A stretch of 64,000 nt of DNA from Elusimicrobiota bacterium (GTDB taxonomy: Bacteria; Elusimicrobiota; Elusimicrobia; UBA1565; UBA9628). The position numbers and the translations under genes were made by a program. Location of the stretch: contig JAHFCF010000002.1 of NCBI GenBank assembly GCA_023249645.1, forward strand, positions 62,001 to 126,000, given 5' to 3'. Position 1 is the stretch's first letter. Every line of letters starts with the position of its first letter. Below the pieces are notes generated by a model. It searched no databases, was not told where the DNA came from, and saw nothing but the letters and a program-made list of their open reading frames with translations. This document shows positions 1 to 64,000 of this stretch, piece after piece.

Positions 1-2027
1 ATGAGTGGCCGGCCGGCCGCGTTGCCCATGACGAAGGCCTCTCCGCCCTTGGCCCCGTAAAGGAAGGTCTGCCCCACATCCCCGTAGACCACGATGCGCC
101 CGGCCTTGAGGATCTGGCCCACCTGGTCCTGCGCGTTGCCATGCACGAAGATCTCCGCCCCATCGAGTCCCGAACCCAGGTAGTCGCCGCTCGATCCGTA
201 GACGTCGATGCGCACGCCCGCGCTTCCAGGCCCCAGGCCGCAGCCGAGGAACCGGTCGCCGCGCGCGCGGAAGATGACGAAGCGCTTCCAGCCCTGGCGA
301 ACGGCGTCCACGATGAGCCGGTTGACGGCCGAGGGCCCTTCCGGAGGGAAACCCTGGGCGTCGATGACCAAGGCCGCGCCGGGAGACTGAGGGGAAGGCA
401 GTCTGGCGGAGCGCGTGGAAGCTCGATCGACCCGGCAGTCCCCGGCCGCCGCCGGCAGTGCCGGCACGCTCTCGAGGATCGCGTTCACGGCGCGGTCCAC
501 GGCCGCCCAGACGAAGCCCGGCCTCTGCCTGCCCATATCCCAGCGGCGATCGCGCAGGACGCTGACCTCGTCCAAGGTCTTGCGCCAGCCCGATGAGGCG
601 AGCTTTCCGCGGACCTCGGAGAGGAACTCCGCGTCACGTCCGCGGCGCAGCAGGGACTTCAAGCCGTCCGAAGGCTCCAGAACCGGAGTCTCCTGCAGCT
701 GATCCTTCTCCGTGAAAAGTTCGTTGCCGAATTTATCGACGATATCCAGCTTCGCTTGGTCGCCTTCCCCCTGGACCGAGAAGACGAATGCCCCGCCGTC
801 CGTGCAGCTGCCGCCGCGGGCGTTCCAATAAGCGTCAGCGCAGGCGGGCACGTCCGGGTAGACCTGGGAGAGCTCCTCGAAGAAAGCGTCGATGGCCTGC
901 TTCTCCGAGGCGATGGCGCCGAAGCTCTTGGCCCCGCGCTGGACCGAGAAGACCTGCGGCCGAAGCATGGAGACGTCGGTGATGCCGATGAGCTGGGGAG
1001 AGAGGGTCTGTGGGTCGCAGCGGGCCACGATGAAGAACCACGGCCCGTCCGGGGAGCCGTTCAAGTGCGCGTTCTGCAGGGCCCGGTAGATGCGCTGGCG
1101 GCGCTTGCTCAAGCGCTCGAAATCGCCCTCGGGCGTGGGGCCCAGGGCCTCGATGACATGCTCCAGGGGATAGCCCAAGACGCGCGCGTAGTGGTCGAAG
1201 AGCAGGACCGAGACCTCGGTATCGGTCACGAAGAGCGGGACCATCCCCCGCTGGCGCAGATACTCGGTCACCGCGTAGTAGTTGGCAAAGTCGCCGTTAT
1301 GGACCAGGGCCTCGTGCAGACCGGCGAAGGGGTGCGCGCCGCCCGGATGCCAGACACGGCCGCGCGTGGGATAGCGCTGGTGCCCGATCCAGACCTTGGC
1401 CTGGGTCTCTTCCAGGCGATAGAAGCGGGCCACCTCCTCGGCGTAGCCCACGGCCTTGAGGATCATCAGGTCGCGGCCGTGCGAGAGCACGAAGGCTCGG
1501 GGAGGCGCGGCCTCGGCGTAGAAGCGGCGGTTGAGCTTGAAGCTGTTCTGGTAGACGAACTCATCCTCAGCCGCTGAGCGATCCGTGATCTGTGTCTCGG
1601 ACATGAAGCGTTCGAGCTCGGAAGCTTTTGCTCGGACAAAATAGCGCCAGACCGTGGGGGGCCGCAGTTCCAAGCCCACCGCGCGGTAGTCGCCCACGTC
1701 GGCTTGCCGTTCCATGTGCGTCACATCGAAGCGGGGGGTGATGAACTCGTTCTCCAAGGCCTGGCGCACGGATTCGTCGATATAGCCGATGTGCAGGGCA
1801 TAGTGCCGACGGTACTTCGGGAATAAGCCAGCGGCGGCCACGCCGCCGCCCTTGCCGTTGCCGCGGTTGCGCATCTGGCTGCACGGCCTGATGATGAGCT
1901 TGCCCGGCATGGGTACTGTGCCCACGATGCCGATGACCCCGCAGCCGCCCTCGCAATCGGGCTTGCCTGACGGGCGCAGCCCCTCGACGAGCCTCCTCCG
2001 GGCGGCTGTGATGGCCTCTTCGCTCAT
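1..2027 (-). CDS. Class II glutamine amidotransferase fused to GXGXG domain (3' end beyond window)
   Basis: The visible 675 codons begin with an N-terminal extension and then CGVIGIVG, with Cys29 as the likely class II (Ntn-type) glutaminase nucleophile, so about 28 residues would have to be cleaved or the Cys must act internally. The first ~400 residues look like the amidotransferase domain of split glutamate synthases. The last ~90 visible residues (GSGLDGAEIFVHGNAQDQVG, then GRIVVYGDVGQTFLYGAKGG) are the start of a GXGXG beta-helix as in the GltB C-terminus. The gene overlaps the preceding FMN-protein gene by ATGA, so the two are translationally coupled. Known family role: release ammonia from glutamine for a partner FMN synthase domain. 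It could serve glutamate synthase or an N-alkylglutamate-synthase-like reaction. The ORF track omits it because no stop lies in the window. Confidence 0.85.
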   Translation of the reverse strand, partial: MSEEAITAARRRLVEGLRPSGKPDCEGGCGVIGIVGTVPMPGKLIIRPCSQMRNRGNGKGGGVAAAGLFPKYRRHYALHIGYIDESVRQALENEFITPRFDVTHMERQADVGDYRAVGLELRPPTVWRYFVRAKASELERFMSETQITDRSAAEDEFVYQNSFKLNRRFYAEAAPPRAFVLSHGRDLMILKAVGYAEEVARFYRLEETQAKVWIGHQRYPTRGRVWHPGGAHPFAGLHEALVHNGDFANYYAVTEYLRQRGMVPLFVTDTEVSVLLFDHYARVLGYPLEHVIEALGPTPEGDFERLSKRRQRIYRALQNAHLNGSPDGPWFFIVARCDPQTLSPQLIGITDVSMLRPQVFSVQRGAKSFGAIASEKQAIDAFFEELSQVYPDVPACADAYWNARGGSCTDGGAFVFSVQGEGDQAKLDIVDKFGNELFTEKDQLQETPVLEPSDGLKSLLRRGRDAEFLSEVRGKLASSGWRKTLDEVSVLRDRRWDMGRQRPGFVWAAVDRAVNAILESVPALPAAAGDCRVDRASTRSARLPSPQSPGAALVIDAQGFPPEGPSAVNRLIVDAVRQGWKRFVIFRARGDRFLGCGLGPGSAGVRIDVYGSSGDYLGSGLDGAEIFVHGNAQDQVGQILKAGRIVVYGDVGQTFLYGAKGGEAFVMGNAAGRPL

Positions 2028-4912
2028 GATTCGATGGACTCCAGCAGATCGCGTCGGCCGCGGAGCTCGGCGATGCTCTTCAGGCCCAAGGCGGCCAGCT
2101 TGCGGCGCATCCTCTGCATCCAGGCGCGGTACATGCTCTCGATGCGGCCGGCCACCCACTCGGGCTCCAGGCGGCGGCTCAAGACCGGATCGGTCGTGGC
2201 GATGCCGATGGGACAACCCCGGCCGCGCTCACAGTTGCAGCAGCGCACGCAATCGATGGCCACGAGCTCCGCCGTGCCGATGACGCAGCCGTCCGCGCCC
2301 AGGGCCACGGCCTTCAAGACGTCATCGGTCGTGCGCACGCCGCCGCTGGCCATCAGGGTCACGTGGTCTCGGATGCCTTCCTTGACCAGGAAATCATGGA
2401 CCTGCACGATGCCGTATTCGATGGGCTGGGCGATGTTCTTCTTGGCGATGTCCGGAGCCGCCCCGGTCCCGCCATAGCCGCCGTCGAGGTGGATGATGTG
2501 CGCCCCGGCATAGTAGGCGCCCACGGCCACCATGTCCACGTCGCCGGGAGTGGAGACCTTGACCGAGAGCAGGAGCTCCGGCTTGATGGAGCGGACCCAG
2601 TCGAGGTGCTTCTTGTGGTCCTCGACGGAATAGACGCTGTGGAACGGGAACGGAGAGAAGAGGCTCGTGCCCGGCACGGCCTCGCGCATGGCCGCGACAG
2701 CCGGCGTGTTCTTTTCTCCCAGGAGATGGCCGCCCAGGCCCGGCTTGGCCCCCTGCGCGTACTTAAACTCCACCAGCCGCGCGCGCTGGATGGTCTCCTC
2801 GCGCACGCCGAAGAGGCCGGTGGCGATCTGCGTGATGATGTGGTCCGCATAAGGCTTGAGCTCGTCGGGATAGCCTCCCTCGCCGGTCGAGGTGAAGGTG
2901 TGCAGGCGCTGAGCGGCCAAGGCGCGCCCCTGCATGACGGCCAGCGACACGGATCCATAGGACATCCCGCCGCCGTAGATCGGCAAGCCCAGCCGGATGC
3001 GCGGGCCTTCCGGGCGGCGGTTGAGGTCCAAGGACAGATCGACATCCTCGGGCCGGATCTTGCTCGGCGGGCTTGAACGCCAGCGCAACAGATCAAACCC
3101 TCCGCCGGAGTCGCCGCGAGGCTCGTCCGATCCGTCATTCTTCCCGTGGGCGCGGGCGTCTCGCCAGACACCTTGCAGCAGGCCAGCTGTCCAACGCTTG
3201 TCTCCCAAGGTGCGCGGCAACTCGGAGGGCTCCACGCGGATGGCCTGCCAGGGGCAGATCTTGACGCAGGATTGCGTGCCGGAAAGGCAGGACTGCCCGG
3301 TGCAGCGATCATGACGAGGCTCATCGAGCTTGAGCTTTCCGTCCCCTCGGGAAAACACCCCCTGAGGACAGGCCGGCACGCAGAGTCCGCAGTCCGTGCA
3401 GCGGGCCCGGTCGATCAAGACGTTGAAGGAGGGCAGATCATCGGCGAATCTGGAAAGGCAAGAGTCCGTATTCGTAGTCTTCGTCTCCTCCGGCAAGCGG
3501 GGAGGGACTTTCGCCTGCGAGGACGATGGTCCAGAGGCCATCGTCAGTCTTTTCTTAAAATCCTGACGCGCGGCGTCGGCGAAGATGGCCCGGCCGGTCT
3601 CTCCGCGCAGGCGGCGCACGTCGCGCATGCCCATGGCTCCCAGGACCTCGAGGAGCTGGTCGCGCCAGGCCAACATCAGGTTGATCATGCGCGTAGCGCC
3701 CCATTGCGGATCCACCTTCTCCAGACCCCGCGGACAGGGATGCCCGGATCGGCATTCGCCGCAGAGGTGGCATTCGAGGGCCACGAAGAGCGGCAGGTCG
3801 ACCATGACGGCGTCCGCGCCCAGGATGATGGCCTTGGGCACGTGCTCGGCCGCGATGATGCCGCCCGAGGCCAAGAGGGTCACGCGGTCGCGCAGTCCGG
3901 CCTCCACGAGGCCGAGATGGACCTGGCGCAAGCGGGAGATCAAGGTCTCCCCGTCGGGCATGAGCCCCAGACTGTCGCCCGCCAGATGCAGGGTCTCTCC
4001 CATCCCGCCAGCAAGCCGCAGCGCCTCGGCCAATGACTCCTTGCCACCCGAGAGGCGATGCACGGTCAGGAGCTGGGGATTGATCCGCTTGGCCAGCGGC
4101 GCGGTCTCATCCGTCCAGGTGCCCGGCAAGAACTCCACCATGCTCGCCCATTCGAGCAGCTGGCGGTGCCGTTGCAAGTCCTGGGCGTCGATGCGCACGA
4201 TGAGATGGTTGAAATGCTCCTTCAGGGCTCCCGGCAGTCCATCGGCGGCAATGGCAGCGAAGCTGCTCAGCGCGCGCGCGCAGAGGGCCAGAGCCTTGAG
4301 GGCTCCCGGAGCGTCGCCCACGCCCGGAAGGTCCGGGACCTGGAAGAGGACCGGCAGGGAGATCTCCCGCGTGGGCGGGATGGGGGTGAGGAGATTGCCC
4401 TCCTCATCGTAGCGCATGCCGCAGAGGTTGGAAAGCTTGCGGCCGAGGTCGACGACAGTTGAGATGTGCTCTCGGCCGTGGATGCCGTCGCGGGTGGGAC
4501 GAACGATCTCGGACATGTCCGTCCAGAGGCCGTCGAAGCCGGCGCCGTCGAAGGGGCCGCCGTAGCCGGCCCCGCTGACCGGGATCTTGCCGGTCGAGGC
4601 CTGCTCGAGGGTGACGCGCATGACCGCCGGCGGGAAAGAGGCGTCGCCCTGTTTCAGGAAAGCGGGGTCCTCGATCATGCGCAGGGCATGGCGCGGACAG
4701 TCGAAAACGCAGGCGAAGCACGCCCGGCAGCAGGCCCCATCCGGCTCGGCCATGAGGCGCAGATCCTCCGGCCTGCGGGAGTGGCACTCGTAGGGGCAGG
4801 ACGCGATGCAGGTCCCGCAGGAGATGCAGCGGTCGCTGCGCTCCACGCGCCGGGGCGCCAGCACGGGGAAGCGGCCCGCGGCGCGCCGGGACTTCTCCGA
4901 TGAGCCGCTCAT
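2024..4912 (-). CDS. Ferredoxin/glutamate-synthase-like FMN protein with two tandem modules
   Basis: A 962-residue protein made of two similar halves. Each half has a dicluster ferredoxin segment (CISCGTCIASCP and CRACFACVFDCP; then CTDCGLCVPACP and a second Cys group) followed by a glutamate-synthase-type TIM barrel ending in ASGG, LGAD and a Cys-rich tail. The second half keeps the FMN/substrate loop GGYGGTGAAP, while the first half lacks it and looks catalytically dead. I start at the ATG at 4912 rather than the GTG at 4933, because this ATG overlaps the upstream stop as ATGA and has AGGGA seven bases before it. The gene also overlaps the next gene by ATGA. Likely role: the electron-fed synthase subunit that condenses glutaminase-derived ammonia with a 2-oxo acid. 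Confidence 0.85.
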   Translation of the reverse strand: MSGSSEKSRRAAGRFPVLAPRRVERSDRCISCGTCIASCPYECHSRRPEDLRLMAEPDGACCRACFACVFDCPRHALRMIEDPAFLKQGDASFPPAVMRVTLEQASTGKIPVSGAGYGGPFDGAGFDGLWTDMSEIVRPTRDGIHGREHISTVVDLGRKLSNLCGMRYDEEGNLLTPIPPTREISLPVLFQVPDLPGVGDAPGALKALALCARALSSFAAIAADGLPGALKEHFNHLIVRIDAQDLQRHRQLLEWASMVEFLPGTWTDETAPLAKRINPQLLTVHRLSGGKESLAEALRLAGGMGETLHLAGDSLGLMPDGETLISRLRQVHLGLVEAGLRDRVTLLASGGIIAAEHVPKAIILGADAVMVDLPLFVALECHLCGECRSGHPCPRGLEKVDPQWGATRMINLMLAWRDQLLEVLGAMGMRDVRRLRGETGRAIFADAARQDFKKRLTMASGPSSSQAKVPPRLPEETKTTNTDSCLSRFADDLPSFNVLIDRARCTDCGLCVPACPQGVFSRGDGKLKLDEPRHDRCTGQSCLSGTQSCVKICPWQAIRVEPSELPRTLGDKRWTAGLLQGVWRDARAHGKNDGSDEPRGDSGGGFDLLRWRSSPPSKIRPEDVDLSLDLNRRPEGPRIRLGLPIYGGGMSYGSVSLAVMQGRALAAQRLHTFTSTGEGGYPDELKPYADHIITQIATGLFGVREETIQRARLVEFKYAQGAKPGLGGHLLGEKNTPAVAAMREAVPGTSLFSPFPFHSVYSVEDHKKHLDWVRSIKPELLLSVKVSTPGDVDMVAVGAYYAGAHIIHLDGGYGGTGAAPDIAKKNIAQPIEYGIVQVHDFLVKEGIRDHVTLMASGGVRTTDDVLKAVALGADGCVIGTAELVAIDCVRCCNCERGRGCPIGIATTDPVLSRRLEPEWVAGRIESMYRAWMQRMRRKLAALGLKSIAELRGRRDLLESIES

Positions 4913-6819
4913 CGGGATGTCCCTGGCCGCCACTCAGGCCGCAGAAGTCCATAGGACTGCGCCACTTCCGGGGAGATCTTGTCCACCCTGGCCGCGAAAT
5001 CCGCGATGAGCTTGTCCGGCCTGCCGTGGAGCAAGGCCACAGATTTTTCCAGGACATCGTAGCAGGCGCGCAAAGGCAAGGCGGTCTGGCAGACCTCCTC
5101 GCAGAGCCCGCAATGCACGCATTGGAACATGCTCTGGGCGGCTTCGGCGGAAAGCCCATGCCCTAAAGCCTGCGCCGCCTCGAGCTTGCCGCGCGCGGTG
5201 GTGAGTTCTTCGCGGGTCACGATCCAGGCCGGGCAGACTGCGATGCAGGAACCGCAGGCCGTGCAGCGCTCGGCGGTCTCCTTGAGGAGCGCTGGGCCAG
5301 AGGCCGCCGCATCCGGCACGGACCATGCCTCGCCCGTGGGCCGGGCCAAGCCACGCGCCGCCAGGCCCAGGAGGGGGGAAAACCACCGGGCCAGCCGCAA
5401 ACCGATGACGTGAAGGATCGGTTGCAGGATCCAATCCCGCAAACTGAAGAAACCTGGCCTGGAAAGCGACTTGTGCGGGTTGAGGAGATTGTGCGGGTCG
5501 ACCTGGGCCTTGAGCGCCGACCTTCGGGATCTGACGAAGGGCAGGTTCCAGAGGCCGATCCCGTAAGGCCGTCCGCCGAAAGTCAGGGCCGCATGGGTGA
5601 GCAGCTGCACCAGAAGGAGGCGCAGTGGGTAATCCGCCCCGGCCGGGTCGCAGAGAAAAGTGAGGATGACCACCGAGTCCAGACTGTCCTGGGACTGATG
5701 GAACGATGTCTCGCAGGCCAGTTCATCTCCGAACCGTTGCGCCAGGCGTCGGGCATCGGCCAGATAGGCCGGCAGCCGGCCGTGCGGCAGGAGGACCTCG
5801 CTGGCCAGCATGCCGGGCCCGCGGCGCTGGGCCTTCATGGGGTAGAACCGTTCAGACCAAAGATAGCGCGCGGCCAAGACCGCGGCAACGCGGTGCGGGG
5901 GCAATCCTTTATGCTCCAGGAATTTCCCCGCTGACGCGGCATCGTCGAAATGAAGGAGCACCGCGCTTTGGGCTTCCACGATGTCATCCTTCAGGCCGGT
6001 CTTGTCCTTGAACAGGGCGTTCTCTTCCTTAAGACGCGCCGCATCGTAGGATTGAAGGTGCGTGGGCTTGTGCTGAGACGCGATCACGGCCTCCAGGAAC
6101 GAAGAGGCTCTCTGGTCGTCGTCAAAGTAGAACAAAAGGGGGTGGCTCTCCCGCGCCGCCGGACGCAAGGCCAAGGTGAGCTCAGTGATGAGCCCGAGCT
6201 GACCCTCGGCGCCAAAAAAATCAGCCATCCGGGGATCCGAGGACTTAAGGTCCCAGACCTCGCCGCAAGGCATCACCACGCGCATTCCCTGGACCGCCTC
6301 ACGAAGAGGACCGTACTTAAAGCCGTTCAAGCCTCGGCCGCCGGTCGAGACCCAGCCCGCGACGGTTGAAAAAAGGCCGGTCGGCGTGGTCCTGGGAGCC
6401 AGACCATGCGGCGAGACGGCATCCACAAGATCAGCCCAGCGCACCCCCGGCTCTACCGTGGCCGTGCGGGCCGCTGGATCCACGGACAGCACGCGGTTCA
6501 TGGACGAGAAGTCAGCCACGACCCCGGCCTCGGTCGGGACCGCGCCGCCAAAGGCCGAACTCGACACCCCGCGCGCAAAGAGGGCCAGCCCGCGCTCCCG
6601 GCAGAATTCGGTCAGGACTAAGACGTCGTCCTGCGTCCGCGGCTGGACCACCAGGAGGGGGGAGCGGGGCAATAGCGCGCGTTCCATGAAACCCGGCAGA
6701 CGGGCGAGGTCACGACGGCACAGGCTCCGCTCGAAATCGTCGGCGATGACCCGGCTGCCGACGGAAAGACGAGGACGGAGCGCTTCGACGGCCTCGGCGG
6801 CTGATGAGCGCGCTGTCAT
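4909..6819 (-). CDS. FAD-linked oxidase (GlcD/D-lactate dehydrogenase type) with C-terminal Fe-S clusters
   Basis: A 636-residue protein. The N-terminal ~210 residues form a PCMH-type FAD-binding domain (VVQPRTQDDVLVL, GGRGLNGFKYG, GAEGQLGLITELTLALRP). A FAD-oxidase C-terminal domain follows, and the last ~110 residues carry two four-Cys groups (CTACGSCIAVCP, CVHCGLCEEVCQ) as in glycolate oxidase GlcF or heterodisulfide-reductase-like partners. The family oxidises 2-hydroxy acids and passes electrons through Fe-S centres. The ORF track starts at 7188, but that extension is only the shadow of the OsmC gene; the ATG at 6819 fits the domain start. It is first in an operon with the FMN and glutaminase genes. 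Substrate is unknown; D-2-hydroxyglutarate would fit the neighbours (inference). Confidence 0.82.
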   Translation of the reverse strand: MTARSSAAEAVEALRPRLSVGSRVIADDFERSLCRRDLARLPGFMERALLPRSPLLVVQPRTQDDVLVLTEFCRERGLALFARGVSSSAFGGAVPTEAGVVADFSSMNRVLSVDPAARTATVEPGVRWADLVDAVSPHGLAPRTTPTGLFSTVAGWVSTGGRGLNGFKYGPLREAVQGMRVVMPCGEVWDLKSSDPRMADFFGAEGQLGLITELTLALRPAARESHPLLFYFDDDQRASSFLEAVIASQHKPTHLQSYDAARLKEENALFKDKTGLKDDIVEAQSAVLLHFDDAASAGKFLEHKGLPPHRVAAVLAARYLWSERFYPMKAQRRGPGMLASEVLLPHGRLPAYLADARRLAQRFGDELACETSFHQSQDSLDSVVILTFLCDPAGADYPLRLLLVQLLTHAALTFGGRPYGIGLWNLPFVRSRRSALKAQVDPHNLLNPHKSLSRPGFFSLRDWILQPILHVIGLRLARWFSPLLGLAARGLARPTGEAWSVPDAAASGPALLKETAERCTACGSCIAVCPAWIVTREELTTARGKLEAAQALGHGLSAEAAQSMFQCVHCGLCEEVCQTALPLRACYDVLEKSVALLHGRPDKLIADFAARVDKISPEVAQSYGLLRPEWRPGTSR

Positions 6820-6825
6820 GAGGAA

Positions 6826-6843
6826 GGTATAGATGATTATACC
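6826..6843. promoter_or_regulatory. Inverted repeat GGTATA-N6-TATACC at the start of the FAD-oxidase operon
   Basis: The sequence ggtatagatgattatacc is a perfect 6-bp dyad with a 6-bp spacer, seven bases upstream of the ATG at 6819. On the minus strand it contains TATAAT, so it can be both the -10 box and an operator. No good -35 hexamer is seen. No regulator can be assigned. Confidence 0.4.
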
Positions 6844-6880
6844 AAATGCACGATCAACCGCTGAGGACCACTGGGCCGAC

Positions 6881-7276
6881 TCACACCACCCGCGTCTTGA
6901 TCTCGAATTGGGGCGGCGCCTGCAGGTGGCGCTTGACCGTGCAGAGGTTGGCGGCGCTGACCAGGCTGTCTTTATACTTTTCAGGAAAACTCTTGGGGAT
7001 ACGGATCTCGAGGCTGATCCGGGTCGCCAAGTGCTTATCCGGATCCCAAAGAGCCGTCTGCACGAGCTCGATGCCATCCGTAGGGATGCGGCGTTTCCGG
7101 CAGAAGCTGAGCACGAAAAAGCCCGCGCAGGTGCCCAGGGAGGCCAAGAACAGCTGGAAGGGCGAGGGAGCCAGACCTTCGCCTCCATCCTCCAGCGGCT
7201 GATCGGTCAGGACCTTGAGCCCCGCAAAATCAGCAGCCACCTTCTGATTTCCTTGAAAGCTGATCCTCATTTCCAT
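6881..7276 (-). CDS. OsmC/YhfA-family thiol peroxidase-like protein
   Basis: A 131-residue protein with the OsmC fold signature: SPFQLFLASLGTCAGFFV carries the first conserved Cys and AANLCTVKRHL the second. OsmC/Ohr proteins reduce organic hydroperoxides, and several also act on persulfides. I chose the second ATG (7276) because the TGAGGAGG Shine-Dalgarno sequence directly abuts the first ATG (7282) but sits six bases before the second. It is divergent from an ArsR-type regulator and a rhodanese across an AT-rich palindrome, which suggests shared control by reactive sulfur or peroxide. It ends 62 bases before the FAD-oxidase start and may read into it. Confidence 0.82.
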   Translation of the reverse strand: MEMRISFQGNQKVAADFAGLKVLTDQPLEDGGEGLAPSPFQLFLASLGTCAGFFVLSFCRKRRIPTDGIELVQTALWDPDKHLATRISLEIRIPKSFPEKYKDSLVSAANLCTVKRHLQAPPQFEIKTRVV

Positions 7277-7310
7277 GTTCATCCTCCTCAGGGCTAGACA
7301 AGTATATAAT

Positions 7311-7324
7311 AATATTATAATATT
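7311..7324. promoter_or_regulatory. AT-rich perfect palindrome, candidate ArsR-family operator
   Basis: AATATTATAATATT is a perfect 14-bp palindrome inside a ~30-bp all-A/T tract (agtatataataatattataatattttaa) between the divergent OsmC and ArsR starts. In a GC-rich chromosome this stands out. Sulfide-sensing ArsR proteins of the BigR type are known to bind AT-rich dyads, so this is the natural site for autoregulation. It lies six bases before the regulator ATG, so bound protein would cover the start region. Confidence 0.55.
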
Positions 7325-7329
7325 TTAAT

Positions 7330-7635
7330 ATGAATAACAAGGCGCTTGAATCCATGCTTCAAAGCTGCGAGACGACCGCCCGCATCCTGAAGATGCTGGC
7401 CCACCCCCGCCGACTGCAGATCCTCTGCCATCTCTGCGGCGACGAGAAGACCGTGGGGGAGCTCGAGCGCCTGTGCGGCGCCTCGCAGTCCCAGGTCTCG
7501 CAGTTTCTGGGACGCATGAGCAGCGAGGGGCTGGTGGCCGGGCGCCGCACGGGCCATCACGTCTCCTACCGCATCGAAGACCCGCAGATCCTCGCGCTCA
7601 TCTTGTCCCTGCACAAGATCTTCTGTCCCCGCTAA
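7330..7635 (+). CDS. ArsR-family transcriptional repressor, BigR/SqrR-like dithiol sensor
   Basis: A 101-residue winged-helix protein (LKMLAHPRRLQILCHL, then the recognition helix around SQSQVSQFLGRMSSEGLVAG). Cys33 in QILCHL and Cys99 near the C-terminus (KIFCPR) sit where BigR/SqrR-type persulfide sensors have their reactive pair; Cys13, Cys36 and Cys49 are extra. No Shine-Dalgarno sequence precedes the ATG, and the AT-rich palindrome ends six bases upstream, so the message may be leaderless. The rhodanese gene follows after ten bases. Family knowledge: the apo form represses, and dithiol oxidation or persulfidation releases DNA. An arsenic or metal sensor is less likely given the Cys spacing and neighbours. 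Confidence 0.82.
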   Translation: MNNKALESMLQSCETTARILKMLAHPRRLQILCHLCGDEKTVGELERLCGASQSQVSQFLGRMSSEGLVAGRRTGHHVSYRIEDPQILALILSLHKIFCPR

Positions 7636-7645
7636 GGAGGCGACC

Positions 7646-8140
7646 ATGCAACCCGTGATCCTGGACGTGAGAGAAAAAGACGAGTTCGAGGCGGAGCATG
7701 TCCCCGGCTCGCTCTGGGTGCCTCTCTCGCAATTCGCGCAGCAGGCTCCGGGCGTGCTGCAGAATCTCGTCGGCAAGCAGGTCCTGATCCTGTGCCGCAG
7801 CGGCAACAGGGCGCGGCTGGCTCGCCAACAGATCGCGCAGCTCGGCTTCGCGGACCAGATCCGCTGCGAGGTCTACGCGGGGGGGATCCTGGAGTGGGCC
7901 AAGCAGGGCAAGCCCGTGGTGACGCGCCAGAAGAGCCATCTTCCGGTCATGCGCCAGGTCCTGCTGATCGCCGGCCTTCTGGTCTTGGTTTCGGTCCTTC
8001 TGAGTTTTCTTCTGGATCAGCGCATCGCCTGGCTCGCGGCGCTCATCGGCGCCGGCCTTGCTTTTGCCGGCCTCACGGGATTCTGCCTGTTGGCCGAGCT
8101 CCTGGCCAAGATGCCCTGGAATCAGACTCCGAACTCATAG
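7646..8140 (+). CDS. Membrane-anchored rhodanese (YgaP-like)
   Basis: A 164-residue protein. Residues 1-90 form a rhodanese domain with the active-site loop LCRSGNRA (Cys50). The C-terminal part has two hydrophobic helices (VLLIAGLLVLVSVLLSFLL and the AALIGAGLAFAGLTGFCLL segment), the DUF2892/YgaP transmembrane unit. YgaP-type proteins are inner-membrane sulfurtransferases that move persulfide sulfur. A clear Shine-Dalgarno sequence (AAGGAGGCGACC) precedes the ATG, ten bases after the ArsR gene, so both are one operon. Together with the divergent OsmC gene this looks like a sulfane-sulfur response set. Confidence 0.85.
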   Translation: MQPVILDVREKDEFEAEHVPGSLWVPLSQFAQQAPGVLQNLVGKQVLILCRSGNRARLARQQIAQLGFADQIRCEVYAGGILEWAKQGKPVVTRQKSHLPVMRQVLLIAGLLVLVSVLLSFLLDQRIAWLAALIGAGLAFAGLTGFCLLAELLAKMPWNQTPNS

Positions 8141-8181
8141 CGACAGGGACTTTCCCAAGCAATCCGCTAAGAGTGGGCGGC

Positions 8182-9387
8182 TTAACGCCGGGAGCGTCGG
8201 CGGTAGCGGCCCCAGTTCATGTCCGCGAAAGTCTTGGGCCGGGGAGGCGTGAGGTGCGGCGGGGCGCTGTATTTGAAATCGGGGAGGACCGCCCGCGGGA
8301 ACACGATGCCCACGAAGCGTTCGATGGCGCCCAAAAATGGCTGTTCGTCCAAGGCCATCAGGGTGATGGCGTCACCCACGCCGTAGGCGCGGGCCGTGCG
8401 GCCGACGCGGTGCACGTAATCCTCCGGGTGGCGCGGCACGTCGTAATTGATGACGTGGCTGATCTCCTTGACGTCGATGCCGCGCGCCGCGATGTCCGTG
8501 GCCACCAGGATCTTGATGCGGCCCTTGCGGAAGTTCTCCATGGCGTCCGTGCGCTGGCCCTGGGTGCGGTCCGCGTGCAAAACGCCCACGGAGAAGCCCT
8601 TGTCCTTGAGCCGTCGGGTCACATTGTCGGCTCCGTGCTTGGTCCGGCAGAACACGAGCCCCGAGTTGATCTCGGTGGCCTGGAGCAGAGTCACCAGGAA
8701 CTCGGATTTTTGATTCTGGGCGACGGGATAGACCACCTGGCTGATGCCCTCGGCCACCGACGTCGGCCGGGAGATCTGGATGCGCTGGGGATCCTTCATC
8801 GCGAAGGCGGCCACGCGCTCGATCTCGGGCACCAGCGTGGCGGAGAAGAGCATGGTCTGGCGCTTGGTCGGCACGCGGCGGATGATCTCGCGGATGTCCG
8901 GCAAAAAACCCATGTCGAGCATCCTGTCCGCCTCGTCAAGAACCAAAAACTCGACCTGGTCGAGGCGGAAGGTCCCCTGTCTCAAGTGATCCAAAAGCCT
9001 GCCGGGCGTCGCCACGAGCACTTGGGCGCCTTGGGCCAGGGCTTGGCGCTGGCCCTGATAGCCGACCCCGCCGATCACGATGGCGACCTTGATGGGCGTG
9101 AATCGCCCCAGATCGCGGAACGTCGTCTCCACCTGGGCGGCCAGCTCCCGGGTGGGCACGATGATCAGGGCGCGCAGGCCTGGGCGGGGGTGCTCGAGGA
9201 AACGATGCAGGATGGGCAAGGAGAACGCCGCGGTCTTGCCGCTGCCGGTCTGCGCGCAGCCCAACAGGTCCAGGCCTTTCTGCGCCAGAGGGATGGCCTG
9301 CGCCTGTATGGGCGTGGGTTCGGCGAAACCCATGGCGCGGATCCCGCGCACGAGCTCCGGATGAAGGCCGAGTTTAGTGAATGGCAT
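8182..9387 (-). CDS. DEAD-box ATP-dependent RNA helicase, RhlE-like
   Basis: A 401-residue protein with all core motifs in order: Q motif (EPTPIQAQAIP), motif I (AQTGSGKTAAF), PTRELA, TPGR, DEAD (VLDEADRMLDMGF), SAT (LFSATL), VFCRTKHG, ATDIAARGID and HRVGRTAR. A short basic tail (YRRRSRR) follows, as in RhlE-like enzymes. Known role: RNA duplex unwinding in ribosome assembly, RNA decay or cold adaptation. Its ATG overlaps the stop of the upstream Cys-rich gene by one base (TGATG), implying coupled translation. It is convergent with the rhodanese gene, separated by 41 bases. Confidence 0.92.
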   Translation of the reverse strand: MPFTKLGLHPELVRGIRAMGFAEPTPIQAQAIPLAQKGLDLLGCAQTGSGKTAAFSLPILHRFLEHPRPGLRALIIVPTRELAAQVETTFRDLGRFTPIKVAIVIGGVGYQGQRQALAQGAQVLVATPGRLLDHLRQGTFRLDQVEFLVLDEADRMLDMGFLPDIREIIRRVPTKRQTMLFSATLVPEIERVAAFAMKDPQRIQISRPTSVAEGISQVVYPVAQNQKSEFLVTLLQATEINSGLVFCRTKHGADNVTRRLKDKGFSVGVLHADRTQGQRTDAMENFRKGRIKILVATDIAARGIDVKEISHVINYDVPRHPEDYVHRVGRTARAYGVGDAITLMALDEQPFLGAIERFVGIVFPRAVLPDFKYSAPPHLTPPRPKTFADMNWGRYRRRSRR

Positions 9388-9827
9388 CAGGCCGCGGCAG
9401 ACGGATCAGGCGGGGGGAGATAATCGACCTCGATCTTGTATTGCGCCTGGCAGCCGCAGGTGTCCTTCGCTCCGGCATAGAGAGGCTCGCGGCACGAGAC
9501 GCTGCCCTCGGCCACGGCCTGGCGCTGGCCGATGGCGCGGGACACGGCCTCGCTGAAATCGAAACGCCCCACGCCGCAGCGGCCAGGACACGACGCGTCC
9601 CACCGGCATGCGTCATTGGCCTGAAGCGTGAGGGCCTTTTCCTCCAGCAGCTGCTGCTGGGGGGTGAGGAATCTCAGGGTGAAAGCCAACTGACGCACGG
9701 ACGGATATCGGGCCTGCAAGGTCGCTCCGGAACTTTCCCGGGAACGCGCATCCGCCGCGCGCTGGACCTTCTCCTCGTTCTTGTTGGCGCCCTGGCTCTT
9801 GCGGCGCTTCTTGAAATATCCTGCCAT
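9387..9827 (-). CDS. Small basic Cys-containing protein of unknown function
   Basis: A 146-residue protein with a lysine/arginine-rich N-terminus (AGYFKKRRKSQ), a helical middle and six Cys in the second half (CRWDASCPGRCGVG, then VSCREP and DTCGCQ). The Cys spacing could bind zinc or form disulfides, but no known family is recognised. There is no signal peptide. A plausible promoter lies upstream (TTGCGG-16-TATACT). The stop overlaps the helicase start by one base, so it may act with the helicase on RNA, which would suit its basic N-terminus; that is inference only. Confidence 0.6.
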   Translation of the reverse strand: MAGYFKKRRKSQGANKNEEKVQRAADARSRESSGATLQARYPSVRQLAFTLRFLTPQQQLLEEKALTLQANDACRWDASCPGRCGVGRFDFSEAVSRAIGQRQAVAEGSVSCREPLYAGAKDTCGCQAQYKIEVDYLPPPDPSAAA

Positions 9828-9837
9828 GACTGTCTGC

Positions 9838-9865
9838 AGTATAGCATTTAAACCGGAGCCCGCAA
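9838..9865 (-). promoter_or_regulatory. Predicted sigma-70 promoter for the Cys-rich gene and helicase
   Basis: On the minus strand TTGCGG (9860-9865) and TATACT (9838-9843) are separated by 16 bases; the -10 box ends ten bases before the ATG at 9827. Confidence 0.45.
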
Positions 9866-9903
9866 GGAATGGCGAGGGGGCTTTTCTTTCCTTAATGATA
9901 TGT

Positions 9904-9909
9904 TAGAAT
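9904..9909 (+). promoter_or_regulatory. Candidate -10 box six bases before a start codon (possible leaderless mRNA)
   Basis: TAGAAT in tatgttagaatgcctcATG ends five bases before the ATG at 9915, which places transcription start at or next to that ATG. No Shine-Dalgarno sequence is present. No strong -35 is seen. Confidence 0.35.
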
Positions 9910-9914
9910 GCCTC

Positions 9915-10385
9915 ATGCTCCCGTTCACGCGCGCCGCGTTCCTTCTGGCGCTCCTGCTCGGAGCCTGCGCGCGCCCGGAGACTGCCGAGAAGCTCCCGGA
10001 CATCAAGCTGCCGACGGTCTCGGCCCAGCCCGCCCCCTCTCTGGCCTCCTGTCCCGCCAAGAAATGCCTGACCGTCTATGTCGCGCCCTGGTGCGGCTAC
10101 TGCCGGGCCGCCACGCCCATGCTCCTGAAGCTGCGCAAATACCTGCGCCAGAACCAGGAGGAGATGCGCTTCATCGTGGGCAAGGACCGCCTGGCGGCCC
10201 TGAGAGAATACGGCCGCGTGTTCGGGCCGGACACCCTGCTGGACGTAGACGACGCCTTCGCCGTCGACGGGGTGCCCCATTTCTTCGTCAGCGACCCGAA
10301 CGGAACCATCCTCAAGGAAGTCTCCGGCGTTCCCTCTGGAGACTATCCTCCCGAAGAGATCGCCGGCTATTTCGGCCTGCCCTAG
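9915..10385 (+). CDS. Thioredoxin-fold lipoprotein
   Basis: A 156-residue protein. The N-terminus is a lipoprotein signal (LLALLLGAC, lipid-modified Cys near residue 18). A thioredoxin-like domain follows with the redox motif PWCGYC and the cis-Pro region GVPHFFV. The protein should be membrane-anchored, facing the periplasm, and act as a disulfide oxidoreductase or reductase. I prefer the ATG at 9915 over 9900 because it gives a normal signal peptide; the upstream ATG overlaps a -10-like sequence. It stands alone, convergent with the glycosyltransferase gene four bases away. The partner protein is unknown. Confidence 0.78.
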   Translation: MLPFTRAAFLLALLLGACARPETAEKLPDIKLPTVSAQPAPSLASCPAKKCLTVYVAPWCGYCRAATPMLLKLRKYLRQNQEEMRFIVGKDRLAALREYGRVFGPDTLLDVDDAFAVDGVPHFFVSDPNGTILKEVSGVPSGDYPPEEIAGYFGLP

Positions 10386-10388
10386 GGC

Positions 10389-11114
10389 TTATCTTCGGCC
10401 GTCGTAGAGATTCTTATGGACCGCAGTATCCCTGAGACTTTTTTGGGGGGACTTCGCTATGTCCAGGAGGATTTTCAGGAACTCCCAAGGGCTGTAGAGG
10501 GCGAACTTCCGACCTGAACTGACATGCCTCGGCTGGGTCAAGATGAGAAAGTCCAGACCGCGCGGTTTGGCCCAGAGCCGGAGCTTGCGGCTCAAGCCCA
10601 ATTCCTCGCCCGCGGCGAGTTCCGGAGGGAATCCCCCGACCGCGCGGAAAGCATCGGCACGGCAGAAGACAAAGGAGCCCGCGGCCCACTTCAGGGCGAG
10701 CGAGAACAGCGTCCAAAGGCCCACTAAGAGGGCTCCCCACCAGGGCTTCTCATCCAGATCGATGAGCGATCCGCCGCCGACACAGCGGCCGCTCTGCGCG
10801 GCGGCGAGCACCGCCGACAAGGACGCGGTCGAAAGCCGGGAATCCGCGTCGATGAACAAGAACCACTCGCCCAAAGCGGCGGCCGCACCCGCGTTGCGCG
10901 CGCAAGAGATGCGGCGGATCGGCTCGCGGACCACCGTCGCCCCGGCTTCCCGCGCCAGGCGGGGCGTGGCATCCGTGGAGGCGTTGTCGCAGACGACGAT
11001 CTCCCAGGACAGATCCGGCCGGCCGCAGCCGGCCAGGGCGGCCTGCACGCTCTGAAGACAACCGGACAGGAGCTTTTCCTCATTGTAGGCCGGGATGATG
11101 ATGGAGAGTTTCAA
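10389..11114 (-). CDS. Family 2 glycosyltransferase
   Basis: A 241-residue GT-A fold protein: SIIIPAYNEEKLL at the N-terminus, DNASTDATPRLA, and the metal-binding FLFIDADSRL (DxD type). It is a cytoplasmic or membrane-associated transferase using a nucleotide sugar; acceptor unknown. The track start at 11288 overlaps the upstream zinc-ribbon gene in another frame; the TTG at 11114 directly before KLSIIIPAYN is the best start although its Shine-Dalgarno is weak. It is last in the minus-strand run that begins at tRNA-Lys. Confidence 0.78.
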   Translation of the reverse strand: MKLSIIIPAYNEEKLLSGCLQSVQAALAGCGRPDLSWEIVVCDNASTDATPRLAREAGATVVREPIRRISCARNAGAAAALGEWFLFIDADSRLSTASLSAVLAAAQSGRCVGGGSLIDLDEKPWWGALLVGLWTLFSLALKWAAGSFVFCRADAFRAVGGFPPELAAGEELGLSRKLRLWAKPRGLDFLILTQPRHVSSGRKFALYSPWEFLKILLDIAKSPQKSLRDTAVHKNLYDGRR

Positions 11115-11130
11115 GGTCGGGGCCTGCCGC

Positions 11131-11331
11131 CTAGACTTTGCGCGCCACGATGAACCAGATGGCGGCCACCAAGGCAAAAACAGCGATGAAAAAAACGATC
11201 GGGACGATCGACCAGGTCGTGCCCACCGTCGGCATGTCGTCGGACTCATCGGCGAAGGATTCGGGGCAATTGGGACACACACGGGCATCCCGGGGGACCT
11301 CGGTCTTGCAGGAAGGGCAGCGCTTTGTCAT
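11131..11331 (-). CDS. Small zinc-ribbon membrane protein
   Basis: A 66-residue protein with a CPSC...CPNC zinc ribbon at residues 5-22 and one C-terminal transmembrane helix (SIVPIVFFIAVFALVAAIWF) followed by basic residues. The architecture matches small tail-anchored zinc-ribbon proteins of unknown function. I use the ATG at 11331; a TTG at 11349 would add six residues. It sits between the TPR gene (20 bases upstream) and the glycosyltransferase in one run. Confidence 0.7.
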   Translation of the reverse strand: MTKRCPSCKTEVPRDARVCPNCPESFADESDDMPTVGTTWSIVPIVFFIAVFALVAAIWFIVARKV

Positions 11332-11350
11332 GGCCGGGTAGGATAGCAAA

Positions 11351-12007
11351 TCAGAGCCGCTTCAAAGCCTCCTCAGCCACACGACGATAGCGCGGATCCT
11401 TGCTCGTGTCCTGGATGAGACGGTAAAGGGCGGCAGCCTTCTCTTGCTGGCCGCATTGAGCATAGAGATACGCCATCATGTTCTTGATCATGGCCGGACA
11501 GTCGCTCTCTCCCAGGATCGGCTCCAGGATCCGGATGACTCCCGCCTTGTCGCCGCGGCGGTGCAGGCCGATGGCCGCGACATAGGCCTGATATTGAACG
11601 TTATGCGCGTCGCGGCTCAAGGCGACTTGCAGCACGCGCAAGGCCTCGTCGGGGCGGTTGAGATTGAAGGCCAGAGCCCCTGACGCATAGAGCGTCGCGT
11701 AGGTGAACGTGGGATCCACGTCGAGGATGCGCAGGGCGCGCGCGGCGAGTTCCGGATAGGCGCTGGAAACCGCCTGCGTCACTTGCTCTTCCTCTTCGGC
11801 GCCGGGCTGGGGCGTCCCGTAATAGATGAGAAGGCGTATGAATCCCAAGTCCGCGGCAAGCCGGCGCATCCCCAACGAAAGCAAGCCCGCGGACTCGACC
11901 GCGTTGTCAGCAACCAGGCCCTGGCTTAAGGGAGAAGAGGCGGGGCGCAGATGGAAGGACGCGGCGTTCAAGGCCGCGCACAGGCCGAGAGCCACCACCC
12001 AGCGCAT
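11351..12007 (-). CDS. Membrane-anchored TPR-repeat protein
   Basis: A 218-residue protein with an N-terminal hydrophobic segment (MRWVVALGLCAALNAASF) acting as signal or anchor, then tetratricopeptide-like helices (ALRILDVDPTFTYATLYASG, FNLNRPDEALRVLQVAL, AAALYRLIQD). TPR proteins are protein-interaction scaffolds. The ATG at 12007 overlaps the ABC permease stop as TGATG and is preceded by AAGGAG, so I reject the track start at 12088. Coupling with the exporter genes suggests it belongs to the same envelope process. Confidence 0.75.
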   Translation of the reverse strand: MRWVVALGLCAALNAASFHLRPASSPLSQGLVADNAVESAGLLSLGMRRLAADLGFIRLLIYYGTPQPGAEEEEQVTQAVSSAYPELAARALRILDVDPTFTYATLYASGALAFNLNRPDEALRVLQVALSRDAHNVQYQAYVAAIGLHRRGDKAGVIRILEPILGESDCPAMIKNMMAYLYAQCGQQEKAAALYRLIQDTSKDPRYRRVAEEALKRL

Positions 12008-12756
12008 CAGAACTCCTTGCGCCGAAACAGAGAGCGGCCCAGGACGAGCCACACGGCCGAGTAGAGCGCCGCGTACGCGAACCACCACCAGAGCGGCGCT
12101 TCCAAGGCCGCGCGGTCGCGCAGATTATAGAGCTGCAGGTCCGGCACGATCCAGGAAAGCGCGGCCAGCGGCGCTGCCGCAAGAACCGAGGCGCGCTGAA
12201 CAAGGAACCGGATCTCCGGCAGGAAATGCCCCAGGGTCCAGCCCACGGCAGCGAGAACGCCGGCGGTGAGGGCTGAGGAAGAGAAGACGGCCAAAAAGGT
12301 CGCCAAGGCGGACGTCACGAACACCTTGAGGTAAGCCCCCAGGAAAGCCAGGGCATAAGGATCCGTCCAACGCCAGCCCTTGGCCGCCAGGATGGCCAGA
12401 TGAAAGACGGCCATGAGGACCATGGAGGCCAGGACCGACAGCATCAAGCCCAGAAAACGGCCCAGAAGATATTCCCCGCGGCTGACCGGGCGAGTGAGGA
12501 TCAGGTAGATGGTCTTGGTCTCCATCTCGTGCAGGATGATGGTGACGGCGCCGTAGAGGGCGCCGGCCAGGCCCATGAGCTCGATGAATCCGAGGCCGAA
12601 ATCGTAGAGGACCCGGACCTCCTGCTCCACGGCCAGAACCCCCAGGAGCAGGCTCATATAAAGGAAGACGCCGGCAAAGGCCACGGACAGGAGGAAAAAA
12701 CGGCTGCGCAGGTTCTCGCGCCAGCCGGTCAAAGCCAGAAGGAGGACGTTTTTCAT
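12007..12756 (-). CDS. ABC-2 type transporter permease
   Basis: A 249-residue integral membrane protein with about six hydrophobic helices (e.g. FFLLSVAFAGVFLYMSLLLG and VLASMVLMAVFHLAILAA) and the ABC-2 motif region around KTIYLILTRPVSRGEYLLGR. The start at 12756 overlaps the ATPase stop by ATGA. Together with the ATPase it forms an exporter of the ABC-2 class; substrate unknown. The motif (TRPVSRGEYLLGRF) is typical of NosY/DrrB-like permeases. Confidence 0.85.
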   Translation of the reverse strand: MKNVLLLALTGWRENLRSRFFLLSVAFAGVFLYMSLLLGVLAVEQEVRVLYDFGLGFIELMGLAGALYGAVTIILHEMETKTIYLILTRPVSRGEYLLGRFLGLMLSVLASMVLMAVFHLAILAAKGWRWTDPYALAFLGAYLKVFVTSALATFLAVFSSSALTAGVLAAVGWTLGHFLPEIRFLVQRASVLAAAPLAALSWIVPDLQLYNLRDRAALEAPLWWWFAYAALYSAVWLVLGRSLFRRKEF

Positions 12757-13472
12757 CGCACGGTCTCCACGAAGAGTCCTTCCAGGCCTTCCGGAGCGCT
12801 GTCCCATTCCTTGTGCGGGATGAGGCGCGCCAGGCGCCCCTCTTTCAAGACGCCGACGCGGTCGCAGAGCTTCTCCACCTCGGAGATGCTGTGCGACGAG
12901 ACGACCAGGGTCTTGCCCTTCTCGCGCAGGGTGCCCAAGAGATCCCGGAACTCCTTGATGGCCAAGGGGTCGAGCCCGCTGACCGGCTCGTCGAGGATGA
13001 TGAGGCGCGGGTCGTGCAGGATGGCCTGCGCCAAGCCCACGCGCTGGACCATGCCCTTGGAGAACTCTCCCAGGCGGCGGTCGCCCTGCGCCGAGAGCCC
13101 GACCAAGGAGAGCACCTCCTCGATGCGCGCGGCCATGGCCTGCTCAGGCAGACCCGAGAGCCGTCCGTAGAAGCGCAAGGACTCGCGCGGGGTGAGGAAG
13201 GAGTAGAAGCAGGGAAGTTCCGGCAGAAAACCCACCTGCGAGAGGTCCGGCACGCGCACATCCCCCGAGGTCGCCCTCAGGAGTCCCAAAGCCAGCTTGA
13301 AGGTCGTGGTCTTGCCGCTGCCGTTCAAGCCGAGAAGCCCGAAAGATTCGCCTTCGGGGATCGAGAGCGACAGATCGACGATGCCGCGGCTGTATGTCGT
13401 GCGGCCCAGATGCGAGCGGGAATAGGTCTTGGTGACTTTCGAGAATTCAAGGCTGAACGGCTTCTCACTCAT
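12753..13472 (-). CDS. ABC transporter ATP-binding protein (ABC-2 exporter)
   Basis: A 239-residue ATPase: Walker A GLNGSGKTTT, Q-loop region QVGFLPELPCFYSF, signature EFSKGMVQRVGLAQA, Walker B LIILDEPVSGLDP and the switch His in VVSSHSIS. It powers the coupled permease. The start overlaps the end of lon by eight bases (ATGAGTGA). The signature reads FSKGM rather than LSGGQ, a common variant in CcmA/NatA-like exporters. Confidence 0.9.
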   Translation of the reverse strand: MSEKPFSLEFSKVTKTYSRSHLGRTTYSRGIVDLSLSIPEGESFGLLGLNGSGKTTTFKLALGLLRATSGDVRVPDLSQVGFLPELPCFYSFLTPRESLRFYGRLSGLPEQAMAARIEEVLSLVGLSAQGDRRLGEFSKGMVQRVGLAQAILHDPRLIILDEPVSGLDPLAIKEFRDLLGTLREKGKTLVVSSHSISEVEKLCDRVGVLKEGRLARLIPHKEWDSAPEGLEGLFVETVR

Positions 13473-15813
13473 GGGCAGTGATCGGTTCCTTGGTCCTGGA
13501 AGGGACCAAAGCCAGCTTGAGGACCTGGTCGAAATGCTCGACAGGCACCATCTTCAAAGCCTTGAGCACATCCTCCGGGATGTCCTCGAGGTCCTTGCGG
13601 TTGCCTTCCGGATAGATGACGGTCCTGATGCCGTCGCGATGCGCGGCCAGGACCTTCTCCTTCAACCCGCCGATGGGCAGCACGCGGCCGCGCAAGGTCA
13701 TCTCGCCGGTCATGGCCACGGAGCCGGCGACGGCCCGTCCGCTGATCAGGCTGGCCAAAGCCGAGGCGATGGCGATCCCCGCGGAGGGACCATCCTTGGG
13801 CGTGGCGCCGTCCGGGACATGGACGTGGAAGTCCATGTCCTTGAAGGTTTCCAAGGATCCGCCGATAGTTTTTGAGACGGATTTTACGTAGGAGAAGGCG
13901 GCCTGGGCCGACTCGGTCATGACTGAGCCGAGCTTGCCCGTGAGCTTGAGCTCGCCCTTGCCTGGCACGGTCACGGCCTCCACCGCCATGGTGATGCCGC
14001 CCACCTCGGTCCAGGCCAGGCCCGTGGAGACTCCCACGGCATTGTGCGTGCGGCGGTCATGGTGGAACTTGGGGATCCCCAGGAATTCGGGGAGGTTCTT
14101 CGCGTCCACGCGGATCGCCGCTGCCTCTCCTGAAGCGAAGCGCTTGGCCGCCTTGCGGGCCAAAGAAGCCATCTCGCGGTCGAGGTTCCTCACGCCGGCC
14201 TCGCTCGTGTAATCGTCGATGGCGCGCTCGACCGCCCCGTCGTTGACCTTCAGACGCCCGGGCTCGATGCCGTGCTCCTTCAACTGCTTGGGCAAAAGAT
14301 AGGTCTTGGCGATGAGGAGCTTTTCTCTGTGCGTGTAGCCGGAGAAGCGCAGGATCTCCAGGCGGTCCTGGAGGCTCACGGGGATGCCTTCCAAGGTATT
14401 GGCCGTGCAGACGAACATGACCTGGGAGAGGTCGAACTCCACGTCGAGATAGTGGTCGACGAAGGTGTTGTTCTGCTCCGGATCGAGCACTTCCAGAAGC
14501 GCCGCGGCCGGGTCTCAGCGCCAGTCCGTACCCATCTTGTCCACCTCGTCGGGCAGAAAGAGCGGATTCTTGCTGCCCGCCTGTCGCAATGACTGGATGA
14601 TGCGGCCGGGCAAGGAGCCGATGTAGGTGCGGCGATGACCCCGGATCTCCGCCTCATCCCGCACGCCGCCCAACGAAAGGCGGACGAACTTGCGGTCCAT
14701 GGCGCGCGCGATCGACTTGCCCATGGAGGTCTTGCCGACTCCCGGGGGGCCCACGAAGCAGAGGATGGGGCCGCGCAGGCCCTTGGTCAGACTGCAGACG
14801 GCCAGATGCTCCAGGACGCGCTCCTTGATCTTTTTTAAGTCATAGTGGTCCGCTTCTAGGATCTCCTCAGCGCGCGCAATCTCGAGGTTGTCGCGCGTCT
14901 TCTTGGACCAGGGCACGCGGACCATCCAATCGAGATACGTGCGCGCCACCGTCGCCTCGGGAGAGTAGGGCATCATCTTCTCCAGGCGCCCCACTTCCTT
15001 CAAAGAAGCTTGCAGAGCCTCGTCCGGCATGCCCGCCTCGGCCACGGCCTTCTTCAGGTCTTCGATCTCCTGGGCGAAGTCGTCCTTCTTTTGGAGCTCC
15101 TTCTGGATGGCCTTCATCTGCTCCGTCAGGTAGTACTCCTTCTGGGACTTCTCCATCTGCGTCTTGACGCGGGCGTGGATCTTGCGCTCGACATTGAGCA
15201 TCTCGATGTCGGCTTTGAGAAGTTCGAGGAGCTTGAGCAGCCGCTCGGAAGGCCGCAGGATCTCCAAGAGGGTCTGACGCTCCGCGTTCTTGGCCACCGC
15301 ATGAGCGGAGACGGCGTCGGCCAGCTGGGCCGGATTCTCGATGCGGGCAAAGACGCCCAGGGCGTCCGCCCCGCCGCGCCCGGAGAGCTTGAAATGCTCT
15401 TCCGCAGACTCGAGGATGCGGCGCATCAGGGCCTTGATCTCCGGCGTGACCGGCTCAGCGACTTCCGGATAATCCAGGTCCGCCTGCCAATAGCCGAGTT
15501 CCTGAGAAAAACGCAAAGCCGTGACCTGTGCCCGACAGAGGCCCTGCAAAAAGACCTTGAGCGTGCCGTCGGGCATCTTGAGATATTGGACGACCTCGCA
15601 CAGCACGCCCAGAGAGAAAAGGTCCTTCTCAGCCGGGTCCTCGATGGCCACGTCCCGCTGGGCCACCACGCCTAAAAGTTTTCCGCAAACCATAGCCGCT
15701 TCCAGGGCCTTGATGGACTTGGGCCTGCCCACGGACAGCGGCAGGACCATCTCAGGGAAGACCACCAGGTCACGGACCGCCAAGAGCGGCAGGGTCTTCG
15801 GGCGTTGGCTCAT
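13465..15813 (-). pseudogene. lon: Lon ATP-dependent protease interrupted by one in-frame TGA
   Basis: Two same-frame ORFs (14518-15813 and 13465-14514) together encode a normal-length Lon of about 781 residues, separated by one TGA at 14515-14517. The N-terminal substrate domain, Walker A (GPPGVGKTSMGKS), Walker B region, AAA+ lid and the Ser-Lys protease domain ([20 protein letters not shown]) are all present. The TGA replaces the conserved Gly in the usual DWRGDP, a one-base change from GGA. Fourteen codons upstream the Walker B strand reads FLPDEVDK where Lon has FLLDE, a second unusual change. Either the genome carries a disabled lon or there is local sequence error. It overlaps tig (ATGA) and the ABC ATPase. 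Confidence 0.85.
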
Positions 15814-17102
15814 GACTTGGCCGCCGGGACCAACGCCTCCGTGATGGACGCCTTGGACAGCATCCAGGTGTGGGTCTTGCGGTCGCGCAGCATGGACTTG
15901 ACCTCGGGCCGCCGTTGCGTGAACATCTTGCGCATATTCTCCTTCTCCTCATCCGAAGGCGTGGCGGCCAGAGCGGCCTGGAGTTCCGCCTCGATCTCCG
16001 CGTCCGTCACCTCCAGCTTCTCGCGCGCGGCGATCGCCGGAAGGAGGAAAGAGATGCGCACGCGGTCCTCGGCCTGCCCCTTGATCTTGGCCTTGAGCTC
16101 CTCGACCTGCTTGGCTGAGAACTCGCCGCGATGGCCCAGGAGCTGGCTCTTGAGGCGCTCCATCATGTGTTCGAGTTCGGCCTCGGCCAAAGAAGGGGGA
16201 ACGGGGATCGGATTGGCCTTCAGAAGGCCGGCCTCCAGCTGCTCGGAGAGCTCGCGCTCGGTCTTGGCCTTGCCCTCCTGGCCGATGATCTCCCGCAATT
16301 TGGCCTTGAGCTCATCGAGGCCGGGCAGTCCCATGTCCTTGGCGAAATCAGCGTCCAGGGGCGGCAGGATCTTGGTCTTGATCTCCTTGAGAGAGACGCA
16401 GAGCTGGGTATCCTGACCGTTGAACTTGACCGTGATCGCCTTGGTCTCGTCGCGCTTCATGCCGAGCAATCCCTCGACTAAGCCGGGCACGGTCTGCTGG
16501 GAGGACATATCCACGAGCTCGTTGACTCCTTTGTCCTTGGGATGGGGCTTGCCGTCCTTCACGGCCGCGTAGTCGATGACGACATAGTGGGTCTTGCCGA
16601 CGGTCTCTTGCGCGGCGCGCTCCAAGCGCGCGTGAGCCTCGCGCAATTCCTCCAGGCGCGCGGCCAGGGCCTCGTCCGTCGCCGGGTAGGCACGACGCTC
16701 GAGCTTGATGCCGGTATAATTCTTCGGCGCCACGCGCGGGGGGACTTCCACGCGCACTTCAAAATGCAGGGGCTTGCCCGCCGGAGCCTCGACCTTCGTC
16801 ACGCTGGGCGTGGCGACAGGGTTCAGGTTCAGCTCGCGCAACGCCTCGGGCACGTGCTTGTGCATGAAATGCTCGAGGACCTCTTCCTTGAGATGCTCGC
16901 CGAACTGCTGGCGCACGAAATCCAAGGGCGCCTTGCCCGGCCTGAAACCGGGGAGCCGCGCGCGCTGCTGGAAACGCACCAGGGAGTTCTGCGTCTCAGA
17001 CTCCACATGGGCCGCGGGCACCTCCACGGAAAAGAGGGCCTCGCAGGCGTCCTCCTTGACGATCTTGAAGCGGACCTTGTCCGACGCCGAGAAGATTCCC
17101 AT
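15810..17102 (-). CDS. tig: Trigger factor, ribosome-associated chaperone and prolyl isomerase
   Basis: A 430-residue protein with the ribosome-binding N-domain (signature LPGFRPGKAPLDFV), a central FKBP-type prolyl isomerase domain (YVVIDYAAVKDGK...VPGLVEGLLGMK) and a helical C-terminal substrate cradle. It binds nascent chains at the exit tunnel. The ATG at 17102 has AGGAGG six bases upstream; the track's longer start would read through tRNA-Leu. Gene order tRNA-Lys, tRNA-Leu, tig, lon lacks the clpP/clpX pair often found between tig and lon. Confidence 0.95.
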   Translation of the reverse strand: MGIFSASDKVRFKIVKEDACEALFSVEVPAAHVESETQNSLVRFQQRARLPGFRPGKAPLDFVRQQFGEHLKEEVLEHFMHKHVPEALRELNLNPVATPSVTKVEAPAGKPLHFEVRVEVPPRVAPKNYTGIKLERRAYPATDEALAARLEELREAHARLERAAQETVGKTHYVVIDYAAVKDGKPHPKDKGVNELVDMSSQQTVPGLVEGLLGMKRDETKAITVKFNGQDTQLCVSLKEIKTKILPPLDADFAKDMGLPGLDELKAKLREIIGQEGKAKTERELSEQLEAGLLKANPIPVPPSLAEAELEHMMERLKSQLLGHRGEFSAKQVEELKAKIKGQAEDRVRISFLLPAIAAREKLEVTDAEIEAELQAALAATPSDEEKENMRKMFTQRRPEVKSMLRDRKTHTWMLSKASITEALVPAAKS

Positions 17103-17119
17103 GACGCCTCCTGAGCGAG

Positions 17120-17201
17120 TGGGCGGGGGGGGATTCGAACCCCCAAGCCTCGCGGCACACGGTCCTAAGCCGTGCGCGTCTGCCAGTTCCGCCACCCGCC
17201 C
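17120..17201 (-). tRNA. tRNA-Leu (anticodon UAG)
   Basis: An 82-base cloverleaf: acceptor GGGCGGG/CCCGCCC with discriminator A, anticodon stem CACGG/CCGTG around loop CTTAGGA (anticodon TAG), a type II long variable arm as expected for Leu, and T arm GGGGG-TTCGAAT-CCCCC. CCA is not encoded. It ends 17 bases before tig. Confidence 0.95.
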
Positions 17202-17255
17202 TAAAAAATCAGGACCGAGCGCTCCGCCCAGTCCCGGGTGCGACGAGTGAAAAAT

Positions 17256-17327
17256 TGGGCCATATAGGACTCGAACCTATAACCTTATCCTTAAGAGGGA
17301 TCTGCTCTACCATTGAGCTAATGGCCC
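17256..17327 (-). tRNA. tRNA-Lys (anticodon CUU)
   Basis: A 72-base cloverleaf: acceptor GGGCCAT/ATGGCCC, D arm GCTC/GAGC, anticodon loop CTCTTAA (anticodon CTT), T arm ATAGG-TTCGAGT-CCTAT, discriminator A, no encoded CCA. The outermost anticodon-stem pair is a G-A mismatch. It is preceded by a strong promoter and followed after 54 bases by tRNA-Leu. Confidence 0.93.
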
Positions 17328-17335
17328 TGGCAGGG

Positions 17336-17364
17336 ATTATACAAAGAAGACAATCTGTTAACAA
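17336..17364 (-). promoter_or_regulatory. Strong sigma-70 promoter for tRNA-Lys, tRNA-Leu, tig and lon
   Basis: On the minus strand TTGTTA (17359-17364), a 17-base spacer and TATAAT (17336-17341) lie eight bases before the tRNA-Lys 5' end. No other promoter-like sequence is seen before tig, so the tRNAs and tig-lon are probably one transcript. Confidence 0.7.
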
Positions 17365-17372
17365 CTTTGTCA

Positions 17373-17400
17373 TTGATTTTTCCCCGGGTGGTGTTATACT
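17373..17400 (+). promoter_or_regulatory. Sigma-70 promoter for the GYF-like protein gene
   Basis: TTGATT (17373-17378), a 16-base spacer and TATACT (17395-17400), 38 bases before the ATG at 17439 and divergent from the tRNA promoter. Confidence 0.65.
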
Positions 17401-17438
17401 TAACAGGAATTGAAAATCCCTCTCCAGGATGACAACCT

Positions 17439-18911
17439 ATGAAATACTGGATCTTCCAAAACAACCAAGTCTGCGGCCCCTACGAGCCCGAGGAATTGGC
17501 CCGCCTGCCCGGCTACTCCGCGGAAAGCCTCGTCTGCCCGGAAGGCCGCAAAGGCACCAGCATGGGCGATTGGCAGCGCTCCAGCCTCATTCCCGATCTG
17601 GCCCCCGCCGCCGCCCAGAAAGCGGCGCAGACCGCCGAGTTCTCCGTCAAGGAGTTGGCGCTCCTCCATTCTCTTCAAGAAAAGGTCGCGCTCCTGGAGA
17701 ACACGGCGCTGCGCCTGCAGGAAAGCCTCAGAGCCAAGGAAGACGAGCTCTTGGGACTGCGCCGGGAGCTCGACTCGCGGCAAGCCGTCGCGGCCGACCT
17801 TCAGGCCAAGATCCAAGGGCTCGAGGAGCGCCTGAACTCCATGGCGCAGCTGCGCGAGACCGTGGATGTCGCCGTGGCCGCGGAGAAGCACGTGGAATCC
17901 GAGGTCAAGGAACTCGAGGGCAATCTGGAAGAGCAGCGCCGCACCATCACCGGCCTCATCCTCAAGATCGAGGAGTCCCAGGCGGCTGCAGCTCCCGCAG
18001 AAGCTCCTGCCCCGGAGCCTCTGGCCGCTCCCGAACCGGCCGCCAAGGAACTCCCCCCGATCGTGGTCGTCGCTCAGCCCCAGGTGCAACCGCCGTCCTT
18101 GTTAGACACCCCGTCCCAGCCGGCGCCGGAACCCCCGCCGATCCCTGAACAGAAAGCCGTTCTAGAAGCCGCGTCGATGCTGATGCCGCAGCCTCAAGCC
18201 GCGCAGGATATTGCTCCCGAACAAACCGCCCAAGAACCCCCGCCGCTCCTGATGCCGGAGCAGCCCACGCCGCCCTCCGCTCCGACCTTGTCGAGCAAGC
18301 CCAAATCGCACAAAAAGGCTTGGATCCTCGCCGCGGCCGCCTTCGGCGGCGTCGGCCTCCTCGCGCTCATCTTCCTCGGAAAACCAAGCCAGCCGCCCGC
18401 GCCCTTGACGCCCCAGGAGCCGTCGGCGCCAGTCCAGCCCGTTGCCCAGGCTTCCGCGCCCGCGGTGCCGCAAGCGCCTCAGGCGCCGTCTCCAGAAGCC
18501 CAGTTGGAGGAGCTCAAGCATCAGGCGATCGCCCTGGTCCAATCCTGGCCGACATTCGACCAATCCACCAGCGTGGGCCAGCGCTTGGAGCCGCAAGCTC
18601 CCGCGGAGGGCAATCTCTCTCCCTGGATGGCGGAAAAACTCAAGGAGGATTCCTTCCTGGTGAATTTCTACGGGAAGAAATCCGAGGACGGCCAGCAGGT
18701 CGTCTACTCTTTCGTGGCCGGCCTGGGAGACAAGAGCGTCTCGCCGCGCAATGACGCGGCCAAGGTCCTCCTGATGGGAGAGCCGGCGCGGGCCAAGCCT
18801 AAGAAGGTCCGCATCGCGAGGAAGAAGGCTAAAAAGGCGCCTGCGCCCAAACCGGCCGAGCCGCCTGCGCAAAAAACTGACGAGCAGCTCGATAAACTGC
18901 TCAATCCTTAA
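17439..18911 (+). CDS. GYF_2-like domain membrane protein with coiled coil and Pro/Ala-rich linker
   Basis: A 490-residue protein. Residues 1-55 resemble the GYF_2/DUF4339 domain (YWIFQNNQVCGPYEPEELAR). Residues ~70-185 are predicted coiled coil, followed by a long Pro/Ala/Glu-rich linker. One transmembrane helix (AWILAAAAFGGVGLLALIFL, ~residue 290) follows, then a second Pro/Ala linker, a compact C-terminal domain of about 100 residues and a lysine-rich tail. The likely topology places the GYF-like part in the cytoplasm and the C-terminal domain outside. GYF-like domains bind proline-rich peptides; the true partner is unknown. It heads a plus-strand set with a small membrane protein and a SpoIID-type protein. 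Confidence 0.7.
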   Translation: MKYWIFQNNQVCGPYEPEELARLPGYSAESLVCPEGRKGTSMGDWQRSSLIPDLAPAAAQKAAQTAEFSVKELALLHSLQEKVALLENTALRLQESLRAKEDELLGLRRELDSRQAVAADLQAKIQGLEERLNSMAQLRETVDVAVAAEKHVESEVKELEGNLEEQRRTITGLILKIEESQAAAAPAEAPAPEPLAAPEPAAKELPPIVVVAQPQVQPPSLLDTPSQPAPEPPPIPEQKAVLEAASMLMPQPQAAQDIAPEQTAQEPPPLLMPEQPTPPSAPTLSSKPKSHKKAWILAAAAFGGVGLLALIFLGKPSQPPAPLTPQEPSAPVQPVAQASAPAVPQAPQAPSPEAQLEELKHQAIALVQSWPTFDQSTSVGQRLEPQAPAEGNLSPWMAEKLKEDSFLVNFYGKKSEDGQQVVYSFVAGLGDKSVSPRNDAAKVLLMGEPARAKPKKVRIARKKAKKAPAPKPAEPPAQKTDEQLDKLLNP

Positions 18912-18960
18912 GACGCCTTCCCATCCAGCCGCAAAAGTGATAGATTCTCGACCACAGGGC

Positions 18961-19344
18961 ATGGAATTTCTATTAAGGATCTGCACCCGGCACCGCCTGG
19001 CCATCGCCGCGATCGTCATCGGGTCTCTTTACGGCGCTGCCCTCCTACAATCCTACCCGCGCCAGTGGGTTGGCCACTGGCGCTATCCTCCGCAGAAAGG
19101 CTTGAGCGCCGGCGGCGCGGAGATCCTGCAGCTTCAGGAACAAAGAGACTCCGCCCGGCTCCTGCGGCGCCATGCGCGGATCAGGGCGCTGCTCGCCCAG
19201 GCCTGGGCTGAAGGCTTCGATGTCGACGCCCTGCAACGCAAGGCGGATGTGGCCCTGAGCCTCAATGACGAGAGCCATCGTGCCCAAGCGGTCAAGATGC
19301 TCATGGAAGTGGAGATGAGCATCCCGCGCGCGAAACAACGATGA
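18961..19344 (+). CDS. Small membrane-anchored protein of unknown function
   Basis: A 127-residue protein with one N-terminal hydrophobic helix (LAIAAIVIGSLYGAALLQ) and a helical, charged remainder containing VDALQRKADVALSLND and a repeat-like C-terminus. No family is recognised. The ATG at 18961 follows CAGGGC; a GTG at 18937 would add eight residues. The stop overlaps the next start by ATGA, so it is translated together with the SpoIID-type protein and probably works in the same envelope process. Confidence 0.65.
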   Translation: MEFLLRICTRHRLAIAAIVIGSLYGAALLQSYPRQWVGHWRYPPQKGLSAGGAEILQLQEQRDSARLLRRHARIRALLAQAWAEGFDVDALQRKADVALSLNDESHRAQAVKMLMEVEMSIPRAKQR

Positions 19345-21359
19345 CGAAAAAATACCTTCTCCTCCTGGCCGCGGCCTGGTCCTCATCCTCCCCGGGATTC
19401 TGCGCTGCGAAAGGCATCCTCGATCCGCAGAATGCGGCGGCGCCGGCATGGCAGCAGACGGCCTCGACCGACTCCGCCGCCGACCAGGCGCTCATCCAGC
19501 GCGACCTCGGCCGTCTCGACGAAAGCCTCTCTCTTTGGAAGCAGGAGAAGGCTCCCGACGGATTCTCCCTCAACCAGCAGGGATGGGCTTGGCTGTCGCT
19601 GAGACGCTATGCCGAGGCGCGCGAGGCTTTCCTGAAAGCCGCGGAGAGGTCCGCGACGAGCGCGGATCAAGCCGAAGCCGGCCTCGGACTGGGCTTGGCC
19701 GCGCGTCTGAGCGGCGCTCATGCCTCCGAGGGCCTCGCCCATCTGCGCCAGGCCATGGTCCAAAGCCCTTCCTTGATGGCGGCGGTCTCCTACGAGATGG
19801 CCAAGGCTTCCGAGCGGGCTGATGACTCGAATGCGGCCGCCGCCTATTTTCAGCAATGTTCTCATCTCGATGCTCTCGATCTCGAATGCCTCAAAGAAGC
19901 CTATGCCTTTTATGCCCGCGCCGGGATGCAACGCGCCGCCTGGCAGACGGCCCTGCGCGTGGCGGCCTTGGACCCCGAGGACGGCGCCGCGGCGCGCCTG
20001 CTCACCCAGCTCGCCAAGAAGATGCCCGGCGGCTTGGAAGCCTCGCGGCCGCTCAGGCGTCTGACCCGGCCGGTCCTGCCGGAGAAGCCGTCCGCTGGCG
20101 AAGAGGCGCCGCCCTCTGCCGCCATCCGCGTGGCGCTCTTTTCCGACGCCGACGGCAGGCCCGCCGCTCTCGCCAGGATCCAGTTCATCGCCAACTCCGG
20201 ATTCAAGGCCTTCGACATCTCCGGCGCCGCGCTCGTCGATGAAACCCAGGGGGGATCGCTCTGGGAGATCGCCTTCAGGGACGGCGCGCTCGAGCTGCGC
20301 GATCCCTCGCGCAACATCCGCCATTCGACCCGGCGCGGGCTGCGCCTGGTCCCCGGAGGACGGCAGGGATCGATCCTGCTCAAAGGCGCCTCCCTATCCC
20401 AGGCGGCTCTCGTGGACGCGGGAGACCGGGAAGTGCGCGGAGCCGTCGAGGCCCTGCCCGCGGCCGGCGGGATCCGGCTGGTCAATGAACTGGGGATCGA
20501 GGAATACCTCTACGGCGTCGTCTCCATCGCCTTTCCGCATGGCGCCGGCCTGGAGGCCTACAAGGCCCAGGCCGTAGTCTCGCGCACCCGGGCCCTGTGG
20601 GAGAAGGCGCACCATGGCGAGAATCCCGAGAAGACCGACACCTGCGACTCGGAGGCCTGCCAAAAATATCTCGGCGTCAGCGAGGAGATGCGCGAGGCGG
20701 CCCTGGCCGTGCGCACCGTGACCGGGGTCTTCCTCGCCAGCGACGGCGCGCCCGCCTTCATGCTCCAGCATGAGGACTGCGGGGGCAGGACCGAGGACGG
20801 ACGCGAAGCGTTCGGCCCTCTCGCGGCGGACCTGGTCTCTGTTTTCGATGCGAAGGATCCCCAGCCGCTGCCGCGCTCTCCCCGGGGGCTCGAGCGCTGG
20901 ACCCACGAGGCGCCTCCCCCAGGGGGCTATGACGAGGCCGGCGGCTTGAGCAGTCCCTCTCAATCGCGCTGGATGCGCCTTCTGCCGGCCGCGGACCTGG
21001 CCGCTCGCGCCGAACGCATCCATCCCATCGGCGCTTTGAAAAGCCTGCGCGCCGCCCAACGCACCTCCACGGGCCGGATCCTGTCCCTGGAAGTGTCCGG
21101 CTCCAAGGACCGCTTCGTGCTGGAGGGGGAAAAGGCTGTCGTCAGTTTCCTGTCTCCGGGCTCGCTGCGCTCGACCCTCTTCACGATCCAGCCACTCATG
21201 GGGAGAGGCAAGCCGAGCTACTTCATCCTCTGGGGCGCGGGCACGGGCCATGGCATCGGTTTTTGCCGCGCCGGCGCTCTCGGGCAAGCCAAGCTGGGAA
21301 GAACCTGGGAAGAGATCCTCGCTCATGACTTCCCGAAATTGAAGATATCCAAACCCTGA
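19341..21359 (+). CDS. SpoIID/LytB-domain protein with N-terminal TPR-like region
   Basis: A 672-residue exported protein. A signal peptide (KKYLLLLAAAWSSSSPGFCA) is followed by TPR-like helices (residues ~60-240). The SpoIID domain occupies the second half: GIEEYLYGVVSIAFP, EAYKAQAVVSRTRALWEK, an HEDCGGRTEDG loop and GTGHGIGFCRAGALG near the end. SpoIID is a lytic transglycosylase acting on denuded glycan; relatives (LytB, amidase enhancers) occur in non-sporulating bacteria, and nothing here suggests sporulation. The TPR part may recruit a partner. Start overlaps the upstream stop (ATGA). Confidence 0.82.
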   Translation: MTKKYLLLLAAAWSSSSPGFCAAKGILDPQNAAAPAWQQTASTDSAADQALIQRDLGRLDESLSLWKQEKAPDGFSLNQQGWAWLSLRRYAEAREAFLKAAERSATSADQAEAGLGLGLAARLSGAHASEGLAHLRQAMVQSPSLMAAVSYEMAKASERADDSNAAAAYFQQCSHLDALDLECLKEAYAFYARAGMQRAAWQTALRVAALDPEDGAAARLLTQLAKKMPGGLEASRPLRRLTRPVLPEKPSAGEEAPPSAAIRVALFSDADGRPAALARIQFIANSGFKAFDISGAALVDETQGGSLWEIAFRDGALELRDPSRNIRHSTRRGLRLVPGGRQGSILLKGASLSQAALVDAGDREVRGAVEALPAAGGIRLVNELGIEEYLYGVVSIAFPHGAGLEAYKAQAVVSRTRALWEKAHHGENPEKTDTCDSEACQKYLGVSEEMREAALAVRTVTGVFLASDGAPAFMLQHEDCGGRTEDGREAFGPLAADLVSVFDAKDPQPLPRSPRGLERWTHEAPPPGGYDEAGGLSSPSQSRWMRLLPAADLAARAERIHPIGALKSLRAAQRTSTGRILSLEVSGSKDRFVLEGEKAVVSFLSPGSLRSTLFTIQPLMGRGKPSYFILWGAGTGHGIGFCRAGALGQAKLGRTWEEILAHDFPKLKISKP

Positions 21360-21364
21360 ATCCC

Positions 21365-22504
21365 GTGGTCATCAAGGTCGCTCACATCATCACGCGCCTG
21401 GACCTGGGCGGAGCCCAGCAGAACACTCTCTACACGGTGAGCCACCTCGATGCCTCAAGATTCAAGGCCCTGCTGATCTGCGGTCCGGGGGGCATCCTGG
21501 ACGGCGAAGCCCCTGCTCCGATCTTCGTGCCAGATTTGGTCCGAGAGATCCGGCCGTGGAAGGATCTGCGGGCCTTTTTCGATCTCTATAAAATCCTGCA
21601 ACGAGAAAGGCCGCAGGTGGTCCACACGCATTCTTCCAAGGCAGGCATACTCGGCCGCCTAGCCGCTCGATGCGCCGGCGTTCCCGTCATCATCCACACC
21701 TTCCATGGCTTCGGGTTCCATGGACGACAGCGCTGGTGGATCCGATGGCCATATGTGTTCGCGGAAAAACTCTGCGCCAAGTTCTCCTCAGCCCTGATCT
21801 TCGTCTCGCGCGCTAATCAGGAAGAGGCTGCACGCCTGGGCCTGGGCGAGACTCGCCGCCATGCGCTCATCCGCTCAGGGATCAAGCTCGCTGATTTCCA
21901 GGCCCGAACGGATGCGTCCCTCAAGAAGAAAGAACTTGGGCTGGCACCAGAAACACCCCTCATTTTGAGCGTCGGGAATCTAAAACCTCAGAAAAATCCT
22001 CAGGACTTCCTGTCCGCCGCCCGGATCGTGTCTCAGCAGCGCCCGGACGCGGCCTTCGTTTTCGTCGGCGAGGGCCCTTTGCGCCCAAAAATCGAATCCG
22101 CGGCTTCCGGCCTGCCCTGCCGCTTCCTTCTGCCAGGCTGGCGACGCGACGTGCCCGAGCTTCTGGCCGCTTGCGACATCTTCGTCTTGACCTCGCTCTG
22201 GGAGGGCCTGCCACGAGCCCTGGTCGAAGCCATGAAGTCCGGCAAGCCCTGCGTCTGTTACGCCACGGACGGCGTGCGCGACATTGTGTGCGATGGCGAG
22301 AACGGATTCCTCGTGCCTGCGGGCGATGCTCCGGCCCTGGCCCGAAAGATCCTGGATCTATTGTCTGATGCGGACAGGCGCCGCGAAATGGGAAAAGCCG
22401 CGGCCGCCTCCATCAGCCAGGAATTCGACATCGATCTCATGGTGCAACGACAAGAAGAAGTGTATCAACATTTGATAAAATACGGAAAATACGAGAAAGC
22501 CTGA
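21365..22504 (+). CDS. Family 4 glycosyltransferase (GT-B)
   Basis: A 379-residue protein with the GT4 pattern: VAHIITRLDLGGAQQNTL, VVHTHSSKAGILGRLAA and the donor-site region LTSLWEGLPRALVEAMKSGK. It transfers a sugar from a nucleotide donor, probably in surface polysaccharide or lipid-linked oligosaccharide synthesis. The start is GTG at 21365, five bases after the SpoIID gene. The last eight codons and the stop (KYGKYEKA) lie inside a dispersed REP-like repeat, so the native C-terminus was probably altered by repeat insertion. Confidence 0.85.
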   Translation: MVIKVAHIITRLDLGGAQQNTLYTVSHLDASRFKALLICGPGGILDGEAPAPIFVPDLVREIRPWKDLRAFFDLYKILQRERPQVVHTHSSKAGILGRLAARCAGVPVIIHTFHGFGFHGRQRWWIRWPYVFAEKLCAKFSSALIFVSRANQEEAARLGLGETRRHALIRSGIKLADFQARTDASLKKKELGLAPETPLILSVGNLKPQKNPQDFLSAARIVSQQRPDAAFVFVGEGPLRPKIESAASGLPCRFLLPGWRRDVPELLAACDIFVLTSLWEGLPRALVEAMKSGKPCVCYATDGVRDIVCDGENGFLVPAGDAPALARKILDLLSDADRRREMGKAAAASISQEFDIDLMVQRQEEVYQHLIKYGKYEKA

Positions 22505-22508
22505 CCCC
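22478..22508 (+). repeat. REP-like repeat, copy A
   Basis: aaatacggaaaatacgagaaagcctgacccc. Its core is identical to copy B (47524-47562, inverted) and close to copy C (51023-51053). It overlaps the 3' end of the GT4 gene. Confidence 0.75.
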
Positions 22509-22520
22509 AACGGAGGAATC

Positions 22521-23147
22521 ATGTCCTTCAGCCTCATGCCCAAGGAAGAGAAGTTCTTCGAATTCTTCGAAGCCCAGGCCGACTACAACTGCCGGACGGT
22601 CAAGCTCTTCAAGGAGCTCGTCAACTCTTGGAGCCTGGAGTCCCCGATCTTCGACAAGCTGCGCGAGATCGAGCACGAGGCGGACATCACGACGCATGAG
22701 ATCTTCGACAAGCTCAACCGCACCTTCATCACGCCCTTCGACCGCGAGGACATCCATCGCCTCGCCAGCGAGATGGACGACGTCACGGACATCATCCAAT
22801 CCCTCTCCAACCGCATGCGCCTCTACAAGATCCGGCATTCCTCGCCGAATCTGGCGCAGATGGTGGACATCCTCGAGCAGGCCGTCGACACCATCAGCAA
22901 GGCGCTGCGGGACCTTCCTCTCAAGGACAAGACCCGCCGGGTCCTCGACTACTGCATCGAGATCAACCGCCTGGAGAACACCGGCGACCACTCCCGCGAC
23001 GTGGCCTTAAGCCAGCTCTTCGAGGGGACACCCGACCCCATCGAAGTGCTCAAGTGGAAGGAGGTCTATGAGGTCATCGAGACCGGCATCGACAAGTGCG
23101 AGGACATCGCCAACACGATTGAGACCATCCTGGTCAAGCAGGCCTAG
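22521..23147 (+). CDS. DUF47 (PhoU-like) phosphate transport regulator
   Basis: A 208-residue all-helical protein of the DUF47/TIGR00153 family: FDKLREIEHEADITTHEIFD, a metal-binding helix region FDREDIHRLASEMDDVTDII and CEDIANTIETILVKQA at the C-terminus. Family members regulate or assist PiT-type phosphate transporters, which fits the next gene five bases away. The ATG has GGAGGAATC upstream. Cytoplasmic. Confidence 0.9.
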   Translation: MSFSLMPKEEKFFEFFEAQADYNCRTVKLFKELVNSWSLESPIFDKLREIEHEADITTHEIFDKLNRTFITPFDREDIHRLASEMDDVTDIIQSLSNRMRLYKIRHSSPNLAQMVDILEQAVDTISKALRDLPLKDKTRRVLDYCIEINRLENTGDHSRDVALSQLFEGTPDPIEVLKWKEVYEVIETGIDKCEDIANTIETILVKQA

Positions 23148-23152
23148 CTCCC

Positions 23153-24148
23153 GTGTCCCCCATCGCCGCCGTCTGCGTCCTCGTCGCCCTGGCCCTGCTG
23201 TTCGATTTCCTCAACGGCATGCACGACGCGGCCAATTCCATCGCCACGGTCGTTTCCACGCGCGTGCTCTCACCTCGCCAGGCCGTGGTCTGGGCCGCCT
23301 TCTTCAATTTCGCCGCCGTGTTCTTCTTCGGGGTCCACGTCGCCGACACCATCGGCAAGGGCATCGTGGACCCCCGGCTCATGGACAACGCGGTCGTGGC
23401 CGGGGCCCTCATCGGCGCCAGCCTCTGGGATTGGGCCACCATCGTCTTCGGCATCCCGGTGAGCTCCTCGCACGCCTTGATCGGCGGACTCATCGGCGCC
23501 GGCGTGGCCAAGTCCGGCTGGTCGTGCCTGATGACGCACAAGCTCCTCGTCATCCTGGCCTTCATCTTCCTTTCCCCGGCGATCGGCCTCTTCTTCGGTT
23601 TTCTCTTCATGGTCGCCGTCTCCTGGCTTTTCCGCCGACGCTCGCCCTCCCAGGTGGACTCCGTCTTCCGGATCGGACAGCTCTTCTCCGCCGGCCTCTA
23701 CAGCCTCTCCCACGGAGCCAACGACGCCCAGAAGACCATGGGCGTCATCGCGCTTCTGTTGTTCACCAACGGCCTTCTGGGAGCGAGCTTCTATGTGCCC
23801 TGGTGGGTCATCGTCAGCTGCTACTTCGTCATCAGCCTGGGCACGCTCATGGGCGGCTGGAAGATCGTCAGGACCATGGGCAGCAAAGTGACCAAGCTCA
23901 AGCCGGTGGGGGGATTCTGCGCTGAGTCAGGCGCCGGGCTCTCGATCCTCATCAGCTCGCTCTTCGGCATCCCGGTCTCCACCACGCACACCATCACCGG
24001 GGCCATCGTGGGCGTGGGTTCCACGCAGCGCCTCTCGGCGGTCCGCTGGGGCGTGGCCGGCCGCATCGTCTGGGCGTGGGTGCTGACCATCCCCTGCGCG
24101 GGGGCGACGTCCGCCTTGGCCTATCTCCTGCTGCGGCACGTCTTTTAA
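23153..24148 (+). CDS. pit: Low-affinity inorganic phosphate transporter, PiT family
   Basis: A 331-residue membrane protein with the duplicated PiT signature: FDFLNGMHDAANSIATVVST near the N-terminus and SLSHGANDAQKTMGVIAL in the second half, plus GIPVSSSHALIGG and GIPVSTTHTITGAIVG. About ten hydrophobic helices. It imports phosphate, usually as a metal-phosphate complex with protons. The start is GTG, six bases after the DUF47 stop; the pair forms a two-gene operon. Confidence 0.93.
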   Translation: MSPIAAVCVLVALALLFDFLNGMHDAANSIATVVSTRVLSPRQAVVWAAFFNFAAVFFFGVHVADTIGKGIVDPRLMDNAVVAGALIGASLWDWATIVFGIPVSSSHALIGGLIGAGVAKSGWSCLMTHKLLVILAFIFLSPAIGLFFGFLFMVAVSWLFRRRSPSQVDSVFRIGQLFSAGLYSLSHGANDAQKTMGVIALLLFTNGLLGASFYVPWWVIVSCYFVISLGTLMGGWKIVRTMGSKVTKLKPVGGFCAESGAGLSILISSLFGIPVSTTHTITGAIVGVGSTQRLSAVRWGVAGRIVWAWVLTIPCAGATSALAYLLLRHVF

Positions 24149-24192
24149 GCCGCCGCAATAAAGGTTCTCTTATTCTTTCGATGGTTTTTTGG

Positions 24193-24198
24193 TAGAAT
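24193..24198 (+). promoter_or_regulatory. Candidate -10 box before the polyprenyl-phosphate glycosyltransferase
   Basis: TAGAAT in ttttttggtagaatcttaaac, 18 bases before the ATG at 24217. The -35 region (TTATTC, 17-base spacing) is weak. It lies in the only AT-rich tract between pit and the next gene. Confidence 0.4.
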
Positions 24199-24216
24199 CT
24201 TAAACTCTCAATAATT

Positions 24217-25185
24217 ATGGTTGAAGCCGCCCAAGAGCCGTACCTGAGCGTTGTCATCCCGGTCTACAACGAAAGCCAGAGCCTCCCGGCCCTGGGCGGG
24301 GAGCTCGCCTTGGCGCTCGACGCGATCGCCAGGAACTACGAGGTCATCTTCGTCGACGACGGATCCAGGGATGGTTCCTACGCCGCGATCCTCGAGCTGG
24401 CGCGCACGCGGCCCGGCTTCAAGGCCCTGCGCCTGGGACGCAACGTGGGCCAGACCGCGGCCCTCTCGGCAGGCATCCGACACGCCTCGGGCGAGATCAT
24501 CGCGCTCTTGGACGCTGACCGGCAGAACGATCCGCGGGACATCCCCAAGCTCCTCGCCAAGCTCGACGAAGGCTATGACGTGGTCAGCGGCTGGCGCCAG
24601 GACCGACAAGACCCGGCCTTGAGCCGCGTGCTCCCCTCGAAGCTGGCCAACGCTCTCATCTCCTGGATCACCGGCGTGCCCCTGCACGACTACGGCTGCA
24701 CCCTGAAGCTCTACCGCGGCCGCTACCTCAAATCCCTGCGCCTCTACGGCGAGATGCACCGCTTCATCCCCGCCTTCGCGGGCTTCCTGGGCGCGCGCAT
24801 CGCCGAGGTCCCGGTGAATCACCGCCCCCGGACCGAGGGAGTCTCCAAATACGGCCTTTCGCGCACCTTCAAGGTGCTCCTGGACCTTCTGACCGTCAAG
24901 TTCATGGACGCCTACCTGGCCAAGCCCATCTATCTCTTCGGCGGCTCCGGCCTCGTCATGGGCTGCGCCGGAGCCGTCATGGCCGCGGTCACCCTCTATA
25001 AGAAGTTCTGCTACGGGATCTTTGTCAAGGATCAGCCGCTCTTCCAGGTCTCCATCTTCTTCGCCCTGGTGGGCCTGCAGCTCATCCTCATGGGCCTGGT
25101 GGCCGAGATCCTCGTGCGCGTCTACTTCGACATCAAGGACAAGCCCTCGTATTTCATCCGCGAGTCCTTCGGATTCCACGGATGA
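24217..25185 (+). CDS. Polyprenyl-phosphate glycosyltransferase, GtrB/ArnC type
   Basis: A 322-residue protein: GT2 domain (LSVVIPVYNESQSLPAL, EVIFVDDGSRDGS, IIALLDADRQNDP) followed by two C-terminal membrane helices (IYLFGGSGLVMGCAGAVMAA and SIFFALVGLQLILMGLVAEI). This is the architecture of enzymes that transfer a sugar to undecaprenyl phosphate for later use outside the membrane. The specific sugar is unknown. The stop overlaps the next start by ATGA. Confidence 0.9.
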   Translation: MVEAAQEPYLSVVIPVYNESQSLPALGGELALALDAIARNYEVIFVDDGSRDGSYAAILELARTRPGFKALRLGRNVGQTAALSAGIRHASGEIIALLDADRQNDPRDIPKLLAKLDEGYDVVSGWRQDRQDPALSRVLPSKLANALISWITGVPLHDYGCTLKLYRGRYLKSLRLYGEMHRFIPAFAGFLGARIAEVPVNHRPRTEGVSKYGLSRTFKVLLDLLTVKFMDAYLAKPIYLFGGSGLVMGCAGAVMAAVTLYKKFCYGIFVKDQPLFQVSIFFALVGLQLILMGLVAEILVRVYFDIKDKPSYFIRESFGFHG

Positions 25186-25637
25186 CTCAAGCCACCATGA
25201 CCGCGCTGCCCATCGACCTGAGCCCCTTGCGCGAGCAGACGCTTTGCGAGATCGAACGCTCCCTCAAGCCGGTCCAGGTCCAGGACCTGGTGGCCGACTC
25301 GGCGACCCTGACCCAGGCGCTGACCCTGCGCCTGACTCTGGTGCGCCACGACACCGGGATCTCCTTCGAAGGCTCCCTCTCGGGAGAGTGGGAGCTGGCC
25401 TGCGCGCGCTGCCTGGCCCCGGCGCGCCTGAGATTCAACGCCTCCCTCGACGGAGAAGCCCCGATGAGCGCGGAGTCCTTCGACGCTTCGGAGGAAGCCC
25501 GCCAAGCGCTCCTGCTCGCCTTGCCCCTCAATCCCCTGTGCCGGCCCGAGTGCCAAGGCCTGTGCCCCATTTGCGGCGTCAGCCGCAACGATGTAAAATG
25601 CGACTGTACGCCAGCGCCTGACCGCGCGAGGAGATGA
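25182..25637 (+). CDS. yceD: YceD/DUF177-family protein upstream of L32
   Basis: A 151-residue protein with the DUF177 pattern: a CARCL motif in the middle and LCRPECQGLCPICG near the C-terminus, a likely zinc site. YceD is conserved directly upstream of rpmF in bacteria and plants and has been tied to 23S rRNA accumulation. Here it is one base from rpmF. The first ATG overlaps the glycosyltransferase stop (ATGA); an ATG at 25197 is an alternative. Confidence 0.88.
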   Translation: MTQATMTALPIDLSPLREQTLCEIERSLKPVQVQDLVADSATLTQALTLRLTLVRHDTGISFEGSLSGEWELACARCLAPARLRFNASLDGEAPMSAESFDASEEARQALLLALPLNPLCRPECQGLCPICGVSRNDVKCDCTPAPDRARR

Positions 25638-25638
25638 C

Positions 25639-25869
25639 ATGCCAAACCCAAAAAGAAAACACACGCGATCGCGCCGCGACAGCCGGCGCTCCCAGAACTG
25701 GCGCCTAGACCTCGTGGCAGCCTCGACTTGCCCCCACTGCAAGAGCCTGCGGCCAGGGCACACGATCTGTCCGAGCTGCGGCTGGTACAACGGCCGCCTC
25801 GCGCTCGCGCCCAAGAAGAAGAAAGAGGAATCCGCCGCCGGCGAGGGCGGACAAGCGCAAGGATCGTAA
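25639..25869 (+). CDS. rpmF: Ribosomal protein L32
   Basis: A 76-residue protein beginning PNPKRKHTRSRRDSRRSQNW, the diagnostic L32 N-terminus, with a zinc ribbon CPHC...CPSCGWYNGR. It has a lysine-rich and Gly/Ala-rich C-terminal tail of about 17 residues, slightly longer than usual. It lies between yceD and acpP, the classic order. Confidence 0.95.
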   Translation: MPNPKRKHTRSRRDSRRSQNWRLDLVAASTCPHCKSLRPGHTICPSCGWYNGRLALAPKKKKEESAAGEGGQAQGS

Positions 25870-25884
25870 GAGGAGGAGAACCCA

Positions 25885-26127
25885 ATGGCGGAGAATGTCG
25901 AAGAACGCGTCAAGAAGATCATCGTCGAGCAGCTCGGCGTCGACGGTTCCGAGGTCAAACGGGAAGCCCATTTCGTCAATGACCTGGGAGCGGATTCGCT
26001 GGACACCGTGGAGCTGGTGATGGCTCTCGAGGAAGAGTTCGACATGGAGATCCCGGACGAGCAGGCCGAGAAGATCCAGACCGTCGGCCAAGCCGTCGAC
26101 TACATCGCCGTCCACGCCAAGAAGTAG
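25885..26127 (+). CDS. acpP: Acyl carrier protein
   Basis: An 80-residue acidic protein with the phosphopantetheine site [18 protein letters not shown] (Ser in DSLD). Carries acyl chains for fatty acid synthesis. AGGAGGAG precedes the ATG. The fab genes that often lie between rpmF and acpP are missing here. Confidence 0.96.
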
Positions 26128-26145
26128 GCGGCAGGCTTCTTTCGT

Positions 26146-26177
26146 CCTGAGCGCAGGCGATCCTGCCTGCGCTCAGG
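26146..26177 (+). promoter_or_regulatory. 13-bp perfect stem-loop in the rnc leader
   Basis: CCTGAGCGCAGGC - gatcct - GCCTGCGCTCAGG. It has no U-run, so it is not an intrinsic terminator. It ends 16 bases before the rnc GTG. RNase III is known to cut a stem-loop in its own leader in E. coli, so this is a candidate autoregulatory processing site; the stem is shorter than typical RNase III substrates. Confidence 0.5.
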
Positions 26178-26193
26178 GCAGGAAAGGCATCCC

Positions 26194-26880
26194 GTGTCTG
26201 ATCCACCGCCACTCGAAGACGTCCTCGGCTACCGCTTCCGCAATGCGCGCCTCCTCAACGAAGCGCTTTCGCACAAGTCCCATGCCGCGGAAAGCCGTTC
26301 CGGCATCGACAACGAACGGCTCGAGTTCCTGGGAGACAGCATCCTGGCCGCGGTCATCGCCCATCACCTCTACGCCCTCTCCCCGAAGGAGTCCGAGGGA
26401 GATCTCTCCAAAAAGAAGGCCCAGATGGTCTCGCGATCCAGCCTGGCGCACTGGGCCTCTGAGCTGGGCCTGGGGTTCTACCTCCTGCTCGGCGTCGGAG
26501 AAGAAAGCTCCGGAGGCCGAGCGCGCTCGAGCCTCTTGGCCAACGCCTTCGAGGCCGTCGTGGGCGCGATCTTCCTCGACGGCGGCTACGACGCGGCCTC
26601 GGCCTTCATCCTGCGATGCCTCTCTCACTCGACGCCCTGCGCGGAAACGGATCACAAAAGCCTCCTGCAGGAAGTCTTTCAAAAGAAGCACAAGGCGCCT
26701 CCCTCCTATGAGACGGCTTCCTCCGAGGGACCGGACCATGACAAGACCTTCCAGGTCGTGGTCCGCTTCGGCAAAAGGATCCTGGGCCAAGGCTCGGGCA
26801 AGACGAAGAAAGAGGCGGAGCAGGCGGCCGCCTGCGACGCGCTCTTAAAACTCAAGGAGCCCCCATGGACTACGGATTGA
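26194..26880 (+). CDS. rnc: Ribonuclease III
   Basis: A 228-residue protein with the RNase III signature NERLEFLGDSIL (residues ~30-41), the second catalytic region FEAVVGAIFLDGG and a C-terminal double-stranded-RNA-binding domain (DHKSLLQEVFQKK to TKKEAEQAAACDALL). It processes rRNA precursors and other duplex RNA. The start is GTG with AGGAAAGG upstream. It overlaps the acyl-CoA dehydrogenase start by 16 bases. Confidence 0.95.
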   Translation: MSDPPPLEDVLGYRFRNARLLNEALSHKSHAAESRSGIDNERLEFLGDSILAAVIAHHLYALSPKESEGDLSKKKAQMVSRSSLAHWASELGLGFYLLLGVGEESSGGRARSSLLANAFEAVVGAIFLDGGYDAASAFILRCLSHSTPCAETDHKSLLQEVFQKKHKAPPSYETASSEGPDHDKTFQVVVRFGKRILGQGSGKTKKEAEQAAACDALLKLKEPPWTTD

Positions 26881-28103
26881 ACGAACAGCAGAACGAGATC
26901 ATCGCTCTCGCCGCCCAGCTCGCCCAGGAGAAGATCAAGCCCGTGCGCGAGCATTGCGACCAAGCCGAGGAATTCCCCTGGTCGGTGGTGGAGGAGATCC
27001 GCAAGGCGGACCTCTTCGGAGTCTATCTCCCCGAGAAATACGGCGGCATGGGCGGCGGGGCCGTCGACCTCTGCCTGGCCGTCGAACAACTCTCCCGCGT
27101 CTGCGGCGGGATCGCCCTGTGCCTGGCGGGCTCTGCTTTGGGCACCATGCCCATCCTTCTCTTCGGAAGCGAGGCCCAGCGCCGCCAATGGCTGCCCGAC
27201 CTCGCCTCGGGCAAGAAGCTCGCCGCCTTCGCCCTCACGGAAGCCGAAGCCGGCTCGGACGCCACGGCGATCAAAACCTCGGCCAAGCTCGACGGAGACC
27301 ATTACATCCTCAACGGCACCAAGTCCTTCATCACCGGAGGAGAAGTCTCCCAGATCTACACGATCTTCGCCACGACGAACCCAGCCCGCGGCGCGCGCGG
27401 CATCGGCGCTTTCGTCGTGGAGAAGGGGACGCCCGGCTTCACCTTCGGCAAGAAGGAGACCAAGATGGGCATCCGAGCCAATCCCACCTACGAGCTCCAT
27501 TTCAAGGATTGCCGCATCCCCAAGGCCAACCTCCTCTATAAGGAAGGCTACGGCCTCTTCGTGGCGCAGAATACGCTCGACATGTCGAGGACCGGCGTGG
27601 GCGCCCAGGCCATCGGCATCGCGCAGGGGGCTCTGGACGAGGCCCTGGCCTATGTCCGCGTGCGCAAGCAGTTCGGCCAGCCCGTGGCGAGCCTCCCGGT
27701 CATCAGCCACATGATCGCCGACTGCGCCTCCGCCATCGAATCCTCGCGGGCGCTGATCTACTCCACGGCCAAGGCCATGGCCGCGGCCATGGCGCCGGCC
27801 TTCGAGGCGGCCTTCGACAAAGGCACCGTCGTCTTCGACGAGATGCACGCCTTGAAGATCCGCCGCTATACCAAGGAATCGGCCATGTGCAAGGTCGTGG
27901 CCTCGGACATGGCCATGAAGGTGACCACGGACTGCGTGCAGATGTGCGGCGGGGTGGGCTATATGCGCGATTTCCCCGTCGAAAAATTCATGCGCGACGC
28001 CAAGATCACGCAGATCTACGAGGGAACCAACCAAATCCAGCGCAACGAGATCGCCGCCATGGTCATCAAGGAAGCGGCGTCGAAGGACCGGGTCAAAGGC
28101 TAG
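26865..28103 (+). CDS. Acyl-CoA dehydrogenase
   Basis: A 412-residue flavoprotein: N-terminal helical domain, FALTEAEAGSDATAIKTSA and FITGGE for FAD contact, the C-terminal GGVGYMRDFPVEKFMRDAK and the catalytic-base segment QIYEGTNQIQRNEIAAM. It oxidises acyl-CoA to enoyl-CoA and passes electrons to ETF. Chain-length preference cannot be read. No other beta-oxidation gene is nearby. It overlaps rnc, an unusual partnership, so co-transcription rather than function explains the pairing. Confidence 0.92.
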   Translation: MDYGLNEQQNEIIALAAQLAQEKIKPVREHCDQAEEFPWSVVEEIRKADLFGVYLPEKYGGMGGGAVDLCLAVEQLSRVCGGIALCLAGSALGTMPILLFGSEAQRRQWLPDLASGKKLAAFALTEAEAGSDATAIKTSAKLDGDHYILNGTKSFITGGEVSQIYTIFATTNPARGARGIGAFVVEKGTPGFTFGKKETKMGIRANPTYELHFKDCRIPKANLLYKEGYGLFVAQNTLDMSRTGVGAQAIGIAQGALDEALAYVRVRKQFGQPVASLPVISHMIADCASAIESSRALIYSTAKAMAAAMAPAFEAAFDKGTVVFDEMHALKIRRYTKESAMCKVVASDMAMKVTTDCVQMCGGVGYMRDFPVEKFMRDAKITQIYEGTNQIQRNEIAAMVIKEAASKDRVKG

Positions 28104-28108
28104 CCTCT

Positions 28109-28276
28109 GGGGTCAGGTCTTGATTTGTGACTGAGATCCGTCAGGCGGCTAGAATGCATATGGCTTTCAAAAACTCCAACCGATTGAATTCCAAGAAGCC
28201 ATAGGGACCGATCCAAAGCTCATTACATGAGAGAGCACCCCTGACCCAGCTCAGTCACAAATCAAGACCTGGCCCC
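28109..28276. repeat. REPIN-like inverted-repeat element, copy D
   Basis: Two 27-base arms in inverted orientation, GGGGTCAGGTCTTGATTTG... at 28109-28135 and its complement at 28250-28276, differ at one base and flank ~114 bases without an ORF. An extra internal ctgaccc lies at 28241. It fills the intergenic space between two convergent genes, a usual location for REP pairs, and could fold into one long hairpin that ends transcription from both sides. Confidence 0.75.
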
Positions 28277-28299
28277 ATTTCACAGGCTAGTCCGCCCCG

Positions 28300-29349
28300 T
28301 CAATACCTGAAACCCAGGCTCAGACGGTAGACTTCCCCGAGCGCCGCCATGGGTTCAAAGCCGAAGTCGAGGCTGAACTTCTTGTAGTTCACGCCGACAC
28401 CGATGGTCAGTCCGGAGAGGATGCCCAGATCCGTGGCCGCCAGGGTCTTGTAGCCGAGGCGGTAGGCCATGGAGACTTGCGGCGCCACGGGCGATGTGAA
28501 TTCAAAACCGATCTTGCCGTAGGGATTGCCGTAAGTGGGGACCGCGGCCTCCAACGCCGACAACAGCCGGCCCTGATCCAGATGCAGGTCGTAGGCGAGC
28601 CCCGCGTCCATCTCCGAAGGGAGATCCTCGAGGTCAGCGCCAAAGTTCTGCTTGGAACCCAGGTTGCGGAAAGCAAAGCTCATCCGCAATTCGTCCCAAT
28701 CCAGAGGCCGATAAAGCGCGCCGCCGTCCAAAGCGACAGCCGCCGATGAGCGGTCGTAGATCGTCTCATTGATGACTTTGATGGCCAAGCCTGCCATGAG
28801 ATGCCCGCTCCACGGCTCCAGCTCCCGCTCCAGGGGACGGTAGCTCTCGGCCAGCGCCCAGTTGTCCCTGAAATACTCGCGATCCGACTGGCGCGGATCC
28901 GGCCTGCCGAAATCATAGGCATAGGCCAGGGACACGGCCTCGCCGTGGGGGGAAAAAGTCCCGACTGATTGGTTGGTGTTGGTCACGGCCGTCAAGTCGT
29001 CCTGGGAGAACCGGGCCAACGACGCGGCCACGGTGCCATGCAAGAGGCTCACCGGCAAGGCATAGGCCGCGAAATCGTAGCGGAAGAAGCGCAGGAATTC
29101 CGAATGATCGTAGATGAAGTCTTGAGTCCTCAGGGCGGCCAGCCCCGCGGGATTCCAATAGATGGCCTCTGCCCCCTCGGCCACCGGGCCGAAAGCCTCT
29201 CCCATGCCCAAGGCCCGCGCTCCCGCGCCCAAGGTCAAGAACTGAGAGGCATTGCCGCCCGCATTTGAGGTGAAGGCAAAAACCCGGCCCGTCGCAGCCA
29301 GCCACAAGGCTGCGGCGAAAAAAGTCCTCGTCATCATGGACTTCTTCAC
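28300..29349 (-). CDS. PorV/UPF0164-family outer-membrane protein
   Basis: A 349-residue exported protein. A signal peptide (TRTFFAAALWLAATGRVFA) is followed by the PorV-like opening NASQFLTLGAGARALGMGEA and EAIYWNPAGLAAL; the rest has alternating beta-strand patterns and ends in a hydrophobic aromatic strand (VYRLSLGFRY), as outer-membrane barrels do. In type IX secretion PorV shuttles cargo with C-terminal sorting domains. The GTG start at 29349 overlaps the stop of the upstream giant peptidase; an ATG at 29337 is an alternative. The pairing suggests it handles that peptidase (inference). Confidence 0.75.
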   Translation of the reverse strand: MKKSMMTRTFFAAALWLAATGRVFAFTSNAGGNASQFLTLGAGARALGMGEAFGPVAEGAEAIYWNPAGLAALRTQDFIYDHSEFLRFFRYDFAAYALPVSLLHGTVAASLARFSQDDLTAVTNTNQSVGTFSPHGEAVSLAYAYDFGRPDPRQSDREYFRDNWALAESYRPLERELEPWSGHLMAGLAIKVINETIYDRSSAAVALDGGALYRPLDWDELRMSFAFRNLGSKQNFGADLEDLPSEMDAGLAYDLHLDQGRLLSALEAAVPTYGNPYGKIGFEFTSPVAPQVSMAYRLGYKTLAATDLGILSGLTIGVGVNYKKFSLDFGFEPMAALGEVYRLSLGFRY

Positions 29350-32300
29350 CGGATCACCACCACGCGCCGGGTCAGGCGCTGGCCTCCTCCCTCGATGACG
29401 ACCAGATAGGTCCCGCTGGCCACCTTGCCGCCGTGATCGTTCGCGCCGGTCCAAGTCGCCACGCCCGTGGAGTCAGCCGCGCCCCTCCAGAGCAGCTCTC
29501 CCGTGATCGTGTAAAGCTTGAGGCTCGCCGAAGCGGGGAGATTGGAGAACGTCAAGACACCGGCGTTGAAGCGGCCATCGGTCGATCCGATCTTCCATGG
29601 GATGGGGAAGATCTGAACGGAATCCAAGGCAGAGGCAGGGGTTACGAAAAACGGCGCGAAGGTGGAGAAGTGATTGGTCAAGGCGGTGAGGCGATGCAGG
29701 GTCGTGTCCACGGAAGTGGGAAGGAGCACCCATTGGGACGATTCGTCATCGTAACGCATGATCACCAGCGTCTTGGGATCCTTGCCCGCCGGCAGACTGG
29801 CCGGATCATAGTCCATGGTGATGGTGGCATTGCCGTTGGGCTGCAGACCTCCGGCCGCGATGGTCAATCCGACGCTCGAACCGACGGACGTGATGATCCC
29901 TTCATTGGAGACCGGGGGCGGCAGAAGATTCACGACGCTGGCATTGATGGTCACGGCCGTTCCGGTCGGCAACACTCCGGGCGGCGCCTGAAGGCCCACG
30001 GCCGTGAACGCCGCATAAGGCGGCGACAAACTCAAGGAGAGCGCCTGGCCGGCGAGCACCGTTGCTGAGGACAAGACCGCCGACCAGGTGACGCTTGAAC
30101 CCATGGCCAGGACATTGGACGCGTTGTTCCAGTTGAGCGCGCCCACGCGCAGGTAATAGGTCGTTCCATAGGAGAGACCGGCCACGGCGGCGGAGGTGGC
30201 GGCGGAACCACTCGTGATGCTCGAGTAAAGCACGCCGCCGAAGTCCGACGATGTGGCGAGATCCACCTGATAGCCCTCACAACTCGCGCTTTGGGGAGAC
30301 GACGGCAGGGCCACCCAATGCACGGTCATGCTGGCGTAGCTGACGGAGACGAACGGCGAGGACGCGGCGCTGGGCGGCACGGCCAAGGTCGCGCCGGCCC
30401 CCACATCGGCCAACGAAGAGTCCGGATTGGGGGGGGAGAGGCTTAAGGACTGAACGCGCAGATAGTAAGTCGTGTTGGCGGCCAAACCTGAGAAATCCGC
30501 CCACGTGTTCGCGGTCGTGGAGCTCAGAACCCCGCTGGCAAAAGCCGCGTCCGGGGAGATCTTGGACAGAAAAAGGGTCGGCGCCGGGTTGCCGTTGGCC
30601 GACCACGCCATGCGGATCGTGCTGACCGACACCGTGGAAACGACCGCGGAAAGGGCCGCGGCAGGCGCCGGAAGGGTGGCCGTGGCGAGCACGGCAGTGA
30701 AAGCCGTGTTGCCCCCGCTGAGATTCATAGCCGCCGCGCGCAGATAATAGCTGGTGTTGGACGCCAGACCTGTGAAGACAGCGGAGGTGTTGAGCGTGAC
30801 TGAGGCCTGGAAAACGAAGCTGAAGGCTGGATCCGTCGAAACCTGCGCCAGATATTGCGTCCCCGAGGAATTGTTCCCGGCGGTGAAACTGCCCGTGAAT
30901 CCCGAGGATCCCTGCCCGCTGAAGGGCTGGGCCAGCAGGCTCACCGGCAGGGCCAAGGTCGAAGTGGAGCCCACGGCCAGATAAGTCGCGCTCAGAGCTC
31001 CACCGTTGCCCACGGTCCAGACGCGGGCGTAATAGGCCTTGTTAGCGGCCAGCCCCGTGAACGACGCGGACACGCCCCGCGTGCGCGATGAGACAACGGA
31101 GGAATAGCCGGAGTCGGACGAGATCTCGGCCTGGAAGAGCGAACCTGAAGGGTCGACTCCGACGGACCACTGGACCGACATGCTGGAAGTCCAGACGGCG
31201 GAGAAAGGCGCGGCGGCCAAGGACGGTGCCACGCCCAAAGTCGAGACCGTGCTCGTGCTTGCCGGCGAGCCCAAGATATAAGCACGGAAGTAATACGTGG
31301 TGTTGGGCAAAAGGCTTGTGAATGTGGAGGAGAAGATGTCATTGCCTGTCTGCAATGCCGTCAGGGGGGCGAAGCTGGACATGGTGGAACAGTCCGCCTC
31401 ATAAGGCTGATTCGTGGGATTTCCATGGCGAGTCCAATTGAACACGACCGTCGATGAAGAGATGTTGGTGAAGGAGGCTTGTCCCGGCGCCGCGATCGCT
31501 TGAAGAGTCGCGGCCTTGCCCAGGGAGGCGAAATTCGCGCCCTGGGTCAGGTTCAGGGTGGCCAGACGGAGATAATAGGTGGTATTGGAGGAGAGGCCCG
31601 TGGCCACGAACTGGGAAACAGTCCGGTCCGTCGTGGTGGAATGAAAGACGATCGAGGAAAAGCCCGCGTTGACCGAGACATCGAGGATGTAGCCTTCGCA
31701 GGAAGAGGCGGCGGGAGAGGCCGGGCAGGGATTGAAGTTCACGGTCAGGCTGGTCAAGGAAGGGGTGATGGTCGGCGTGCCGACGATGGGATTGGCCAAG
31801 GTGGAGGTGGTCACGGAAACCCCGCCGGGACCCTCGCCTCCGGCATTATCGCCTTTGACGGACAGGGCATAGGTATTGTTCGCGGACAATCCTGTGCGGG
31901 TATAAGCCGTTGCGGAGACATTGGCCAAGAAAGCTGTTTGAACGATGCCGTCATAGACGTTATAGGATGTGGCGTTGGGAACGCTGCTCCAAGTCCAGGT
32001 GATGGAGCTGGTCCCGAGAGTCGCTGCGGCGAATCCGGAGGGCGCGACGATGGGGATGTCGAAGGCGTTGATCAGCGCGGTTCCCTTAAATGAGCCCCAC
32101 CCCGTGACATTGTCATAGCCCGCCCCAGCGCTATAGTGCCCGTTGCTGCCGCTGGTGACGTCGTTGAAGACGCTGGCATAGGAAGCGCCTTTGCCCAGAC
32201 TGTAAAAGGTGGGATTGGCGAATCCCACAGTCGGAGATCCGCCGACGGCGAGCTGCTCATTGAGAAGGGCGGTCCAGGACGCCCAAAGGGGCGCCGCCGC

Positions 32301-33770
32301 GCTGGTCCCTCCATACAGGTACCAGGCTCCACCGACATAAATGCCATAACCCGTGTTGGGGTCTGAATCGAGCGCCACGTCAGGGACGTTGCGCATCGTG
32401 GCTGAGGTCCCGACGCCGCTTTGCCAGCTCGGACGCCCCCAGAAGGCGCTCACACCGCCTCCGGTGGCTTCACAGGTTCCCGGCGATACGCATGAGGTAT
32501 CCCAAACCGTCTCCGCGGGAGACGAGATCGTCCCTGAAAGTGTGGTCCCACCCACGCCCGTCACATAAGGCTGGGAAGCGGGGTCGCTGACGCTGAGCGT
32601 GGAGCGGTCAGCGTAGGAGCCATTATCTCCGGCGGCCGCATAAAATGTCTGCCCCTGGGCCGCCATCTGGGCGAAGATCACGCTCTCCGCCGTCAGCATG
32701 GCCTGGCCTATATCCGTCTCATCGAGTCCCCAGGAGGTGCTCACGACCTTGGCCGTATTCTCGGATGCTATTTGCGCGAGGATGTCATAGTTGTTCTGAA
32801 CCGAATTGGCAGACGTATAAGCCAAGATATGCGCAGCGCCGGGAGCCAAAGCCATGGCCAATTCGATATCCAAGGCCACCTCTCCCATATCCGGGTCCGT
32901 ATCCGGCGTGCTCAAATCGCAGGACACACCGTTGCAGAAGTTCGACACTCCGTCCACGCTGACGAAGGTCACGGGCGTGCTCAAGCCATAGCGGCTCCGA
33001 TAAGCCTGGATATCATTGAGGCTGTAGCCATCCAGCTCCACCAGGGCGATAGTCTGGCCGGAGCCGGTGAGCGCCGTGGAACCCAAGCCATAGATGGATT
33101 TGATGTCTGCCGGAGCCAAGGTGCCTCCGGGGCCGGTCCCCGTAAATTGCGGAAGAGCCTGTCCTGCGCCTGGGACCAAGGAGCCGGATCGGATGGGCGA
33201 GGGATGGGCTCTGAGGCGGGAATGATAAATGCCGCGGGCGTTCGAAAGCCCGGCGACCGCGCCCAGGTGCTCGGCCAAGGCTGCGGGGATCGTCGGCTCG
33301 GCCTCATGCGCGTGGAAAACCTGGCCGTCGACATGCCGATAGCGGTTCAACCGGACCTCAAAAGCTTTTTCGACCCGGCTCGCGGAGCCGTGGACTTTGA
33401 TGACCAGGCTGTGCGGCTCATCCCCGTTGTCCACACTCAACCCGTGCGCCTGGGCGAAATCCTTCAGTCTCCGGCGCTTCTCCGCCAAGCCGCACTTCCG
33501 GGCGAATTCCTCTGGACTCAGATAATGCCGGCCGGCCGCAGAGGTGGACTGATAGATCTGCGCCAGCGTCTGATCCAATAGCTTCTGGTCCAGACGCACC
33601 AGGAAACTCAGCCGGATGTCTTCATCGGGGGAGACTCTGCCTAGCGGGGAAGAGCTTCTGATCTGCGGGGCGACATGCCCGTGCATAGCCACGCGCGTCT
33701 CGCCAGAGGCCGGCGATGCCAGCAGGAATCCAGACAGTAAAATGCCAAGAAAGGCTCTTGTTGTCCTCAT
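29346..33770 (-). CDS. Secreted sedolisin (S53) peptidase with pro-domain, fibronectin III repeats and C-terminal sorting-like domain
   Basis: A 1474-residue protein. In order: signal peptide (residues 1-23); pro-kumamolisin activation domain (~45-180); S53 catalytic domain (~215-570) with Glu/Asp in MGEVALDIELAMALAPG, the Asp of AAAGDNGS, Ser in YGGTSAAAPLWASW and the calcium-site pattern near SAGAGYDNVTGWGS; about eight fibronectin-III-like repeats recognisable by recurring LSSNTTYYLR-type strings (~575-1240); a beta-rich segment; and a C-terminal ~85-residue domain (IFPIPWKIG...ASLKLYTITGELLWRG...VASGTYLVVIEGGG) like FlgD-Ig or type IX sorting domains. Known family activity: acid-active serine-carboxyl protease. 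It is coupled to a PorV-like gene. Confidence 0.87.
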   Translation of the reverse strand: MRTTRAFLGILLSGFLLASPASGETRVAMHGHVAPQIRSSSPLGRVSPDEDIRLSFLVRLDQKLLDQTLAQIYQSTSAAGRHYLSPEEFARKCGLAEKRRRLKDFAQAHGLSVDNGDEPHSLVIKVHGSASRVEKAFEVRLNRYRHVDGQVFHAHEAEPTIPAALAEHLGAVAGLSNARGIYHSRLRAHPSPIRSGSLVPGAGQALPQFTGTGPGGTLAPADIKSIYGLGSTALTGSGQTIALVELDGYSLNDIQAYRSRYGLSTPVTFVSVDGVSNFCNGVSCDLSTPDTDPDMGEVALDIELAMALAPGAAHILAYTSANSVQNNYDILAQIASENTAKVVSTSWGLDETDIGQAMLTAESVIFAQMAAQGQTFYAAAGDNGSYADRSTLSVSDPASQPYVTGVGGTTLSGTISSPAETVWDTSCVSPGTCEATGGGVSAFWGRPSWQSGVGTSATMRNVPDVALDSDPNTGYGIYVGGAWYLYGGTSAAAPLWASWTALLNEQLAVGGSPTVGFANPTFYSLGKGASYASVFNDVTSGSNGHYSAGAGYDNVTGWGSFKGTALINAFDIPIVAPSGFAAATLGTSSITWTWSSVPNATSYNVYDGIVQTAFLANVSATAYTRTGLSANNTYALSVKGDNAGGEGPGGVSVTTSTLANPIVGTPTITPSLTSLTVNFNPCPASPAASSCEGYILDVSVNAGFSSIVFHSTTTDRTVSQFVATGLSSNTTYYLRLATLNLTQGANFASLGKAATLQAIAAPGQASFTNISSSTVVFNWTRHGNPTNQPYEADCSTMSSFAPLTALQTGNDIFSSTFTSLLPNTTYYFRAYILGSPASTSTVSTLGVAPSLAAAPFSAVWTSSMSVQWSVGVDPSGSLFQAEISSDSGYSSVVSSRTRGVSASFTGLAANKAYYARVWTVGNGGALSATYLAVGSTSTLALPVSLLAQPFSGQGSSGFTGSFTAGNNSSGTQYLAQVSTDPAFSFVFQASVTLNTSAVFTGLASNTSYYLRAAAMNLSGGNTAFTAVLATATLPAPAAALSAVVSTVSVSTIRMAWSANGNPAPTLFLSKISPDAAFASGVLSSTTANTWADFSGLAANTTYYLRVQSLSLSPPNPDSSLADVGAGATLAVPPSAASSPFVSVSYASMTVHWVALPSSPQSASCEGYQVDLATSSDFGGVLYSSITSGSAATSAAVAGLSYGTTYYLRVGALNWNNASNVLAMGSSVTWSAVLSSATVLAGQALSLSLSPPYAAFTAVGLQAPPGVLPTGTAVTINASVVNLLPPPVSNEGIITSVGSSVGLTIAAGGLQPNGNATITMDYDPASLPAGKDPKTLVIMRYDDESSQWVLLPTSVDTTLHRLTALTNHFSTFAPFFVTPASALDSVQIFPIPWKIGSTDGRFNAGVLTFSNLPASASLKLYTITGELLWRGAADSTGVATWTGANDHGGKVASGTYLVVIEGGGQRLTRRVVVIR

Positions 33771-33825
33771 GGAAGCAGTAGAAACTCTATATTAAGAAAG
33801 TTTAAGGCACAGAGAGGAGAAAGTC

Positions 33826-33900
33826 ATGACGAAACTGTTAAAAAAATTGAGAATTACTAAGGGGCTTTTTAATCGACTTTGGAGCCCTCGGCCGCGATGA
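33826..33900 (+). CDS. Possible 24-residue cationic peptide antisense to the regulator 3' end
   Basis: ATG at 33826 is preceded by AGAGAGGAGAAAGTC, a strong Shine-Dalgarno at good spacing, and encodes 24 residues starting MTKLLKKLRITKGLF, rich in Lys/Arg and Leu, ending TGA at 33900. It overlaps the last 32 bases of the response regulator on the other strand. Too short for the ORF track. It could be chance; no homology can be judged. Confidence 0.2.
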   Translation: MTKLLKKLRITKGLFNRLWSPRPR

Positions 33901-34543
33901 GGCCCAAGTCGATGCCCTTGACCACGGCCTCGGTGCGGTTGCTGACCCCGAGCTTCTGGAAGATACTGTTGAGATGGTTCTTGATCGTCTTGACGCTGGA
34001 GGCCAGGGTCTTGGCGATCTCCTTGTTGGACAATCCATGACCCAGGAAGGACATGATCTTGATCTCCGTCTTGGTCAAGGCCACGATCGAGGCCTCGGCC
34101 GAGGTCGTGCCCATCTGGCGCAGACCGTCGATGAGTTTGCTCATGACCGGCTGGGGGATCATCAGGCCCTGGTTGGCGAAGGTCTTCAAAGCATTGACCA
34201 GCTCGGAGGCGGGCAGCATCTTCGAGAGATAGCCGTTGGCCCCGGCCTGGATGGCCTCCATGACGTGCGCCTCGTCCTCGTAGGAGGAGAGGATGAGCAC
34301 GTTGGTCTGCGGGCAATCGCGGTGGATCTGGCGAGTGGCCTCGATGCCGTCCATGTGGGGAAGCTTGATGTCGAGGAGGATGACGTTGGGCTTGAGCTTC
34401 TTGACCAGCCGCAGAGCCTCGACGCCGTCCTTGGCCTCTCCCACGACCTCCAGGATCCTCTCGTTTTCCAGAAGGTCCTTGATGCCTTCCCGGAAAAGGG
34501 TCTGGTCGTCGGCGATCACTACGGAAATCTTCTTTTTGGCCAT
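33869..34543 (-). CDS. NarL/LuxR-family response regulator
   Basis: A 224-residue protein: receiver domain with acidic pocket Asp12/Asp13, phospho-acceptor Asp58 (VILLDIKLP) and Lys108 (GYLSKML), then a LuxR-type helix-turn-helix (LTKTEIKIMSFLGHGLSNKEIAKTL...TIKNHLNSIFQKLGVSNRTEAV). It should bind DNA when phosphorylated. No histidine kinase is adjacent, so it is an orphan here. GGAGGTTTCCTG precedes the ATG, and a TATAAT box on the minus strand lies ~25 bases upstream. Confidence 0.92.
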   Translation of the reverse strand: MAKKKISVVIADDQTLFREGIKDLLENERILEVVGEAKDGVEALRLVKKLKPNVILLDIKLPHMDGIEATRQIHRDCPQTNVLILSSYEDEAHVMEAIQAGANGYLSKMLPASELVNALKTFANQGLMIPQPVMSKLIDGLRQMGTTSAEASIVALTKTEIKIMSFLGHGLSNKEIAKTLASSVKTIKNHLNSIFQKLGVSNRTEAVVKGIDLGLIAAEGSKVD

Positions 34544-34567
34544 CAGGAAACCTCCTCGGTTTTGGAG

Positions 34568-34580
34568 ATTATAGTATAAT
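34568..34580. promoter_or_regulatory. Back-to-back -10 boxes between the response regulator and tRNA-Met
   Basis: attatagtataat is a near-palindrome carrying TATAAT on the minus strand (34568-34573, regulator) and TATAAT on the plus strand (34575-34580, tRNA-Met, nine bases before its 5' end). The two polymerase sites overlap and should compete. Confidence 0.55.
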
Positions 34581-34588
34581 AAACACGC

Positions 34589-34661
34589 GGCGCGGTAGCT
34601 CAGGGGTTAGAGCGGGCGTTTCATAAGCGTCAGGTCGGAGGTTCGAGACCTCCCCGCGCCA
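34589..34661 (+). tRNA. tRNA with CAU anticodon, probably elongator tRNA-Met
   Basis: A 73-base cloverleaf: acceptor GGCGCGG/CCGCGCC, D arm GCTC/GAGC, anticodon loop TTCATAA (CAT), T arm GGAGG-TTCGAGA-CCTCC, discriminator A, no encoded CCA. The anticodon stem lacks the three G-C pairs of initiator tRNA. A CAU tRNA may also be tRNA-Ile2 (lysidine-modified); the sequence favours Met but does not settle it. Confidence 0.88.
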
Positions 34662-34665
34662 CGAT

Positions 34666-34694
34666 TTGACACTCAGGTCCTTATTTCATTAGAT
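34666..34694 (+). promoter_or_regulatory. Consensus-like sigma-70 promoter for the histone gene
   Basis: TTGACA (34666-34671), a 17-base spacer and TTAGAT (34689-34694), directly after tRNA-Met and ~30 bases before the histone ATG. The -35 is a perfect match, which suggests high expression. Confidence 0.65.
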
Positions 34695-34724
34695 AGTCGT
34701 CATCCCAGTTACCGAGGAGGGCTC

Positions 34725-34907
34725 ATGGCAGAAACTCTGGTGGTCGTCAGCAAGGTCAAGAAGGTCGTGAAGGAAGCCGGTTTCAGGACAGGCGGCGACT
34801 ACATCGAAGCCCTTTCCGGGAAGATCACCGCCCTGGTCAGCGCCTCCATCGAGAAGGTCAAGGCTCAAGGCGGCAAGAAGACCCTCGGCGCCGAAGACCT
34901 GATCTAA
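34725..34907 (+). CDS. Bacterial single-histone-fold protein
   Basis: A 60-residue basic protein that fits one histone fold: helix 1 LVVVSKVKKVVKEAG, loop, long helix 2 DYIEALSGKITALVSASIEK, loop GGKKTLGAEDLI and a truncated helix 3. The opening MAETLVVVSKVKK and the KT-x-x-A-x-D region match the short bacterial histones exemplified by Bdellovibrio Bd0055 (from memory of that family). Such proteins dimerise and coat or bend DNA. It has GAGGAGGGCTC before the ATG and a near-consensus promoter, so it is likely abundant. The complex I operon starts 46 bases downstream without an obvious terminator between them. Confidence 0.85.
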   Translation: MAETLVVVSKVKKVVKEAGFRTGGDYIEALSGKITALVSASIEKVKAQGGKKTLGAEDLI

Positions 34908-34953
34908 ACATCTCTCAAGAGACCCGAAGCCTTGCACCGGGCCTTGAAGGCCC

Positions 34954-35307
34954 ATGAGCGCCCTGGTCGTCGTCTTTCTCTTCGTCCTCGTCGGCATCGC
35001 CTTCGGCGTCGGCGCTCTGGTGGCGGCTTGGCTTTTACGGCCAAGTCTCCCCTATGAGCGCAAGCTCTCGACCTACGAGTGCGGCATCACTCCCGTAGGA
35101 ACGCCTGAAGTCAAGCTCAACATCCGCTTCTACGTCTTCGCCCTGCTCTTCGTCATCTTCGACGTGGAGATCCTCTACGTGTATCCGTGGGCGGTCACGG
35201 CCCGACAGATCGGACCCGCGGCCCTCGCGGAGATGGCGATCTTTTTGGCCATCCTCTTTTTAGGTCTGCTCTATGCCTGGCGCAAGGGAGCCCTGGTGTG
35301 GGAATGA
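34954..35307 (+). CDS. nuoA: NADH-quinone oxidoreductase subunit A
   Basis: A 117-residue protein with three membrane helices and the diagnostic [12 protein letters not shown] loop and [23 protein letters not shown]. It is part of the membrane arm near the quinone site of complex I. First gene of the nuo operon; its stop overlaps nuoB by ATGA. Confidence 0.95.
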
Positions 35308-35855
35308 TCCTGGACAAGTACCCGGCCGTGCTCCAGGCGGTTCCCGGCGGAAAGATCCTCCTCACCACCACGGACGATTTCATCAACCTGGGACGCAAAT
35401 ACTCGATCTGGCCCCTCACCTTCGGCCTGGCCTGCTGCGCCATCGAGATGATGGCGGCCTATGCCTCCCGGTTCGATTTCGACCGCCTGGGCGTCATCCC
35501 CAGGCCCAGCCCCCGACAGGCCGATCTGATGATCATCGCGGGGACCTTCGTCAAGAAGATGGCCGCGCCCGTGCGCGAGATCTACCACCAGATGCCCGAG
35601 CCGCGCTTCGTCATCGCCATGGGCAGCTGCGCCAACTGCGGCGGGCCGTTCCACGACGCCTATTCCGTGGTCAAGGGCGTGGACAAGGTCATCCCCGTGG
35701 ACGTCTACATCCCCGGCTGCCCGCCCCGGCCCGAGGCCCTCATCTACGGGGTCATGGAACTGCAGAAGAAGATCATGCGCATGAAGCTGGCCAAAGGCGG
35801 CGGCGCGACCCTGCAGGCTGAGAAAGGAAGCCGTGACCCGGCGGGCGGAGCGTGA
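35304..35855 (+). CDS. nuoB: NADH-quinone oxidoreductase subunit B (cluster N2)
   Basis: A 183-residue protein carrying the N2 cluster ligands: the tandem Cys in [22 protein letters not shown] and the [12 protein letters not shown] motif. It takes electrons to quinone. I start at the ATG at 35304 overlapping nuoA, not the track start at 35187. A 27-residue polar tail follows the conserved end. Confidence 0.96.
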
Positions 35856-35856
35856 G

Positions 35857-36429
35857 ATGACCCGCGAAAAAGTCCTCTCGGACATCCTTGCCCAAGTCCC
35901 TGGCGCTTCGGCCGCCGCGGCGCCGGTCAAGGACTACCCCACGGTGCGCCTCTCCCAGCCGTCGGACCTCCCGACCGCGGCGCGATTGCTCAAGGACGAG
36001 CTGGGCTTCGATTATCTGGAGATGGTCACGGCCGTGGATTGGCTGGGGCCGACCAAGACGGAAGGCTTCCTCCCAGCCGTCACGCCCATCCCCTTTGCCG
36101 CCAAGGCGCCGGCGCTCCCCGTCACGCCGGCTGCCGGGCCTGACATCGCCTACCGTCCGGTCCTGGACCTGCTTTGGTCCTTTGGCAATCTCAAGACGCA
36201 TCTCAAGGTCTTCCTGCGGCTGGAGGTCTCTCGAGAGAAGCCCGAGGTTCCCAGCCTCACGGGACTCTTCCCGGCCGCGGACTGGCAGGAACGCGAGACC
36301 TTCGATCTCTTCGGCGTGCGCTTCAGCGGCCATCCCAATCTGACCAAGATCCTCACCCCGGATTTCCTCCAGGGCCATCCTCTGCTCAAGGACTATGTCC
36401 ATCAACCCGATGAATTCGACGCCGATTAG
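35857..36429 (+). CDS. nuoC: NADH-quinone oxidoreductase subunit C
   Basis: A 190-residue protein of the 30-kDa subunit family. The conserved C-terminal signature reads [20 protein letters not shown]. An insertion of about 30 residues rich in Pro/Ala (around [17 protein letters not shown]) sits in the middle. The ATG at 35857 follows GGAGCGTGAG; a GTG at 35833 would overlap nuoB. It is separate from nuoD, with a 35-base overlap. Confidence 0.93.
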
Positions 36430-37540
36430 ATCAGAGACGTCGGGATTGAAGACCGACACGCTCTTCCTCAACATGGGCCCGCAGCACCCATCCACCCACG
36501 GGGTCCTGCGCCTGGGGCTGACCATCTCCGGCGAGGTCATCGTCGAGGCCATGCCGGACATCGGCTATCTGCACCGCGGCGTGGAAAAACTCCTGGAGAC
36601 CCGCACCTACGCGCAGGGCGTGGTGCTGGCCGACCGCCTGGACTACTGCTCGGCCATGTCCAATGACCTGGCCTTCTGCCTAAGCGTCGAGAAACTTCTC
36701 GGCGCGCAGGTCCCAAAACGCGCCCAGGTCCTGCGGGTCATCATGGCCGAGCTCAACCGCATCGCCAGCCACCTCATCTTCTTCGGCACCTACGGCATCG
36801 ACATCGGCGCCTTCACGCCTTTCCTCTACGCCTTCCGGGAGCGCGAGATGGTCCTGGACCTCTTCGAGATGTGCTGCGGGGCTCGGCTCACCTACAACTA
36901 CATCCGACCGGGCGGCGTGGCCTCGGATATCAACGCCGACTGGATCGCCCGATGCCGCGAGTTCCTCGATTTCTTCAAGCCCCGCTTAGACGAATATGAC
37001 ACCCTGCTCTCTTTCAACCCCATCTTCCTCGTCCGCACCCAGACGGTTGGAATCATCACCCCGAAGACCGCCGTGGCGTGGGGGCTCTCCGGCCCCAACC
37101 TGCGCGCCTCGGGCGTGAACTACGACGTGCGCCAGGCCGAGCCCTACTGCGGCTACGAGCAGTATGACTTCACCGTGGCCCTGGGAAAGACCGGCTCCTG
37201 CTGGGACCGCTATTTCTGCCGGGTGGTCGAGATGCGCCAGTCCGTCCGCATCGTCGAGCAGGCTCTGTCCCGGCTTGCCTCCGGCGAGATCATGGCCAAG
37301 CTGCCCAAGGTCCTGCGGCTGCCGGCCGGGGAAGCCTACTCCCATATCGAGGCCTCGCGGGGAGACCTGGGCGTTTACATCGTCTCGGACGGCGGACTGG
37401 CCCCCTACCGACTCCATTTCCGCGCGCCCTGCTTCATCAATCTGGCCATCCTGCAGGAGATCCTTGTCGGCAAGAAGGTGGCCGACGTCATCGCGGTCCT
37501 GGGCTCCCTCGACATCGTCCTGGGCGAGGTGGATCGATGA
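36395..37540 (+). CDS. nuoD: NADH-quinone oxidoreductase subunit D
   Basis: A 381-residue 49-kDa-type subunit: [14 protein letters not shown] and [13 protein letters not shown], which form the quinone pocket with NuoB, and a conserved C-terminal ending DIVLGEVDR. The chosen ATG at 36395 has AAGGACT upstream; the ATG at 36410 is an alternative. It overlaps nuoH by ATGA. Evolutionarily related to NiFe hydrogenase large subunits but without the Cys ligands. Confidence 0.96.
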
Positions 37541-38730
37541 TGCCGCGCTCCTGGCCCACGGAGGTCTGGAAGGATCCGTGGTCTCTGCCGCGCTACCGCG
37601 CAGGCGCCCTTTGGCTGGGAGGTATCCTTTTCGGCATCGTCCTCATCAGTGCTGTCGTGGGAGAACTCTGCGTCTGGGGGGAAAAACTCTTCGCGTTCCT
37701 CAGCCATCTAGGATTGTCTGTCGTTGTTGTTGACTGGATATGGGTCCTGGTCAAGCTCGGCTGCGTCATAGGCCTCATCGTTGCCAACGGCCTCTGGGCC
37801 GTCTGGTGGGAGCGCAAGATCTCGGCCCACATGCAATCGCGCCTGGGGCCCATGTACGCGGGAGGCTTCCATGGCTGGGCCCAGACCATCCTCGACACCG
37901 TCAAACTTCTATTAAAGGAAGACATCACGCCGGCCTCGGCCGACAAGGTCCTGCACGCCCTCGCACCCGTCGTGGCGATCGCGCCCTGCGTCATCGCCTT
38001 CGCCCCGGTGCTCTTCGGCAAGGAACTCGCCGCGGCCAAGCTTGACATCGGAGTCCTCTACATCTTCGCCTTCGCCGGGATCTCGGTCATCGGCATCGTC
38101 ATGGCCGGCTGGGCTTCGGGGAACAAGTACTCCCTGCTGGGAGGGCTGCGCGCCGCGGCACAGATCGTCAGCTATGAACTGCCCCGCGGATTCTCGGTCG
38201 TGCCCATCATCATGTTCGCCGGTTCCCTGGACCTCGCGGTCATCGACCAGGCGCAGGCCGGCTACTGGTTCGGATTCTTCCCGCGCTGGTTCATCTTCTA
38301 CCCCGTCGCGGGCCAGCTCTCCTTCCTGTTCTTCCTCATCGCCTCCGTGGCCGAGACCAACCGCACGCCCTTCGACATCCCGGAGGCCGAATCCGAACTC
38401 GTGGCCGGCTTCCACACGGAGTTCTCCGGCATGAAATGGTCGCTCTTCTTTTTGACCGAGTACGGCTATGTGATGCTGGCGAGTTTCCTCTTGGCCGTCT
38501 TCTTCTTCGGCGGCGGCGCGGCACCCCTGCCCTTCCTGCGGTTCATCCCGAGCTGGATCTGGATGATGGGCAAGGCCATGCTCATGATGTTCGTCTTCTT
38601 GTGGTTCCGGTGGACCTTCCCGCGTCTGCGCGTGGACCAGCTCATGGAGTTCAACTGGAAGTTCCTTCTGCCGTGGTGCTTTGTCAACATCGCCGTGGCG
38701 GGACTCATCCTGGCCTGGGGGATGCGGTGA
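37537..38730 (+). CDS. nuoH: NADH-quinone oxidoreductase subunit H
   Basis: A 397-residue membrane subunit linking the quinone site to the proton pumps. Conserved motifs: WERKISAHMQSRLGPMYAGG, GGLRAAAQIVSYELPRG, and the acidic loop VAETNRTPFDIPEAESELVA. The N-terminus is ~60 residues longer than the usual start and holds one extra hydrophobic segment. It overlaps nuoI by GTGA. Confidence 0.95.
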   Translation: MMPRSWPTEVWKDPWSLPRYRAGALWLGGILFGIVLISAVVGELCVWGEKLFAFLSHLGLSVVVVDWIWVLVKLGCVIGLIVANGLWAVWWERKISAHMQSRLGPMYAGGFHGWAQTILDTVKLLLKEDITPASADKVLHALAPVVAIAPCVIAFAPVLFGKELAAAKLDIGVLYIFAFAGISVIGIVMAGWASGNKYSLLGGLRAAAQIVSYELPRGFSVVPIIMFAGSLDLAVIDQAQAGYWFGFFPRWFIFYPVAGQLSFLFFLIASVAETNRTPFDIPEAESELVAGFHTEFSGMKWSLFFLTEYGYVMLASFLLAVFFFGGGAAPLPFLRFIPSWIWMMGKAMLMMFVFLWFRWTFPRLRVDQLMEFNWKFLLPWCFVNIAVAGLILAWGMR

Positions 38731-39239
38731 TCGCTTATTTCAAGGAAGTCTTTTCAGGCGCCTGGGCTTTTCTTCAGGGGCTCGCCATCACGCTGCGCTA
38801 CCTTTTCAAGCCTTCGATCACCGTTCCATACCCGACGGAAAAGCTGACTCCCTATGCCGCCTTCCGCGGCATCCTGCTCGTCGATCCCGCCAAGTGCATC
38901 GCCTGCGGGCTGTGCGCCAAGGCCTGCCCCTCCACCTGCATCTCTCTCGAAAGCCAGGTCCATCCGGAAACCAAGAAGAGGATCCCCAAGCCCGAGTGGT
39001 ACGCCCTGGACCTGGGGCGCTGCAATTTCTGCGGCCTCTGCGAGGCCGCCTGCCCCACCAAGCCCAAGTCCGTCTGGCACTCCCTCGATTATGAGGCCGT
39101 CTTCTCCAATCGCGACGAGATGGTGCGCTGCTGGAAGCCGGGATTCCCGCTGGCAGGCCGCGTCTGGGATCCGAGGAAAAAAGATTTCAAGGATCCCAAG
39201 GGCCAGATATCCGTCAAAGAAATGAGGACACGACCATGA
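38727..39239 (+). CDS. nuoI: NADH-quinone oxidoreductase subunit I (two 4Fe-4S clusters)
   Basis: A 170-residue protein with an amphipathic N-terminus and two ferredoxin motifs, CIACGLCAKACP and CNFCGLCEAACP, spaced as in NuoI. It carries clusters N6a/N6b between the peripheral arm and N2. GTG start overlaps the nuoH stop. Without NuoEFG it is the likely docking point for a soluble electron donor such as ferredoxin (inference). Confidence 0.95.
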   Translation: MIAYFKEVFSGAWAFLQGLAITLRYLFKPSITVPYPTEKLTPYAAFRGILLVDPAKCIACGLCAKACPSTCISLESQVHPETKKRIPKPEWYALDLGRCNFCGLCEAACPTKPKSVWHSLDYEAVFSNRDEMVRCWKPGFPLAGRVWDPRKKDFKDPKGQISVKEMRTRP

Positions 39240-39484
39240 GGATAGTTGGCTACCGGAAGGAATCTCCCTTGTCCTTTTGCGCCTCTGGCCGGCTTCTCAT
39301 GAAAGAAGCCCGGTTCAATGAAGAATTCCAAAAACTCCCCATGGGAAAACTGACAGGAGTCCGAAAAGGTGTCTATCATTTCAAGACCCATGCGGACATG
39401 AATCGCTTTGATGAGGATTGCTGGGCAGCCCGCATGGTTCAGGTCTGCACGCAACATAGGGAAAATGCAAAAAAGGGCGCATGA
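39236..39484 (+). CDS. Small unknown ORF inserted between nuoI and nuoJ
   Basis: An 82-residue basic protein; recognisable only is the stretch KGVYHFKTHADMNRFDEDC, which loosely resembles small proteins with a GVYRFKSHEEA-type pattern that in my memory often accompany nucleotidyltransferase toxin genes. That is a weak lead. Its ATG overlaps the nuoI stop (ATGA) and its stop overlaps the next small ORF by ATGA. Base composition is clearly lower in GC than the surrounding nuo genes. It is not a known complex I subunit. Confidence 0.6.
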   Translation: MRIVGYRKESPLSFCASGRLLMKEARFNEEFQKLPMGKLTGVRKGVYHFKTHADMNRFDEDCWAARMVQVCTQHRENAKKGA

Positions 39485-39645
39485 TAAAAAATTATGGATT
39501 TGTACCGTATGCTGAGCACCCAATGAAACGGTCGCATCCCCGAGCAATCTTCGCAGCAACTGTGGGCGCCCACAGTTGCACTTATTCAGCAAAGGTGTCC
39601 AGCCCAAGCAACTGTGTCCGGACACAGTCAAAGGATAAAGCATGA
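39481..39645 (+). CDS. 54-residue ORF bridging the inserted ORF and nuoJ
   Basis: Too short for the ORF track. The ATG at 39481 overlaps the preceding stop (ATGA), and its TGA at 39643-39645 overlaps the nuoJ ATG (ATGA). The product starts MIKNYGFVPYAEHPMKRS and has no recognisable domain or membrane helix. Two perfect palindromes (39556-39579, 39611-39628) lie inside it. The double ATGA coupling argues that it is translated and keeps ribosomes flowing from nuoI to nuoJ; the palindromes argue for a non-coding role. Both are possible. Confidence 0.4.
   Translation: MIKNYGFVPYAEHPMKRSHPRAIFAATVGAHSCTYSAKVSSPSNCVRTQSKDKA
39556..39579. repeat. 24-bp perfect palindrome 1 in the nuoI-nuoJ insertion
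   Basis: GCAACTGTGGGC-GCCCACAGTTGC, no loop. No U-run follows, so it is not an intrinsic terminator. The left arm shares GCAACTGTG with palindrome 2. Confidence 0.7.
39611..39628. repeat. 18-bp perfect palindrome 2, 13 bases before nuoJ
   Basis: ACTGTGTCC-GGACACAGT, preceded by GCA so that GCAACTGTG is shared with palindrome 1. It sits just upstream of the nuoJ Shine-Dalgarno AAAGGAT. Confidence 0.7.
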
Positions 39646-40136
39646 TTGAAGCCATCGCTTTTTATACTTTTGCCGCCGTGACGTTAATCGGCGCGTTTGG
39701 CGTGGTCACGCTGCGCAATACGATCTACTCAGCCCTATGCCTGGGATTGTGTCTGGCCGGCGTGGCCGGCATCTTCGCCAACCTGGGCGCGGATTTCCTT
39801 TTCGCCAGCCAGCTCCTCATCTACGTCGGCGGCATCGCGATCCTCATCGTGTTCGCCGTCATGCTCTTGGGACGCACCTCGGACCTCCACTTGAAGCAGG
39901 TCAACGAACAATGGGCCGCGGCGTTCCTCATCGGCGCCGTCACTTGGGTCGGACTCTGGAGAGCCGCCAAGATATTCTCCCACACGCCGCTGCCCATCCC
40001 TGAGGCCGCCAAGACGACCCGCGCCATCGGGCTCTTGATGATGGGAGACCTGGCCGTGCCCTTCGAGGCCATCTCCCTCGTCCTCTTGGCGGCACTCCTG
40101 GGCGCCGTGTTCTTCTCGCGCAAGGAGAACCCATGA
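39642..40136 (+). CDS. nuoJ: NADH-quinone oxidoreductase subunit J
   Basis: A 164-residue membrane subunit with five hydrophobic helices and the conserved ADFLFASQLLIYVGGIAILIV region that includes the pi-bulge helix. The stop overlaps nuoK by ATGA. Start ATG has AAAGGAT upstream. Confidence 0.94.
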   Translation: MIEAIAFYTFAAVTLIGAFGVVTLRNTIYSALCLGLCLAGVAGIFANLGADFLFASQLLIYVGGIAILIVFAVMLLGRTSDLHLKQVNEQWAAAFLIGAVTWVGLWRAAKIFSHTPLPIPEAAKTTRAIGLLMMGDLAVPFEAISLVLLAALLGAVFFSRKENP

Positions 40137-40438
40137 CCCTGACCCACCATCTCCTCTTGGGCGCGGCGCTCTTTCTCATCGGCGTGTTCGGGGCCTTGAC
40201 CCGACGCAACATCATCGGCATCCTCATGTCCATCGAGCTCATGTTCAACGCCGCCAACATCAACCTGGCCGCCTTCAACCACTTCCTCCATCCCGAAGGC
40301 GTCCTGGGGATGACCACGGCGCTCTTCATCATCACCGTGGCCGCGGCCGAGGTCGTGGTCGGGCTGGCCCTGGTTCTGGCCATCTATCGCAATTGCGAAT
40401 CGGTCTATGCGGAGGACTTCAACCTGCTGAAGGGATGA
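40133..40438 (+). CDS. nuoK: NADH-quinone oxidoreductase subunit K
   Basis: A 101-residue protein with three membrane helices, including the proton-channel glutamates in GILMSIELMFNAANINL and ITVAAAEVVVGLAL. Length is normal for the family. Confidence 0.96.
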   Translation: MTLTHHLLLGAALFLIGVFGALTRRNIIGILMSIELMFNAANINLAAFNHFLHPEGVLGMTTALFIITVAAAEVVVGLALVLAIYRNCESVYAEDFNLLKG

Positions 40439-40440
40439 CC

Positions 40441-42402
40441 ATGCTCGAACACGCCTATCTCATTGCCCTCATCCCGCTGGCCGCCTCCTTCCTCATCCTT
40501 TTTGGCGGCAAAGAGGACCCGCACTCGCCACTGCCCTTCGTCGGCATCGCCGCGATCGGCTGGTGCCTCGTGGAATCCTTGGGCATATTGTACGCGGCCA
40601 TCTCAGGCGCAGCTTTGCCCTATGCGCAGGACTGGTCCTGGTTCTCCTTCGGCATGACCGCGGCCAACCGCCCCTTCGTCTATGACATGCCCATCGGGGT
40701 CCTCATCGACGGACCAGCCGTCTTCATGCTGGTCGTCGTGACCCTGGTCAGCTTCCTGGTCCAGATCTACTCCCTTTCCTACATGCATGGCGACGCGCGC
40801 TTCAAACGCTACTACGCCTATCTGTCCTTCTTCACCGCGTCCATGCTGGGCCTGGTGGTGTCCAGCAACCTCCTGGTCACCTTCTGCTGCTGGGAGCTGG
40901 TGGGATTCTCTTCCTACATCCTCATCGGCTTCTGGTTCGAAAGATCCGAACCCGCCTATGCCGCCAAGAAGGCCTTCCTCACCACCAAACTGGGCGACCT
41001 GGGGCTCTACCTCGCGCTGCTGTTCATCTTCGTCCTCGTGGGAAGCTTCCAGATCCCGCAGATCGCGCAGTTCGTCTCGCGCGGCTACATGTCAACGGCC
41101 GCCGCGACCCTCATCGCTCTGGGGATACTCTGCGGCGCGGCTGGAAAATCCGCGCAGGCGCCTCTCTTCATCTGGCTGCCCGACGCCATGGAAGGCCCCA
41201 CCCCGGTCTCGGCCCTCATCCATGCCGCCACCATGGTCGCGGCCGGCGTCTATCTCGTGGCCCGGTGCTACTTCATCTTCACGGCCGCACCCATCGCGAT
41301 GGAGACCGTGGCCTGGCTGGGAGCCCTCACGGCGTTCTTGGCGGCGACCATGGCCATCGTCTGCACCGACATCAAAAGGGTGCTGGCCTTCTCGACCGTC
41401 TCCCAGCTGGGGTTCATGATGTGCGCCCTGGGCGCCTGGGGCCTGACGGCAGGACTCTTCCACCTGACCACGCACGCCGCCTTCAAGGCGCTGCTCTTCC
41501 TCTGCGCCGGCTCGGTCATCCACGCCGTGCATACCAATGACATGCGCCAGATGGGGGGACTCTCCAAGAAGATGCCCCTCACGTTTTTGACCACCTTCAT
41601 CGGGACCTGCGCCATCTCGGGCATCCCGCTCTTGTCCGGCTGGTACTCCAAGGACATGATCTTGGAAAGGGTCTACGAACACGACCCCCGCCTCTTCATC
41701 ATCCTCGCCATCACGGCGACCTTGACCGCGTTCTACATGTTCCGCCTCCTCTTCTTGACCTTCCTGGGCACGGAGCGCGACAAGGACAAGCACGCCCATG
41801 CCCACGAGTCGCCCTGGCCCATGACCGTGCCGCTCGTGGTCCTGGCGCTGCTCTCCATCTTCGCCGGAGCTCTGCTGGACCACCATCATCTCTTCGAATC
41901 CCTGGTGACGGGCCCGGTCTCTCCGGAGATCCCGCATCCGGCCCCGCCCTGGCTGGGGTGGTCGGTCACCGCCGCGGTCGCCGCGTCCATCGTCGCGGCC
42001 GCCAAGCTCTATGGCGGGCCCCACTTCGAGACAGCCCAGCGGCTCAAGGCCGCCTGGGCGCCTCTCTTCCATCTTCTGGACCGGCGCTACTACCTCGATG
42101 ACATCTTCCTGGGCCTGGTGGATCTCGGCGACCGCGCCGCCCGACTCGCCTTCTGGATCGATTCCGAGGTCATCGACGCCATCTTCGTGGATGGCTGGGG
42201 CGCCGTGGCACGCCTGGCGGCCAAGCTCAGCCATCTCTTCGACGATCTCTGCATCGATCGGACGGTGGACGGCACCGGCGGCTTGAGCGTCACCGTCGGC
42301 GGAGCGCTGAGGAGCCTGGTCGCCCGGGGCCTGGCGCAGGAATATCTGATGTACGCCGCCGTGGGCATGAGCGTCTTGGCGGCCCTGACGTGGTTCAGGT
42401 AA
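40441..42402 (+). CDS. nuoL: NADH-quinone oxidoreductase subunit L (proton pump)
   Basis: A 653-residue antiporter-like subunit: CCWELVGFSSYILIGFWFER with the conserved Glu, FIWLPDAMEGPTPVSALIHAATMVAAGVYL, and a C-terminal extension forming the lateral helix. A His-rich stretch (DKDKHAHAHESPW) lies in a loop. The ATG at 40441 is preferred because GAAGGG lies seven bases away; the ATG at 40435 would overlap nuoK by ATGA but its Shine-Dalgarno would be too close. Confidence 0.95.
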   Translation: MLEHAYLIALIPLAASFLILFGGKEDPHSPLPFVGIAAIGWCLVESLGILYAAISGAALPYAQDWSWFSFGMTAANRPFVYDMPIGVLIDGPAVFMLVVVTLVSFLVQIYSLSYMHGDARFKRYYAYLSFFTASMLGLVVSSNLLVTFCCWELVGFSSYILIGFWFERSEPAYAAKKAFLTTKLGDLGLYLALLFIFVLVGSFQIPQIAQFVSRGYMSTAAATLIALGILCGAAGKSAQAPLFIWLPDAMEGPTPVSALIHAATMVAAGVYLVARCYFIFTAAPIAMETVAWLGALTAFLAATMAIVCTDIKRVLAFSTVSQLGFMMCALGAWGLTAGLFHLTTHAAFKALLFLCAGSVIHAVHTNDMRQMGGLSKKMPLTFLTTFIGTCAISGIPLLSGWYSKDMILERVYEHDPRLFIILAITATLTAFYMFRLLFLTFLGTERDKDKHAHAHESPWPMTVPLVVLALLSIFAGALLDHHHLFESLVTGPVSPEIPHPAPPWLGWSVTAAVAASIVAAAKLYGGPHFETAQRLKAAWAPLFHLLDRRYYLDDIFLGLVDLGDRAARLAFWIDSEVIDAIFVDGWGAVARLAAKLSHLFDDLCIDRTVDGTGGLSVTVGGALRSLVARGLAQEYLMYAAVGMSVLAALTWFR

Positions 42403-42412
42403 GGAGAATGTC

Positions 42413-43873
42413 ATGAACATCTTGAGTCTCATCACCTTTCTTCCGGCAGCCGGGGCCCTGGTCATCCTGGCCCTGCCCAAGGAGCGCGAGCGCGCCATCC
42501 AGGCGGCCGCGCTCATCTCTTCGGGACTCTCCCTGATCCTCTGCGGCGCGCTCTATGTCCTTTTCAACCGCGGCACCTCGGACATGCAGTTCGTCGAGCG
42601 CATCCCCTGGATCCCGTCCTTGGGCGCGCAGTACTTCTTAGGCGTGGACGGACTCTCGGTGCCCCTGGTGATCCTGACGGCCCTCATGTCCTTCGTCTCT
42701 TTGATCGCATCTCTCAACATCAAGGTCCGCATCAAGGAGTACTTCTTCTGGTTCTTGATCCTGGAAACAGGCATGAGCGGGGTCTTCGCCGCCCTGGACA
42801 TGGTCCTCTTCTATGTCTTCTGGGAGATCACCCTGGTCCCCATGTACTTCCTCATCGGGATCTGGGGGGGACCGAAGAAGGAGTACGCGGCCATCAAGTT
42901 CTTCCTCTACACCCTGACCGGCTCGGTCTTCATGCTCCTGGGCATACTGGCCGTGTACTTCAACACGACTCCGCACACCTTCGACCTGCTCACGCTGCTG
43001 CAGTCGCATGCCCAATGGAGCAGCCGCTTCCAGATCCTCGTGTTCATCGCCTTCTACCTCGGCTTCGCGGTCAAGGTGCCGGCGTTCCCGTTCCACACCT
43101 GGCTTCCCCTGGCCCATGTGGAGGCGCCCACGGCCGTGAGCGTGGTCCTGGCCGCTGTCCTGCTGAAGATGGGAGTCTACGGCATCATGCGCATCTCCTA
43201 CGGCATGCTGCCCTTGGGTTTTTCGTGGTTCCTGCCGATCCTGATCGCCATCGCGGTCATCAACATCATCTATGGCGCTCTCTGCGCCATGGCCCAGACG
43301 GACATGAAGAAGATGGTGGCCTACTCCTCGATCAACCACATGGGCTACTGCCTTTTGGGCATCGCCGGGCTGACGGCCACGGGGTTCGCGGGCGCCAGCT
43401 TCGAGATGATCAACCACGGGATCATCACCGGAGCCCTGTTCCTTCTGGTCGGCGTCATCTATGACCGGGCGCACACGCGCGACATCTCGGCCTTCGGCGG
43501 CTTGGCGGCTAAGCTGCCGGTCTACGCGGGCCTCATGTCCTTGGCCTGCTTCGCCTCTCTGGGCCTGCCCGGCCTGGCCGGCTTCATCAGCGAGTTCCTA
43601 TGCTTCTTGGGCGCGTTCGCCCGCTGGAAGGTCTGCACGGCCGTCTCGGTCATCGGCATCCTCGTCACCGCCGCTTTCTTCCTGCGCATGCTCGAGAAAG
43701 TCTTCCTGGGACCGTTCAATGAGAAATGGTCGGCGCTCACCGACCTCGATGCCCGAGAGCTCTGCGCCATCGTGCCGCTCGCCGCGCTCACGATCGTCTT
43801 GGGCGTCTATCCCAGGCCGGCGCTGGACCTCATGAACACCACCCTCGTGCACATGGCGGGCCTCTTCAAATAA
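42413..43873 (+). CDS. nuoM: NADH-quinone oxidoreductase subunit M (proton pump)
   Basis: A 486-residue antiporter-like subunit with FYVFWEITLVPMYFLIGIWG (key Glu), FPFHTWLPLAHVEAPTAVSV and KMVAYSSINHMGYCLLGI. AAGGAGAATGTC precedes the ATG. About fourteen membrane helices. Confidence 0.96.
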   Translation: MNILSLITFLPAAGALVILALPKERERAIQAAALISSGLSLILCGALYVLFNRGTSDMQFVERIPWIPSLGAQYFLGVDGLSVPLVILTALMSFVSLIASLNIKVRIKEYFFWFLILETGMSGVFAALDMVLFYVFWEITLVPMYFLIGIWGGPKKEYAAIKFFLYTLTGSVFMLLGILAVYFNTTPHTFDLLTLLQSHAQWSSRFQILVFIAFYLGFAVKVPAFPFHTWLPLAHVEAPTAVSVVLAAVLLKMGVYGIMRISYGMLPLGFSWFLPILIAIAVINIIYGALCAMAQTDMKKMVAYSSINHMGYCLLGIAGLTATGFAGASFEMINHGIITGALFLLVGVIYDRAHTRDISAFGGLAAKLPVYAGLMSLACFASLGLPGLAGFISEFLCFLGAFARWKVCTAVSVIGILVTAAFFLRMLEKVFLGPFNEKWSALTDLDARELCAIVPLAALTIVLGVYPRPALDLMNTTLVHMAGLFK

Positions 43874-43875
43874 TC

Positions 43876-45366
43876 ATGTTCAACCTCCAGCTCCTCGCCC
43901 CCGAGATCGTCTTGAGCGTTCTGGCCCTGGCCCTCATGGCCATCGATCTCATCCTGCCAACGAGGCGCTCCCAACTGCCGTACCATCTGGGGTGGATATC
44001 GGCCCTCGTGGCTCTGGCCTGCGTCGTCGCGACACTGGCCACCAGCAGCCAGGGAGCCGGCCCGCTCTGGATCGTGGATCCGTTCAGCCAGCTCTTCAAG
44101 GCCATGACGCTTTTGGCCGTGATCGTGACCTTCCTGCTCTGCCTGGAATACGAGGACCTCTCGCTCTCCCAGTCAGGGACCTTCGCGGCACTCCTGCTCC
44201 TCTCGGCGGTAGGCCTCATGCTCTTGGTCTCCGCCACGGACCTTCTCTTCCTCTTCGTGTCCCTGGAGCTCGTGGCCGTCTCTTCCTTCATCCTGGCAGG
44301 GTTCGAGAGGCGCAACCGCAAGTCCAACGAAGGCGCCATCAAGTACTTCCTCTTCGGCGCCTTCTCCTCGGCCATCTTCGTCTACGGCCTCTCTCTCTAC
44401 TACGGCGCGGCCGGCACGACCAAGCTCTTGATCCTCTCGCAGAACGGCTCGAGCCTGAGCCTCTGGACTCCGGTGCTGACGGGCCTGGGCCGGCAGGGCC
44501 CGGTCCTGCTCTTAGCCATGCTCTTCCTGCTTCTGGGCTTCGGCTTCAAGGCGGCGATGGTGCCCATGCACTTCTGGGTGCCCGATGTCTACGAGGGCGC
44601 GCCCATGCCGGTGACGACCTTTCTCTCGGTCGCTCCCAAGATCGCGATCATGGGAGTCCTCTTGCGGGTCTTCACGCTCCTGGTGCCGGCCTCGGGCCTG
44701 GGCCTGACCGGGCTTCTGGCCCTCTTGGCCATCCTCACCATGACCGTGGGCAACACCATCGCCATCTTCCAGGACAACGTCAAGCGCCTCTTGGCCTACT
44801 CCTCCATCGCCCAGGCCGGCTATATCCTGATCGGCATCGTGACCGCCAACTCCCTCGGCTTGGAGGGCGTGCTCCTCTACAGCGCTGTCTACATCGCCAT
44901 GAACGTCGGCGCATTCACCGTGCTGCAGGCTGTGGGCAAGAACGGCTCCTACGAGCTTTCGGCCTTCGACGGCCTCTCGCGCCGATCCATGGCACTCGCT
45001 CTGACCATGGCCGTATTCCTGCTCTCCTTGGCCGGCATCCCTCCGTTGGCTGGGTTCATCGGGAAGTTCTATCTCTTCGCCGCGGCCATGGAGGCCGGCC
45101 GCGCAGCAGCCTCCTCATCCTCGAAAAACATCTTCTACGCCTTGGCCGTGGTCGGCGTCATCAACAGCGTCATCTCGGTCTACTACTACATGAAGATCGT
45201 CTACCACATGTTCTTCTTACCGCCGCACGAGAGGTCCTCGGCGCCGGCCATCGGTCCCTATCTGCTAGCCGTCCTGGCCGTGTGCCTGGCCGGAGTCCTC
45301 GCCTTCGGCGTCTGGCCGGAGCCTCTCATCGCCCAGATGAGGATCTCCGCCGTGCACCTGCCGTAG
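43876..45366 (+). CDS. nuoN: NADH-quinone oxidoreductase subunit N (proton pump)
   Basis: A 496-residue antiporter-like subunit: FLFVSLELVAVSSFILAGFE, FKAAMVPMHFWVPDVYEGAP and RLLAYSSIAQAGYILIGI. It starts two bases after nuoM. The coding sequence ends at the left copy of a 15-bp direct repeat, and its TAG stop lies inside a dispersed 16-mer, so the C-terminus may have been remodelled by an insertion. Confidence 0.95.
   Translation: MFNLQLLAPEIVLSVLALALMAIDLILPTRRSQLPYHLGWISALVALACVVATLATSSQGAGPLWIVDPFSQLFKAMTLLAVIVTFLLCLEYEDLSLSQSGTFAALLLLSAVGLMLLVSATDLLFLFVSLELVAVSSFILAGFERRNRKSNEGAIKYFLFGAFSSAIFVYGLSLYYGAAGTTKLLILSQNGSSLSLWTPVLTGLGRQGPVLLLAMLFLLLGFGFKAAMVPMHFWVPDVYEGAPMPVTTFLSVAPKIAIMGVLLRVFTLLVPASGLGLTGLLALLAILTMTVGNTIAIFQDNVKRLLAYSSIAQAGYILIGIVTANSLGLEGVLLYSAVYIAMNVGAFTVLQAVGKNGSYELSAFDGLSRRSMALALTMAVFLLSLAGIPPLAGFIGKFYLFAAAMEAGRAAASSSSKNIFYALAVVGVINSVISVYYYMKIVYHMFFLPPHERSSAPAIGPYLLAVLAVCLAGVLAFGVWPEPLIAQMRISAVHLP
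45349..45363 (+). repeat. Left copy of 15-bp direct repeat
   Basis: GCCGTGCACCTGCCG, the last codons of nuoN. The identical sequence occurs 696 bases downstream. Confidence 0.75.
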
Positions 45367-45379
45367 GTCTTTGGGCCCA
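45364..45379 (+). repeat. Dispersed 16-mer TAGGTCTTTGGRCCCA, copy 1
   Basis: taggtctttgggccca, containing the nuoN stop codon. A near-identical copy is at 55113-55128 beside the potC terminator. The 107 bases from here to the next gene contain no ORF and only a good Shine-Dalgarno at its end. Confidence 0.55.
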
Positions 45380-45485
45380 CAAAAATCCGGGACCATTGCC
45401 GACGCAGTTTTGGGACTTTTGACCTATGGAGAAATCCTAAAAATAACGTATCCTTTCTGGAGATTGGCCGCAGCAGGAGGTTCAA

Positions 45486-46037
45486 ATGAAAATTTTTAAT
45501 TCCCTTTCCGTGATCGCACTTCTCTGCAGTCCGACACCGCTTTTAGCCCGAGCTGGGGGAGGGCTCGCGTCGCATTACATAGCGACGCAGACTGCGCTCA
45601 ATCAAAGCCAGCAAGGTGATGGCTGCCCGTGGCTGGGTGCCTCAGGGATTCTGCAATGCGAAATCGAGAAAGCCAAAAAATCACGCGATGAAATCTTTGC
45701 CAATGGCCCTGACAGCAAAACGATCGCCGAAAAGAAACAAGCCGTCGATAGACTCATCGTTCTTTACAACACTTCGAAGAATGAAGAGGTGTGGTTGGAT
45801 GCCATCACAACATTGGTCGGCAGCCCTCTTATGATGTCTAATGAGATTCAGGAATATGCGATCTCCCAGATATGTTATCTGTCGCCGTTGCCGCTTCTTG
45901 AAAGCAAAACCATCAAAGAACGACTCATTGAGAGTCTGCGGAGCTTCACGTATGCTGCTGAGTATCCATATGAGAAACACTCTAAAGCATTCTACATCGA
46001 TCTCGCCAAGGAGTTAGCATACCTTGCTCAAGGGTAG
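45486..46037 (+). CDS. Small secreted protein of unknown function in a low-GC segment
   Basis: A 183-residue protein with a signal peptide (KIFNSLSVIALLCSPTPLLARA) and a helical mature part (KKQAVDRLIVLYN, EEVWLDAITTLVGS, KTIKERLIESLRSF) that could be HEAT-like. No family is recognised. AGGAGGTTCAA precedes the ATG. Codon use is visibly poorer in GC at third positions than the nuo genes, and the gene lies between two copies of a 15-bp direct repeat, which suggests recent acquisition. Confidence 0.65.
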   Translation: MKIFNSLSVIALLCSPTPLLARAGGGLASHYIATQTALNQSQQGDGCPWLGASGILQCEIEKAKKSRDEIFANGPDSKTIAEKKQAVDRLIVLYNTSKNEEVWLDAITTLVGSPLMMSNEIQEYAISQICYLSPLPLLESKTIKERLIESLRSFTYAAEYPYEKHSKAFYIDLAKELAYLAQG

Positions 46038-46044
46038 GCTTTCT

Positions 46045-46059
46045 GCCGTGCACCTGCCG
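46045..46059 (+). repeat. Right copy of 15-bp direct repeat
   Basis: GCCGTGCACCTGCCG, identical to the nuoN 3' end. The flanking bases TC-YGCC...CCG-YAG are also alike, extending the similarity to about 21 bases. Confidence 0.75.
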
Positions 46060-46084
46060 CAGTCAAAATTTGTATCTTCTTCGC

Positions 46085-46963
46085 ATGCGTTTGCGCTGCC
46101 TGGCGTCGACGGTCGTGATCACCTACACGGCCACTGCACTCCTCTCCTGGCATTGCGAAAATATCCTCTTCAAACCCTATGCGGGACTACGCGGCCAGGC
46201 ACTAGCCGGAACGGCCAGTGCCGAGGCTCGCGCCACCCAGCGCCTGAGCCGGACGCCTGACTTCTACAAAGCGGAGTACGGATTCGAGAATTTCAACGGA
46301 GATCAACTCCACATCAGCTATCAGGCCCCGCGCCAGGCCTACGAAGCCTATTGTTCGAGCTTCTGGTACCGCTTGGAAGACCTCAATGCAGCCGGTCCAT
46401 CTGTGGATGCCTATCTCGCCTCGCGCGGCTTCAAACGCCTGGAGAAGAACATCATCGAGGCGGATGTGCCCGGCATGGTCAAGAGAAGCTCCGGACCCTT
46501 GAAAGCCCTCTCTAAAGCCTTCGATCGCATCGCCATGGATAAGAACTACGATTCAGAAAGCCTCATCGGCTCGGTCACGGCCATGGTCCAGACCGCGGTG
46601 CGCTACCAGATCCCGCCCGTCGTTGAAGATGGCCGACACACGGGAGGCATACTGCCTCCGGTCATGTCCCTGATGCGCGGGTGGGGGGACTGCGACACGA
46701 AGACCGGACTTTTGACCTCGATCTTGGTCAACTGGCCGAACATGCGCATGGTCGGCATCGCGCTGCCCGGTCACTATCTCATGGCCGTCTTGCGCATCCC
46801 GGCTCGCGGCGAGGCTTTCGTGGAATACCAGGGCCTGAAATATGTCCTCGTCGAACCCGCCGGACCGGCGTGGCTGGCCCCGGGCACGGTCGGCGTGGAC
46901 ACCCTGCCGGAACTAGAAGCTGCCGAAGGATTCCGGATCGAGCCGTTTTTTGATCCGTCATAA
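46085..46963 (+). CDS. Transglutaminase-like cysteine peptidase-fold protein
   Basis: A 292-residue protein with an N-terminal membrane or signal segment (LASTVVITYTATALLSW). The core shows a transglutaminase-like triad: Cys in RGWGDCDTKTGLL, His in ALPGHYLMAVL and an acidic residue in KYVLVEPAG. Such domains hydrolyse or cross-link peptide bonds outside the cytoplasm. I use the ATG at 46085; a TTG at 46070 is possible. It is followed after 12 bases by a DUF350 membrane protein, a pair that may work together in the envelope. Confidence 0.7.
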   Translation: MRLRCLASTVVITYTATALLSWHCENILFKPYAGLRGQALAGTASAEARATQRLSRTPDFYKAEYGFENFNGDQLHISYQAPRQAYEAYCSSFWYRLEDLNAAGPSVDAYLASRGFKRLEKNIIEADVPGMVKRSSGPLKALSKAFDRIAMDKNYDSESLIGSVTAMVQTAVRYQIPPVVEDGRHTGGILPPVMSLMRGWGDCDTKTGLLTSILVNWPNMRMVGIALPGHYLMAVLRIPARGEAFVEYQGLKYVLVEPAGPAWLAPGTVGVDTLPELEAAEGFRIEPFFDPS

Positions 46964-46975
46964 AAGGAGAAAACC

Positions 46976-47515
46976 ATGTTCATGATCCGAGTGCTGGTGA
47001 GCCTTTTCGAATTCGTCCTGGCGGTTGTCATGTCCGGCGGCGTCATCTACGCGACCTACCGCGTCTTCATCAAGGCCAACCCAGACTTCGACATGCAGGC
47101 CGAGATCAAGAAGGGAAACATCGCCGTGGGGCTTCTCGTCTCCACCATCCTCATCTGCGCCTCGGTCTTCGTGGAGAAGGGCATGGCCTCGGTAGTGCAC
47201 ATGTTCCGACTCTACATCAGCATGCCGGCCCAAGCGCCGATCTCCGGATGGCAGCTGGTCCTCATCGGCTTGGGCCACTTGGCTATTTCCTTGCTGTTAG
47301 CAGTCCTGACCATCTCGCTCACCCTGCGCCTCTTCGGAAGGCTCACCGCCGAGATGCAGGAAGGCAAGGAACTTGAAAAGGGGAATCTGGCGGTCGGTCT
47401 TCTCCTTTCCAGCGTCGTCATCGTGGCCACGTTCTACGTCTCAGGCGGGGTCAGCGCGCTCTCCAAAGCCCTCGTGCCCCAGCCTTCCATCGGACGGATA
47501 GAAATCCAGAAATAA
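46976..47515 (+). CDS. DUF350-family membrane protein
   Basis: A 179-residue protein with two related halves, each holding a KGNIAVGLLV / KGNLAVGLLL-type helix and a second helix, in total four to five membrane segments. DUF350 proteins are inner-membrane proteins of unknown function, often near transglutaminase-like or glutathionylspermidine-synthase-like genes. AAAAGGAGAAAACC precedes the ATG. A REP-like repeat lies just downstream. Confidence 0.85.
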   Translation: MFMIRVLVSLFEFVLAVVMSGGVIYATYRVFIKANPDFDMQAEIKKGNIAVGLLVSTILICASVFVEKGMASVVHMFRLYISMPAQAPISGWQLVLIGLGHLAISLLLAVLTISLTLRLFGRLTAEMQEGKELEKGNLAVGLLLSSVVIVATFYVSGGVSALSKALVPQPSIGRIEIQK

Positions 47516-47523
47516 GCTAAAAT

Positions 47524-47562
47524 GGGTGTCAGGCTTTCTCGTATTTTCCGTATTTGACACCC
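47524..47562 (-). repeat. REP-like repeat, copy B, with hairpin ends
   Basis: GGGTGTCA...TGACACCC: 8-bp inverted ends around the same core as copy A (tacggaaaatacgagaaagcctgac on the minus strand). It fills nearly all of the 47-base gap between DUF350 and the amidohydrolase and touches the ATG of the latter. Confidence 0.75.
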
Positions 47563-48969
47563 ATGGCGAAAAAACCACACGATCTCCTCATCCGAGGAGC
47601 GACGGTTCTAAGCGCGTCGGACAGTTTCGTGGCGGATATTGCCGTTTCCAATGGGCGCGTCATTGCCTTGGGAGAGGACCTGGGACCGGCCCAGGAATCC
47701 ATCGACGCCCGCGGCCTGGTGGCCGCACCGGGAGGCGTGGACGCGCACACCCATCTCGACATGCCCTGTCCGGGCGGGACCACGGCGGACGATTTTTCCA
47801 CGGGGACGGCCGCCGCTCTCTTCGGCGGCACGACCACCATCATCGATTTCGCGACCCAGCAACGCGGGGGCAGCTGCCTCAAGGCTCTACAAGATTGGCA
47901 TGCCAAGGCGGATGGCAAGAGTTTTACGGATTACGCCTTTCACATGGCCATCACGGACATGTCCGAGAGCGCTTCGCGCGAAATGAAGCGTCTCATCGGT
48001 GAGGGCGTGACCAGCTTCAAGCTCTACATGGCCTACCCAGCGCTCCTCTCGGACGACGCGGCCATTCTCAGAGCCTTGGAGCGATCCAATGAGATCGGCG
48101 GCTTGATCGCCCTGCACTGCGAAAACGAACCGGCCATCGATCGACTGATCAAAGAAGCCATCGCCGCGGGACACATCGAGCCGAGATTCCACCCACTGAC
48201 CCGGCCGCCGCAAGCCGAGGCCGAGGCTGTCAGCCGCGCCGTCTCTTTGGCCGAGACGGCCCAGGCGCCCGTCTACATCGTCCATCTCTCGGCAGCGGAT
48301 TCCCTCGAAGAGGTGCGCCGCGCCCGCCGCAGGGGTGTGGCTGTCCTGGCTGAGACTTGCCCGCAGTATCTCTATCTGGCCAGCCACGAATACGACAAGC
48401 CGTTTTGTGAAGCAGCACGGTCCGTGATCTCGCCGCCCTTAAGATCCAAGGAGCATTCCCAAGCCCTGTGGCAGGCTTTGTCCTGGGGGGAATTCCAAGC
48501 CGTGGCCACGGACCACTGCACCTTCCCCATGCATTCCAAGCCCGGCAAGCCGGGCAAGGACCGCGGCCTCAAGGATTTCTCAAAGATCCCGGGGGGCGCC
48601 CCGGGCCTGGAGACGCGCATGCTCCTCATGTGGGAGGCGGTGCAAAAAGGCCGGATCTCTTCTTCGCGGTTCGTGGATCTGACCTCGACGGGCCCGGCCA
48701 AGGCCTTCGGCCTCTACCCCCGCAAGGGCCACCTCATGCCTGGGGCCGACGCGGACATCGTGCTCATCGATCCCCAGCACCGCACGACGATCGCTGCCGC
48801 CGATCTTCACCACGCCGTGGACTACACGCCCTTCGAGGGCATCTGCGTGCACGGCGCCATCCGGGAGGTCTTTCTGCGCGGCCGACGCGCCGTCTCCCAA
48901 GGACGGCTCCTGGCCAAGAAAGGCCAAGGCCGCTTTCTCCAGTGCAGCCAAAGACAGTTCTGCCTATGA
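47563..48969 (+). CDS. Hydantoinase/dihydropyrimidinase-family amidohydrolase
   Basis: A 468-residue cyclic amidohydrolase with the binuclear-metal motifs: HTHLDMP, the carboxylated-Lys region SFKLYMAYP, LHCENEP, IVHLSAADS and the Asp of AVATDHCTF. The family opens cyclic amides such as dihydropyrimidines, hydantoins or allantoin; the fine substrate cannot be read. The ATG at 47563 directly follows a REP-like hairpin and has no Shine-Dalgarno, so translation control may have changed. It heads a nitrogen-catabolic set with a putrescine aminotransferase and polyamine importer. Confidence 0.87.
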   Translation: MAKKPHDLLIRGATVLSASDSFVADIAVSNGRVIALGEDLGPAQESIDARGLVAAPGGVDAHTHLDMPCPGGTTADDFSTGTAAALFGGTTTIIDFATQQRGGSCLKALQDWHAKADGKSFTDYAFHMAITDMSESASREMKRLIGEGVTSFKLYMAYPALLSDDAAILRALERSNEIGGLIALHCENEPAIDRLIKEAIAAGHIEPRFHPLTRPPQAEAEAVSRAVSLAETAQAPVYIVHLSAADSLEEVRRARRRGVAVLAETCPQYLYLASHEYDKPFCEAARSVISPPLRSKEHSQALWQALSWGEFQAVATDHCTFPMHSKPGKPGKDRGLKDFSKIPGGAPGLETRMLLMWEAVQKGRISSSRFVDLTSTGPAKAFGLYPRKGHLMPGADADIVLIDPQHRTTIAAADLHHAVDYTPFEGICVHGAIREVFLRGRRAVSQGRLLAKKGQGRFLQCSQRQFCL

Positions 48970-49640
48970 ACTGGAGACCTGGCGTCGCAGGTTTGTCCGG
49001 AGGCTTTGCCGGTGCCTTGGCTGGGCACATCGCCGTGACCCTCATCACGCGCCTCGGCGCGCAGCTCTGGCTCGTCGGCCCCTACGGCCCTCCCATGCAG
49101 TTCTTCGCCATGTCGGTCTATCTCGGCTTCTTGTACGCCAGCATCGCCGGGGCTCTCTCTCGCCAGATCCGTCCCGCCTTAGTCGGCTTCGGGAGCGCCT
49201 GCCTCCCCATCGCTCTGCCCATGACGATCCTGACCCATTGGCCCGGCCCCTTGCGCGCCTTCCTCCATCTGCTCGCAAGATCTCCCGCCATCACTGTCAG
49301 GCTCATGCGCGCCCTGCATGTGCTCAACCCGATCGCCTTGATCTGGACCATCGCGGTCCTGACCGTCTACCTCGTCGCGACCTGGGGGACGACGCTCGCC
49401 CTGGGGGCGCTGCTATGCCCCGCGCGGCGATGGCTCGGAGCGATCTTGGCCGCTGTCGGCTCCGGGGCCGGCTATCTGGCCCTGCAACTCTTCGCCCATT
49501 TCATCCCGCTGCCGAGCCGATGGGATCCCACGAGCTTCATTCCCGCGCCCCTGGACCTGCTCACCGGGCTCTTGATCGGCGCCGGCATGGGCGCGGGCAT
49601 CGGCTGGGCGCAAGACCGGCAGCACAAGGAGCCATCATGA
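48966..49640 (+). CDS. Polytopic membrane protein of unknown function
   Basis: A 224-residue hydrophobic protein with about five or six membrane helices (e.g. GLSGGFAGALAGHIAVTLI, ALIWTIAVLTVYLVATWGTT, DLLTGLLIGAGMGAGIGW). No family is recognised. It overlaps both neighbours by ATGA, so it is translated with the amidohydrolase and the aminotransferase; a role in uptake or export of a related metabolite is possible but not shown. The track start at 48468 is a shadow. Confidence 0.7.
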   Translation: MNWRPGVAGLSGGFAGALAGHIAVTLITRLGAQLWLVGPYGPPMQFFAMSVYLGFLYASIAGALSRQIRPALVGFGSACLPIALPMTILTHWPGPLRAFLHLLARSPAITVRLMRALHVLNPIALIWTIAVLTVYLVATWGTTLALGALLCPARRWLGAILAAVGSGAGYLALQLFAHFIPLPSRWDPTSFIPAPLDLLTGLLIGAGMGAGIGWAQDRQHKEPS

Positions 49641-50998
49641 AGCTCGCCACTCCGGACATCCTCAAGGAAACCGAACACGCCTTGGACCTCGTGGCCAAGG
49701 ATTCGCTCACCGCGGAAGACAAGGCTTGGCTCACGCAGGTCACGGCGGACTATTACGCGAACTTCGTCAATCCCGGCATACTCGAGTACCGCAAGTCCGT
49801 CTCGACCGACTACGTCTCCGTGGAGTGGTCGGACCACGCCAACAGCTTCGAGGACGTCCAGGGCCGCCGCTACCTCGACCTCCTGGGAGGCTACGGCATC
49901 TACAACGTGGGCCATCGCCATCCCAAGGTCGTGGAGGCCGTCTCGCATCAGCTCAAGCGCCAGGCCCTGCATTCCCAGGAACTCCTTGAGCCCTTCCGCG
50001 CCATTTTGGCCAAGCTCATCAACGACATCACCCCCGGGGACCTGCAGTTCTCCTTTTTCGGCAATTCCGGCGCCGAGGCCATCGAAGGAGCCATGAAACT
50101 CGCCATGCTCCACACGGGCCGCAAATCCTTCATCGCGGCCAACGCGGGCTTCCACGGAAAGACCCTGGGCGCGCTCTCGGCCACGGCCAAAGCCAAGTTC
50201 CGCCAACCTTTTTTGCCGATCCTCCCCGACTGCTACCACATCCCTTTCGGCGACGCGGACTACATCGAGTCGGCCTTGAAATCCGCCGACGAAGTGGGCA
50301 ACGACATCGCGGCCGTCATCCTCGAGCCCATCCAGGGAGAGGGGGGCATCAACGTGCCGCCGGACGACTATTTCCCGCGCGTGCGCGAGCTCTGCGACCG
50401 ATTCGGAGCGCTCCTCATCGCCGACGAGATCCAGACGGGCTTCGGCCGCACGGGCCGGATGTGGTGCGTGGACCATTGGGACGTGGTGCCCGACATCATG
50501 TGCATGGGAAAATCCATGGGCGGCGGAGTCATGCCGATTGGCGCCTTCGTCTCGAACAAGACCATCTGGGAGCACCTCTTCCCAGAGCCCTGGCTGCATT
50601 CGACCACCTTCGGCGGCAACCCCCTCTCCTGCGTGGCCGCGATCGCCGGCATCCACGTGCTTCTGGACGAGAAGCTCCCCGAGCGGGCGGACAAGATGGG
50701 GACCGAGATGATCGCCAAGCTCAAGGCCCTGCGCCGGCGCTTCCCGAAACTCTGCGCGGACATACGCGGCAAGGGCCTGATGATCGGCATGGAGTTTCCC
50801 ACGGATGCCATCGGCTACGAGGTAGCCAAGGGCCTCTTCGACCACGGCGTGCTGGTGGCAGGCACGCTCTTCTCAGCCAAGACCCTGCGCATCGAGCCGC
50901 CCTTAACCCTCACGCCCAAGGAGATGGACCAGGCACTCGACGCCATCGAGAAGGTCTTTAAGGAAACCAACGCCAAGCATTTCGAAAAGAAGAAGTAG
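49637..50998 (+). CDS. Putrescine--2-oxoglutarate aminotransferase-like class III aminotransferase
   Basis: A 453-residue PLP enzyme. The N-terminal pattern YANFVNPGILEYRKSVSTDY and GGYGIYNVGHRHPKVVEAV, HSQELLEPFRA, DEIQTGFGRTG and the PLP-lysine region MCMGKSMGGGVMPIGAF match the putrescine aminotransferase (PatA/YgjG) group rather than ornithine aminotransferase. It converts putrescine to 4-aminobutanal, feeding GABA formation. The pot importer directly downstream supports a polyamine substrate. The ATG overlaps the membrane-protein stop. Confidence 0.88.
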   Translation: MKLATPDILKETEHALDLVAKDSLTAEDKAWLTQVTADYYANFVNPGILEYRKSVSTDYVSVEWSDHANSFEDVQGRRYLDLLGGYGIYNVGHRHPKVVEAVSHQLKRQALHSQELLEPFRAILAKLINDITPGDLQFSFFGNSGAEAIEGAMKLAMLHTGRKSFIAANAGFHGKTLGALSATAKAKFRQPFLPILPDCYHIPFGDADYIESALKSADEVGNDIAAVILEPIQGEGGINVPPDDYFPRVRELCDRFGALLIADEIQTGFGRTGRMWCVDHWDVVPDIMCMGKSMGGGVMPIGAFVSNKTIWEHLFPEPWLHSTTFGGNPLSCVAAIAGIHVLLDEKLPERADKMGTEMIAKLKALRRRFPKLCADIRGKGLMIGMEFPTDAIGYEVAKGLFDHGVLVAGTLFSAKTLRIEPPLTLTPKEMDQALDAIEKVFKETNAKHFEKKK

Positions 50999-51022
50999 TA
51001 CCAGGTTGTCATTTTTTTAAAG

Positions 51023-51053
51023 AAATACGGAAAATACGTGAAGGTCTGACCCC
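51023..51053 (+). repeat. REP-like repeat, copy C
   Basis: aaatacggaaaatacgtgaaggtctgacccc, differing from copy A by four bases. It sits between the aminotransferase stop and the potA promoter region. Confidence 0.75.
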
Positions 51054-51070
51054 GATTCTTTAAAATTTTG

Positions 51071-51079
51071 TATTATTAT
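51071..51079 (+). promoter_or_regulatory. Candidate -10 region of the pot operon (possible leaderless start)
   Basis: tattattat contains TATTAT ending six bases before the potA ATG at 51086, and no Shine-Dalgarno is present. The region upstream (tttaaaattttg) is AT-rich. Confidence 0.35.
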
Positions 51080-51085
51080 CGCGCA

Positions 51086-52255
51086 ATGGCAGACGCCTCG
51101 AGCTCAACCCAGGAGCTCGCCTCCAAAGAACCGAAACCTCCGTCCGCCGGCCCACTCCTCGAAGTCTCCGGGATCGTCAAATCCTTCGGCCGCACCAAGG
51201 TCATCGCCGGCGTCAGCTTCCACGTCGCCGCCGGCGAGTTCTTGACGCTCCTGGGCCCGTCGGGCTGCGGCAAGACCACGACTCTGCGCATCATCGCGGG
51301 CTTCGAGCAGGCGGACAAGGGACGCGTGTTCCTCAAGGGCGAGGACGTCACGACCCGGCCACCCTACCTGCGCGACGTGCACACGGTCTTCCAGCACTAC
51401 GCCCTCTTCCCTCACTACAACGTCTTCGACAACGTCGCCTTCGGCCTGCGCATCCAGAAGCTCCCCAAGCGCCAGATCAAGACCCGAGTGACCGAGGTCC
51501 TCGATCTCGTCAAGCTCTCCGGCTATGAGAAGCGCCGCACGACCGAGATGTCAGGCGGCCAGATGCAGCGCATCGCCCTGGCCCGGGCCCTGGCCGGACG
51601 ACCCTCCCTGCTCCTTTTAGACGAGCCTCTGGGCGCCCTGGACCTGAAGCTGCGCCGCGAGATGCAGCTTGAGCTCAAGGCCATCCAAAGGCGCCTGGGC
51701 ATCGCCTTCATCTACGTCACCCACGACCAGGACGAAGCCATGGCCATGTCGGACCGCATCGTCGTCTTCCATCACGGCCGCATCGAGCAGATCGGCACCC
51801 CCTCCGAAGTCTATCGCAAGCCCAAGACCAGCTTCGTGGCGGATTTCATGGGCTCGGCCAACATCCTCTCCGGCCGCCTCATCGGCTTCAAGGACGGCTG
51901 CGTGCGCATCCGCCTGGAGGACGAGGTCGAGGTGGAGTTCCCCTACGCCGATCCCCTGCCGGTGGCGCAAGGCCAGGCGCTCTGCGTGGCGATTAGGCCT
52001 GAGCGCATCTCCGTGCGCTATGAAGGCGATCTGCCTCTGCGGGGCAGCTGCGTCTCCTTGCCCGCGATCCTGGCCGACACGGTGAGCCTCGGCGACGAGA
52101 CCCAGATGTTCCTCGCCTTCTTCAAGAATTCCACGAAGACCGTGCTCTCCGCCACCATGGAGGCGCGCCACCAGAATGAGAGGCGCGACGGCACTCCGGT
52201 CTGGGCCGACATCCGCTGGCGCGACATCCTTCTCCTGGAGCCTGAGGGTGAGTGA
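51086..52255 (+). CDS. potA: Spermidine/putrescine ABC transporter ATP-binding protein
   Basis: A 389-residue ATPase: Walker A GPSGCGKTTT, Q-loop VFQHYALFPHYNVFDNVAFG, signature MSGGQMQRIALARAL, Walker B LLLLDEPLGALDLKLR, switch His in VTHDQDEAMAMSDR, then a TOBE domain (CVAIRPERISVRY). The HYALFPH Q-loop is typical of PotA/PotG. It powers polyamine import with PotB, PotC and PotD. The ATG at 51086 is preferred to the TTG at 51068. Confidence 0.92.
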   Translation: MADASSSTQELASKEPKPPSAGPLLEVSGIVKSFGRTKVIAGVSFHVAAGEFLTLLGPSGCGKTTTLRIIAGFEQADKGRVFLKGEDVTTRPPYLRDVHTVFQHYALFPHYNVFDNVAFGLRIQKLPKRQIKTRVTEVLDLVKLSGYEKRRTTEMSGGQMQRIALARALAGRPSLLLLDEPLGALDLKLRREMQLELKAIQRRLGIAFIYVTHDQDEAMAMSDRIVVFHHGRIEQIGTPSEVYRKPKTSFVADFMGSANILSGRLIGFKDGCVRIRLEDEVEVEFPYADPLPVAQGQALCVAIRPERISVRYEGDLPLRGSCVSLPAILADTVSLGDETQMFLAFFKNSTKTVLSATMEARHQNERRDGTPVWADIRWRDILLLEPEGE

Positions 52256-53330
52256 TCCGGATCGCCGACTCACGCGCCGCGATTTCCTGAGATTGGGCGT
52301 TCTGGCGCCCGCCCTGCCGCCGCTGCTCTCCGGCGCGCTCTCGGCGTGCTTCAAGCGCGAGAAGGAGAATGCCGTCAATTTCTTCAACTGGTCCGCCTAC
52401 ATCGGCAAGGACACGCTGCCCGCCTTCAGCCGGGAGACCGGCATCAAGGTCAACTACGACGTCTACGCCGACGAAGAGGAGATGTTCGCCAAGCTCCGCT
52501 CGGGCGCCTTGGGCTACGACCTCATCGTCCCGACGGACTACCTGGTGCCGCGCCTGAAGGCGGCCATGCTGATCGCGCCCATCCCCATGGAGGGCCTGAA
52601 GAATCTCCACAACATCGACAAGCGCTTCCTCCACACCCCCTTCGATCCTCAGCAGGAGATCAGCGTCCCCTATCTGTGGGGCACCACCGGCATCGGCTAC
52701 AACAAGAAGCTGGTCTCCAAACCTCCGACCTCCTGGCGCGCGCTTTGGGACGAGAAATACCAGGGCCGCATCTGCGTGCTCGACAGCGCGAGGGAATGCA
52801 TCGGCATCTCCCTGCTCTTGAACGGCTGCGATGAGAACACGACCTCGGAGAAGGATTTCGAGGCCGCCAAGGCTCTGCTCTTGAAGCAAAAGCCCCTGGT
52901 CAAGCAGTACACGAGCACCACCTACGTGGACAGCCTCGTGGCCGGCGAGGCGGCCCTGGCCATGGCCTATTCCGGCGACGTCCTGCAGGCCATCAAGGAG
53001 AACCCGCACCTCGACTACATCATCCCCCAGGAAGGGAGCTTCCTGTGGATGGACTGCCTCTGCCTCATGCGCGGAGCGCCGCATCCCGAACAAGCCCTCC
53101 AGCTCATCGATTACCTCCTGCGGCCGGAAGTTTCCGCTGACATCTCCAACACGGTCCGCTACGGCACGCCCAACGCGTCGGCTCGATCGCAGATCGAGCC
53201 GACGCTGAGGCATGACCCGCGCTGTTATCCTCCCTCCTCGGTCATGAGCCGCCTGCGCTACCACACGCCTCCCGACTCGGAGGCCTATTCCCTTTGGAAC
53301 GAGACCTGGTCCGACGTGAAGGCCCTTTAG
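52248..53330 (+). CDS. potD: Spermidine/putrescine-binding protein with Tat signal and lipobox
   Basis: A 360-residue periplasmic binding protein: VNFFNWSAYIGKDTLPAFSRETGIKVNYD, DLIVPTDYLVPRL and PYLWGTTGIGYNKK are PotD/PotF hallmarks. The N-terminus carries a twin-arginine motif (LTRRDFLRLGVLAP) and a lipobox (GALSAC), so it should be a Tat-exported lipoprotein, unlike the Sec-dependent PotD of E. coli. GTG start at 52248 overlaps potA by eight bases; the track start is a shadow. Confidence 0.9.
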   Translation: MSDPDRRLTRRDFLRLGVLAPALPPLLSGALSACFKREKENAVNFFNWSAYIGKDTLPAFSRETGIKVNYDVYADEEEMFAKLRSGALGYDLIVPTDYLVPRLKAAMLIAPIPMEGLKNLHNIDKRFLHTPFDPQQEISVPYLWGTTGIGYNKKLVSKPPTSWRALWDEKYQGRICVLDSARECIGISLLLNGCDENTTSEKDFEAAKALLLKQKPLVKQYTSTTYVDSLVAGEAALAMAYSGDVLQAIKENPHLDYIIPQEGSFLWMDCLCLMRGAPHPEQALQLIDYLLRPEVSADISNTVRYGTPNASARSQIEPTLRHDPRCYPPSSVMSRLRYHTPPDSEAYSLWNETWSDVKAL

Positions 53331-54214
53331 AAAGGGCCGCTTCCTGGCTCATCAGAGGGGCAAGCCCCGCTGCCAGCCACGCCATGCTGGCGCCGGCCTC
53401 CCTTTGGCTGCTGGCCTTCCTCATCCTTCCGGTGGCCTCTCTTCTGATCCTCGGCTTCACCCACCGAGGAGCTTTCGGCGCCTGCGAATGGGTCTTCACC
53501 TGGGACAATTTCCGCCGCGCCATGGACGTCAAGTATCTTCCCATCATGCTGCGCACCGTGTCCTACGCCGGCACGGCGACGCTCTTATGCCTTCTTCTCG
53601 GCTACCCTCTCGCCTATTTTTTGAGCTTCCAGGCGGGCAAGCGCCGCGATCTTTTCTTGGTGCTGCTCATGATCCCTTTCTGGACGTCATGCCTGGTCGC
53701 CCTCTATTCCTGGATCATCATCCTGGGCCGCGAGGGCCTCATCAGCCACCTGCTAATGAGGCTCGGCATCATCTCCAAACCCGCCAGCTTCCTCGGCACT
53801 CCCGCCGCGGTCATCCTCGGCTTGGTCTATTTCTATCTGCCCTTCATGGTCCTGCCGCTCTACGCCGCCTTGGAGAAGATCCCGCGCACCTATGTCGAAG
53901 CCGCCCATGACCTCGGCGCCGGCAAGTTCGAGGCTTTCCGCAAAGTCACCTTCCCCCTGTCCATGCCGGGAGTCATGGCCGGCGTGATCCTGACCTTCGT
54001 GCCCTGCATGGGGGACTTCCTCTCGGCGGATTTCCTCGGCAGTCCGCGCACCTATCTGGTGGGCAACCTCATCCAGAATCAATTCCTCATGGTCCAGGAC
54101 TGGCAGTTCGGCTCCGCTCTGACCTCGCTCATCGTCTTGTTCCTCATCACGGGCCTGTGGGCTCGGCATATCTTCGAGGAACAGGGAGTTTTCGAAGGGG
54201 AGGGGGAAGAGTGA
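53294..54214 (+). CDS. potB: Spermidine/putrescine ABC transporter permease B
   Basis: A permease of up to 306 residues with six membrane helices and the EAA loop YVEAAHDLGAGKFEAFRKVTFPLSMPG. It pairs with PotC. The start is uncertain: TTG at 53294 overlaps potD by 37 bases and has GGAGG about ten bases upstream, while the ATG at 53384 (MLAPASLWLLAF) gives a usual-length permease without a Shine-Dalgarno. Confidence 0.88.
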   Translation: MERDLVRREGPLERAASWLIRGASPAASHAMLAPASLWLLAFLILPVASLLILGFTHRGAFGACEWVFTWDNFRRAMDVKYLPIMLRTVSYAGTATLLCLLLGYPLAYFLSFQAGKRRDLFLVLLMIPFWTSCLVALYSWIIILGREGLISHLLMRLGIISKPASFLGTPAAVILGLVYFYLPFMVLPLYAALEKIPRTYVEAAHDLGAGKFEAFRKVTFPLSMPGVMAGVILTFVPCMGDFLSADFLGSPRTYLVGNLIQNQFLMVQDWQFGSALTSLIVLFLITGLWARHIFEEQGVFEGEGEE

Positions 54215-55074
54215 AGCGACGGCCGACGGCCCCCCGACGGAAAAAAGCTCCCCAGCGGGGGGGGCTCTGGGGCGCGACAGAAAAGCTGTCGCGCTTGAGA
54301 AAGACAAACGGATTATTGGCCTACTGCCTTGGGCTCTACGGTTTTCTCTACCTGCCCCTGGCCGTCATGGTCGCTTTCTCCTTCAACGGCGCGCGGCGCA
54401 ACGTGGTCTGGACGGGGTTCACGTTCAAATGGTACGCCAGTCTCTTCCACAACGCGGAGATGGCCCGCGCCATGGCCACGACCCTGGAGATCGCCGTGGC
54501 CGCCAGCGTCATGGCCGCGGCCATGGGCATGCTCGCCGCCTACGCCATGACGCGCCATGCCCCGTTCCGCGGCCGAGGGCTTTACGCGGCGCTTTTGAAC
54601 GCCCCTCTCATGATGCCCGAGATCGTCATGGGGGTTGGTCTTCTCTCCTTCTTTTCCCGCGTGGGTCTCCCTTTGAACTTCTGGAGCCTGGCGTGCGCCC
54701 ACGCCTTGATCGCGCTGCCCTACACCACGGGCTCGATCAGGGCAAGACTTCTGTCGCTCAAGGATTCCAATCTGGAAGACGCTGCCATGGATCTGGGCGC
54801 GACCGAATGGCAGGCCTTCCGCCAGATCACGCTGCCCCTGGCCCGGCCGGCCATCATCAGCGGAGCACTTCTGGCCTTCACGGTCAGCTTCGAAGACTTC
54901 GTGACCACCTTCTTCATCGCGGGCATCGGGATTGTGACCATGCCCATCAAGGTCTATTCCATGATGAAATTCGGCGTGACCCCGGAGGTCAATGCCTTGG
55001 CCTCGTGTCTCTTGGTCCTCACCATCATCGCTCTCACCATCAACCGAACCCTCGTCAAAGAGACAAAGTCTTAA
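54211..55074 (+). CDS. potC: Spermidine/putrescine ABC transporter permease C
   Basis: A 287-residue permease with the EAA loop LEDAAMDLGATEWQAFRQITLPL and the PotC-typical start LYLPLAVMVAFSFNGARR. A basic, proline-containing N-terminal extension of about 30 residues (KRRPTAPRRKKAPQR) precedes the first helix. GTG start overlaps potB (GTGA) with AGGGGGAAGA upstream. It ends at a strong terminator. Confidence 0.92.
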   Translation: MKRRPTAPRRKKAPQRGGLWGATEKLSRLRKTNGLLAYCLGLYGFLYLPLAVMVAFSFNGARRNVVWTGFTFKWYASLFHNAEMARAMATTLEIAVAASVMAAAMGMLAAYAMTRHAPFRGRGLYAALLNAPLMMPEIVMGVGLLSFFSRVGLPLNFWSLACAHALIALPYTTGSIRARLLSLKDSNLEDAAMDLGATEWQAFRQITLPLARPAIISGALLAFTVSFEDFVTTFFIAGIGIVTMPIKVYSMMKFGVTPEVNALASCLLVLTIIALTINRTLVKETKS

Positions 55075-55105
55075 AAAATGCTTATAAAATAAGCATTTTT
55101 ATTTT
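55074..55105 (+). terminator. Intrinsic terminator of the pot operon
   Basis: AAAAATGCTTAT-aaa-ATAAGCATTTTT, a 12-bp perfect stem that begins inside the potC stop codon and ends in a T-rich run (tttttatttt). Confidence 0.75.
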
Positions 55106-55112
55106 AACGACA

Positions 55113-55128
55113 TAGGTCTTTGGACCCA
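55113..55128 (+). repeat. Dispersed 16-mer TAGGTCTTTGGRCCCA, copy 2
   Basis: taggtctttggaccca, one base different from the copy at the nuoN stop. It overlaps the left arm of the second hairpin. Confidence 0.5.
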
Positions 55129-55146
55129 GGATTGCCTGGGTCCTTT
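55122..55146 (+). terminator. Second hairpin after the pot operon
   Basis: GGACCCAGG-attg-CCTGGGTCC followed by tttatcc. A 9-bp GC-rich stem with a short T-run, probably a back-up terminator or the leader hairpin of the next gene. Confidence 0.5.
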
Positions 55147-55209
55147 ATCCAAGAGAAGCTGGGACTTAAGGCCCCTGCGGTATGCCGGGATTCCGGGTAT
55201 ATAGGGAGT

Positions 55210-55920
55210 ATGCAGACGGCATTGAAAAACAACAAAAAAATGGACAGATTCAGGCATCGGTCCTCTTCTATCGCAGCCGCGGGCGTGCTGCTCGCCTGCA
55301 TCCTCTGCGCCCACGCCATCGTGCCCAATCCGAGGTCCATCGATCTCACTCCGCCGGCGCGGCTCGTCGTTGCCGTGCCGCAGCCGAGCCCGGCCTACCG
55401 CTACACGTTCCGCCATCTCCTCTCCCATCCCAAGATCACGGATCATTATGACGCCATCATCCTGCGCGAAGCCAAGAAGCATCACATGGATCCAAGGCTC
55501 GTCAAAGCCATCATCGCGGCTGAATCGGAATTCGACATGAAAGCCCTTTCCCCGCGAGGCGCCCGGGGCCTCATGCAGGTCCTGCCGATCACCGCTGATG
55601 AGATGAAAATGCCTCGCCAAGCCCTTCAAACCCCGGAAGGCAACATCGCCATCGGCACGGCTTATCTGGAGCTCCTCTTTAAGACGGCCTGGCGGCAGAA
55701 TCGATTCCACGCCATGGATTACGCCGACGCGCCGCCCTGGCTCATCCAGCGCATCATCGCCGCCTACAACGCCGGGCCCAGCTCCCTGCACCGCGACCAT
55801 TGGGTGCGCCAGACCCGCGGCTACGTCAAGAAGGTCCTGCTCTTCTACCAGTCCGACGTCGCGACGCTGCGGCCCGCTTCCCGATGGAATTTCCTCGGGC
55901 AGCTGGCCTCAAACCCTTGA
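55210..55920 (+). CDS. Lytic transglycosylase, SLT domain
   Basis: A 236-residue exported protein: a basic N-terminus, a signal/anchor helix (AAAGVLLACILCAHAI) and an SLT domain with the catalytic Glu in IIAAESEFDMKALSPRGARG, LMQVLP and IIAAYNAGPSSL. It cleaves peptidoglycan glycan strands. ATG at 55210 follows GGGAGT; an ATG at 55240 is possible. Its last 95 bases overlap the 3' end of the riboflavin kinase gene on the other strand. Confidence 0.88.
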   Translation: MQTALKNNKKMDRFRHRSSSIAAAGVLLACILCAHAIVPNPRSIDLTPPARLVVAVPQPSPAYRYTFRHLLSHPKITDHYDAIILREAKKHHMDPRLVKAIIAAESEFDMKALSPRGARGLMQVLPITADEMKMPRQALQTPEGNIAIGTAYLELLFKTAWRQNRFHAMDYADAPPWLIQRIIAAYNAGPSSLHRDHWVRQTRGYVKKVLLFYQSDVATLRPASRWNFLGQLASNP

Positions 55921-56269
55921 CTGCCGCGCAGTCCTTGCGGATCTGTTCCACGAGTTCATCCAGCGTGTCAAAACGTTTCTCATCCCTCAGCTTCTTGATG
56001 AAGCGGACCTCCATCTGCTCTCCGTAGAGGTCATCCTTGAATCCCGGGACATGGACCTCCACCCAGACCGCGTTCGAAGGCCCCAAGGTCGGGCGCACGC
56101 CCACGTTGCAGAGCGCCGGACGGGCTTTTCCTCCCCAGACAGCCTCGGCGAGATAGACCCCGAAGGGGGGGAGGTCTTTTTTGGGGATATGGATATTGGC
56201 GGTCGCAAAGCCCAGACGCCGACCCAGACCCAAGCCCGGCACCACGAGACCCGAGACTGAAGTGATCAT
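55826..56269 (-). CDS. Stand-alone riboflavin kinase (RibF C-terminal domain only)
   Basis: A 147-residue protein covering only the flavokinase domain: GLGRRLGFATANI, FGVYLAEAV, CNVGVRPTLG and YGEQMEVRFIKKLRDEKRFD, DELVEQIRKD. Bacterial RibF normally has an N-terminal FAD synthetase domain of about 180 residues, which is missing; the gene starts by ATGA overlap with truB. It makes FMN from riboflavin and ATP; FAD synthesis must be done by another protein. A basic 25-residue tail overlaps the convergent transglycosylase gene. Confidence 0.85.
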   Translation of the reverse strand: MITSVSGLVVPGLGLGRRLGFATANIHIPKKDLPPFGVYLAEAVWGGKARPALCNVGVRPTLGPSNAVWVEVHVPGFKDDLYGEQMEVRFIKKLRDEKRFDTLDELVEQIRKDCAAVKGLRPAARGNSIGKRAAASRRRTGRRAGPS

Positions 56270-56991
56270 GAGACAGGCGCGGCAGCGAGATCCTTGCTCC
56301 AACGAGCCAAGGAAGAGGCAAAAAGCCGCTGAAGTTCTTCGCCCCGGAGGGCTTTGAGCATCCCCAGATCGAGAGCATCCTCCACCCGGAAATCCGCGAT
56401 GCGCTCCCGGCGCAGGGTCAAGACCGTCGCGCCGCAGCCCAAGCGCCGCCCGACCAGCTCGGCCAAGGACCTCACATAGGTGCCGCTCGAGCAGGACAAT
56501 CGATGCTCGAAATCCGGGCTCTCGAGAGCCAGCGCCTTCCAGGACAGGACCTGGCAGGTGCGTAGCTTGACTGGCACAGGTAAGCCAGCTCTGACGTATT
56601 TATAAAGCGGCCGGCCCTTGTGCTTGACCGCGGAATAAGCGGGCGCCGCCATCTCCTGCACGCCGAGCAAAGAATCCAGGCACGCCTGCACGGCCGCCAC
56701 GGTAAGGGAAGGGACTGATTTTTGCTCCAGGACTCGGCCCGTGATGTCTCCCGTGTCGGTGAGCACGCCCAGCCGGATCTTGCCGGCGTAGACCTTGTCC
56801 AAGCCCTGCAGACGGCCCTGCAGGCGCGTGCAGGGCCCCGCGAGTATGATCAGCAGCCCCGTAGCCAGAGGATCGAGTGTGCCGCAATGGCCGACCTTGG
56901 TCTGGCCGGGCAGCATGCGGCGCACCACCGCGACCGCGTCGTGAGAGGTCCAACCCTCGGGCTTGTCGAAGAGGAGAAGGCCCGACGTCAT
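56266..56991 (-). CDS. truB: tRNA pseudouridine-55 synthase
   Basis: A 241-residue protein with LLLFDKPEGWTSHDAV, the catalytic Asp in HCGTLDPLATGLL and YVRSLAELVGRRLG. It makes pseudouridine 55 in the T loop of tRNA. The ATG overlaps the rbfA stop (ATGA). Part of the rimP-nusA-infB-rbfA-truB-ribF operon order common to bacteria. Confidence 0.95.
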   Translation of the reverse strand: MTSGLLLFDKPEGWTSHDAVAVVRRMLPGQTKVGHCGTLDPLATGLLIILAGPCTRLQGRLQGLDKVYAGKIRLGVLTDTGDITGRVLEQKSVPSLTVAAVQACLDSLLGVQEMAAPAYSAVKHKGRPLYKYVRAGLPVPVKLRTCQVLSWKALALESPDFEHRLSCSSGTYVRSLAELVGRRLGCGATVLTLRRERIADFRVEDALDLGMLKALRGEELQRLFASSLARWSKDLAAAPVS

Positions 56992-57338
56992 TTCTCGCGT
57001 TCCTGCTCGATGCGGCCCAGGATCTTGTCCACCTGGGAGGCCCGGCGGGGGGTGTCGTCGAACTCGAAAATCAGGCGCGGGATGACCCGCAAAGAAAGCC
57101 TCTTGACCAGGAGATGATGCAGATAGGGCGCCGAGCGCGTCAGGGCCCGGGCCGTCATCGCTCGCTCCTTGGCGTTGCCCAGGACCGAATAGAAGACGAT
57201 CACGGTCTTTCGGTCGGAGCTGAGATTGATGTCCGTCAGGGTCACGAGGCCCGAGATGCCCGGGTCCTTGACGTCGCGCAAGGCCTTCACGATCTCCGCG
57301 CGGAAAAGCTCCTTCAAGCGTTCGTCGCGGGAGAACAT
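56988..57338 (-). CDS. rbfA: 30S ribosome-binding factor A
   Basis: A 116-residue KH-type protein: FSRDERLKELFRAEIVKAL, VTLTDINLSSDRKTVIVFYS and LRVIPRLIFEFDDT. It helps mature the 16S rRNA 5' end and 30S subunit. Five bases separate it from infB. Confidence 0.94.
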   Translation of the reverse strand: MFSRDERLKELFRAEIVKALRDVKDPGISGLVTLTDINLSSDRKTVIVFYSVLGNAKERAMTARALTRSAPYLHHLLVKRLSLRVIPRLIFEFDDTPRRASQVDKILGRIEQEREK

Positions 57339-57344
57339 GCGCGT

Positions 57345-59786
57345 TCAGCGGGCGCTTTCAAGGCGGCGCGTGCGGGTCTCTTTGACGTAGAACTCGAGCT
57401 CGTCGCCCTTCTCGAAAGCCTTGAAGCCCTCGAAATCCATGCCGCACTCAAGGCCCTTCTCCACTTCCTTGACGTCATCCTTGAAGCGCTTAAGCGTGGA
57501 CACGCGGCCCTCGTAGGCGAGCACGCCGTTGCGGCGGATCTTCACCAAGCCCCCGCGCACGACCTTGCCGTCGCGGACCATGCAGCCGGCGACCTTGCCG
57601 GCCTTGACCTTGAAGATCTCGCGCAGCTCGCCCTTGCCGACCACGACTTCCACGATCTCGGGGGCGAGCAGGCCCTCCAGGGCGGCCTTGATGTCCGCGA
57701 TGAGGTCGTAGATGATCTCGTATTTGCGCACTTCGACGCCCTCGCGGGCCGCGAGTTCCGAGGCGCGCGACTCGATGTCGGAGTGGAACAGCAGCGTCAC
57801 CGCGTCCGAGGCCGAGGCCAGGAGGATGTCCGACTCGTTCGCGTTGCCCACGTCCCCGCGGATGATGCGCACGCGGCATTCGGAGTTCGAGAGCGCCTCC
57901 AGCGAATCCTTGATGGCCTGCAGGGATCCCTGGACATCGGCTTTCAAGACGATGTTCAGATCCTTCATGACCGCCTTGCCGCCGGTCGCGGCCAAGGCGC
58001 TCTTCAAGCCCACGAGCGTCATGTGGCGCTGATGGGCCAGGGTCTGTTCGCGGGCGATGATGGAGCGGCGCTGCGCGATCTCGCGGGCCTGGCGGTCGTT
58101 TGAGACTACGTTGAAGACGTCGCCGGCCTGCGGGGTTTCGATGATGCCGAGAACCTCGACGGGAGTCGAGGGGCCGGCCTCCAGGATGCGCTTGCCCGTG
58201 TCGTCATGCAGGGCCTTGACCTTGCCGTGGGCCAGGCCCGCCACGAAGGGATCTCCGGCCTTCAAAGTTCCGCCCTGGACCAGGACCGTGGCCACCACGC
58301 CCTTCTTGGGATCCAGACGAGCTTCCAGGACCACGCCGTAAGCGGGGCGATCCGGATTGGCCTTGAGATCCAGGATCTCGGCCTGCAGGGCCAGCATCTC
58401 CAAAAGCGTGTCGATGTGCAGCTTCATCTTGGCCGAAACGTCGACGAAGATGTTCTTGCCGCCCCATTCCTCGGGTTGGATGCCCCGCTGGGCGAGGTCC
58501 TGGCGGATCTTCTGCGGGTTGGCGCCCGGCAGGTCGATCTTGTTGACCGCGACCACGATGGGCACGTCGGCGGCCTTGGCGTGGTCGATGGCCTCGATGG
58601 TCTGCGGCATGACCCCGTCGGTCGCGGAGACCACGATGACCACGATGTCGGTGACCTTGGCTCCCCGCGCGCGCATAGCCGTGAAAGCCTCGTGGCCCGG
58701 CGTGTCGAGAAAGACGATGTCTCCCTTGGACGTGTGCGCGCGATAGGCGCCGATGTGCTGGGTGATGCCGCCCGATTCGCCTTCGGCGACGCGGGCGGAG
58801 CGGATGGCGTCCAAAAGCTTGGTCTTGCCGTGGTCCACATGGCCCATGACGGTCACGACAGGGGCCCGGGACTTCAGGGATTCCGGCTTCTCGGTCTCGG
58901 GACCGCCCGCCGCCTGGATCTCCTCTTCCTTGTACAGGGCGACGAAATCGAGCTCGAAGCCGAACTCGGCCGCGATGATGGCGGCTGATTCGCTCTCGAG
59001 GCGCTGGTTGATCGTGGCGAAGATGCCCAGGTTCATGAGCTTCTTGATGACATCGGAGGACTTGATCTCCATCTTCTCGGCCAAGTCCCGCACGGTCATC
59101 ATGCTGGAGACCTGGAGCTTCTTCAAGGACGGCTTGGGTGCCGCGGCTGCTGGAGCCGGGGTTGGCGAGGCCACAGACGGATGCACCACCACCACCGGCC
59201 TAGCCGGCATCTTGACAGGCTTGGGCCCATGCTTGGCGCCCGGCGGGATGGCCGGCCTGAAGGAGGATCTGGGAGGCGGAGGGCCTGTGCGCACGGAGGG
59301 GGACGGCGTCCGAACAGGCGCCTGCGGAGCAGGCGCCGCCGGTGCCGGCTTGGGAGCCGGCGCAGCAACGGAAGCCTGGGTTGGAACGGGCGGCGCTGCG
59401 AGGGTCGCAGGAGCGGCGGACACCGGCGTGGGCGCCGGTTCCACGGTCTTGGCCGGGGCCTGCGGTGCAGGCGCCGCCGGTGGCGGAGGCGGCTTGGGTA
59501 AAGAAGCTCCGGCCGCTAGACGCGTGACCGTGGGGCCTGTCGAACGGATGAGATTTTTCTTTTTGAAAAGGTCGAAGGCGGAGACCAGATGCTGCGAGGG
59601 GGGAGCGATGGAGCCCTTTTCCTGGGTGGGACGCTTCTCGGCCGCCGTCGCGCGAATGCCGGCGACAGCCTTTTTGGGCGACGCTGCCGGCTTAGGGGAC
59701 TTCTGAGCGGGCGCAAGCTTGGCCGCCGGCTTGGGCTTGAGGGCTTTCGCAGGCTTAGCCGTCTTTCCCGCCTTTTTCTTCTCCAT
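57345..59786 (-). CDS. infB: Translation initiation factor IF-2
   Basis: An 813-residue GTPase. An Ala/Pro/Lys-rich N-terminal region of about 240 residues is followed by an IF2N domain ([20 protein letters not shown]), G1 [13 protein letters not shown]3 DTPGHEAF, G4 NKID, and the C-terminal IF2 domains. It places initiator tRNA on the 30S subunit. The ATG at 59786 ([11 protein letters not shown]) is preferred; the track start 51 bases earlier overlaps nusA. Confidence 0.96.
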
Positions 59787-59802
59787 CCATGGATGATAGC
59801 AT

Positions 59803-61047
59803 TTATGCCTTGGACTCGTCCGGCGGCGCTGGCACATGCTTCTTCGCCGCGGCGATGATCTTGGCCGCGGTCTTCTCGCCGATCCCTTCCAAAGCCGTCA
59901 GTTCCTCGAGCGTGGCCTCGGCCAAGCGGGCCGGGTCCGAGAAACCGCCAGCCGCCAGGACCTCCGCGGTCTTCTCGCCCACTCCTTCCAGGCCCCTCAG
60001 GCCGGCACTGCCGGCCGCAGGTGCAGGCTTGACCTCCAGGTCCCAGCCGGTCAAGCGGCAAGCCAGGCGGACGTTCTGACCGTCTTTTCCGATGGCCAGG
60101 CTCAGGTGCTCCTCGGTGACGAGCGCCTGGGCGCGCTTGTTGGCGGCATCCAGGATCCTCACTTCGGCGACCTTGGCAGGAGCCAGGGAGTTGGCCAGGA
60201 ACTTGGAGAGGTCCGCGTCGAAGGGAATGAGGTCGATGCGCTCGCCGGCCAGCTCGTTCATGATGCTGCGGATGCGCGAGCCGCGCAGCCCCACGCAGGA
60301 GCCGACCGGGTCCACCTTGGGGTCATTGGACTTGACCAGGACCTTGGCACGGAAGCCCGGATCGCGCACGACCTCGATGATCTCGACGATCTTCTCGACG
60401 ATCTCCGGGACCTCCAGCTCGAAAAGGCGCTTGAGGAACAAGGGCGCCGCCCGCGAAAGGACGACCTGGGGGCCGCGCTGGGCCCGGTCCACGCGCGAGA
60501 TCAGCGCGCGCACGTTGGCGCCGATCGCGTAATGCTCGCGGCGGATCTGCTCGCGCGCGGGCAGGATCGCCTCAGCCTTGCCGATGTCGACGATGACGTT
60601 GCGCTCCTGGAAACGGTGCACGGAGCCGGAGATGATCTCGCCTTCCTTGGGTTTGAACTCGTCGTAAAGGGTGTCCCTCTCCTTCTCCCGGATCTTCTGG
60701 GCCAGGACCTGCTTGGCGGTCTGCGCGGCGATGCGGGCGAAATCCGTCACGGGCGCGGACAGGCGCAGGTCGTCGCCGACGGTCGCGTTGGACTTCTCGC
60801 GCTTGGCATCGGCCAGAGAGATCTCAAGCTCGGCATTCGCCACGGTCTCCACCACGCGTTTGACCACGCAGGCCTTGAACTCCGCGGTCTCGGGATCGAT
60901 GGACGCTTCGATGATCGCCTCCTCGCCCACGTGCTTGCGCAAGGAGCTCACGACCGCCTCCTCGATCATCTTAAGGATCTCGCCCTTGGGGAGGTTCTTC
61001 TCCCGTTCCAGCTGCTCCAAAGCCACCACCAGCTCTGATTTCGCCAT
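59803..61047 (-). CDS. nusA: Transcription termination/antitermination protein NusA
   Basis: A 414-residue protein: N-terminal RNA-polymerase-binding domain, S1 domain (GEIISGSVHRFQERNVIVDI), two KH domains (VGSCVGLRGSRIRSIMNELA; LAIGKDGQNVRLACRLTG) and a C-terminal helix-hairpin-helix region with duplicated GVGEKTAEVL / GIGEKTAAKI. It controls pausing, termination and antitermination. Three bases separate it from rimP. Confidence 0.96.
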   Translation of the reverse strand: MAKSELVVALEQLEREKNLPKGEILKMIEEAVVSSLRKHVGEEAIIEASIDPETAEFKACVVKRVVETVANAELEISLADAKREKSNATVGDDLRLSAPVTDFARIAAQTAKQVLAQKIREKERDTLYDEFKPKEGEIISGSVHRFQERNVIVDIGKAEAILPAREQIRREHYAIGANVRALISRVDRAQRGPQVVLSRAAPLFLKRLFELEVPEIVEKIVEIIEVVRDPGFRAKVLVKSNDPKVDPVGSCVGLRGSRIRSIMNELAGERIDLIPFDADLSKFLANSLAPAKVAEVRILDAANKRAQALVTEEHLSLAIGKDGQNVRLACRLTGWDLEVKPAPAAGSAGLRGLEGVGEKTAEVLAAGGFSDPARLAEATLEELTALEGIGEKTAAKIIAAAKKHVPAPPDESKA

Positions 61048-61050
61048 GAC

Positions 61051-61506
61051 TTAAACCTCCGCCGAATCATCCAGCCGCGTCTCATCGATGCGGTCGAGAG
61101 AAAACGCCCAGCGCTTGCCTTCGCCTTCCACGATCACTTGGCCGTTCTCGAAGCCGCGCAGGATGCCCTTGAAGTTGCGCCGTCCTTCCTCGGGCAAACG
61201 CAGACGCAGCTTCACGGCCTTGCCGGAAAATCGGATGAAATCCTTCTCTTTTTTCACGATCCGATCCAGCCCGGGAGACGACACCTCCAGGACGTAGGAA
61301 CTCGGGATGGCGTTCGTCTCGTCAAGCAGGGCCCCCAAGCGGTTGGAGAGATGCTCGCAATCGTCCAAGTTGATGCCGCCCTCCTTGTCCAAAAAGAAGC
61401 GCAGGATCTGCGAGCCGTGCTCGTTGCCGAATTCCACATGCACAAGCTCCGCCGCCTCCTGGCTGAGGAGGGGCTCGACCAGCTTCTCGATCTCTGAAAT
61501 GTCCAT
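61051..61506 (-). CDS. rimP: Ribosome maturation factor RimP
   Basis: A 151-residue protein with VHVEFGNEHGSQILRFFLDKE, NLDDCEHLSNRLGALLDE and YVLEVSSPGLDRIVKKEKDF, all standard RimP blocks. It is needed for 30S maturation. First gene of the operon; no clear Shine-Dalgarno, and a terminator hairpin ends only eight bases upstream. Confidence 0.95.
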   Translation of the reverse strand: MDISEIEKLVEPLLSQEAAELVHVEFGNEHGSQILRFFLDKEGGINLDDCEHLSNRLGALLDETNAIPSSYVLEVSSPGLDRIVKKEKDFIRFSGKAVKLRLRLPEEGRRNFKGILRGFENGQVIVEGEGKRWAFSLDRIDETRLDDSAEV

Positions 61507-61513
61507 TTTTGAG

Positions 61514-61546
61514 AATAAAAAAAGTGGCTTTGCTGCTAGCCACTTT
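61514..61546 (-). terminator. Intrinsic terminator between the FAD dehydrogenase and rimP
   Basis: Read on the minus strand: AAAGTGGCT-agcagcaa-AGCCACTTT followed by a run of T (TTTTTTTATTC). A 9-bp stem with a seven-T tail. It ends transcription from purA and the dehydrogenase, and may attenuate read-through into rimP-nusA. Confidence 0.75.
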
Positions 61547-61594
61547 ATCTCCAGGCTGCGTTGAGATGATTATATCATTCGACGGAAAAGCCTG

Positions 61595-62941
61595 TCAAAT
61601 GGACCTCGACTTCAGTATCCCTTCCGCGGCCAGAAGGCCCGTAGCCGCCGCGCCGACGATGCCGCGCGAGTACCCCGAGGCGTCGCCGGCGAAATAGATC
61701 CCCGGCACGTTGCTTTCCAGAGAGGCCGTCGTCTTCACGCGGATGCCGTGGAACTTGATCTCCGGAGCGTAGAGCAGCGTGTGGTCCTGCGCCAGACCCG
61801 GGATCAGCTTATCGAGCCTGTCCAATCCCTCCAGGATCCCCGTGACAAACCGGTGGCCCATGGCCATGCCGATGTCTCCCGGTGTGACGTCCTGCAGAGT
61901 GGGGGAAACGTAGCTGTGCGAGAGCCGATCGAATGTGCTGCGCCGGTTGCGGCGCAGATCGCCCAAACGCTGGATGATGGGCTTGCCTCCTCCCAGATAG
62001 GTCACCTGCTCAGCGAGCTTAGCCGCGTAGGTGTTCGCGTTCTTCAAGGGAGAAGTCAGGCGGCTCTTGATCAGAAAGGCGAAATTCGTATTGGGGCTTC
62101 TCGTGTGCTTGCGCGAATGGCCATTGACCAGGCTGTAGGTGTCGTAATCCTCGCGCGCGACATAGCCGTAGGGGCAGGTGCAGAAGGTTCGGGCGATGTC
62201 CTCGTTCTTCAGGCGCACGCGCGCCTTGAAGTCCCAATTGACCGAGCAGGCGTACTCCAAGATCGAGGCCGGGACCTCCACGCGCACGCCGATGTCCACG
62301 GGGTTGTATTCATAGTCGATGCCCTGGCGCTCGACCACGGCCTCGATCCATTCGGCCCCGCTTCTTCCCGGGGCCACGATGATCCTGTCGCAGGCATGTT
62401 TTCCCGATGGCGTGCCAACGAATCCTTGCCCAAGCTCCGTCACATCCTCATGGACGATGCGCACCTTCCCATGGAAATCCTCAATGAGGGCGGCGATGAC
62501 GTCCGGCAGCCTGTCGCTGCCCACATGGCTCTGATGCGCCGCGATGTACTCGATGCCGTGCTGGTTGGCCTGGGTCTGCAAGAGACGCGAATCCGCGGGC
62601 TTGTCCGCGTCGGCCTTCACCCCGTGATGGGCGAACAGGGCCTCCACATCCGAGACGAGCCTTTGGGTCTCGGGGATGCCGATGAGTTCCGGCAGATTGG
62701 TGCCGATGATCGTCGAGAACATAAGCTTGCCGTCGCTGAAAAGCCCAGCCCCGCCGATGCCGGAGGCGATGTTGCACGGCTTGCAGTTGACGCACTCCTT
62801 GCCTTGGGCGACCAGGCATTTCCTCGCGGCGATATCCCGGCCTTTCTCAAAAAGAACGATCTCCATATCCTTGCCGGAACGGACCAGCTTGTGCGCGGCG
62901 AAAAGCCCGGCCGGTCCCGCTCCAACGATCGCGATCTTCAT
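61595..62941 (-). CDS. FAD-dependent dehydrogenase (COG2509-like)
   Basis: A 448-residue flavoprotein: N-terminal Rossmann motif AIVGAGPAGLFAAHKL, a Cys-rich segment CLVAQGKECVNCKPCNI followed by GIGGAGLFSDGK, and the C-terminal FAD motif GIYFAGDASGYSRGIVGAAATG. This family (uncharacterised FAD-dependent dehydrogenases) has no firm substrate; the four clustered Cys may bind a metal or Fe-S cluster. The ATG at 62941 overlaps the purA stop by ATGA; the track's longer start is a shadow of purA. Confidence 0.82.
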   Translation of the reverse strand: MKIAIVGAGPAGLFAAHKLVRSGKDMEIVLFEKGRDIAARKCLVAQGKECVNCKPCNIASGIGGAGLFSDGKLMFSTIIGTNLPELIGIPETQRLVSDVEALFAHHGVKADADKPADSRLLQTQANQHGIEYIAAHQSHVGSDRLPDVIAALIEDFHGKVRIVHEDVTELGQGFVGTPSGKHACDRIIVAPGRSGAEWIEAVVERQGIDYEYNPVDIGVRVEVPASILEYACSVNWDFKARVRLKNEDIARTFCTCPYGYVAREDYDTYSLVNGHSRKHTRSPNTNFAFLIKSRLTSPLKNANTYAAKLAEQVTYLGGGKPIIQRLGDLRRNRRSTFDRLSHSYVSPTLQDVTPGDIGMAMGHRFVTGILEGLDRLDKLIPGLAQDHTLLYAPEIKFHGIRVKTTASLESNVPGIYFAGDASGYSRGIVGAAATGLLAAEGILKSRSI

Positions 62942-63963
62942 GCTGATCTCAGATCCAAGACATCCATCAAGCCCGGCCCATAAGAGACGAGTCCCACGCG
63001 GGGATAAGGATAGACCGCGCACAGTCTCTCGAGGATGGCCAAAAACTTCCCGGCCTCTCCCCGGAAGCTCTTCAAACCCTGAGAAAAATCAGCTCCCTCC
63101 ATCAAGTCCGCATGGGTGATGGCGAGCTGGGTCGCCGAATTGATGGTGATGGCCTGGACGGCAGATCCCATCTCAAAACGGCCGACTCGCCGCAGCCGGC
63201 CGCTGACACTGCCGACCTCCCGGCCTGTCGTGTGATAGACGCCGAGCTTCTTCACATCCCTGAGCTCCTGGGAGACAGGCCCTGGCCCCACGCGGGTCAC
63301 ATAGGGCTTGAAGATGACATAGACATCGCCGGCGTATTTGGGCCCGAGGCCGGCCTCTCCCATGAAGGTCGAGGCGGTCGTGTCCCGGGAGGTGACATGG
63401 GGATATTCCCCATGCAGGTTGGAGAGCTTCATGCCCTGCGTGCCTTCCAGAAGAACGCGCCGACCCTTCTCCAGGGCCTTGTTCAAGACAGCGGGCACAT
63501 CCTGGACGTATTTCTTGAGCCTCGGATGATCCTTGGCGAACCGCAGGGATTTGCGCTCGATGCGTTCCACGACCGCGGCGCCCAACCCCGTGCCCACGCT
63601 GCCGATCTTGCCCATCATCCTCTTGTCGGATTTCTCGGCGAGCGTGTGGCGCGGCTCGATGATGACCGCGTGAGGATCGATGATGAAACGATCCTGCGAG
63701 CCGGTCAGCTTGATCTCCTTCTCCAACCAATCCGGGATGATGTAGGTCCCGGCCCCCAAGACGAGCTTGGTCTTCTTGTTCACGAAGCCGGAGGGGACCG
63801 TCTTCAAAGCATAGATGCGGCCTTCGAAAAAAACGGTGTGTCCGGCGTTCGGCCCGCCGACGCGGACGGAATAATCGTAGTCGCCTTCATGGGCCAGATA
63901 GGCCGCGATCTTGCCCTTGCCCTCGTCTCCCGCCTGACCTCCCACGACAATATCAACAGGCAT
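62938..63963 (-). CDS. purA: Adenylosuccinate synthetase, short (archaeal-type) form
   Basis: A 341-residue protein with the P-loop-like GGQAGDEGKGKIAAYLA, NAGHTV with the catalytic His, GSVGTGLGAA and LLEGTQGMKLSNLHGEYP. Typical bacterial PurA is about 430 residues; this length matches the compact form known from hyperthermophilic archaea such as Pyrococcus. It makes adenylosuccinate from IMP, Asp and GTP. AAGGAGACATCAA precedes the ATG. Coupled with an FAD dehydrogenase, not with other purine genes. Confidence 0.9.
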   Translation of the reverse strand: MPVDIVVGGQAGDEGKGKIAAYLAHEGDYDYSVRVGGPNAGHTVFFEGRIYALKTVPSGFVNKKTKLVLGAGTYIIPDWLEKEIKLTGSQDRFIIDPHAVIIEPRHTLAEKSDKRMMGKIGSVGTGLGAAVVERIERKSLRFAKDHPRLKKYVQDVPAVLNKALEKGRRVLLEGTQGMKLSNLHGEYPHVTSRDTTASTFMGEAGLGPKYAGDVYVIFKPYVTRVGPGPVSQELRDVKKLGVYHTTGREVGSVSGRLRRVGRFEMGSAVQAITINSATQLAITHADLMEGADFSQGLKSFRGEAGKFLAILERLCAVYPYPRVGLVSYGPGLMDVLDLRSA

Positions 63964-63980
63964 TTGATGTCTCCTTTATA

Positions 63981-64000
63981 GGGTCAGGCCTTGAGTTTTG
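63981..64000 (+). repeat. REP-like repeat, copy E (cut by window end)
   Basis: gggtcaggccttgagttttg, matching the outer end of the 28109 element (GGGTCAGGTCTTGATTTGTG). It lies 18 bases upstream of the purA start codon. Confidence 0.55.

What the first reader, a model, noticed from the sequence alone, without database searches (positions are those of the whole stretch)
1..6819. Three-gene FAD oxidase / glutamate-synthase-like / glutaminase operon that may run redox-neutral
Seen: an FAD 2-hydroxyacid-oxidase-type protein with two Fe-S motifs is coupled by ATGA overlaps to an FMN glutamate-synthase protein with four ferredoxin groups and to a glutaminase-GXGXG fusion. No NADPH-binding GltD-type subunit is present. 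Inference: electrons from a 2-hydroxy acid pass through the Fe-S centres to the FMN domain. If the acid is 2-hydroxyglutarate, its oxidation gives both the 2-oxoglutarate and the two electrons that glutamate synthase needs, so 2-hydroxyglutarate plus glutamine would yield two glutamates without external reductant. An N-alkylglutamate synthase or another amino-acid synthase is the alternative.
Basis: partly seen in the sequence, partly recalled or inferred. Interest (0 to 1): 0.75.

Follow-up and report, generated by a model that had tools for sequence, protein, structure and literature searches.

The report
Glutamate synthase with swapped electron-input subunit
Three joined genes appear to encode a glutamate-making enzyme complex whose usual NADPH-driven subunit is replaced by an unrelated flavin/iron-sulfur protein; the same exchange recurs in many anaerobic bacteria and archaea, but the proposed fuel, 2-hydroxyglutarate, is unlikely because that protein lacks the known reaction site.

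Summary
The operon is real: FAD/Fe-S protein (636 aa), FMN/Fe-S glutamate-synthase protein (962 aa) and glutaminase-GXGXG protein (825 aa, running 450 bases past the window edge), joined by two ATGA overlaps.

It looks like a glutamate synthase. The glutaminase site and the FMN-barrel sequence are conserved. Relatives sit beside glutamine synthetase, ammonium transporter, PII, CarAB, HisHF or ProAB. This is the only Glu_synthase protein in this genome; six congeners have none.

The FAD gene is tightly bound to this core: every full-length orthologue found by searching with the FAD protein itself (18 of 18 genomes) lies directly before the FMN gene(s). In most other loci the same position holds MvhD and/or MetV/MetF, never together with the FAD gene. 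So the FAD protein is best read as an exchangeable electron-input subunit replacing GltD.

The 2-hydroxyacid idea is not supported. No orthologue read (about 30) keeps the HxGDGNxH and GEHG site; 22 of 23 GlcD-like controls, and this genome's own GlcD, do. The electron donor stays unknown.

Verdict: new variant of a known kind, uncharacterised, apparently horizontally acquired here. One oddity: no glutamine synthetase was found in this 93%-complete genome.

The parts
4909..6819 (-). FAD/Fe-S protein gene (636 aa, P0001): GlcD-fold FAD domain plus two 4Fe-4S motifs; proposed electron-input subunit
   Evidence: FAD_binding_4 112.7 bits; FAD-oxidase_C only 25.9 bits; AlphaFold pLDDT 82, best PDB matches D-lactate dehydrogenases
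5233..5265 (-). first 4Fe-4S motif of the FAD protein (C519, C522, C525, C529)
   Evidence: invariant in all aligned orthologues
5089..5121 (-). second 4Fe-4S motif of the FAD protein (C567, C570, C573, C577)
   Evidence: invariant in all aligned orthologues
5545..5580 (-). position of the missing GEHG metal/His motif: reads GRPYGIGLWNL around invariant Y419 (residues 414-425)
2024..4912 (-). FMN/Fe-S glutamate-synthase protein gene (962 aa, P0002): fused degenerate half A and FMN half B
   Evidence: Glu_synthase 341 bits; E 5e-50 to solved GltB chains
2081..3004 (-). FMN/2-oxoglutarate barrel (half B, residues 637-944)
   Evidence: PF01645 positions 61-368; conserved blocks
4796..4828 (-). 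4Fe-4S motif A1 (C29-C39)
   Evidence: invariant columns
4697..4729 (-). 4Fe-4S motif A2 (C62-C72)
   Evidence: invariant columns
3368..3400 (-). 4Fe-4S motif B1 (C505-C515)
   Evidence: invariant columns
3254..3304 (-). 4Fe-4S-type Cys group B2 (C537, C542, C549, C553)
   Evidence: invariant columns
2213..2251 (-). Cys group C888/C891/C894/C900 at the place of the GltB 3Fe-4S cluster
1..2027 (-). glutaminase-GXGXG fusion gene (825 aa, P0003); continues 450 bases beyond the window start (stop at L003:9550)
1941..1943 (-). predicted catalytic cysteine C29 of the class II glutaminase, in EGGCGV
   Evidence: invariant, together with the IGHQRYPT, HNGDFANY and TDTEV blocks
1..218 (-). window part of the GXGXG domain (residues 604-754 of P0003)
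   Evidence: PF01493 45.2 bits

Best explanation
A glutamate synthase (glutamine:2-oxoglutarate aminotransferase) rebuilt from three polypeptides. The glutaminase releases ammonia from glutamine and passes it to the FMN half of the second protein, where 2-oxoglutarate is aminated and reduced to glutamate. Electrons enter through the FAD/Fe-S protein, which takes the place of the NADPH-dependent GltD subunit, and travel through up to six 4Fe-4S clusters to the FMN. Shown by sequence: the parts, their conserved sites, complete linkage of the FAD gene to the core, exchange of this position for MvhD and/or MetV/MetF in other lineages, and nitrogen-assimilation neighbourhoods. Inferred: the reaction, the direction of electron flow, and that FAD is reduced by a two-electron donor (a small organic substrate handled without the usual metal site, or a partner protein). 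The donor is unknown; 2-hydroxyglutarate is unlikely.
For: Parts and sites. Core found in several bacterial and archaeal phyla: (329 relatives). Position upstream of FMN-A in 42 core-fetched loci with readable upstream: FAD 12, MvhD and/or MetV/MetF about 26, other 4; FAD never together with MvhD/MetVF. FAD-centred searches of about 1,285 genomes: 13 of 13 newly found full-length orthologues and 5 of 5 in the window's phylum lie directly upstream of FMN-A; a score gap (498 bits and more against 355 and less; one orthologue split by a frameshift) separates orthologues from other GlcD-like proteins. Neighbours: Amt-PII-GlnA-FAD-A-B in L114; GlnA in L055, L081, L121, L190; HisHF in L121, L189, L190; CarAB in L050, L055; ProAB-like in L192-L194. 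Sole strong Glu_synthase protein in this genome and in most FAD-type genomes checked.
Against: No biochemistry. No glutamine synthetase (PF00120) was found in the window's genome, 93% complete, so the source of glutamine is unclear. Glutamate dehydrogenase is present, so the operon is not the only possible route to glutamate. Donor unidentified. The AlphaFold model of the FMN protein is poor (pLDDT 58), so complex geometry was not tested. In two archaeal loci a PyrK-like and GltD-like pair follows the operon, so a pyridine-nucleotide link is not excluded there.
Confidence: 0.72

Rival explanations
1. One reading: the FAD protein oxidises D-2-hydroxyglutarate (or another 2-hydroxy acid) and its electrons and product feed glutamate synthase, so the cycle needs no external reductant.
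For: GlcD-type fold, best PDB matches D-lactate dehydrogenases; R324 invariant, at the position of a conserved Arg of the family (its equivalence to the carboxylate-binding Arg is from memory); balanced stoichiometry.
Against: HxGDGNxH and GEHG absent in all orthologues read, present in 22 of 23 GlcD-like controls and in this genome's own GlcD. Zn2+ is required for activity in P. aeruginosa D-2-hydroxyglutarate dehydrogenase, whose metal-free form is inactive (PMC10034468, PMC11843331). FAD-oxidase_C scores only 25.9 bits against 235.8 for the own GlcD paralogue. Metal-free D-lactate oxidation by other members of the superfamily (from memory) keeps this from being zero.
Confidence: 0.06
2. The FAD subunit is an electron-transfer adaptor reduced by another redox protein (ferredoxin, an Etf-like or NfnAB/Sud-like flavoprotein), not by a small substrate.
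For: Known substrate-activating site lost; the equivalent position elsewhere holds MvhD, an electron-wiring protein; PyrK/GltD-like pair next to the operon in L064 and L108.
Against: Several polar and aromatic residues of the FAD pocket region (R324, K329, E341, Y419) are invariant or nearly so in all orthologues, which suggests a bound ligand; a ferredoxin donor would not need FAD.
Confidence: 0.3
3. N-alkylglutamate synthase or another amino-acid synthase (N-methylglutamate synthase, Glx-type).
For: Same domain set (glutaminase, GXGXG, FMN) as those enzymes, from general knowledge.
Against: Neighbours are GlnA, PII, Amt, CarAB, HisHF, ProAB-like; no methylamine or alkylamine genes were recognised in the loci read; usually the only strong Glu_synthase protein of its genome.
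Confidence: 0.06

Closest known systems
NADPH-dependent glutamate synthase GltB/GltD (PDB 1ea0, 2vdc, 6s6s)
   Same: Class II glutaminase, FMN barrel (E 5e-50), GXGXG domain, Fe-S electron path
   Different: Split and reordered into FMN A+B and glutaminase-GXGXG; four extra ferredoxin-type Cys groups; no GltD; a GlcD-fold FAD/Fe-S protein in its place
Putative F420-dependent glutamate synthases FGltS(I/II) and FrhB10 clusters of methanogens and ANME (PMC3448663, PMC9012536)
   Same: A glutamate synthase core with an exchanged electron-input subunit, inferred from gene clusters
   Different: Input subunit there is FrhB/FdhB-like (F420); here a GlcD-fold FAD/Fe-S protein. The ANME-1 loci L050 and L055 read here carry this FAD gene upstream of FMN-A
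GlcD / D-lactate / D-2-hydroxyglutarate dehydrogenases (FAD_binding_4 + FAD-oxidase_C)
   Same: Fold and FAD-binding domain
   Different: Metal/His site HxGDGNxH and GEHG lost throughout the family; extra C-terminal two-cluster Fe-S domain
N-methylglutamate synthase MgsABC / GlxBCD (from general knowledge)
   Same: Glutaminase, GXGXG and FMN modules on separate polypeptides
   Different: Fusion pattern, A/B duplication, FAD subunit, nitrogen-assimilation context

Membership tests
Glutamate synthase (GOGAT) | Class II glutaminase with catalytic Cys and ammonia-releasing site | tested here: met
   PF13522; invariant C29, RYPT, HNGDF, TDTEV blocks
Glutamate synthase (GOGAT) | FMN barrel of the Glu_synthase family | tested here: met
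Glutamate synthase (GOGAT) | GXGXG domain | tested here: met
   PF01493 45.2 bits (cut-off 32.5)
Glutamate synthase (GOGAT) | Forms two glutamates from glutamine and 2-oxoglutarate | not testable with these tools
   needs an assay
NADPH-GOGAT (GltBD) | GltD subunit in the operon | tested here: not met
   none in the operon; the genome's two GltD-type proteins sit in other gene clusters
Metal-dependent D-2-hydroxyacid dehydrogenase (GlcD/LdhD/D2HGDH) | HxGDGNxH and GEHG metal/His motifs | tested here: not met
   controls 22 of 23 positive
Metal-dependent D-2-hydroxyacid dehydrogenase (GlcD/LdhD/D2HGDH) | FAD_binding_4 fold | tested here: met
N-methylglutamate synthase | Linkage to methylamine utilisation genes | tested here: not met
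   none recognised in the loci read
FGltS (F420-dependent) | FrhB/FdhB-like subunit | tested here: not met
   FAD_binding_4 protein instead

The most novel reading that the evidence does not exclude
The FAD/Fe-S subunit oxidises a small metabolite directly, so that glutamate synthesis is driven without NAD(P)H or ferredoxin; in the sister lineages the MvhD-MetVF version would draw electrons from the methyl-tetrahydrofolate/Hdr network. Glutamate synthase would then be a modular core plugged into whatever donor each anaerobe has.
Probability: 0.35. Interest if true: 0.75.

Novelty: new variant of a known kind. Interest (0 to 1): 0.58.

Why it matters
[quoted passage not shown] This points to a further type, spread over several bacterial and archaeal phyla known largely from metagenomes, in which the electron-input subunit has been exchanged. 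Finding the donor would show how these organisms pay for nitrogen assimilation, and the conserved FAD site without metal ligands defines a testable subfamily of a well-known flavoprotein fold.

Tried and rejected
Viral-contig scan with the FAD protein: nothing. Structure prediction of the FMN protein: too poor to use. One FAD-like hit in the phylum (G037, L039, 1,024 aa) and the similar proteins of about 1,030 aa are a separate, unlinked family (FAD, Fe-S and a Cys-rich C-terminal part) that also lacks the metal motifs; not counted as orthologues, although L039 is one of the 19 rows of the alignment. Two apparent motif hits (L128, L131) come from the neighbouring FMN frame, not from the FAD protein. 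Bin contamination considered: the flanking PilT and OsmC genes have close matches in congeners (best 77% identity each), so the contig belongs to the genus and the operon is better explained by gene transfer or differential loss. Tree-based claim of repeated exchange: needs at least 3 changes of the FAD label, but well-supported branches force only 1, so it stays a suggestion. Literature searches found no description of this FAD-type synthase in the held open-access library; most subscription papers were not searchable.
Full report
What is there. Three minus-strand genes joined by two ATGA overlaps: FAD/Fe-S protein 6819-4909, FMN/Fe-S protein 4912-2024, glutaminase-GXGXG protein from 2027 to 450 bases beyond the window. 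An OsmC-like gene lies 61 bases upstream on the same strand; a convergent gene ends 11 bases beyond the last stop.

The core is a rearranged glutamate synthase. The C-terminal half of the FMN protein matches solved GltB chains over 313 residues at E 5e-50 and keeps the conserved blocks of the family. The N-terminal half is a diverged copy of the same domain with its own two 4Fe-4S motifs and lacks most of those blocks. In most relatives the two halves are separate genes; they are fused in the window and in 8 of the loci read. The glutaminase keeps Cys29 and the other expected blocks in all five proteins aligned.

Spread. A genome-collection scan with the glutaminase-GXGXG alignment found 329 relatives; the best 80 (L042-L121) come from Acidobacteriota/Aminicenantes, Desulfobacterota, Chloroflexota, Planctomycetota, ANME-1/Methanophagales, Thermoplasmatota and others. 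The FMN halves are adjacent in nearly all loci long enough to show them; L052, L073 and L075 show the glutaminase-GXGXG gene without them.

What sits at the electron-input position. In 42 core-fetched loci with readable upstream sequence, the genes before FMN-A are the FAD gene in 12, MvhD and/or MetV/MetF in about 26, something else or unreadable in 4; the FAD gene and MvhD/MetVF never occur together (identities of MvhD, MetV, MetF by Pfam). Seen from the FAD side, searches of 295, 297, 400 and 293 genomes gave 18 full-length orthologues not already known through the core, all 18 directly upstream of FMN-A (one is split by a frameshift). This is strong evidence that the FAD protein works with the core. 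That it delivers electrons is inference from its position, its Fe-S clusters and the exchange pattern.

Product. FAD-type loci lie beside glutamine synthetase (L055, L081, L114, L121, L190), ammonium transporter and PII (L114, L190), HisHF (L121, L189, L190), CarAB (L050, L055), and ProB/ProA-like genes in three Thermoplasmatota genomes (L192-L194). The linked core is the only strong Glu_synthase protein in most FAD-type genomes checked and in the window's genome. Glutamate is the likely product.

The FAD site. Every orthologue aligned lacks the HxGDGNxH and GEHG motifs; the second position reads PYG-x-G-x-WN in most, with Y419 invariant, and R324, E341 and K437 are invariant too. In the same test 22 of 23 GlcD-like controls from the phylum have both motifs; the remaining one is a truncated locus. 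This genome's own GlcD paralogue has both and scores 235.8 bits on FAD-oxidase_C against 25.9 for the operon protein. The fold is still closest to D-lactate dehydrogenases. Published work on P. aeruginosa D-2-hydroxyglutarate dehydrogenase states that the metal-free enzyme is inactive and that Zn2+ triggers proton abstraction (PMC10034468, PMC11843331). So canonical 2-hydroxyacid oxidation is unlikely; an unknown substrate or a protein donor remains open.

History. The window's glutaminase-GXGXG protein groups with Acidobacteriota/Aminicenantes sequences (SH-aLRT 100), away from three same-class genomes. Six congeners, one of them 99% complete, have no Glu_synthase protein, while flanking genes match congeners. 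Horizontal acquisition, or loss in all the others, fits.

Open points. No PF00120 glutamine synthetase was found in this genome although glutamate dehydrogenase is present. Either it lies in the missing 7%, or glutamine is taken up. The donor is unknown. Prior literature found here describes exchanged input subunits only for F420 types, as predictions (PMC3448663, PMC9012536).

Noticed in passing
L054, L059, L072, L078, L082, L084, L088, L091, L102, L106, L107, L112 (upstream of FMN-A): The same glutamate-synthase core lies behind MvhD, MetV and MetF genes (methylene-tetrahydrofolate reductase), mostly in Desulfobacterota, Chloroflexota and Planctomycetota; possibly methyl-tetrahydrofolate or Hdr-type electrons feed glutamate synthesis.
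   Followed up: partly
L046, L048, L049, L067, L068, L097, L101, L110: MvhD alone directly before FMN-A, without MetV/MetF: a third arrangement of the electron-input position.
   Followed up: partly
window genome G000: No glutamine synthetase catalytic domain (PF00120) found in a 93%-complete genome that carries a glutamate synthase.
   Followed up: partly
L132-L136, L138, L143-L149, L151, L152: Separate family of about 1,030-aa FAD/Fe-S proteins with a Cys-rich C-terminal part that also lacks the 2-hydroxyacid metal motifs; function unknown.
   Followed up: partly
L037, L038, L041: An MFS transporter gene of one cluster directly follows the glutaminase-GXGXG gene in three same-class genomes.
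   Followed up: no
L064 and L108, about 12,750-15,135: PyrK-like and GltD-like (Sud/Nfn-type) gene pair directly after the FAD-type operon in two archaeal loci.
   Followed up: partly
L188:3978-4421 (-): AsnC/Lrp-type regulator gene divergent from the FAD gene; a similar gene appears at L183:710-1195.
   Followed up: partly
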